In this document: one piece after another, positions 1 through 29,467 of the stretch
Numbering within the stretch: the stretch's first letter is position 1
How the letters are laid out: the number at the start of each line of letters is the position of its first letter
From: Pseudonocardiaceae bacterium
GTDB taxonomy: Bacteria; Actinomycetota; Actinomycetes; Mycobacteriales; Pseudonocardiaceae
Direction of reading: 5' to 3'
DNA length: 29,467 bases
Assembly (NCBI GenBank): GCA_025937115.1
Contig: JAICSB010000002.1
Coordinates: forward strand, 1 to 29,467
The notes under the pieces: generated by a model
Told to the model about the DNA's origin: nothing
The model's input: only the letters and a program-made list of their open reading frames with translations
Databases searched by the model: none
Translations under genes and position numbers: made by a program

Positions 1-642
1 CCGCCCGGCCTGGTGATCGAGGACTTCAACATGACGTTCGAGATCTACCAGAAGCGGCTGGGCAAGGTGGCGTTCAGCCTCGGAGCCGTCGCGGTGACCC
101 AGGATCCCGACAACCTCCGTGACTACGTCCGCCAGATCAAGCGGTGGGGGCTGGGTCTGTGGCAGACGGTGCGACGGCATCCGCCCCGGTTCAACCTGTT
201 CAGCGCCATGCTCACGGTACTGCTGCTCGAGCTGCTGACCAGCAGCATGTTCTTCCTGTTGCTGCCGTTGCTGATAGTTGTGCTCGGTCTACCCGCGGTG
301 TACCCGGACGCGTTATTGTGGCCCGGGATAGCGTCGCTGCACAGCGCGGTCGCCGCGCACATGACCCTGCAGGTGCTGCTACTCGCGGTGACCGGTGCCG
401 ACCTGGCGCTGACCTGTGTGGTCGCGTTGATCGAACGAAGGCTGCGTTTCCTGCTGCTCTGGATCTTCTTCCCGTTCCTGCGGGTGCTAGACGCCGCGAT
501 CGCGTTGTACGTGTTCCCGCGGGCCTGGTTGAGCTCCACCGGGCGCTGGACCAGTCCGGCCCGCCGGGCGGTGGGGATGCGCCCGACGCTCAGCGACCAG
601 ATGACCGTGTCCGCGGCGGTGAGAGCATCGTCGACGGACTAG
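1..642 (+). CDS. Membrane glycosyltransferase family 2 (C-terminal part)
   Basis: The reading frame is open from the first base, so the N-terminal catalytic half lies outside the window. What remains begins with an acidic 'IEDFNMTFE' stretch, matching the conserved E-D of processive GT2 enzymes, followed by 'QIKRWGLGLWQ', a QxxRW-type acceptor/product-binding motif. About three hydrophobic segments follow (roughly residues 65-95, 115-140 and 145-175, counting from base 13). This order (ED, QxxRW, membrane helices) is typical of PgaC, cellulose or hyaluronan synthase-like enzymes that polymerise a sugar while threading it through the membrane. The product sugar cannot be read. The polysaccharide genes further right fit a surface-polymer role, though they need not be the same pathway. 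Confidence 0.8.
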   Translation, partial: PPGLVIEDFNMTFEIYQKRLGKVAFSLGAVAVTQDPDNLRDYVRQIKRWGLGLWQTVRRHPPRFNLFSAMLTVLLLELLTSSMFFLLLPLLIVVLGLPAVYPDALLWPGIASLHSAVAAHMTLQVLLLAVTGADLALTCVVALIERRLRFLLLWIFFPFLRVLDAAIALYVFPRAWLSSTGRWTSPARRAVGMRPTLSDQMTVSAAVRASSTD

Positions 643-712
643 ACGCATTCGCCGACATGGACGGATTCGACAACGTCACGCAGATCAGTAGTTGCCGCTC
701 AGAGGTACTGCC

Positions 713-728
713 GGGCACAGTTGTGCCC
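713..728. promoter_or_regulatory. Perfect 16-bp palindrome before the LuxR-type gene
   Basis: GGGCACA-GT-TGTGCCC is a perfect 7-bp inverted repeat with a 2-bp centre. It ends one base before the GTG at 729, which is a likely start of the regulator gene. A compact palindrome here could be an operator, perhaps for autoregulation, or a hairpin covering the start. If translation starts at 657 instead, it lies inside the coding sequence and means less. Confidence 0.35.
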
Positions 729-1400
729 GTGACATTCTTGCGGGTTCTCCTCGTGGACAGTCACACGATGCTGACCGATGCCCTGACCGTCCAGCTGTCC
801 ACCACCACAGATCTGTGGGTCGTGGGTAGCGCCACACCGGATGACCCGCGCCTGCTGGATATGGTCCGCACCCTGCGCCCGGACGTCGTGACGACCGAGA
901 TCGGCTCGGCGACCGTCGCCACCGGCGGGCTGCTCCGGAAACTGCACGCCGCCTATCCCCCGGCACAGCTCGTCGTGCTCACCGGCAGCCACGACTGCGC
1001 CCATGCCGTCGCGGCGGCGCGGGCCGGCGCCACCGCCTGGGTGTCCAAGGAGAGCTCCCTGGATCACCTGCTCGAAGTCCTGCGCGGGGTCCCGCTCGGT
1101 TATGCCTTCTATCCACCCCGCCAACTCGGCGTGGTGCTGCGCGAGTTACGCGACGACGTCCGACGCGCCCGCGACTGCAGCGCACGCCTCGACGTGCTGT
1201 CCCAGCGTGAGCGCGAGGTACTGCGGCACATGGTGGACGGCATGCCGGTGAGCCGGATCGCCGTCGAGTCAGTGGTGTCCACCAGCACCGTCCGCACCCA
1301 CGTGCGCAGCATCCTCACCAAGCTCGGCGTCCGCAGCCGCCTCGAAGCGGTCAGCGTCGCCCGCGCCGCCGGCCTGCGGCCCGCCGCCGAGGCCACCTGA
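729..1400 (+). CDS. NarL/FixJ-type LuxR regulator with atypical receiver domain
   Basis: The 223-residue protein has a receiver-like domain (about 1-125) and a LuxR helix-turn-helix (about 155-215, 'LSQREREVLRHM...STSTVRTHVRSILTKLGV'), the normal length for NarL-family regulators. The receiver keeps an N-terminal Asp (D10 in 'LLVDSH'), a 'VVLTGS' Thr switch and a Lys in 'WVSKES'. However, the phospho-acceptor position in 'PDVVTTEIG' is Glu57, not Asp, and the second acidic residue of the usual DD pair is Ser11. It may therefore act without phosphorylation. GTG 729 was chosen because the receiver begins there ('TFLRVLLVDS'). ATG 657 and GTG 723 are in-frame alternatives, and none has a strong ribosome site. 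It follows the GT2 gene closely and may regulate polysaccharide genes. Confidence 0.85.
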   Translation: MTFLRVLLVDSHTMLTDALTVQLSTTTDLWVVGSATPDDPRLLDMVRTLRPDVVTTEIGSATVATGGLLRKLHAAYPPAQLVVLTGSHDCAHAVAAARAGATAWVSKESSLDHLLEVLRGVPLGYAFYPPRQLGVVLRELRDDVRRARDCSARLDVLSQREREVLRHMVDGMPVSRIAVESVVSTSTVRTHVRSILTKLGVRSRLEAVSVARAAGLRPAAEAT

Positions 1401-1475
1401 TCTGCGGTGTGCGCCCAAGCCCGGAAGGCGGTGCGTTCGTCCATCTTGATCAACGTTAAGCACACTAGAGCGTGT

Positions 1476-1495
1476 CCCGTGCCCCGACGGGTTTT
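1476..1495 (+). terminator. Weak hairpin with T-run after the LuxR-type gene
   Basis: CCCGT and ACGGG form a 5-bp stem around a 6-base loop, followed by TTTT. It lies between the converging LuxR-type and methyltransferase genes, where a terminator would be expected. The stem is short, so this is only a candidate. Confidence 0.3.
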
Positions 1496-1563
1496 GTGAT
1501 GCTGTTAAAAAACTTACGTCGACCTGATTTGAAGCAAGCTGGACTGAAATGGCCGAGCGGCCC

Positions 1564-2244
1564 CTACCTGTCGGTCGCCCGTATCGTGAACCGCGTGGTT
1601 ACTCTCGATTTCCGGCGGCCCCCGCTCCACGTCAGGTCGCGAGGATGCAAAGTCGCCCCGGACTTTTCGCCCAGGAAGTACACTCCACATGCGGCATCCT
1701 CTGCTAGGTCGGGCTTGGCGAATCTCTCTAATAGCCGCAGCCACGAGAAGGCGCCGGCGACGAGAATTCCAAACCTTTGTGAGCCAGTGAGGGCACGAAC
1801 GTAGGCCACGATCGCCCAGATGAGGGCGAGAGCAGGTCCACTGCTCATTCCGGACCGGATTTCTGTAAACTTGCGAAATAGCCACCGGTGGCCGCTCAAG
1901 GTGAATCGAGTGAAGTCGTATGCGCCCTCATGCACCTGCTGCATGAACGGCGTATCAGCGAAGAGAACTCCACCCGATACGAGCACCCTGTAACATTCTT
2001 CGACAACGGTCCCAGGGTCGACAACATGCTCAAGTACGGCCTGAATCCAAATTCCATCGAAACTTTCGTCCGCAAAGGGAATCTGGTGCGCGTCCGCTAG
2101 AAGCGTGGTGTGCTCGGTCGCATAAATATCCGTTCCCACCACCAGCAAGTCCGGATCACCATAAATGGTCTCGCCGGTTCCCCTCCCTACGGCGCCACCG
2201 CCGACGACCAGGATCCTTGGCCGTCGGCTTATTTCTTTGGCCAC
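1564..2244 (-). CDS. SAM-dependent class I methyltransferase
   Basis: The 226-residue protein carries glycine-rich motif I ('RILVVGGGAVGRGT'), an acidic motif II ('VVGTDIY'), a motif III-like 'ADAHQIPFADESFDGIW' and 'AVLEHVVDP', the Methyltransf_11-type pattern. Substrate unknown. The GTG start at 2244 overlaps the end of the upstream zinc-ribbon ORF by 16 bases. The residues encoded just before the GTG in this frame ('SPARHFVAVAKEIS') read like the interdomain helix of relatives in which zinc ribbon and methyltransferase are one polypeptide, so this may be the 3' half of a single frameshifted gene. If the two are separate, overlap makes translational coupling likely. The C-terminus appears complete. 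Confidence 0.75.
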   Translation of the reverse strand: MAKEISRRPRILVVGGGAVGRGTGETIYGDPDLLVVGTDIYATEHTTLLADAHQIPFADESFDGIWIQAVLEHVVDPGTVVEECYRVLVSGGVLFADTPFMQQVHEGAYDFTRFTLSGHRWLFRKFTEIRSGMSSGPALALIWAIVAYVRALTGSQRFGILVAGAFSWLRLLERFAKPDLAEDAACGVYFLGEKSGATLHPRDLTWSGGRRKSRVTTRFTIRATDR

Positions 2245-2576
2245 CGCAACGAAGTGGCGGGCTGGGCTAACGTGCTGACATTTCCAGGACGCTCAGCGAG
2301 TATCAACCGACCAATCCTCGTTGCCAGCGACTCCTTACGAGCGATGACCGAGGACCCGGAATGCGAGGACAACGAGCTTGTGGAAATGATGCTCTGCCGC
2401 GAATCGATCAGTGCAGGCTGGCCCGAAACAACTGGGAACGGTTCCGTGGCGTACACGCAAGCTGAATTCTCACACGAAAACGCCTCGTCGTCATCCACCA
2501 GACGTCCGCGGCAGGCTGGGCATCGGAGAGACTGGCGGATCGCAGAATGGAGCAGCGGGCTACTATGCGCCGTCAT
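2229..2576 (-). CDS. Trm112-like zinc-ribbon protein (probable N-terminal half of the methyltransferase)
   Basis: This 115-residue ORF has a four-cysteine ribbon (CPAC near residue 19, then C-x4-C near residue 35) followed by 'PFPVVSGQPALID', the Trm112-like pattern found in front of many class I methyltransferases. The remainder resembles a linker to the next ORF. The ATG at 2576 has a GAGG seven bases upstream and overlaps the stop of the preceding XRE-regulator remnant as ATGA. The ORF ends in the other frame only 16 bases after the methyltransferase GTG. A one-base indel near 2260-2275 would fuse the two into a protein of about 330 residues, the usual size of the fused family. Real split gene, recent frameshift and sequencing error are all possible. 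Confidence 0.6.
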   Translation of the reverse strand: MTAHSSPLLHSAIRQSLRCPACRGRLVDDDEAFSCENSACVYATEPFPVVSGQPALIDSRQSIISTSSLSSHSGSSVIARKESLATRIGRLILAERPGNVSTLAQPATSLRWPKK

Positions 2577-3054
2577 GCGCTCGCCTCGGTGTCGCAGCGA
2601 TGTAGATCATCTCTTGACACCGTCGGTATTGTCCGTTGCCATGTTGTAGCACCATCGAGCCTCTGCGATCGCCGCTTCATCACTACAACGGTAGCGTACG
2701 GCTGATAGTGGGGTCGGTAAAGGTAGCCCGTCCAGAGACTGCTCGCGGCGCGGGCATGACCGACTGGGTCGCTAACCGCTGGATCCAGGAGACCGAGCAT
2801 GGCGAGTGTCACCGCGTCTTTCCACGCATGGAGCATGTGCGGGGCCAATGCGGTGCCGGCAGCGCCGAGCTGGTCGAGCAGCCGGGCGCGCGTTGTCCAA
2901 CATGCCCACCAGCGACTCATCCTCAGACGGCGGAAAGCCCACGGCGTGGGCCGGAGCAGGGTTGCTCTTGAGCCCGATCTGCTCAGCGGTGGCACCGAAG
3001 AGGTGGCACAGCAGCTCCCGATAACGGGCGCTGACTCCTTTGATCCCGCGTTCC
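2573..3054 (-). pseudogene. XRE-family regulator, 3' fragment (cut by the IS element, frameshifted)
   Basis: Reading on the minus strand from the IS edge, one frame gives 'ERGIKGVSARYRELLCHLFGATAEQIGL', the stretch that follows the helix-turn-helix in a common actinobacterial XRE regulator type. That frame runs on to about 2900 ('SEDESLVGMLDNAR'), after which the likely continuation ('ARLLDQLGAAGTALAPHMLHAWKDAV') is in a different frame, so a further one-base indel is present around 2895-2910. The second frame ends at 2573, overlapping the zinc-ribbon ATG. The missing N-terminal part lies beyond the IS at 4504-4658. The gene is inactive both by insertion and by frameshift. Confidence 0.75.
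3046..3054. repeat. Left copy of the 9-bp target-site duplication
   Basis: CCGCGTTCC directly precedes the left end of the IS and is repeated directly after its right end at 4504-4512. Nine bases fits the 8-9 bp duplication made by IS256-family elements. Confidence 0.85.
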
Positions 3055-3080
3055 GAGCAATGCTTGAAACCTGTGGATGA
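3055..3080 (+). repeat. Left terminal inverted repeat of the IS256-family element
   Basis: Begins GAGCAATGCTTG and ends with ACCTGTGGATGA. The reverse complement of 4478-4503 begins GAGCAAT and ends ACCTGTGGATCA, giving about 20 matches in 26 positions. Confidence 0.85.
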
Positions 3081-3165
3081 GCGGGAGGGGCGTACCTTCC
3101 CGGTGATCGAGTGAAGGTTCTCAAGCAAGACCGGCGCGCCAACGCTGGTCGGGAAGGTACGACCC

Positions 3166-4471
3166 ATGGTCACCGTAGTCCCCGAGCCCGCCGCGAGCGT
3201 TGACCGCACCGGGAGTATCCAGTTGGGTGCGTCGTCGTCGCTGCTCGATGATCTCGTGCGTCAAGGCGCGCGGCGGATGCTGGCGCAGACGCTGCAGGCC
3301 GAGGTCGAGGAGCGCATCGCCCGGTTCGCCGACGAGCGCGACGAGGCGGGCCACCGGCTGGTGGTGCGCAACGGCTACCACGAGCCCCGCGAGGTGCTCA
3401 CCAGTGCCGGCGCCGTGGCGGTCTGCGCGCCGCGGATTTAATGACCGCCGGGTCGATCCCGACACCGGCGAGCGAGCGCGGTTCACCTCGGCGATCCTGC
3501 CGCCGTGGTGCCGCAAGACCCCGAAGATCAACGAGGTGTTGCCGCTGTTGTACCTGCACGGCCTGTCGACTAGCGACTTCGGGCCGGCGCTGGGCCAGTT
3601 CCTGGGCTCGTCGGCGGGATCGTCGGCGTCGGTGATCACCAAACTGACCGAGACGTGGCAGGCCGAGCAGCGCGCCTTCGCCGCCCGAGACCTCTCCGAT
3701 GTGGACTACGTCTACCTGTGGGTCGACGGAATTCACGTCAACATCCGCCTGCAGGAACACAAGCTGTGTCTGCTGGTGATGATCGGTGTCCGGGCCGACG
3801 GCCGCAAGGAGCTCGTGGCGCTGGCCGACGGGTACCGGGAGTCGGTCGAGTCGTGGGCCGACCTGCTCCGCGACTGCTCCCGGCGTGGGATGCGCGCCCC
3901 GGTGCTGGCGATCGGCGATGGCGCGGTGGGGTTCTGGGGCGCGCTGCGCGAGGTTTTCCCGGCCACCCGAGAGCAACGCTGCTGGTTCCATTATGCCGAC
4001 GTCCTCGCTGCGCTGCCCAAATCCGCCCATCCGGGGGCGAAGAAGGCCCTGGCGCAGATCTGGAACACCGAGGACCGCCGCCACGCCCTCGACGCCGTCG
4101 CTGGGTTCAAGACCGCCTACGGGGCGAAGTTCCCCAAGGCCGTCGCCAAGATCACCGACGATCTCGACGAGATACTCGCGTTCTACGACTACCCCGCCGA
4201 GCACTGGATCCACCTACCCACCACCAACCCCATTGAATCTACTTTCGGGACCGTCCGGCACCGCACCAAGGTCACCTGCGGGCCCGGTTCGCGAGCCGCC
4301 GGGCTGGCCATGGCGTTCAAGCTCATCGAGGCCGCACAGGCCCGCTGGCGCACGGTCAACGCATCCACCTCGTCGCTCTCGTCCGAGCCGGAGCCCGCTT
4401 CGACGCCGGCAAACTCATCGAACGACCCGACGCTCACCCCATCGACACCCCCACAGAGGCAGCCCGCCTAA
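3166..4471 (+). pseudogene. IS256-family (mutator-type) transposase, frameshifted
   Basis: Translation starts at ATG 3166, with GGGAAGG eight bases upstream, and runs to a TAA at 3439-3441 ('...VCAPRI'). The protein continues one frame over from about 3437 ('NDRRVDPDTGERARF...') to 4471. Joined, the two parts make about 434 residues, the usual size. The second part carries the DDE residues in their IS256 contexts: Asp in 'LWVDGIH', Asp in 'IGDGAVGFW' followed by 'RCWFH', and Glu in 'NPIESTFGTVRHRTK'. The +1 shift falls at 'cggATTTAATgac'. No slippery heptamer or stimulatory structure is obvious and the family normally uses one ORF, so a disabling one-base insertion is the simplest reading. 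Confidence 0.85.
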
Positions 4472-4477
4472 AGATCT

Positions 4478-4503
4478 TGATCCACAGGTATTGACAATTG
4501 CTC
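4478..4503 (-). repeat. Right terminal inverted repeat of the IS256-family element
   Basis: Reverse complement of the left end with about 20 of 26 positions matching. The outermost seven bases GAGCAAT and the inner ACCTGTGGAT are identical. Confidence 0.85.
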
Positions 4504-4512
4504 CCGCGTTCC
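4504..4512. repeat. Right copy of the 9-bp target-site duplication
   Basis: CCGCGTTCC, identical to 3046-3054, lies directly outside the right end of the IS. Confidence 0.85.
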
Positions 4513-4658
4513 CATTTGGTGATCATGTCAGTGTTGACCGCAGCCCGCTCGCGACCCTGCATCCACGCCAGCTGCGCCAAGCGCTCGGCCATCTGCTGTT
4601 GAGTCGACCTCAGCTGGAGGCGGTACTCGCGCAGCCGTGGGCGCTCAGCGTCGCCCAA
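4504..4658 (-). pseudogene. XRE-family regulator, 5' fragment with helix-turn-helix
   Basis: Reading on the minus strand from TTG 4658, the frame encodes 'LREYRLQLRSTQQQMAERLAQLAWMQ' and 'VNTDMITKWERG', a clear XRE-type DNA-binding domain. At 4503 the frame runs into the IS end and adds foreign residues ('SNCQYLWIKIF'). Joining it across the element to 3045 gives 'ITKWERGIKGVSARYRELLCHLFG', in frame with the 3' fragment. No good ribosome site is seen before TTG 4658 and an in-frame stop lies not far upstream, so the true N-terminus may also be lost against the adjoining exonuclease-family pseudogene. Confidence 0.8.
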
Positions 4659-4659
4659 G

Positions 4660-5620
4660 CCGTGACGGAGGACCTCGTGGCGTCAATGCCGGAAGTGGCG
4701 AGTATGTGGTCGATCGGGACGACGAGCCAGCGCGGCCATGTAGAGGGCCAAGTGCCGACCAATCCCTGCCCGCGCCGGTGGGCGGCGTCCGAGCCATCGC
4801 TTGCGTTGTCGCGCAGCACGGAATGGTAGAGCGTGGCGTTGAGATCCTCGGCCACGGTCGTAGACGTCGGGGACTCGCACCACCGCGGAAGTAAGCACAG
4901 GTCGTGCCGCCATCGATCGGTGGCACCCGGCACTGGCGGAACCGCGTGAAACGCGACGAACCGAAGCCGCCCAAGGGAACCCTGCTCAGCTCGAGGGTGC
5001 GGAAAGGGCGTCTGGACTCCCCCGGGCGACGTGCACCGTCCCGATCGAGGGTGCAGCCAATGCTGTCACGCCGTCGACGTCGGGTTCTCGGGGTCTACCC
5101 GACTCCACGAGCGATATCCCTGTCCAGCGAGTTTGTGGTCGACTCGCACGCGGGAAGCCTTGCCCTGCTTCCGGCAGGGCCACCAGGTCCCGGACAGCGG
5201 CCCGCATCACCTGCGCCAGCTCTGCAGCATCAGCTCGACCGTCGTAGACATTGATCAACGATATGGAGAGCTCCCGGCCGCCAGCGGCGGGTTCAGCGCC
5301 AGAGATGGTGCGAGCAACACTCTCACCGCTGCCAGGATGCCAACCACCATGAGTGCGGCCGCGGAAGGCCAGGCCCGACCACACATGAGCATGAACACGC
5401 TGAGCACCATCGTGGCAGCAGCCAAGCTCGGCCGAAACGCCACGATCTGCGCGAACGGCGTCCGCGGGTCGAGCCCGAGCCGGTCAGGCGGCAGCAGCAG
5501 CACCAGGACGGACAAAGCCACCCGGCTACGGCTGCCAAGTACCGGGCTCGAGAGCAGCCGGTGCCGAGGTGCTGGTCGTCGATGACTTGAGTCGGGGCAG
5601 GCGAGGCCAATCGACGTCAC
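4660..5620 (-). pseudogene. Endonuclease/exonuclease/phosphatase-family protein remnant
   Basis: Three minus-strand frames together spell one protein. The first (5620 to about 5270) has hydrophobic segments and 'LDPRTPFAQIVAFRPSLAAATM'. The second (about 5300 to 4986) gives 'LSISLINVYDGRADAAELAQVM...VALPEAG' and 'DVDGVTALAAPSIGTVHVARG'. The third (about 4930 to 4670) gives 'VAEDLNATLYHSVLRD' and 'GLVGTWPSTWPRWLVVPIDHILATSGI'. This is the order of actinobacterial membrane-anchored EEP proteins: Asn and Glu in the N-terminal motifs, then GDFNATLDH-like and PIDHVL-like motifs. At least two frameshifts are needed (near 5270 and 4950) and the final catalytic His motif is not seen. The N-terminal end abuts an epimerase remnant on the other strand. 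Confidence 0.7.
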
Positions 5621-5640
5621 CGGTGCCCGGCGCGACCTGG
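5555..5640 (+). pseudogene. Short NAD-dependent sugar epimerase remnant (left copy)
   Basis: One frame reads 'AAGAEVLVVDDLSRGRRGQ...PGATWF', matching the second beta-strand and NAD-binding acidic loop of GalE-like NDP-sugar epimerases ('AGHEVVVVDDLSRGRRANL'). The preceding GxxGxxG strand and everything after about 30 residues are missing. A similar remnant lies at 23697-23765; the core 25 bases of each (5575-5599 and 23714-23738) agree at 22 positions. Too short to function. Confidence 0.5.
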
Positions 5641-6104
5641 TTTACCACCACTCACGCCGCTGCCCGAAGGACTGACGTACACGCCGAGGCGCTCTGCGTC
5701 CTGATGGTGGTCGATACGAGCCAAAGCGAGCCCCTTAAGTTATATAAGTAGACCGACGGACGAGCCGTAGCAACGTTCAGTCACGATGATCTACTAATGC
5801 GACACAAACAGCACCGACTCCTCGCGTACGCCACGAGCGGCAACCCCGTGCGTCTCCGCCTACGTCGCGGCTTGGACGGCGAGTGCAGGTAGTCATCAAT
5901 CGGAACCAGCAAGACAGGTTGGGACGGCCCAAAACACTTTTTGCAGCTAGCGACCCGCTCCGGCGACCCAAAAAATTTCCCCCTTGTTCGCCGTAACGTT
6001 ACTGAGACCGAGCCGATATCACCCGGTAGAGCCACAGACGGGCGGCCGTCGACCGGGTGCATTAGTACTACTTAAAGTCACCCGCTACTGACGGTCGAAC
6101 AACT
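5641..6104. other. Intergenic leader upstream of the polysaccharide operon
   Basis: No gene is supported in this roughly 460-base stretch. It is less GC-rich than its surroundings, with an AT-rich patch near 5740-5752 (TTAAGTTATATAAGT), an A/T block at 5970-5978 and a perfect palindrome at 5993-6002. It must contain the promoter of the long plus-strand operon, but no convincing -35/-10 pair or known riboswitch could be assigned by eye. Confidence 0.5.
5993..6002. promoter_or_regulatory. Perfect 10-bp palindrome GTAACGTTAC
   Basis: GTAACGTTAC is self-complementary and lies about 100 bases before the operon's first start codon, in an AT-richer part of the leader. It could be a repressor operator (LacI- and TetR-type sites have this form), but a 10-mer palindrome can also occur by chance. 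Confidence 0.3.
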
Positions 6105-9100
6105 GTGGGTGATGAGTTTTGGGGCGTGGTGTCTTTGAGCACGAACGTCAATCTCGGCGAGTCGGCCCGAAATGGGAAGTCGCACACAGCGGCGGGCTTG
6201 GTGCGCCCCTCTCACTCGCCGATCGACGATGCCGACCTCGACGCCACCCGACCATCGCGCAGCGTGGTCGCCCGACCACGCTGGGAGACGCGCTACGCCC
6301 GAGCTGCGGTCGCCTCGGACCTAGCGGCAACGGCTGTGTCCATCGCGCTGCATCAGTGGTGGGGCCGGACGTCCGGGTATGAACTGCAGGTCGTGCTCGG
6401 CCTGGTTCTCATGGCGCTGACGGCCGCCGTCCTTAGCCTCACACGGGTCTGGGACCCTCCGGTCCTGGGCCAGGGCTCCGAGGCGTTCAGCCGGCTCCTG
6501 CGCGGCCTCGTCACCGTCGCAGTGGTGGTCGGACTGGTCGGGTTGGCGCTGAAGCGGTCCGAGGTCCGGCCATATGTCTTCGGCGTGATCCCAGTGGCGT
6601 TCATCCTGGCCGTGGCCGGTCGCCTGGTCCTGCGCAAGGTGTTGCACCAGCGTCGCCGCAAGGGCGCCTACATGCACGATGTCCTCGCCGTCGGTACCGA
6701 GGACGCGGTGGCCGAGCTCATCGTGCGCACCAGGCGGGCCACCCACCACGGCTGGGCGGTTATGGGTGCCTGCACACCCACCGGAACCGGCACCGGCGGC
6801 GGCCGCAGCATCCTCGATGTGCCTGTCCTCGGTGACCTGGACTCGGTGGCGAAGGTCGCAGAAAACTGCCGGCCCCGCGTGGTGTCGGTAGCCCAGACAC
6901 CGGGTTGGAGCTCGCGCCGGCTGCACCATCTGGCCTGGGACCTCGAGGGCACGGGCACCGAACTGGTGGTTGATCCCGGCCTCATGGAGATCGCCGGCCC
7001 CCGGCTGCACGTCGCCGCGGTTGACGGCCTACCGCTGCTGCGACTCACCGAGCCTGCGTTCACCGGGGTCCCGCGGATGATCAAGGCGTTGGGTGACCGG
7101 CTGGCGGCCGCCCTGCTGCTGCTGACGATCGCGCCGATACTGGTCGTTTTGGCGATCGCTGTGCGCAGCGATGGCGGGCTGGTCTTCTCCCGTCAGTCGC
7201 GAGTCGGCAAACACGGCAAGCACTTCTCGATGATCAAGTTCCGGTCCATGGTGGTGAAGGCCGGTCAGCGCCAGTCCGAGTTCGCGGACGATAACCAGGC
7301 CTCCGGTCCGCAGCTCACGCTGCGCGAGGACCCTCGGGTGACGCGAGCGGGCGCCTTCCTGCGAAAGTATTCACTCGACGAGTTGCCCCAGCTCTTCAAT
7401 GTGCTATTGGGGTCGATGTCGATGGTCGGCCCCCGACCACCGCTGCCCGACGAGGTCGCCCACTACTCCCGGGATGCGCAACGCAAGCTGCTCGTCAAGC
7501 CGGGGCTGACGGGGCTGTGGCAGATCAGCGGCCGCAGCGACCTGTCCTGGGAGGAATCGGTTCGGCTGGACCTGCGCTACGTGGAGAACTGGACCCTCGC
7601 GCTGGACGCCTCGATTCTCGGGAAGACCATCGGCGCGATCCTGCGGCGTACGAGCGGAGGCGGGTCGACGACAGATGACCGGAGTTTGTGCTTTTCGGGT
7701 CTAGGTCCAGTCAGCGACTCGGACTTAACTACGGAGCGCGACGCTCGAACGCTCGAAACACCGACACGAGACGCCTCACCACCCGAGGAACCGGCATCCG
7801 ACGTACCGCCGTGTGAGCTCCCGCCATCCATCGCTCCCGAATCCACGACAGTCGATCAACTTGGCAGAGTACGAGCTAAGCCGTTTCTGTGGGGAATCGC
7901 CCTGCGGTTCGGTGTGGCCCCTGTGCTGCTGACCATCGACCTGCTCGCCTTTTCTGGCGCGGTGCTGCTGAGGCCAGGCTTGGTCTCGGGCACGACGATC
8001 GTCCTTGGTGTCCTCATTCTTTGCTTGATCGCCGCCGGTGGGTTCTATCGGTCCAGGGCGCACCTGTCCGTCCTCGACGATCTCCCGGTTTTACTTGGAC
8101 GCGTGCTTATCGCTGGCATGTTCATGACGTCAGTAGACGTGATCCGCGGCGGTTACCAGGCTCGGGCGGCGATCCTGGCTACCGTAGTATTCGCAGTCTT
8201 GGCGGTCTGCGGGCGTTCGCTTGCCTATGCCGGGCTGCGTCGCGCGCGCCGTTTCGGCGTCGCCAATCACCGAACGCTCGTCGTCGGCGGAGGTCAGCTC
8301 GCCAGCGAGCTCATCAACACCATGCTTGAACACCCGCAGCACGGCCTGCATCCTGTCGGCTTCATCGACACGAAGCCGATGCAGCACCTCGGCCGGCACC
8401 GGATCCTGGTCCCCCATCTGGGGTGCATGGCCGATCTCGCGAGAGTCATCGTGGAGTTCAACATCCGAACCGTGGTCGTCGCCTTTAGCTCGACCCCCGA
8501 GCGAGCCGTGGTCGAAACCTTGCGGGAATGCGATCGATTGCGCTGCGAGATTTTTGTCGTACCCAGGTTCTACGAACTCGGCGTGGTCCACCGCGACACT
8601 GAACTGGTGTGGGGGTTACCTCTGGTCCGGCTGCATCGGGCGACCCACCGCACCATCTCATGGAAGATCAAGAGAGTGCTTGACGTGGTACTCAGCGCAG
8701 TGTTGTTGGTGGTGCTGCTGCCGGTGTTGGAGACGTGCGCCCTGCTTGTCTATTACGAGACGGGTAGGAACGTGCTATTTCGCCAGGAACGGGTGGGGCT
8801 CGACGGTCGACTGTTCATGTTGCTCAAGTTCTGCACGCTCAGACCGACCGATGGCGCCGAGGCATCCACCAAATGGAGCATCGCGAATGATAGCCGGGTC
8901 GGACCTCTTGGTCGCATGCTGCGGATGACCTCGCTGGACGAGTTGCCCCAGCTCTGGAATATCCTACGTGGCGATATGAGCCTGGTTGGGCCCCGCCCCG
9001 AGCGCCCCTTCTTTGTCGAGAAGTTCAGCCGACAGTACCCTCGGTACATAGGACGCCACCGGGTGCCGTCTGGGCTCACTGGATTGGCACAGGTGAACGG

Positions 9101-9233
9101 CCTGTGCGGCGATACCTCAATAGGTGATAGGGCCAATTTCGACAACTTCTACATCGAGAACTGGTCTTTGTGGGAGGATTGCAAGATCCTCTTGCGAACA
9201 GTCGGGCAGGTCTTCCGATGGGCCGGACGATGA
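6105..9233 (+). CDS. Tandem double polyprenyl-phosphate sugar-1-phosphate transferase (two WbaP/CpsE-like units fused)
   Basis: The 1042-residue protein contains two complete initiating transferases. Unit 1 (about 60-515) has four N-terminal helices, a Rossmann-like middle (190-320), a membrane anchor (about 330-352), 'KFRSM' (K378), the catalytic 'SLDELPQ' (D425-E426) and 'VGPRP' (441-445). Unit 2 (about 598-1042) repeats the order: helices from 600, 'LVVGGGQLASEL' near 728, anchor about 856-885, 'KFCTL' (K908, with Cys replacing the usual Arg), 'SLDELPQ' (D945-E946) and 'VGPRP' (961-965). A Pro/Ser/Thr/Glu-rich linker (about 518-597) joins them. Such enzymes move a sugar phosphate from a nucleotide sugar onto undecaprenyl phosphate at the inner membrane face. 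Single enzymes are about 450-500 residues, so this is double length. GTG 6105 has no clear ribosome site; GTG 6126 and 6129 are alternatives. Confidence 0.9.
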   Translation: MGDEFWGVVSLSTNVNLGESARNGKSHTAAGLVRPSHSPIDDADLDATRPSRSVVARPRWETRYARAAVASDLAATAVSIALHQWWGRTSGYELQVVLGLVLMALTAAVLSLTRVWDPPVLGQGSEAFSRLLRGLVTVAVVVGLVGLALKRSEVRPYVFGVIPVAFILAVAGRLVLRKVLHQRRRKGAYMHDVLAVGTEDAVAELIVRTRRATHHGWAVMGACTPTGTGTGGGRSILDVPVLGDLDSVAKVAENCRPRVVSVAQTPGWSSRRLHHLAWDLEGTGTELVVDPGLMEIAGPRLHVAAVDGLPLLRLTEPAFTGVPRMIKALGDRLAAALLLLTIAPILVVLAIAVRSDGGLVFSRQSRVGKHGKHFSMIKFRSMVVKAGQRQSEFADDNQASGPQLTLREDPRVTRAGAFLRKYSLDELPQLFNVLLGSMSMVGPRPPLPDEVAHYSRDAQRKLLVKPGLTGLWQISGRSDLSWEESVRLDLRYVENWTLALDASILGKTIGAILRRTSGGGSTTDDRSLCFSGLGPVSDSDLTTERDARTLETPTRDASPPEEPASDVPPCELPPSIAPESTTVDQLGRVRAKPFLWGIALRFGVAPVLLTIDLLAFSGAVLLRPGLVSGTTIVLGVLILCLIAAGGFYRSRAHLSVLDDLPVLLGRVLIAGMFMTSVDVIRGGYQARAAILATVVFAVLAVCGRSLAYAGLRRARRFGVANHRTLVVGGGQLASELINTMLEHPQHGLHPVGFIDTKPMQHLGRHRILVPHLGCMADLARVIVEFNIRTVVVAFSSTPERAVVETLRECDRLRCEIFVVPRFYELGVVHRDTELVWGLPLVRLHRATHRTISWKIKRVLDVVLSAVLLVVLLPVLETCALLVYYETGRNVLFRQERVGLDGRLFMLLKFCTLRPTDGAEASTKWSIANDSRVGPLGRMLRMTSLDELPQLWNILRGDMSLVGPRPERPFFVEKFSRQYPRYIGRHRVPSGLTGLAQVNGLCGDTSIGDRANFDNFYIENWSLWEDCKILLRTVGQVFRWAGR

Positions 9234-10495
9234 CAGCCGAACTATCCGCGCATGTCACCGGGAAGAGATTCGTGCGCGTCGTCCATCTCATCCACTCGCT
9301 CGAACCCGGTGGTGCTGAGGCGGTCTTAGTGGACCTGGCGCGAGCTGCGCCAGCGGCAGGCTTGGAGCTGGCAGTGATGCCGCTGGTCCGGCCGCGGGAC
9401 GAGCGGTATCTGGCGGCGCTGCGGGAGCTCGACGTCGCAGTGCTCGTCCTCGACCTGCCGTCGCGATGGGACGTGCGGGCGTTCCCCCGGTCGCTGTCCC
9501 TGCTGCGCGCCTGGCACCCAGACGTGGTGCACACCCACCTGAAGCACGCAGACCTCGTCGGAGCCGTGGGAGCACGAAGGTTGGGACTGCCGATGGTGTC
9601 GACGTTGCACATCGTCGACAACCACGCTGGAGCGGTGGCGGGGTTCAAGCGGCGCCTCGCCGCCACCGGACGGTTGGCCACGGCCGCACGGACGATCACC
9701 GTCTCCGAGGCGCAGCGCCGCTGGTATCTCGACGCGTTCCCCAGCGCGCATCCCGATCGCGTCGTCACCATCCACAATGGCATCACCGATCCCGGCAGGA
9801 TTTCCCCCGGGCGCCCAGGGTCCGAAGCCGTGCGCCGCTCGCTCGGCATCCCCCCCGGGGCGGTTGTCGTGGCACAGGTGGGGATGCTCCGCGAGGGCAA
9901 GGGGCACCACGACCTGATCACCGCGCTCGGGCTGCTGGGTGATATTCCGGATCTGCGGGTCCTCATCGTGGGTGACGGGCCGTTGCGGCGCTCGCTCGAG
10001 CTCGCGTGCGTTCCCCTGCGCGACCGCCTGCAGTTCACCGGCTATCGCGAGGACGTTCCAGCGCTGCTTGAGGCGGTGGACGTTGTCGTCCAGCCAAGCG
10101 AGTTCGATGCGCTGCCGACCACACTGATCCAAGCGCTCGCCGCAGGCCTGCCGATAGTGGCGACTGCAGTCGGTGGAATTCCCGAGATCGTTACGCCGGA
10201 CGAAGGGATTCTCGTCCCGCCGCGCAACCCCGTGGCGTTAGCGGGCGCGATTCGCGCACTCGCCACCGACCGGGAACGGCGCGCTGCGCTCGGCGGTGCG
10301 GCCCGGTCCCGGTTCGAGCGGAGTTTTGAGGCCTCGAACTGGGCGGCCCGGCTGCGCAGCCTGTATGTCGAAGTACGCGGGAGTCATGGGCAGAACCAGG
10401 GTCGCTGCGCCGCGTCCTCCGATCCTGGTCATCTCCCCGTCCAGCAGGAGCACCGCAGAACATGGGGACCGCACGACACCGGAGGCGTCATATGA
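9230..10495 (+). CDS. GT4-type glycosyltransferase
   Basis: The protein (421 residues from ATG 9230) is a GT-B fold transferase: an N-terminal acceptor domain with the glycine loop 'HSLEPGGAEAVLV' and 'PDVVHTHLKHADL', and a C-terminal donor domain with 'VGMLREGKGHHDLI', 'VGDGPLR' and 'PSEFDALPTTLIQALAAGLPIVATAVGGIPEIV'. In the EX7E motif region, the usual second Glu of 'xxEAMA' is Gln ('LIQALA'), a change at a donor-binding residue. It should act on the lipid-linked acceptor in the cytoplasm. ATG 9230 overlaps the previous stop as ATGA; ATG 9218 is an alternative. About 40 low-complexity residues follow the last helix, up to the stop that overlaps the deacetylase start. It resembles the minus-strand GT4 at 17760-18881 and is probably a paralogue. 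Confidence 0.88.
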   Translation: MTAELSAHVTGKRFVRVVHLIHSLEPGGAEAVLVDLARAAPAAGLELAVMPLVRPRDERYLAALRELDVAVLVLDLPSRWDVRAFPRSLSLLRAWHPDVVHTHLKHADLVGAVGARRLGLPMVSTLHIVDNHAGAVAGFKRRLAATGRLATAARTITVSEAQRRWYLDAFPSAHPDRVVTIHNGITDPGRISPGRPGSEAVRRSLGIPPGAVVVAQVGMLREGKGHHDLITALGLLGDIPDLRVLIVGDGPLRRSLELACVPLRDRLQFTGYREDVPALLEAVDVVVQPSEFDALPTTLIQALAAGLPIVATAVGGIPEIVTPDEGILVPPRNPVALAGAIRALATDRERRAALGGAARSRFERSFEASNWAARLRSLYVEVRGSHGQNQGRCAASSDPGHLPVQQEHRRTWGPHDTGGVI

Positions 10496-11439
10496 GCGAT
10501 CGCCTTCTCATTCTCTGCTGGCACAACATCGATCCGACGCCAGCCTTCCCGGCTCCTGCCGGTCACGGCAGGCAGGGCTTCGAACGTCAGCTCAAGTTCC
10601 TCGCACGGTTCACCACGGTCATCAGATTGTCGACCGCGCTCGACCTCATCGAGCGCGACGAGCCGCTGCCCCCCCGTGCTGTGGTCTTGACCTTCGACGA
10701 CGGGTACCGGGACATGCTCGATGTCGCGGTACCTACGCTCGCCCGAACGGGGTTGCCGGCGACATTCTTCCTCGTCCCCAGCTTCCTGTCTGGCAGGATC
10801 CGGGCCTGGTGGGAGGATCTGGCCGCGGCGTTTGATCGGACTGATGCTGACGAACTGACATGGAACGGCGTTCGCCATGACTTGGGGACGCCGACAGCTC
10901 GACGCCAGGTGCACGACCGTCTGCTCGCGCCGCTCAAGCGCCTCGACCACGCCGCCCGAGAGGACGCCGTGCACCAGTTGGCCGGGCTGCTGACGCCCGG
11001 CGAGCCTGCCCCGGCCGGGGAGCACTTCCTGGATTGGGACGGTGCGCGCGCTCTCGTCTCTGCCGGACACGAGGTGGGCTCGCACTCAGCCCGCCACGTG
11101 ATCCTCAGCCGGGAGACCGTTCAGGTCCAGGCCGTAGAGCTAGCGGACTCCCGCGCCGAGCTTCAGTCCGGGCTCGGCGTGCGGGTCGACACCGTCGCCT
11201 ACCCGAACGGCACCGGAGAGGACTATGATGACACGACTCTGCACATCGCGCGGGAGACCGGCTACCGATGTGCGCTGACAACTCGCTTAGGGTTGGCGCA
11301 ACGCGACCACTCACCGTACGAGATGCGGCGGGTCGTGATCGGCCCGACAACGAATGCGTCGAGCGTCGCGCGGTACGGCTGGCAGACCGCTCGAAACACG
11401 TTGAGGGCGCGGACGCTGCAAACCAGCGGTCGGCGCTGA
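10492..11439 (+). CDS. Polysaccharide deacetylase (NodB/CE4 family)
   Basis: The 315-residue protein shows the CE4 metal-binding motifs: 'TFDDGYRD' (D69-D70) and 'HSARH' (H198, H202), followed by 'VAYPNGTGEDYDD' in the place of the RxPxG/YPxG motif. 'LCWHNIDP' at the N-terminus is the common opening of polysaccharide deacetylases in sugar clusters. No signal peptide is visible, so it probably acts in the cytoplasm on a lipid-linked intermediate or precursor, removing an N-acetyl group from a HexNAc residue. ATG 10492 overlaps the upstream stop as ATGA, with GGAGG at 10481-10485 six bases away. Presence of this gene suggests that the polymer contains an amino sugar. Confidence 0.88.
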   Translation: MSDRLLILCWHNIDPTPAFPAPAGHGRQGFERQLKFLARFTTVIRLSTALDLIERDEPLPPRAVVLTFDDGYRDMLDVAVPTLARTGLPATFFLVPSFLSGRIRAWWEDLAAAFDRTDADELTWNGVRHDLGTPTARRQVHDRLLAPLKRLDHAAREDAVHQLAGLLTPGEPAPAGEHFLDWDGARALVSAGHEVGSHSARHVILSRETVQVQAVELADSRAELQSGLGVRVDTVAYPNGTGEDYDDTTLHIARETGYRCALTTRLGLAQRDHSPYEMRRVVIGPTTNASSVARYGWQTARNTLRARTLQTSGRR

Positions 11440-11444
11440 GGAGC

Positions 11445-12419
11445 ATGAACCGCGACGTCGACCAGCGCGATCCCTCGGTGTCGGTCGTCGTACCTACGCG
11501 CAACGAGGCAGTGCGCCTACCCGCCTTGCTGGACTCCATCGAGGCGCAGACGTGGGTGCCCGTCGAGGTGATCATCGTGGACGGAATGTCCACCGACGGC
11601 AGCCGGGACTGGTTAGCCAATGTGGCGACGTCCCGGCCGTGGATGGCTGTTGTGGACAACCCGGCCCGAAATATCCCCGCTGCGCTCAACACGGGGCTGC
11701 GCCGCGCGCGGGGTGATCTGGTGGCGCGGATGGACACCCACGCCGACTACGCCCCGGACTACATCGAAGCGCTGGTGCGCGTGCTCCAACGCCGCGTCGA
11801 AGTTGTCGGCGCCGGCGGAGCGATGGACAGTGCCGGGCGAGGACAGTGGGGCCAGGCGATCGCGGCGGTCCTGCGCCGGCCCGTGGGCATGGGAGGTGCC
11901 CCGCATCGGGTGGGCGCGGAGGAGGGACCGGTCGATCACGTATTCACCGGCTGCTACCGCAGGGCGGCGCTGTTGCAGGTGGGCGGATTCGACCAGCGGC
12001 TACTCGCCAATGAGGATTTCGAGCTTGACACCCGGCTCCGCAAGGCCGGCGGGACCGTGTGGCTCGTCCCGCAAGCCCGATCGCTGTGGTATGTCCCCGA
12101 GTCGCTGCCGGCGCTGGCCAGAAAGATGTTCCGCTACGGTCGGTTCAAGGCTATGACGCTGCGTATGCATCCGGAGTCGATAAAGGTCCGTCAACTCGCT
12201 CCCCCATCACTGCTCGTGGGGCTGCTTGGCCTGGGGGTCGTCCGCCCGCAGTGGGGTGTGACAGCGACCGGCGTCTACCTCGGTGCCGCGGCCGCGGCCG
12301 GCGCCCGCGCCGGAGCTGCGGACGACGCGTCACCGTGGCGGGCCGCGATGGTGCCGCCCGTCGTGCACCTATGTTGGGGCGCCGGCCTGCTGGCAGGTCT
12401 GGTCCGGGCCCCCGCGTGA
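11445..12419 (+). CDS. GT2-family glycosyltransferase, ExoA-like
   Basis: The 324-residue protein begins with 'PSVSVVVPTRNEAVRLPALLDSI', has 'IIVDGMSTDGS' (D46), the metal-site region 'ARMDTHADY' (D97) and 'LANEDFELDTRLRKAG' (E190-D191), and ends in hydrophobic segments (about 245-320). This resembles ExoA of succinoglycan synthesis, a non-processive inverting enzyme adding one sugar to the lipid-linked repeat unit at the membrane. ATG 11445 lies five bases after the deacetylase stop and has GAGGAG just upstream. The stop overlaps the flippase GTG as GTGA. Confidence 0.88.
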   Translation: MNRDVDQRDPSVSVVVPTRNEAVRLPALLDSIEAQTWVPVEVIIVDGMSTDGSRDWLANVATSRPWMAVVDNPARNIPAALNTGLRRARGDLVARMDTHADYAPDYIEALVRVLQRRVEVVGAGGAMDSAGRGQWGQAIAAVLRRPVGMGGAPHRVGAEEGPVDHVFTGCYRRAALLQVGGFDQRLLANEDFELDTRLRKAGGTVWLVPQARSLWYVPESLPALARKMFRYGRFKAMTLRMHPESIKVRQLAPPSLLVGLLGLGVVRPQWGVTATGVYLGAAAAAGARAGAADDASPWRAAMVPPVVHLCWGAGLLAGLVRAPA

Positions 12420-13930
12420 CCTCGACACCGGGCCGGACGCCGGCCACCGAGGATCCCAACGCGCCCGGGGTTGCACAGACCGGACGCCAGGTGTCCTGGA
12501 ACTACTTGGTCTTCGCGCTGAGCAAGTCCTCGACACTGATCATGACGGTGATCCTTGCGAGGATCTTGACCCCGGCCGATTTCGGGTTGTTCGCCCTCGC
12601 CCTTCTGGTGCTCAACGTGTTCGACTACACCAAGGACCTAGGCGTCACCCTGTCGTTGGTCCAACTACGCGGGCCCTGGCAGCGGCTCGCGCCCACGGGC
12701 TTGACCCTGTCTGTCGTCTTCGGGTTGCTTGCCAGCGCGGCCGCGTTGTTCCTCGCCCCGATCATCGCAGCTGGACTTCGGCACCCCGAGCTGGTGCCGC
12801 TGGTTCAGGTGCTGGGGGCCGGGTTGCTCATCTCGTCGCTGGGCGCGGTTCCAGTGTCGTTGTTGCGTCGGCAGATCGACTTCCGCGGCCGGTTGGTTCC
12901 CGAGGTGTCCGGAGCGCTTGTCAAGACGGTCCTGTCGGTCGGGCTCGCGCTGGCCGGGCTCGGGGTATGGAGCCTGATCTGGGGGCAGCTGGCCGCCTCC
13001 GTGCTCACTTCGCTGATGTACTGGGGGGTCGCACGGACGACCGTGCGCCCTGGTTTCGACCGCTCCGTCGCCGTCGAGCTGACTCGGTTCGGACTCCCCG
13101 CCACACTGGTCAGCCTCGTTGCCTTCGGGATCTACAACTGCGACTACGTGGCTATCGGGCGCCAGCTCGGTGACGAGCAATTGGGTTTCTACACGCTGGC
13201 CTATCGCCTGCCTGAACTGGTCGTCCTGATGTTGTGCAACACCGTCAGCGAAGTGCTGTTCAGCTCCCTGTCCCGCTGGCAGCACGACCGTGCGGCGCTG
13301 GCCGACCATTACATGAGTGCTGTTCGCGTCGTCCTGGCGCTGGCCGCCCCACTCGGCTTCGGGATGGCAGCGCTGGCACCCGAGACCGTGGAGGTCCTTT
13401 ACGGGCGCGACTACTCCGAATCGGCGAATGAGCTAGCGGTCCTCGCCGTGTTCACGGTGATCTACGCGGTGACGTTCCACTCTGGGGACGTATATAAAGC
13501 GACGGGGCGAGCGGCCCTGTTGACGCTGATCAACCTTGGGAAGTTCGTAGTGCTGGCTCCCGCGGTGTGGTTCGCCGCGCACCGCGACATCTTGGCCGTG
13601 GCTGTCACAGTGCTCGCGGTTGAGGTGCTGCACTGCGCGGTGCGGCTCTTCATGATTCGGTGGGTCATCGGAGTCAGCTTCTCCCGGCAACTCCGGACAT
13701 TCTCGGGTCCGCTCGCGGCTGGCGCAGGCATGGCGCTTTTCGTGTGGAGCGCCGCTCATCTAGTGGAACCAGCTCCCCTCCCGATCCGGGTCGTTGCCCT
13801 CCTCGCGCTCGGTGGCGCCCTATACGCGGGCTTTGTGAGGATATTCGCACCAGACCTCTTCCGTCAGGGGGAGGCTGTGCTCCGGACGTTCAGAAAGTCA
13901 AGGAGCGCAGGAGGCGGTGATCCTCGATGA
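12416..13930 (+). CDS. Wzx-type oligosaccharide flippase (MATE/MOP superfamily)
   Basis: The 504-residue protein is hydrophobic throughout, with about 12-14 membrane helices, and opens with 'GRQVSWNYLVFALSKSSTLIMTVILARILTPADFGLFALALLVLNVF', the characteristic N-terminal pattern of Polysacc_synt/Polysacc_synt_3 flippases (WzxC-like, relaxed-specificity type). It should turn the undecaprenyl-linked repeat unit from the inner to the outer face of the membrane for polymerisation by the Wzy encoded two genes later. GTG 12416 overlaps the upstream stop by four bases and its stop overlaps the next ATG as ATGA, so the gene is translationally coupled on both sides. Confidence 0.9.
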   Translation: MTSTPGRTPATEDPNAPGVAQTGRQVSWNYLVFALSKSSTLIMTVILARILTPADFGLFALALLVLNVFDYTKDLGVTLSLVQLRGPWQRLAPTGLTLSVVFGLLASAAALFLAPIIAAGLRHPELVPLVQVLGAGLLISSLGAVPVSLLRRQIDFRGRLVPEVSGALVKTVLSVGLALAGLGVWSLIWGQLAASVLTSLMYWGVARTTVRPGFDRSVAVELTRFGLPATLVSLVAFGIYNCDYVAIGRQLGDEQLGFYTLAYRLPELVVLMLCNTVSEVLFSSLSRWQHDRAALADHYMSAVRVVLALAAPLGFGMAALAPETVEVLYGRDYSESANELAVLAVFTVIYAVTFHSGDVYKATGRAALLTLINLGKFVVLAPAVWFAAHRDILAVAVTVLAVEVLHCAVRLFMIRWVIGVSFSRQLRTFSGPLAAGAGMALFVWSAAHLVEPAPLPIRVVALLALGGALYAGFVRIFAPDLFRQGEAVLRTFRKSRSAGGGDPR

Positions 13931-14592
13931 GTTCCCAGGTGCCTCGTCTCGTCGGGACTGCAAGGGGGAACGTGAGTCTCAGGAATCGGAGCTTTTGGCT
14001 CAGCACAGTGGCGGGTCTACTCGGAGCGCTCGTAGCAGCCGCGATCACGCTCGTGGTCGCGACAGTGAGCTCACACAATCATCGCGCACAGATGGAATTG
14101 GCGATGCTTCCCAGCGGTGCGCTCACTCCGCAAGAGGTGCCTTCCTTCTGGGAGGCGTTGAGCCAGGGCCAGGTTACTCGCACCGCAGCCGAGGTGTTCG
14201 GCCAGCGGCGCTGGGTGCCGGCGGCCGCAGCAGCCGCAGGCGTACCGGCATCATCGTTGGTCCTGGGCGCCGGTGTAGTGCCGAACACCACCTTGATGCG
14301 GGTCACGATGGAGGCGGGTTCGGCGTCCGCTGCGGAACGTGCCCTCACCGCAGAAGTACAGCAGGCGCAGCCGCTCGCACAGCAGGTATCCGGCCCGTTC
14401 ACTATCGTGATCATTCAAGGCGCCGAGGGCACTGCCATTCCCATAGGGCCGCCCGTCAAGCAGCTAGTGATCGTCCTGGCAGCCGGTGGCTTCCTCGTCG
14501 CGGCCGGCATCACGTCGCTGATGATGGGCAGGAGCGCTCTCGCACCGGTCGCCGGATCTCCCGAAGCACCCGGTCCTGTAGTTGGCTCATGA
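13927..14592 (+). CDS. Wzz-like two-helix membrane protein (chain-length control candidate)
   Basis: This 221-residue protein has a membrane helix at about 24-46, an extracytoplasmic region of about 130 residues, and a second helix at about 178-199, the Wzz/polysaccharide co-polymerase topology. Sequence motifs are weak: the outer region includes 'SSLVLGAGVVPNTTLMRVTMEAGSASAAERALTAEVQQAQPLAQQV', resembling the strand and helix segments of actinobacterial Wzz-like proteins. No BY-kinase domain or C-terminal Tyr cluster is present. It sits between flippase and polymerase with ATGA overlaps on both sides. A chain-length role is inferred from topology and position; a scaffold role is possible. 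Confidence 0.65.
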   Translation: MSSQVPRLVGTARGNVSLRNRSFWLSTVAGLLGALVAAAITLVVATVSSHNHRAQMELAMLPSGALTPQEVPSFWEALSQGQVTRTAAEVFGQRRWVPAAAAAAGVPASSLVLGAGVVPNTTLMRVTMEAGSASAAERALTAEVQQAQPLAQQVSGPFTIVIIQGAEGTAIPIGPPVKQLVIVLAAGGFLVAAGITSLMMGRSALAPVAGSPEAPGPVVGS

Positions 14593-16682
14593 CGCACACC
14601 ATCGTGATGGTCGACTCGATCATCACGAAGGTCGAGCGTCTGAACGTTCGCCGCCATCTTGACCGCATCAACCTGGGCTGGTCGATGCTCCTGCTGGGTA
14701 CGCTCACGGCGGTGACCGCGCTGCTCGCCTCGCCCACTGCGGCGATGATCTTCGCGGTCGGAGTCGTGATGGTGGTCCTAGCCGCTGTCGTGGTGGTGCG
14801 GCCAGCCGTCACGTTGGCTTTACTGGTGGTCGGCGAGTTCACCAACGTGGCGGTCGTCCTCAAAGACGCTATACCCGGCAGCATTCAGACGGGTATCTTC
14901 GCGCTCGGCACCGCCTCGGTGCTGCTGGCGGTCCGTCACCCGCAGATGCGAGACCGCCTGCGCCGGCCGGTGCTCACGCCGCTGGTCTTGTTCGTGCTCT
15001 ACTTACTCAGCCTCGTCCCGGCCATCATAAGCACCGCGTCCCGGGAGTCGACCGCCCTTGTCCTCGCCGCCTCGCTGAAGGACGCTGTCTTCCTCGGGCT
15101 CGTGCTGCTGCTGACCCACATCGTCAACGCGCCGTGGTGGGTTGCAAAGCTAATGGTCGCACCGCTCGCCGTGCTGGCCGCCCTGACCGTGCTCAACCAG
15201 TTCCTGCTCGGAAACTCCACGTCGTTCGGTGGCTTTGCAAACGTCTCTGCTTCCCTCGGGGAGCTCACGACGACCGCTCGGCACGCGGGCCCGACGCAAG
15301 ACCCGAATTTCTGGGGGCGCAACCTTCTGATTGGCCTGCCTTTCGCCTACGCGCTGGTGCAACGATCTGTCGAGAAATACCAGGTCCGCTCGATTGTGGG
15401 GTGGTCGCTGTCGACGGTGGCGATCTGGCTCGGCATCTATCTCACCCAGTCCCGAGGTGCTGTGATCGCTACTGCGGTGCTCACCGGGGTGTGGGTGCTC
15501 GCCGCCGGGCCCGCCGTGCGGCGGGTGGGGCTCCTGCTTTCACCACTCGGTGCGCTGCTGATCCTCATCCCGGGCGTCGGTGATCGCCTTTTGACGCTGT
15601 CGCAGTTCGAGGGCAGCTCGGCCGACCTTTCCCTTGTCGGTCGTGTCGCGGCACAGGAGATGGGCCTGGCGATGTTCGGTGACCATCCCTTGTTCGGAGT
15701 CGGCCCGGGTGCGTTTTCGTCTTTGACCTATGCCTATGGCAGCCGGTCGGCCGCCGCGCAGCACGTGATTGGGCCCCTGATCGACGCACCCCACGACCTC
15801 TACCTGCAGATCGCCGCCGAGTCCGGCCTCATCGGCGTCGCCGGGTGGTCGGTGCTCATCGTGGGCGTAGCCGCGATGGCGACGCGATCGATGGTGCGGT
15901 TGGTCCACGTGCGCGCTGCAGGGTCCCATGAGGGGGCAAACCGGGTCCTCGCGGCGGCTGCACTGACCTCCATCGTGGGCTGGTCCGTCGCCAGCGTGTT
16001 CCTGCACCAAGCCTATGTTCGCGAGCTCCTGGTGGTCTTCGCCCTCACTGCGCTGATCTACGCCCAGTCCCGCGCCACCCCGCGGCCCAACGCCGAGGTC
16101 AGGGCGACCCTCCGAGCCGATGTGCGCCACGCCGCGCGCCGGTCAGCCGTCCTCCTGGTTGGCGCGGCAGTGGTCATAGGTGGGGCAATATCCGTACTTC
16201 TCGCCGCAACCCGGACCTCCTACGTGGCCCAGCGGACCCTGAGCCTGCAGGCCCAGCCCAGCGATGTCGAGGGCTATGCCCTCAACGTCCGCGCGCGCAC
16301 CGCGGTAGTGCCGACGTTGGCCGCGCTGATCGCGCCGGGGCGCCCAAATGTCACGGTCACCGGTGACCCGACGTCCGGCGTGGTCACCATGGTCGGGAAG
16401 GGCGACACGCCGCAGCAGGCCGTTCGCCTGGTCCAGAGGGCAGCGCAGCAGGCATCCGCCGGACTCCGGCGCCCGGGTGTGGAGCCAGGTTATTCGGTCA
16501 TCTCGATCAGCGACGACGTCGTCCGAGCCGAGCGCGTGTACCAAGCAGCGGCTGTGTGGTGGGCTCTCGCCTGCGGCGCGCTTACCCTCGTCGTTGTGGT
16601 GTTCGCAGCCCGACGGAGTCGACTCTGGTCCGGAGCCAGGCCCGTGGGAGCCGACGACCGCGGCCGAGTTCGGGTGCAGTGA
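14589..16682 (+). CDS. Wzy-type polymerase fused to a C-terminal Wzz-like module
   Basis: The 697-residue protein has two parts. Residues about 30-505 form roughly 11 membrane helices with the O-antigen ligase/polymerase region, including 'PTQDPNFWGRNLLIGLPFAYAL', 'LTQSRGAVIATAVLTG' and 'FGDHPLFGVGPGAF' on the outer loop. Residues about 515-680 form a second unit: a helix (518-537), then 'TSYVAQRTLSLQAQPSDVEG', 'NVRARTAVVPTLAALI' and 'TSGVVTMVGKGDTPQQAVRLV', and a closing helix (about 655-675), the Wzz/PCP arrangement. Polymerase and co-polymerase are usually separate proteins. The family normally polymerises flipped repeat units on the outer face. The reading frame is continuous, and start and stop overlap the neighbours (ATGA, TGATG). 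Confidence 0.85.
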   Translation: MTHTIVMVDSIITKVERLNVRRHLDRINLGWSMLLLGTLTAVTALLASPTAAMIFAVGVVMVVLAAVVVVRPAVTLALLVVGEFTNVAVVLKDAIPGSIQTGIFALGTASVLLAVRHPQMRDRLRRPVLTPLVLFVLYLLSLVPAIISTASRESTALVLAASLKDAVFLGLVLLLTHIVNAPWWVAKLMVAPLAVLAALTVLNQFLLGNSTSFGGFANVSASLGELTTTARHAGPTQDPNFWGRNLLIGLPFAYALVQRSVEKYQVRSIVGWSLSTVAIWLGIYLTQSRGAVIATAVLTGVWVLAAGPAVRRVGLLLSPLGALLILIPGVGDRLLTLSQFEGSSADLSLVGRVAAQEMGLAMFGDHPLFGVGPGAFSSLTYAYGSRSAAAQHVIGPLIDAPHDLYLQIAAESGLIGVAGWSVLIVGVAAMATRSMVRLVHVRAAGSHEGANRVLAAAALTSIVGWSVASVFLHQAYVRELLVVFALTALIYAQSRATPRPNAEVRATLRADVRHAARRSAVLLVGAAVVIGGAISVLLAATRTSYVAQRTLSLQAQPSDVEGYALNVRARTAVVPTLAALIAPGRPNVTVTGDPTSGVVTMVGKGDTPQQAVRLVQRAAQQASAGLRRPGVEPGYSVISISDDVVRAERVYQAAAVWWALACGALTLVVVVFAARRSRLWSGARPVGADDRGRVRVQ

Positions 16683-17710
16683 TGACCGAAGAGGACGCTG
16701 ACGTGGTCCGAAGCGTGCGGTCGCCCGGTCGGGTCCGATCCTGGGCCCTGTTGGTCGGTGTTGTCCTGATCATGATGGCTTGCTCGGCGTCACCTGGACC
16801 TGTCGTCAGGCTGCTCCCGTCGGAGGGCGCCATGAGCGCCCGTCCGTTCGCTGAAACGAGCCCCTTAAATCGACCGATCAGAAAGGATCCAGAGCTGGAT
16901 CCGAACAACCATGCGATGATCGCAGGCCTGATGTCTGCGGGCACATTCCCGATTGCGGACTTATACAAGTTCGGATTCGGAATCTATAACGCTGACGCAT
17001 CGACACCGCGACGGACGGTATCGTGTCGCAAGAACTGGGGGAAGTGTCCGTTCGCCGGCATGTCCGTGCCGATCACTTCCGACATGGTGCCACCGACGGG
17101 CAGCGACGGTCAGATCGCCGTGATTGACTGGTCGACTCGGACCGTGTACGAGATGTGGCAGTACACGTGGTCGCGCGGTGAACCCAGCACGTCATGGGGG
17201 GCGTTCACCTCGTTCGACGGAGATGGCTTGACTCATCCGCCGTACGGTGCAGGGACCTCCCGCGGTTCTGGGTTCGCTGTGCTCGCCGGCGTGGTGCGAA
17301 TTCACGAGATTCGTCAGGGCCAGATCCGCCACGCCTTGGAATTCTCCACGAGCAAATGCCAACGTGGAGTCTTCCGCGAACCCGCCATCACCACCGACGG
17401 CAATGTCGACTCACCCGACGCCATCCCGGAAGGAGCACGTGTACAGCTAGACCCGTCGCTGGATGTCAATACGATCCCGGGCATCACCACCGGGGAAAAG
17501 ATCGTCGCGCGCGCCCTTCAAATCTACGGCGCCTACAACGTCGACTGCGGAGGCGCCCCGATGGCCTTCGGGTTCGAGCTGCCACAGCCTAGCCAGACCG
17601 ACACATACTCGGCGGTGGGCCTGACGCACGACTACTTCGAGTTGAGGCACATTCCCTTCGGCAAACTCCGGGTGCTTGCGACCTGGGACACCGGCTCCGC
17701 GCCATCGTAA
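16682..17710 (+). CDS. Secreted lipoprotein of unknown function at the end of the operon
   Basis: The 342-residue product starts with a short charged region, a hydrophobic helix and a lipobox ending at Cys34 ('VLIMMAC'), so it is likely a lipid-anchored protein outside the membrane. I do not recognise a named family. The mature part has Trp/Tyr-rich segments ('DWSTRTVYEMWQYTW', 'ASTPRRTVSCRKNWGKCPF'), a central 'RHALEFSTSKC' and a C-terminal 'EGARVQLDPSLDV...GEKIVARALQIYGAYNVDCGG', a pattern I associate with secreted actinobacterial proteins of unknown role. Several paired Cys may form disulphides. ATG 16682 overlaps the polymerase stop (TGATG). Its place as last gene suggests that it binds, modifies or cleaves the exported polysaccharide, but this is inference. 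Confidence 0.75.
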   Translation: MTEEDADVVRSVRSPGRVRSWALLVGVVLIMMACSASPGPVVRLLPSEGAMSARPFAETSPLNRPIRKDPELDPNNHAMIAGLMSAGTFPIADLYKFGFGIYNADASTPRRTVSCRKNWGKCPFAGMSVPITSDMVPPTGSDGQIAVIDWSTRTVYEMWQYTWSRGEPSTSWGAFTSFDGDGLTHPPYGAGTSRGSGFAVLAGVVRIHEIRQGQIRHALEFSTSKCQRGVFREPAITTDGNVDSPDAIPEGARVQLDPSLDVNTIPGITTGEKIVARALQIYGAYNVDCGGAPMAFGFELPQPSQTDTYSAVGLTHDYFELRHIPFGKLRVLATWDTGSAPS

Positions 17711-17759
17711 TTCGTCTGAGCGGCTGGCTACCCGAGCCTGCCAGCGTTGCTACTTGCGG

Positions 17760-18881
17760 TCAGCCCTGCAGTGCCTCCTCGTACAACCCTCGCATTCGGC
17801 CGCCCCAGCGTTGCGCAGTGAACTCGGCTTCGAACCGGCGGCGTCCCGCCTCGCCAAGTGCGCGGCGCAGCTCCACGCGGGCGACCAGGGGTTGCAGCGC
17901 GGCCACCAACTCCCTGACCGTCGGCGGAGCCCCGATCAGGACGCCCGTGGTGCCGTCGTCGACGATCTCGGGTATGCCGCCGACCGCGGTGGCCACAATC
18001 GGGACCCGCGCCGCCATAGCTTCCAACAGCGCCGTGGGGAAGGCGTCGAACTCGGTGGGATGGACCAACAAGTCGGCTGCGTCCAAGACGGAGAGCACGT
18101 CGTCGCGGTGGCCGGCCAGCATGGCGCCGTCACCCAACGGCCGTGCCAGCGCGGCGATCTCGTCCCGGCTGGGGCCGTCCCCGAGGACGATTAGCCGCAG
18201 TTCTGGGTGCGCCCGGCGCAGCTGCGCGACCGACTCGAGCGCGATTTCGTGTCCCTTGCCAGGCCGAAGCACCGTCACCATGACAGCGACCACGTCATGG
18301 GCGTCCAGACCCAGCTCCGCGCGGACGGCGGCACCGGCACCGGGTTGGACGGTACCGGCTACGCCGTTATGGACGGTGCTGACGTGCTCAGCGCGGTCGC
18401 GGCCGGTGGCGAGGTAGGCGGCGCGGGCCGCGTCCGACACCGTGATCACCCGGCTCATCCAGCGGCGCCGGACGGCACCGAAGATCGCCTCCTTGAGCCA
18501 CTCGCGACCGACGCCGTCCCACCGCATCACGTGAAGAGTGCAGACGACGGGCAGGCGCAAGGTTCGTGCGGCCGCCCCCGCCAGCAGGTCCGAGTAGCCG
18601 AGGTGGGTGTGCACGACGTCGGGTCGTATTCGCGCGAAGTGACGGCAAAGGATCGGTACGGCCGAGGGCTGGCGAAGCCGTTCGATGCCGAGGTGGACCG
18701 GGTCCACCCCGACCGAGCGCAGCCGGCTGGCTGCCGGGCTTTCATCTTTATCCTTGAGGTAAGCGACGGTGAGTTCGATGTCGTGGGCAGCGGCGCCGAG
18801 GGCGAAGTCCGCCAGCAGCATCTCGGCGCCCCCCCAACCGAGGCCGTCGATCACGGCGGCGACGCGAAGCGGCGCGCTCAC
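17760..18881 (-). CDS. GT4-type glycosyltransferase
   Basis: The 373-residue protein is a complete GT-B enzyme: 'IDGLGWGGAEMLLADF' glycine loop, 'PDVVHTHLGYSDLLAGAAARTLRLPVVCTLHVMRW', 'VTVLRPGKGHEIALESVAQL', 'VLGDGPSRDEI' and 'PTEFDAFPTALLEAMAARVPIVATAVGGIPEIVDDG', with the second motif Glu retained. It is closest in style to the plus-strand GT4 at 9230-10495, but that copy has Gln where this one has Glu. It is the last gene of a minus-strand operon, 67 bases after the oxidoreductase, and converges on the lipoprotein gene with 49 bases between stops and no clear terminator hairpin. Confidence 0.88.
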   Translation of the reverse strand: MSAPLRVAAVIDGLGWGGAEMLLADFALGAAAHDIELTVAYLKDKDESPAASRLRSVGVDPVHLGIERLRQPSAVPILCRHFARIRPDVVHTHLGYSDLLAGAAARTLRLPVVCTLHVMRWDGVGREWLKEAIFGAVRRRWMSRVITVSDAARAAYLATGRDRAEHVSTVHNGVAGTVQPGAGAAVRAELGLDAHDVVAVMVTVLRPGKGHEIALESVAQLRRAHPELRLIVLGDGPSRDEIAALARPLGDGAMLAGHRDDVLSVLDAADLLVHPTEFDAFPTALLEAMAARVPIVATAVGGIPEIVDDGTTGVLIGAPPTVRELVAALQPLVARVELRRALGEAGRRRFEAEFTAQRWGGRMRGLYEEALQG

Positions 18882-18948
18882 GAGCCGAACAAGCGACAGC
18901 CGACCATCGGTCGACCGTGGCCTTGGCCGCTGCGGTGTGGAGGGATGC

Positions 18949-20175
18949 TTAGAATGCCAAGCTCCACGCTGGCCCCCGTCGACCCATCGCCCGCCGGGTC
19001 AGCGCAGGACCCGCGTACCACGTGCCAGTAATGAAGCGGTTGATCGGTCCGAAGCTGTGTACCGCTACGGACCCGAGAAAGTGCAGCCCTGGCACCGAGG
19101 ACTCGAAGCCGGTCCGCAGTTCCGGTATGCCTTCACTGCACCGCACGGCGGCCAGGAGTTCGGGGGCAAGCAGCCCGAATCGACGGATGTCGATCTCATA
19201 ACCAGTGCCGAGCAGGACGTGGTCGGCGGTCAGAACGTCCCCGCCCTCGAGTGCAACTTCGACCTCACCCTCCTCGGCAACGGTCACCTTGTCGACACGT
19301 CGCGCGAGGTGCATCGGCACGTCAGCGAGTCGCGCCCGGAGCAGGTGGGCTCCCGCGGGGCGCAGGCACCCGCGCTGTACCCAGCGGCGCATTCGATTCG
19401 GCAATAGGTGATACGTGTCCGGAGCGGCCGCCAACCACCCGGTGACGACCCCACCCACGTCCGTGGGCGCCCGGGGCAACCCCGGTGGCTTCTTGCCTAC
19501 GGGCAGCATCGGGGAAAGCCAGTTAATCTGGGGAGACCGGGAAACAATCTGTACCTTTGCGCCTGCCTCGTGGGCGATCGCGGCGGACTCGAGCGCGCTC
19601 TGGCCCGAGCCGATCACCAGGAGCCTGCGCCCAGCGAAACCGGCTAAGTCCAGGTTGTCGGCGACGTGGGAGACCGCCTGGTCAGGTGCCGCTGCCGCGA
19701 CCTCGGCGGGCCACTGGGCTGAGGACTGGAACCCGAGGGCCACTACGACCCGCCGGGCAGCGACCCGAGCTCCGTCGCCGAGACGGAGCACGAATCCCTC
19801 CCTGCTCGGGCCGAGGACTTCGGCGCAGGAGATCCGCTCAACGCGACGAGGATCGACGTCCGGAACGGCTTTCTCGATCCACCAGGATGCGTAGTCGAGG
19901 AAGTCCTGCAGTGGGATTGGTTGCGAGATCGACCGGCCGACTTCCGTGGCCCAGTCCTCGATCCGCAAGCCGGATTGGGGGTGGGCGATCGATGACGCCC
20001 GCAATGACGACCGCAGCAGCATCCGCGAGGGCATTCCGGTGCGCCATGACCCCATTCCTTCGCCGAAGATATGTACCCGTAATCCGGCGTCGCGGAGATA
20101 GGCGGTCGCTGCAAGCCCGTAGGGACCGGCGCCGACGACGGCGACGTCGACAGCTACAGCGCGTTCACCCTTCAC
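18949..20175 (-). CDS. FAD/NAD(P)-binding oxidoreductase (flavin monooxygenase-like)
   Basis: The 408-residue protein has an N-terminal FAD site 'VAVVGAGPYGLAATAYL' (G15-x-G-x-x-G20), a mid-protein second dinucleotide site 'LLVIGSGQSALESA' (about 189-193) and 'DHVLLGTGYEIDIRRFG' near the C-terminus, the layout of flavin-containing monooxygenases and lysine/ornithine N-hydroxylase-like enzymes. The stretch 'GSWRTGMPSRMLLRSSLRASSI' is typical of this group. The substrate is unknown; in this setting it could oxidise a sugar amine or a small acyl or amino-acid substituent. GTG 20175 overlaps the stop of the ATP-grasp/FkbM gene as GTGA, so the two products are made together. Confidence 0.8.
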   Translation of the reverse strand: MKGERAVAVDVAVVGAGPYGLAATAYLRDAGLRVHIFGEGMGSWRTGMPSRMLLRSSLRASSIAHPQSGLRIEDWATEVGRSISQPIPLQDFLDYASWWIEKAVPDVDPRRVERISCAEVLGPSREGFVLRLGDGARVAARRVVVALGFQSSAQWPAEVAAAAPDQAVSHVADNLDLAGFAGRRLLVIGSGQSALESAAIAHEAGAKVQIVSRSPQINWLSPMLPVGKKPPGLPRAPTDVGGVVTGWLAAAPDTYHLLPNRMRRWVQRGCLRPAGAHLLRARLADVPMHLARRVDKVTVAEEGEVEVALEGGDVLTADHVLLGTGYEIDIRRFGLLAPELLAAVRCSEGIPELRTGFESSVPGLHFLGSVAVHSFGPINRFITGTWYAGPALTRRAMGRRGPAWSLAF

Positions 20176-22223
20176 CAGGATGCCAGTCCCGCCCAGCGAC
20201 CATTCGGCTCAATCGCGACGAAGTTGTACCCACGGTCGGGGTCCCTTTTCAGCTCGTCGAGTTCCGTGGAGTCGCGGACGGGGACCAGCGCGGCACCATC
20301 ATGTCTATAGACCGCCAGTCCGCGGTCGAGGAGGTACCGAGTGACCGTGTGGGACGGGTCGCTGCCGTGATCCTCGTACACGATCAGACAGCACCGCAGC
20401 ACCGCAGCACCGCCCTGCAATGCAGCCACCTCAGCACCCTCGATGTCGAGCTTAAGGATCGCCGGCGCGTTTCCCGCGTACGAGCTGTACAGCTCCTCGA
20501 CAGTAATGGTGGGGACGGATGCCGACCGGGATCCAGCGCCGTCGACAACGCTCGCGCTCGCAGGGATGACCGGATCCCACGTGACGCGGATCGGGTCGCT
20601 GCTACACGACCAGACCGCTGCGTGCACGGCGTGGAAACCGTTCACTTCAGCGTTGTGCCGCAGCTGGTCGTACATCGGAGGAACGGCCTCCACTGCCACC
20701 GCCGTCACGACGGGGGCGTACCTGGTTGAGAAGTAGCCGATATTCGCTCCGCAGTCCAGGAGCATGGCCGCTGGCTCGTGGGCGATCGCCGCGTCGATGA
20801 TCGCCGAGACCTCAGGCTCGTAGCCCCATCCGACGAGCAGGCGGGACCAGTACGGGTCGCCGAGCCGCACGTCCAGCCGCCCGCCGCTGTCGAAGACAAC
20901 CGTCGCAATTGGGTCACCTCCGAACAAGCTCGCTAGCACGGCGCTCGCTCGGTAGGTGTGCCCCGTCCGGGCCGCCGTCCGCAGGAGGGCCATCTGCAGG
21001 GACGCCCTCCTACCCATGGTCTTCACGATCATCGGATCCGTCCGTGCTCGTGGCCATCTCGGGTCGTAACGTCTTGCGATCCGGGCAGCGACCACTCCAG
21101 TAAGCTGGAGAAGTCGAGCCACTAGTGGAGCCGGGTCGCGAAGCGAAAAGTAGGCGTGCACGGTCTTGCTTCGGGGACGCAGGACCGCCGCCGCGGAGCC
21201 CGGCCGGCCGTCGCGCAGAAAGCGCCCGACGTGCCGGACATCACCGTCCTCCCATCGGTAGCGGTGCCCCGCTCGCGCCCGAACTGGCGCATACCCGCGA
21301 TCGAGGAGATGGTCGCACCAGATCGCCGGCAGATTCGCCCCCGCGCTGATCGCGAGCGCTAATGAGCCGTAGATCCGAGGGTTGAAATCGATGGGGCGGA
21401 AGATGCCGTCATCTCCGCGCACAAGCTCGAGCTCGAACACGCCGCGCCACTCCAGCGCGACGACGAGAGCTTTGACCTTGGAGAGCAGGGCCGAGGGTGC
21501 GTGCTGCGTCTCGGCGGATGTCACGTTCCCCGCGCCGGGAGGCCATGTCCTTTCGTAGCGCGCAAAGGAAGTGCCGAGCAGACCGGTCGCTGCAGCCACC
21601 CCGCCCAAGGAGTATGTGGTGCCGCGCGTCCGGGGCTGGACGAGCACCGGTTCACCGAACCGCGCCAACAGCTCCGTGAGCTCCCGCTCGGTGGTCGCTA
21701 CGCGACCGCCCTGCTGCTCAAGGCGACCTCCGCGGTCGATGAGGGAGAATCGCGGCTTGACGATGACGGGGAAGCCGAACCGTCGGGCGGCGAGCCGCGC
21801 GGATTCCGCGTCTCGGCACATCTCGGTCTCGGGTGAGACCATGTCTGCGGCCTCCGCCGCACGGGCCAGGCCGAGCTTGTCGAGTGAGCGCTGCACGGCG
21901 TCGTGGCTCGGAAAGCCGTGCGCTACACCTTCCAGGAGGTCGCGATTTCCGGACAGCGCCCGCAGCGACGCATCGCAGCCTGGCAGGACAATGTCCACCC
22001 GTTGAGCGACGGAAATCTCGGCGACCTGCGCGGTGAACCTCCGCGGATCATTCAGCGGATCGGAAACGACACGACACGTCGCCGCAGCTCGGGTCCACAA
22101 TCGCGGCGCTGGTGCGCGCGTAGCAACCACCACCACTCGGTACCCGTGCGCATTGATCGCCCGCGCGGCCGCAAGCACCGCACGCTCCGGAGCAGACGTG
22201 ATGAGGACCGTCGGGTGATTCAC
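20172..22223 (-). CDS. ATP-grasp ligase fused to FkbM-type methyltransferase
   Basis: The 683-residue protein joins two enzymes. Residues about 1-400 are an ATP-grasp ligase: a 'VLITSAPERAVLAAARAINAHGYRVVVVAT' pre-ATP-grasp fold, 'RFGFPVIVKPRFSLIDRGGR' (ATP-binding Lys), 'EPVLVQPRTRGTTYSLGG' and 'ELELVRGDDGIFRPIDFNPRIYGSLALAI' (metal-binding E/N). Residues about 425-675 are an FkbM-type SAM methyltransferase: 'AMLLDCGANIGYFSTRYA' near 490, 'AVEAVPPMYDQLRHNAEVNGF' and 'PAILKLDIEGAEVAALQGG' near 590. ATP-grasp enzymes join a carboxylate to an amine via acyl phosphate; FkbM-type enzymes usually O-methylate sugars or polyketides. The fusion suggests an amide-linked, methylated decoration. GTG 22223 has AGGAG just upstream. 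It heads the three-gene minus-strand operon. Confidence 0.85.
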   Translation of the reverse strand: MNHPTVLITSAPERAVLAAARAINAHGYRVVVVATRAPAPRLWTRAAATCRVVSDPLNDPRRFTAQVAEISVAQRVDIVLPGCDASLRALSGNRDLLEGVAHGFPSHDAVQRSLDKLGLARAAEAADMVSPETEMCRDAESARLAARRFGFPVIVKPRFSLIDRGGRLEQQGGRVATTERELTELLARFGEPVLVQPRTRGTTYSLGGVAAATGLLGTSFARYERTWPPGAGNVTSAETQHAPSALLSKVKALVVALEWRGVFELELVRGDDGIFRPIDFNPRIYGSLALAISAGANLPAIWCDHLLDRGYAPVRARAGHRYRWEDGDVRHVGRFLRDGRPGSAAAVLRPRSKTVHAYFSLRDPAPLVARLLQLTGVVAARIARRYDPRWPRARTDPMIVKTMGRRASLQMALLRTAARTGHTYRASAVLASLFGGDPIATVVFDSGGRLDVRLGDPYWSRLLVGWGYEPEVSAIIDAAIAHEPAAMLLDCGANIGYFSTRYAPVVTAVAVEAVPPMYDQLRHNAEVNGFHAVHAAVWSCSSDPIRVTWDPVIPASASVVDGAGSRSASVPTITVEELYSSYAGNAPAILKLDIEGAEVAALQGGAAVLRCCLIVYEDHGSDPSHTVTRYLLDRGLAVYRHDGAALVPVRDSTELDELKRDPDRGYNFVAIEPNGRWAGLASW

Positions 22224-22408
22224 CTACTCCTGACCTTCAGCGATCGAGACGCGAGAGCCGCAGAACCCCGGTCTCGTTTGAACCAATCGTAACGGAGCCT
22301 TCCAGGCTAGCGCGATCCTGACCAATGTTCGGGGCGGTCGGCATCGGTTCTGGATCGATGGCTGTATTACTTAACCACTGGTTATGTACATCGAGCGAGG
22401 AGCATGAC
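22224..22408. promoter_or_regulatory. Divergent promoter region with 13-bp inverted repeat
   Basis: This 185-base gap separates the divergent ATP-grasp/FkbM and GT4 genes and must hold both promoters. At 22372-22384 it contains TAACCA-C-TGGTTA, a perfect 6-bp inverted repeat around one base in a locally AT-rich patch, 24 bases before the GT4 start. It is a candidate operator. No convincing -35/-10 boxes were assigned. Confidence 0.4.
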
Positions 22409-23629
22409 GTGAGCGGGCGGCGAATCGTGTTCGTCGAGTTCTCTCCGTCGGGAGGGCTCTTCCAGTTCGCACTCCAGCTCGGAACGGCGATGGCCGCCGC
22501 TGGCCACGACGTCCATCTTGTCACCGGTCGTAGGCCAGAGCTGGCCCCACAGGGTTCAGGGCTCCAGATGCACGCGGTGTTGCCCACTTGGCATCCCGGT
22601 GATCGAGAAGCCCCGGCACGCGGCGCGTTGCGGCTCGTCCGACGCGCGGTTCGCGCCCTCAGGCTGCTCGCCGCCTGGCTCATCGTGGTACCACGGCTCG
22701 TCCTCCTGCACCCTGACGTCGTATTGTGGTCGGGATGGCGGTTCGGAATGGACGCTGCCTTCGTTCTGCTCAGCGATCTCGTGCTGCCCAGGTCGGTATT
22801 GGGCATCGTGGCCCACGAGCCCGTGCCGTCCGACGTGCAGGACACCCGTGTAGGCAAGTCCGGTCCAGCGTTTGACGCGCTACTGACCGCGGCATGGCGG
22901 CGGATGGACGTCGCCTTCGTCCTCGGTGAACGATCACGGGAGACTCTGCTGCAGACCTGGCGCCCCGGCGGTCCGGTGATCGTGATTCCGCACGGCGACG
23001 AGAGCGCGCTTCGCCGCAGCGAGGTCGTGCGTGCGGTCGACACGACCGACCCTGTCGTCCTGTTCTTCGGTACTTGGACCTCTTACAAGGGGATCGACGT
23101 ACTCCTCGATGCGTTCGCGGTTGTACGTCGTCGGATTCCGGACGCACGCCTGATCCTCGCCGGAGCGGTTAGCGGTGACGTGGATCTGCGCACCCTGCTT
23201 CGCAAGGCCGAGGAGGTCGGCGGAGTGGATGCGCGTCCCGGCTACGTGGCCGCGGACCAGGTGGAGGACCTGCTGGCCGCGGCCCGCGTCGTCGTGATCC
23301 CTTATCTCAGAGCGAGCCAGAGCGGCGTCGCGCATCTCGCGTACACCTTCGGTCGGCCCGTCGTCGCGACAGACGTGGGAGACGTCTCCAGCGTGGTCCG
23401 CGACGGGCAGACCGGCCTGTTAGTGCCTCCGGGTCGCTCGCGCGAGCTCGCCGATGGGATCGTGGCACTGCTTGAGGACTCGGCGCTCGCCCGCCGGCTC
23501 GGCGATGCCGGTCGCAGCCTGCTCGCCGAAACCTCGTCGTGGCACCGGGTGGCTCAGTGTGTTAACGACGGCCTGAATCAGGTGCTCCCGCCGGCCGGCG
23601 CGTCGGCCAGACCGGACGCTGCCGCGTAG
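22409..23629 (+). CDS. GT4-type glycosyltransferase
   Basis: The 406-residue protein has a GT-B layout: 'RIVFVEFSPSGGLFQFALQLGTAMAAAGHDVHLVTG' at the N-terminus, 'DVAFVLGERSRETLL', then a donor domain with 'VVLFFGTWTSYKGIDVLLDAFAVV', 'RLILAGAVSGDV', 'VIPYLRASQSGVAHLAYTFGRPVVATDVGDVSSVV' and 'GQTGLLVPPG'. The EX7E position reads 'RASQSGVAHLAYTFG', so the acidic residues are replaced, as in some GT4 subgroups in which a Ser-Gly ('QSGV') loop binds the donor. GTG 22409 was chosen because GAGGAG (22397-22402) sits six bases upstream; longer in-frame extensions have no ribosome site. It is transcribed alone, away from the neighbouring minus-strand operon. Confidence 0.85.
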   Translation: MSGRRIVFVEFSPSGGLFQFALQLGTAMAAAGHDVHLVTGRRPELAPQGSGLQMHAVLPTWHPGDREAPARGALRLVRRAVRALRLLAAWLIVVPRLVLLHPDVVLWSGWRFGMDAAFVLLSDLVLPRSVLGIVAHEPVPSDVQDTRVGKSGPAFDALLTAAWRRMDVAFVLGERSRETLLQTWRPGGPVIVIPHGDESALRRSEVVRAVDTTDPVVLFFGTWTSYKGIDVLLDAFAVVRRRIPDARLILAGAVSGDVDLRTLLRKAEEVGGVDARPGYVAADQVEDLLAAARVVVIPYLRASQSGVAHLAYTFGRPVVATDVGDVSSVVRDGQTGLLVPPGRSRELADGIVALLEDSALARRLGDAGRSLLAETSSWHRVAQCVNDGLNQVLPPAGASARPDAAA

Positions 23630-23696
23630 GCCGGTACGGAGGGCGACGTGGCCGTGATCGCGATGGCGATCCTCCCAGGAGGATGCTCGTCGATGC

Positions 23697-23765
23697 CGGC
23701 GCGCGCGTATTTTGTCGTCGATGATCTGAGCCGGGGCATACTGGCCAACCTCGAAAAACGCGCTG
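23697..23765 (+). pseudogene. Short NAD-dependent sugar epimerase remnant (right copy)
   Basis: In one frame this stretch reads 'ARAYFVVDDLSRGILANLEKRAG', matching the NAD-binding second strand of GalE-like epimerases. No other epimerase sequence is recognisable on either side. It lies in the 174-base gap between the convergent GT4 and Alg14/13-like genes, which also holds a palindrome ATCCTCC-CA-GGAGGAT at 23669-23684. A related remnant is at 5555-5640. Confidence 0.5.
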
Positions 23766-23803
23766 GGTCGTCGGGTTCGCCTGGTCGAGCTGGATGTCCG
23801 CGG

Positions 23804-24778
23804 CTACGCGCGCAAGGCGAACGGTGGTGGTGACACGGTGCGCCGCACCGAGATGCCCATGGCCTCGATCATGTCGCCGACGGTGATGGCTTGCGCGTCG
23901 CGGTGGATGGCCAGGTTTCGGCGGGCGAGTTCGGTGGCCAACTGGTGCTGGTGGTCGTCGACCTGTTCGCCGCGGGCGCTGTCCCGGGTAGCCAGGATCG
24001 GGTAGCGCCCGGCGTTGAGCGCGGCCAGCGCGGAGCCGGTACCGGCATGGCTGATTACGAGATCCGCCTTGCCCTGCGCGGCCCCCAGCTCGGCGGCGGG
24101 CAACGCCGGCGTGGCCCGGATGGGTAGATCGTCCACCGGGGTGTCCCCGGTCTGCCACAACACCTCCACTGGCAGCTCAATGGCCTGCGCCAGCGCACCG
24201 TCGGCTGCCAGCAACGGCGCGAGGTGCTCGAACAGCCGGCGGAACGGGTACTGGGTCGCCGCTCCCACCGTCACCACCACCCGCAGCACCGCGTCGGGCA
24301 CCCGCGTCACTGCGGCGCTCTGATAACCGTCGAACACGCTGCCGGCGTAAGCCCAGCGCTGGTCCGCCCAGCTCTGGTACTGGGTGTAGGTACGCACACC
24401 TGGAACCCATTGCAGCACGCGGCCGGTGACCGACGGTCCGCTCACCCGCGTCGCGCTCTCGATGTAGTGGCATTCCACACCGCGGGTGGCCAAATACGGC
24501 AGGTAGCCCAGTGCGATCCCGGACCCCGTCGACACCGCCCTGGTCACTTTGCGGTGCTCCAGCAGCCGGCGCGCATAAGGAATGCAGCGAAGGACATCGG
24601 GCACGTTGCGCACCCCGACGTAGGGTACGAACTCCACGTCCCGATCCGCCAGCATCGACCGGCTCTGCTCATTGGCATGAGTGACCCACAGCGCGTCGCC
24701 ATTGTGCGGGATCCGGCTCGCCAGACTGTCGAGCTGGGTCAGATGCCCACCTGTCGTGGCGACAAACAGCGTGGTCAT
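23804..24778 (-). CDS. Fused Alg14/Alg13-like glycosyltransferase (PssD-PssE type)
   Basis: The 324-residue protein opens with 'LFVATTGGHLTQLDSLASRI', the glycine-rich start of Alg14/PssD/CpsF proteins, with a conserved His12. Its C-terminal half ('RVVVTVGAATQYPFRRLFEHLAPLL', 'ADLVISHAGTGSALAALNAGRYPILATRD', 'EQVDDHQHQLATELARRNL') is the Alg13/Glyco_tran_28_C donor-binding domain. In streptococcal and rhizobial polysaccharide pathways these are two interacting proteins (PssD and PssE) that add a hexose or hexuronic acid to the lipid-linked first sugar; here they form one chain. ATG 24778 follows a GAGGG-like site. It is divergent from the FemAB-like gene. Confidence 0.8.
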   Translation of the reverse strand: MTTLFVATTGGHLTQLDSLASRIPHNGDALWVTHANEQSRSMLADRDVEFVPYVGVRNVPDVLRCIPYARRLLEHRKVTRAVSTGSGIALGYLPYLATRGVECHYIESATRVSGPSVTGRVLQWVPGVRTYTQYQSWADQRWAYAGSVFDGYQSAAVTRVPDAVLRVVVTVGAATQYPFRRLFEHLAPLLAADGALAQAIELPVEVLWQTGDTPVDDLPIRATPALPAAELGAAQGKADLVISHAGTGSALAALNAGRYPILATRDSARGEQVDDHQHQLATELARRNLAIHRDAQAITVGDMIEAMGISVRRTVSPPPFALRA

Positions 24779-24816
24779 GAGCCCTCACCCCTTCAACCCG
24801 ACTTGACCCGTCACGC

Positions 24817-24846
24817 ACGCACTGCGACAGCCTCCTTGCAGTGCGT
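24817..24846. promoter_or_regulatory. Hairpin/inverted repeat in a divergent promoter region
   Basis: ACGCACTGC (24817-24825) and GCAGTGCGT (24838-24846) form a perfect 9-bp inverted repeat with a 12-base centre. No T-run follows and the genes on either side diverge, so an operator is more likely than a terminator. Confidence 0.4.
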
Positions 24847-24881
24847 CACACACAGTACCCCAGTAACTGGCCTGACCAAGC

Positions 24882-24940
24882 TGCAATAGGTTCCATTTCG
24901 CAGCTCGCGGGTGCGGTGAAGGTTGCAAAAGGTTCCACTT
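24882..24940. promoter_or_regulatory. Two 17-bp direct repeats 42 bp apart (candidate tandem operator)
   Basis: TGCAATAGGTTCCATTT (24882-24898) and TGCAAAAGGTTCCACTT (24924-24940) agree at 15 of 17 positions. Their 42-base offset equals about four DNA turns, placing both on the same helix face. They lie upstream of the FemAB-like gene in the divergent gap, as expected of tandem regulator sites. Confidence 0.5.
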
Positions 24941-24964
24941 GACTACCAGGGGTGGCTCCTGAGC

Positions 24965-26050
24965 GTGGGCGGTCGGATCGGTAGCGTCGCGTTCGTGAAT
25001 GTGGCCGCAGCTCAACCGGAGACCGTGCTCACCGATCCGCGCAGCGACCCCCGCTGGCGCCAGCTCGCCCTCGGGCCGCACGGCTGCGTTTTCACGTCGC
25101 CGCCGTGGATCGACGCGGTGTGCGCCACCTACGGCTTCACCCCCGCCAGCACCATCCGGCTCGACTGGGACGGGCAACCGCGCGCGGGACTGGCCTGGGT
25201 CCCGATCAGTGATATCCGCGGCGACCGGGTGATCAGCCTGCCGTTCTCCGACCGGGCGGAGCCCTTAACCGATGACCAGGGCGACTGGAAAGCACTCGTG
25301 GACGGGATCATCACCGCCGCTGCGCCGCTGACCGTGCGATGCTTCGACACCGCCGTACCCGTCGGCGACCCCCGCTTCGAACGGGTCGCTGCGGCGGCGT
25401 GGCACGGTACGCCGCTGACCGGCGACGTCGAGGAGATCCGGCGGCGGTTGTCCCAGCACGCTCGCCGCAACATCGTGATCTCGGAGCGCGAAGGGGTCAA
25501 GGTCGAGGCGCACACCGACCGGGACGCCGTGCACCGATTCCACGGGTTGCACGTCGGGCTGCGCAAGCGCAAGTACCATCTGCTCGCCCAGCCCGTCGAG
25601 CTGTTCGACCATATCTGGGAGGCCTTCGCCCCCGACGATGCGATCGTCACGATGCTCGCCCACGCCGGTGACGAGCTGATCGCCGGCGCGGTCTTTCTGG
25701 CCTGGAGTGACACGCTGTACTACAAGTTCGGGGCGTCCCGCCACGAACACCTGGCGCTGCGCCCTAACGATGCGATCTTCTGGGCCGGGATCCGGTGGGG
25801 TGTGCAGCACGGAGCCCGGCTGGTCGACTGGGGCCTGTCCGACCTGAATCAGCCAGGACTGATCGCCTACAAACGCAAGTGGGCGACCGAACAGCGGCAG
25901 ATCGTCACCCTGCGCGCCGGCGGCGAGCACGCCCGCAGCAGCCACGCCGACGCGATGCTCGGCGAGCTCACCCGGTTACTCACCGACGATTCGGTGCCCG
26001 ATGAGGTAACCAGGCAGGCGGGGGCGCTGCTATACCGCTACTTCTGCTGA
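24965..26050 (+). CDS. FemAB/CelD-like GNAT acyltransferase
   Basis: From GTG 24965 the protein has 361 residues. Motifs such as 'GCVFTSPPWIDAVCATYGF', 'RRLSQHARRNIVISEREGVKVEAHTDRDAVHRFHGLHVGLRKRKYHLLAQPVELFDHIW', 'AGDELIAGAVFLAWSDTLYYKFGASRHEHLALRPNDAIFWAGIRWGVQHGARLVDWGLSD' and 'GLIAYKRKWATEQR' mark the FemAB-like/CelD (BcsL) double-GNAT family, often found in exopolysaccharide clusters (PEP-CTERM/FemAB type) and predicted to transfer an acyl or aminoacyl group to a sugar. The start is uncertain: TTG 24923 would overlap the second direct repeat, GTG 24965 follows an AGGGG sequence, and GTG 24997 is also possible. Its stop overlaps the opposing membrane-protein gene by 13 bases. Confidence 0.78.
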   Translation: MGGRIGSVAFVNVAAAQPETVLTDPRSDPRWRQLALGPHGCVFTSPPWIDAVCATYGFTPASTIRLDWDGQPRAGLAWVPISDIRGDRVISLPFSDRAEPLTDDQGDWKALVDGIITAAAPLTVRCFDTAVPVGDPRFERVAAAAWHGTPLTGDVEEIRRRLSQHARRNIVISEREGVKVEAHTDRDAVHRFHGLHVGLRKRKYHLLAQPVELFDHIWEAFAPDDAIVTMLAHAGDELIAGAVFLAWSDTLYYKFGASRHEHLALRPNDAIFWAGIRWGVQHGARLVDWGLSDLNQPGLIAYKRKWATEQRQIVTLRAGGEHARSSHADAMLGELTRLLTDDSVPDEVTRQAGALLYRYFC

Positions 26051-26676
26051 GCCAGGACGCTTGGCTTTGCCCCGGGCACTCGACCGTGTCGCTGTTCGGA
26101 CCGTGGTACGGGCACGTGGGCGTGGTCGGGGTGTGTGCGGGCCTGCTTCGCTGACCGCCGACCGGCTGGCGCCACCGCCCGGCCACGGGGTGTCTTCCCC
26201 CACGGCTTGACCACCGAGAGCCCGGTCGCCGCGAGCAGCAGTACCAGCGCCAGCGCCCTCGCGATCAGCGTCTGTATCCCCGCGGGCTCACCACCGCCGG
26301 CGACGAGTGAAGGCAACTGCGGTAGCAGAAACGTCAATCCACCTGCGGTCAACGCGCCGGCGATGCCACACTTGGCGAGCACCCACCAGTACCGGCCCAG
26401 GCCCCACGGGGTGGACAGCGCCAGCACCAGCCCACTGGTCAGCGAGGCGAAGACCACCGGTATCAGCACCCAACACGCGATCACGGCCATGGCGGCGCCG
26501 ATCCCAGCCCGTATTTCCGCGTTAGCGGTCGACAGTCCAGCTACCTCCAGCGCCACCAATGCGCCATCGAGTCCAAGCCACCCGACCGACATCGCGACAT
26601 GGACGGTGAGCACGGCTGCTCGAGCCCCGCGCGATAGTCGTGGGATCATAAAAATCGTCGCTGCTATGGCCGTCAC
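26038..26676 (-). CDS. Small integral membrane protein (DUF2269-like)
   Basis: The 212-residue protein has four likely helices: 'AVLTVHVAMSVGWLGLDGALVALEVAGL', 'AAMAVIACWVLIPVVFASLTSGLVLAL', 'YWWVLAKCGIAGALTAGGLTFLL' and 'IARALALVLLLAATGLSVV', followed by a basic, His/Pro-rich tail. The 'VGWLG', 'TPWGLGRYWWVLAK' pattern is common in actinobacterial membrane proteins annotated as DUF2269-like; the function is unknown. GTG 26676 and ATG 26649 are both possible starts. It follows the sugar transferase gene by 36 bases on the same strand, so it may be co-transcribed, but nothing ties it to polysaccharide assembly. Confidence 0.7.
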   Translation of the reverse strand: MTAIAATIFMIPRLSRGARAAVLTVHVAMSVGWLGLDGALVALEVAGLSTANAEIRAGIGAAMAVIACWVLIPVVFASLTSGLVLALSTPWGLGRYWWVLAKCGIAGALTAGGLTFLLPQLPSLVAGGGEPAGIQTLIARALALVLLLAATGLSVVKPWGKTPRGRAVAPAGRRSAKQARTHPDHAHVPVPRSEQRHGRVPGAKPSVLAQQK

Positions 26677-26712
26677 GGCTGCTCCCCCCAGCTGCCAAAA
26701 GACGATCTTTAG

Positions 26713-27369
26713 TTAACGAGCGCCGTGCCCCCGCAACAGCGTCGGAACGGTTCGCAACAAGATCATGAGGTCAGTCCAGAAACTCCAACTACGCACATAG
26801 GCCAGATCGAGTTCAAGCATCTCCAGCGTGCCCATGGTGCTGCGCCCGCTGACCTGCCAGAGCCCGGTGAGGCCAGGTGGGACGTCGAAGCGCTGGGCGA
26901 ATTTGGCCGGGAACATCTCCGCTTCCCAGTCCAAACAAGGACGCGGCCCGACCAAGGACATCTGCCCCAGCAGAACGTTCAGTAGCTGGGGAAGCTCGTC
27001 GAGACTGGTACGTCGCAACATCGAGCCGACCCGGGTCACCCGCGGATCGCTGTCGATCTTCCAGCTACCGCCGACCGAGGTGTCCTCGCCCCGCAGCTCG
27101 CGAGCGATGAGCTCGCGGTGCTGCGAGTCCGAGCAGCCCACCCGCATGGTGCGGAACTTGTACATCGTGAACGGCCGGCCCCCCCGGCCGATCCGCCGCT
27201 GACGATAAAAAGCTTGCCCCGGGCTCCCGATCCTGATCATCAGCGCGATCAGCAGCATCGGGATCACCAGCACCGTTAACGCGATCACCACCACCACCAG
27301 ATCGACGGCGCGCCGCGCAACCGGCTCCCATCGGGCTGGCAGACGTGCCTGTTCAATGCCGCTGGACAC
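26713..27369 (-). CDS. Stand-alone sugar-phosphate transferase (short polyprenyl PGT)
   Basis: The 218-residue protein consists only of the catalytic domain of the bacterial sugar transferase family: one N-terminal hydrophobic helix (about 20-48), 'FTMYKFRTM', 'RTSLDELPQLLNVLLGQMSLVGPRP', 'FDVPPGLTGLWQVSGRS' and 'LDLAYVRSWSFWTDLMILLRTV'. The Asp-Glu dyad and the VGPRP and KFRTM motifs are all intact. It would load the first sugar onto undecaprenyl phosphate. GTG 27369 overlaps the upstream Wzy-like gene by 17 bases. It is the third initiating domain in the window, separate in sequence and operon from the double enzyme at 6105-9233. Confidence 0.9.
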   Translation of the reverse strand: MSSGIEQARLPARWEPVARRAVDLVVVVIALTVLVIPMLLIALMIRIGSPGQAFYRQRRIGRGGRPFTMYKFRTMRVGCSDSQHRELIARELRGEDTSVGGSWKIDSDPRVTRVGSMLRRTSLDELPQLLNVLLGQMSLVGPRPCLDWEAEMFPAKFAQRFDVPPGLTGLWQVSGRSTMGTLEMLELDLAYVRSWSFWTDLMILLRTVPTLLRGHGAR

Positions 27370-28840
27370 TAAGCCTCCCCGTGGTCATTCCGATCAGCAC
27401 GAACAGCAAGTCCCCGGAACCTCGGAACGTCAGATGCGGGTCGAGGACGGTGAGGATGACCATGAACCACCAGGAAACCCAGAGCGCTGAGGCCGCCGCG
27501 GACAGCGCACGGGGCTGACCGTCCGACGGATCGTCCGACTGGGCGATGAGCTTGCCGGTTCTGCGCAGCACCACTACCGACAGCCATCCGAACGCGATCA
27601 GCAGCGGGATCCCGCCGATCCACAACAAGTCCAGGTAACCGCTCTCCAGGTAAATGACATCGCGCCACCTCTCCGGCGCCGGCAGTACCGAGTTGGGCGA
27701 CACCCCCAGCAGGACGTTGATGAAGTGGAATTGCGGTAGGTAGAAGGTGGACAGGTTGCTCCAGCGACCGATCCAGCTGCGCGGCACGCCGAACTCGCCG
27801 AACCCCTGCAACCGGCCGATCAACGCCGGCGCGCCAACCGCCATCGCGACCGGGACCAGCCACAGAAACCGAACCGAGTTGCGGCGCACGACGCTGAAGC
27901 GCCACAGGATTACCCCGGCCGCCACCACTGCGGAGATCCAGGTCGAGAACTGGCCGGTGGCTAGGACACCCGCACCGAGCAGCACCCCTAACGCCAACCG
28001 CTCCCGGCGGTCCAACAGCCCCTTCATCCCGCAACAGATCACCAAGGTCAGGCAGATAACGAGGTAGTCGCCGGTGGCCAGTGGCGAGCCGAGGGTGGTA
28101 GTGCCCCGCTCGGCGAGTGCTGCGGCGTTGCTGTCGGGCGTCCAGACGGCTTGCAGCATCGACACGACCGGACCGAAATGCAGGGTCTGCAGGATCGCGA
28201 TCACCGCGACCACTGCTCCCGGCCAGATGATCAGCCGGAAGCACCGCACCAGCTGGCCCTCAGTACTGACACTGAACCGAACCAAGAGGTAGATGGCGAC
28301 GAGCTTGCAGACCGGCAGTACCGCCGCCAGATCGGAGGTCAGCGGGGTATGCCCGCGCAGCATCATGGACAGCAGCGGCCACGCCGTTGACATCAACAGG
28401 AAGAAACCGAGCGGGATATCGAGTTGGTTCAGCTGCAATGAGACCCGCTCGCCCCGGCACCATCGAAGATAACCGCCGACCAGCGCACCAGCTATCAGCA
28501 CGACCAGCAGCGCCTCGTTGGGGCGCATCAACGGGATCAGGTTGCCCCGGTCGATGCCGGCGATCAGGGGCAGCGTGCCCAGATAGGCGTAGGTCGCAAA
28601 GACCGGCCGGTAGACCGCTGCAGCGAACAGACCGACCAGAACCAGCACCCCGATGGCAGCCAGTGCGATCAGCGGCCCGACCGCCACCGCGAGGATCCCG
28701 CCCGCCACGGCGCACCCGGCGGCCCCCAGCCCCAGCCAGCGGCTGACCGCAGGCGTTGGCGGGCTCTGACCGCGCGTCGGAACCGGGCTGGACCCCGACG
28801 CGGGAGATTCACTCGAGCTGGGCGGGAGGGTTCGGGTCAT
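27353..28840 (-). CDS. Wzy-type polymerase/O-antigen ligase-like membrane protein
   Basis: The 495-residue protein starts with a Ser/Pro-rich cytoplasmic tail of about 35 residues, then about 11-12 membrane helices, with an outer loop region containing 'TPDSNAAALAERGTTTLGSPLATGDYLVICLTLVICCGM' and 'QFHFINVLLGVSPNSVLPAPERWRDVIYLESGYLDLLWIGGIPLLIAFGW', the pattern of the O-antigen ligase/Wzy_C family. It should polymerise repeat units on the outer membrane face or transfer a glycan. Unlike the polymerase at 14589-16682 it has no Wzz-like extension. ATG 28840 overlaps the MurJ-like gene stop by four bases (ATGA), and its own stop overlaps the sugar transferase start. Confidence 0.85.
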   Translation of the reverse strand: MTRTLPPSSSESPASGSSPVPTRGQSPPTPAVSRWLGLGAAGCAVAGGILAVAVGPLIALAAIGVLVLVGLFAAAVYRPVFATYAYLGTLPLIAGIDRGNLIPLMRPNEALLVVLIAGALVGGYLRWCRGERVSLQLNQLDIPLGFFLLMSTAWPLLSMMLRGHTPLTSDLAAVLPVCKLVAIYLLVRFSVSTEGQLVRCFRLIIWPGAVVAVIAILQTLHFGPVVSMLQAVWTPDSNAAALAERGTTTLGSPLATGDYLVICLTLVICCGMKGLLDRRERLALGVLLGAGVLATGQFSTWISAVVAAGVILWRFSVVRRNSVRFLWLVPVAMAVGAPALIGRLQGFGEFGVPRSWIGRWSNLSTFYLPQFHFINVLLGVSPNSVLPAPERWRDVIYLESGYLDLLWIGGIPLLIAFGWLSVVVLRRTGKLIAQSDDPSDGQPRALSAAASALWVSWWFMVILTVLDPHLTFRGSGDLLFVLIGMTTGRLSVQRH

Positions 28841-29467
28841 GACCCACCACCTATCCGTCGTACCGCGGCACGGAGCACCAGGACGTATACCCCGAGCGCC
28901 ACAACTCCACCCAGGGCGAGAAGTGCGAAGTCGGCGAGCTGGTCGCCAGCCAGCCGGTCGCCACCAGTGATGTGCGCCAGCCACCACATCGCTGCGGCCA
29001 CCGGCGCCAACGCGAGCGTGGCCAGCAGCGCAGCAGCCAACATTCGGGGTTCGAAGAACCGCTCAGGCTGGATCGACCGGCGCAGTCGGGTCAACACCGT
29101 TCCCGCGGCGGCGAGTTCGCCGGCCAGGATGGCCGCCACCAACCAGATCAGCCGGGATCCGTCGGCGGGCAGTAGCAGCGACGCAGCCGCGGCCACCAGG
29201 ATCACGCCGAACGCGACTTCGCTCGCCCGGCGCGGGATGCGGTCGTCCAGCCGGGCGAACAGCGCCTGGCGGCCGATGTCGTGCACCCCGCCGACCAGCT
29301 GGCCCACCGCCACCACCCCCAGGCAGGCGGCGAGGGGGCCGATCAGCGCGGCGTGCCGCAACTCACCGTTGGCGAGGATGTTCGCGGTGGGTACGGAGTT
29401 CATCGCGAGCAGCACCAGCAGCGGCAGGCTGGCGATGATGGCGTAGGACAGACCTTGCCGCCACGTC
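28837..29467 (-). CDS. MurJ/MviN-like flippase (C-terminal part)
   Basis: The frame is open to the window edge, so the N-terminal part is missing. The visible 209 residues contain five to six membrane helices and the segment 'LSYAIIASLPLLVLLAMNSVPTANILANGELRHAALIGPLAACLGVVAVGQLVGGVHDIGRQALFARLD', typical of the second half of MviN/MurJ-type lipid-linked sugar transporters. With the Wzy-like polymerase and the small sugar transferase downstream it forms a minimal initiate-flip-polymerise set. The ATGA overlap with the polymerase gene shows close coupling. A role as peptidoglycan MurJ is less likely in this setting. Confidence 0.75.
   Translation of the reverse strand, partial: TWRQGLSYAIIASLPLLVLLAMNSVPTANILANGELRHAALIGPLAACLGVVAVGQLVGGVHDIGRQALFARLDDRIPRRASEVAFGVILVAAAASLLLPADGSRLIWLVAAILAGELAAAGTVLTRLRRSIQPERFFEPRMLAAALLATLALAPVAAAMWWLAHITGGDRLAGDQLADFALLALGGVVALGVYVLVLRAAVRRIGGGS

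Follow-up and report, generated by a model that had tools for sequence, protein, structure and literature searches.

A single open reading frame in an actinobacterial polysaccharide locus encodes two complete large monotopic phosphoglycosyl transferase (Lg-PGT) units, bearing out the original prediction that two initiating transferases share one protein of 1042 residues. The two units fall into separate clades, and the same fusion occurs in a second assembly. We favour, with about an even chance, a covalent Lg-PGT heterodimer in which unit 2 would be the main enzyme and unit 1 a specialised or weakening partner.

Architecture of the fusion protein

The frame runs without interruption on the forward strand from GTG 6105 to the stop at 9231–9233, within a 29,467-nucleotide stretch of DNA (the window). 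Its product, P0001, matches both PF02397 and PF13727 twice. Whereas described Lg-PGT members hold a single unit per chain, this one frame holds two, each with a PF02397 catalytic domain and its Asp-Glu dyad. SLDELPQ starts at residues 423 and 943 and VGPRP at residues 441 and 961; in unit 1 the KFR motif, the dyad and VGPRP are all intact.

6105..7652, + strand: unit 1, complete Lg-PGT of TIGR03025 type, residues 1–516, nearest to Actinomycetospora-type genes (profiles, tree, AlphaFold2)
6279..6659, + strand: unit 1 four-helix transmembrane bundle, residues 59–86, 92–112, 125–148 and 152–185 (model, hydropathy)
6663..7052, + strand: unit 1 cytoplasmic DUF (CoA_binding_3/Rossmann-like), about residues 187–316, with a β-hairpin at 303–314
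7065..7649, + strand: unit 1 re-entrant helix and catalytic domain, residues 321–515
7311..7319, + strand: unit 1 QLT, residues 403–405, where relatives have LFK (F404L and K405T, in columns 99% conserved)
7377..7382, + strand: unit 1 catalytic dyad D425-E426 within SLDELPQ, intact
7653..7877, + strand: linker, residues 517–591, predicted disordered, with reduced third-position GC
7878..9230, + strand: unit 2, complete Lg-PGT of a WcaJ-leaning actinobacterial subfamily, residues 592–1042 (profiles, tree)
8256..8639, + strand: unit 2 cytoplasmic DUF, about residues 718–845, with a C-terminal hairpin (PF13727 at 694–820; low-confidence model)
8646..9224, + strand: unit 2 re-entrant helix and catalytic domain, residues 848–1040
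8937..8942, + strand: unit 2 catalytic dyad D945-E946 within SLDELPQ, intact

The linker is uninterrupted, as predicted, and spans about 75 residues rather than the 80 first estimated. It is rich in P, E, S and T, with a third-position GC of 0.52–0.66 across its windows versus 0.66–0.92 in the rest of the ORF. Both other forward frames contain stops in the region 7560–7920. The only in-frame ATG, GTG or TTG in the linker is TTG 7686, whose GGAG is badly spaced, and the candidates that follow (GTG 7914 and 7923) both lie within the first membrane helix of unit 2. With this one weak candidate, unit 2 lacks a good start, and its separate translation is unlikely. Unit 1 lacks the C-terminal GAY that terminates 115 of its 139 database relatives; 148 of 152 relatives stop 3–7 residues beyond the aligned catalytic domain, and three of the remaining four extend 131, 161 and 229 residues further.

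Origin of the two units

Both units pass the TIGR03025 exopolysaccharide sugar transferase subfamily (372.2 bits for unit 1 and 367.5 for unit 2, cut-off 295.55). Neither passes the WcaJ equivalog TIGR03023 (283.1 and 332.6, cut-off 410.75) or the WbaP subfamily TIGR03022 (274.5 and 219.3, cut-off 403). The whole protein, scored against the same NCBIfam profiles, exceeds both cut-offs (WcaJ 611.2, WbaP 489.6), a pass that annotators should treat with caution, since it would mislead automatic naming when neither half passes.

The phylogeny of unit 1 against unit 2, proposed with the original prediction, places them in two distant clades, each with an SH-aLRT support of 100 (66 rows, a quick method under LG+G4 with SH-aLRT only, sampling 20 of 60 rows per single-unit type and 12 of 41 tandem proteins). 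The fusion thus joined paralogues and did not arise by duplication. Among the best 120 of 754 database matches, unit 1 reaches 55–61% identity; in a genome comparison, it is near a gene of Actinomycetospora callitridis (G001, L010) at 58%. The closest relatives of unit 2 among the matches listed come from Geodermatophilaceae and a Frankiales MAG, at 52–55%.

Two clades, two complete catalytic domains with their dyads, and unequal scores to TIGR03022 and TIGR03023 would also suit an enzyme with two specificities, in which both units are active on different UDP-sugars and either start two lipid-linked chains or select the donor; in unit 1, the substituted LFK might then tune donor choice. We regard this as a credible but unlikely alternative: neither half reaches a specificity cut-off, unit 1 has lost the near-invariant LFK, and two polymers are not evident from the one flippase ORF and one Wzy_C ORF among the 20 ORFs scanned.

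Unequal conservation of the two units

We compared each unit with its single-unit relatives (149 of 153 of unit-1 type, 92 of 104 of unit-2 type). Among columns conserved to 95% or more, unit 2 shows no departure in 63; unit 1 shows seven in 74 (E127A, P359L, F404L, K405T, L440M, S497T and V512I). As many departures are seen in just one of the 149 unit-1 relatives. P359L is present in the window only; with the proline that P0002, the protein from the second assembly, has at 359, the departures number six, a level matched by 4 of 149 relatives. Lowering the threshold to 90% adds to unit 2 the single change R1001C over 80 columns. The KFC of unit 2 was considered as a decay lesion and discarded, since several single-gene relatives of unit 2 also have KFC (KFCSLRP, for example). 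The LFK position itself varies: WbaP entries in the PDB have FK (TFKL), and unit-2-type enzymes mostly have W-S or W-N, so its loss in unit 1 need not abolish chemistry.

The changed positions raise the prospect that unit 1 is a decaying passenger, its function fading after stop loss fused two genes to no benefit, and the P359L change that is absent from P0002, together with the odd third-position composition of the linker, would fit such decay. We consider it improbable. Unit 1 carries no stop, frameshift or deletion in either assembly and retains its dyad, KFR and VGPRP. It differs between the assemblies by two substitutions, as unit 2 does, and so is not changing faster at that scale; its predicted fold is confident, although a model says nothing on activity.

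A second assembly carries the same fusion

P0002 (ENA, three member sequences) derives from a different contig, of 6642 bp, and has an identical fusion architecture. Its first residue is the one encoded by GTG 6126, and from there on it has no indels relative to the window protein and five substitutions (L359P, R460H, S539T, V783L and V835M), two in each unit and one in the linker. The same fusion on another contig, five substitutions apart, argues strongly against an assembly error. That an error in the linker merged two ordinary genes is accordingly very improbable: relatives do have adjacent gene pairs, and the fusion is absent from every genome examined, among the matches listed, but P0002 keeps the frame and, with one substitution, the linker, the other forward frames are closed by stops across 7560–7920, and unit 2 is without a good start.

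None of the 80 relatives inspected, out of 147, carries a two-unit ORF. Among the matches listed, none spans both units in 397 genomes from the order of A. callitridis, where up to two candidates were scored for each genome shown, in 60 genomes from its family or in 38 from the family of a Blastococcus genome (G002), sets that overlap; the fusion is therefore rare. None of 1035 plasmid records with a match covers 80% of P0001 in one place. We conclude that the fusion is genuine and rare.

Structural models

AlphaFold2 modelled unit 1 alone with a pLDDT of 80.8 and a pTM of 0.74 (model m90e19814546e), showing the four-helix bundle and Rossmann-like DUF, with hairpin strands predicted at 303–306 and 309–314; PF13727 is matched in both halves. 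The intramolecular-dimer prediction suggested at the outset was run on the whole tandem and gave a mean pLDDT of 56.6 and a pTM of 0.47, with pLDDT below 50 over residues 508–637 and near 50 at 821–850. Its alignment input was 43 tandem rows only, because a mixed alignment (60 unit-1 and 60 unit-2 rows) set 60 of 60 unit-2 rows on unit 1. This low-confidence model places the helices of unit 2 at 605–620, 627–645, 656–681 and 686–716.

Matches to the DUF-like fold of 3nkl cover 189..316 in unit 1 alone and 189..847 in the tandem model. The latter, judged from end points only and at a pTM of 0.47, would fit insertion of the unit 2 hairpin into the unit 1 DUF. The weakness of the tandem model makes its inter-unit geometry a hint only; an intramolecular pseudo-dimer is likely and unproven. 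Four helices per unit would leave both termini in the cytoplasm, and a head-to-tail fusion would then be topologically allowed.

Locus context and gene pairs in relatives

Downstream of the fusion gene lies a Wzx/Wzy-type polysaccharide locus, assigned by Pfam.

9170..10495, + strand: ORF carrying GT4 glycosyltransferase domains, which overlaps the fusion ORF at the latter's end
10462..16682, + strand: ORFs for a polysaccharide deacetylase, GT2, a flippase (PF13440) and Wzy_C

Beyond the Wzy_C ORFs are GT4, oxidoreductase, ATP-grasp/FkbM and other ORFs. PF02397 has no match in the 20 other window ORFs scanned, which leaves the tandem protein as the sole initiating enzyme observed there. Elsewhere in the window, a Mutator-family transposase ORF (PF00872) lies upstream of the fusion gene at 3200–4471 (+), a methyltransferase ORF at 1564–2244 (−) matches its Pfam profile over the second half alone and is possibly truncated, and a 683-residue ORF at 20172–22223 (−) combines an ATP-grasp-like region (below cut-off) and an FkbM methyltransferase in one frame.

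Genes of the two types are neighbours in some relatives. In the family of the Blastococcus genome (Geodermatophilaceae), 12 of 38 genomes have a unit-2-type match at E ≤ 1e-50. Nine of these 12 have a unit-1-type match less than 35 kb away on the same contig (G002, G291, G091, G173, G150, G124, G063, G117 and G156), and in three of the 12 (G173, G150 and G063) the unit-1-type gene lies directly upstream on the same strand. The sequences of these three pairs are separate genes.

L112, 6243–9680, − strand: adjacent pair, unit-1 type followed by unit-2 type, separated by a single stop within one frame
L113, 7732–11056, − strand: adjacent pair, unit-1 type then unit-2 type
L114, 6757–10025, + strand: adjacent pair, unit-1 type then unit-2 type

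G150 was listed with a 1146-aa open frame and was examined as a third fusion; its sequence resolves into a pair of adjacent genes that share a frame and are divided by one stop. Loss of that stop would yield a protein shaped like the window's, and a stop loss of this kind may have occurred in the window's ancestor.

In the Actinomycetospora family, 13 of 60 genomes carry both types at E ≤ 1e-70. The two lie less than 40 kb apart in three (G001, G270 and G191, at about 11, 17 and 39 kb); in the remaining ten they occupy separate contigs or are about 790 kb from each other. Unit-1-type genes also cluster with one another, in G191 (1.4 kb apart) and G189. Multiple PGTs per locus are thus common in these bacteria, and proximity need not imply partnership. 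Window unit 1 is about 49% identical to the unit-1 genes in the adjacent pairs, below the 58% of the A. callitridis gene, so the genes in these pairs are not proven orthologues.

A covalent heterodimer as the favoured reading

The covalent heterodimer put forward in the original prediction stands as the best reading, given the separate clades, the dimers described for Lg-PGTs and the neighbouring genes in some relatives. On this reading, neighbouring Lg-PGT genes from two different subfamilies, within a polysaccharide locus of an actinobacterium, would have been joined in frame, the linker taking the place of a stop and intergenic sequence and the start of unit 2 being lost. The four-helix bundles would sit side by side with the DUFs paired as in WbaP, and both catalytic domains would face the cytoplasm, an orientation that an even number of helices permits. 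As the main enzyme, unit 2 would use its Asp945-Glu946 dyad to transfer hexose-1-phosphate from a UDP-sugar onto undecaprenyl phosphate. Unit 1 would be the permanent dimer partner, its active site complete and its loop altered; that alteration would mean either specialisation for another donor or a drift towards a structural or regulatory role.

A chain with two different complete units would let the active sites be inactivated one by one while avoiding mixed assemblies, and so bears on why Lg-PGTs dimerise and on whether the dimer needs both of its active sites to function.

Other tandem Lg-PGTs and known systems

The original prediction held that no tandem architecture of this kind was standard. 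A long-protein search (104 matches) and a composite query (the best 120 of 3085 matches) qualify that view: among the matches listed, 43 of 203 proteins of at least 770 aa, the window's included, have two PGT regions. These are P0001, P0002 and 41 further clusters of 852–909 aa, some nearly identical.

Tandem clusters: P0129, P0131–P0134, P0136–P0151, P0225, P0227, P0229, P0262, P0269, P0282, P0296, P0303–P0307, P0311–P0313 and P0315–P0319

In all 41, the first catalytic domain is truncated, its match ending at profile positions 109–149 of 192, and the first unit has PGxTG in 0 of 41, GPRP in 2 and D-E-L-P in 18. What survives of the predicted novelty is that both catalytic domains are whole in P0001 and P0002 only, of the 203 long proteins among the matches listed. 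The first and second units of the ~870-aa tandems (12 of 41 in the tree) form sister clades with supports of 99 and 97, indicating internal duplication. All 41 were aligned with the window protein, and the six rows displayed are collinear. Searches at E ≤ 1e-110 found the family in 0 of 198 genomes from the phylum of an Acidobacteriaceae genome (G400, L052) and in 0 of 194 from that of a Verrucomicrobia genome (G401, L030), results that, lacking a known positive, show nothing. One of 1035 plasmid records with a match covers 80% of P0129 at a single site.

Many proteins of ~1200–1300 aa among the matches listed combine an Lg-PGT with Wzy_C (PF04932), some of them from Oscillospiraceae (P0226, P0230–P0233 and P0235–P0243 are examples; cluster P0281 has 3111 members). 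Other long matches join PF02397 to NACHT, GT2, GT4, flippase or epimerase domains. A literature search over titles and abstract openings returned no paper describing a two-PGT-domain protein, and an earlier mention in a superfamily survey is possible; O'Toole et al. reportedly made a sequence-network survey of the superfamily in 2021.

The ~870-aa family (P0129, P0136, P0145 and 38 other clusters) resembles the window protein in having two Lg-PGT units per chain, but it is duplicated with a truncated first domain, whereas the window protein joins units of two distant clades with both domains whole. Together they offer a natural series that runs from chains with two whole sites to chains with one. 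Tandem Lg-PGTs may, we tentatively propose at somewhat below even chances, have evolved at least twice, by duplication and by fusion, an unequal covalent dimer being useful as a catalytic half with a scaffold or UMP-sensing half. If so, the window protein would represent a stage with both active sites whole, a natural heterodimer whose halves can be separated by cutting, swapped and assayed singly.

Lg-PGTs described in passages of PMC10942596 and PMC12802240, including WbaP (PDB 8t53), are single-unit chains that form dimers; the window protein instead carries two different units on one chain. The WbaP homodimer is held together by swapped DUF hairpins, with active sites 77 Å apart, and its DUF is proposed to be a UMP-responsive regulator (both from passages of PMC10942596). 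Bi-PGTs, in the account given in part of the same paper, have functional domains fused to a monoPGT catalytic domain; the window protein likewise joins a PGT catalytic domain to a fused partner, which here is a second Lg-PGT. EpsZ of Myxococcus is an Lg-PGT whose activity is thought to be controlled by dimer formation, and EpsW is modelled as activating it through dimer promotion (passages of PMC12802240). That system relies on a separate response regulator to promote dimerisation, whereas in the window protein the two units are covalently linked.
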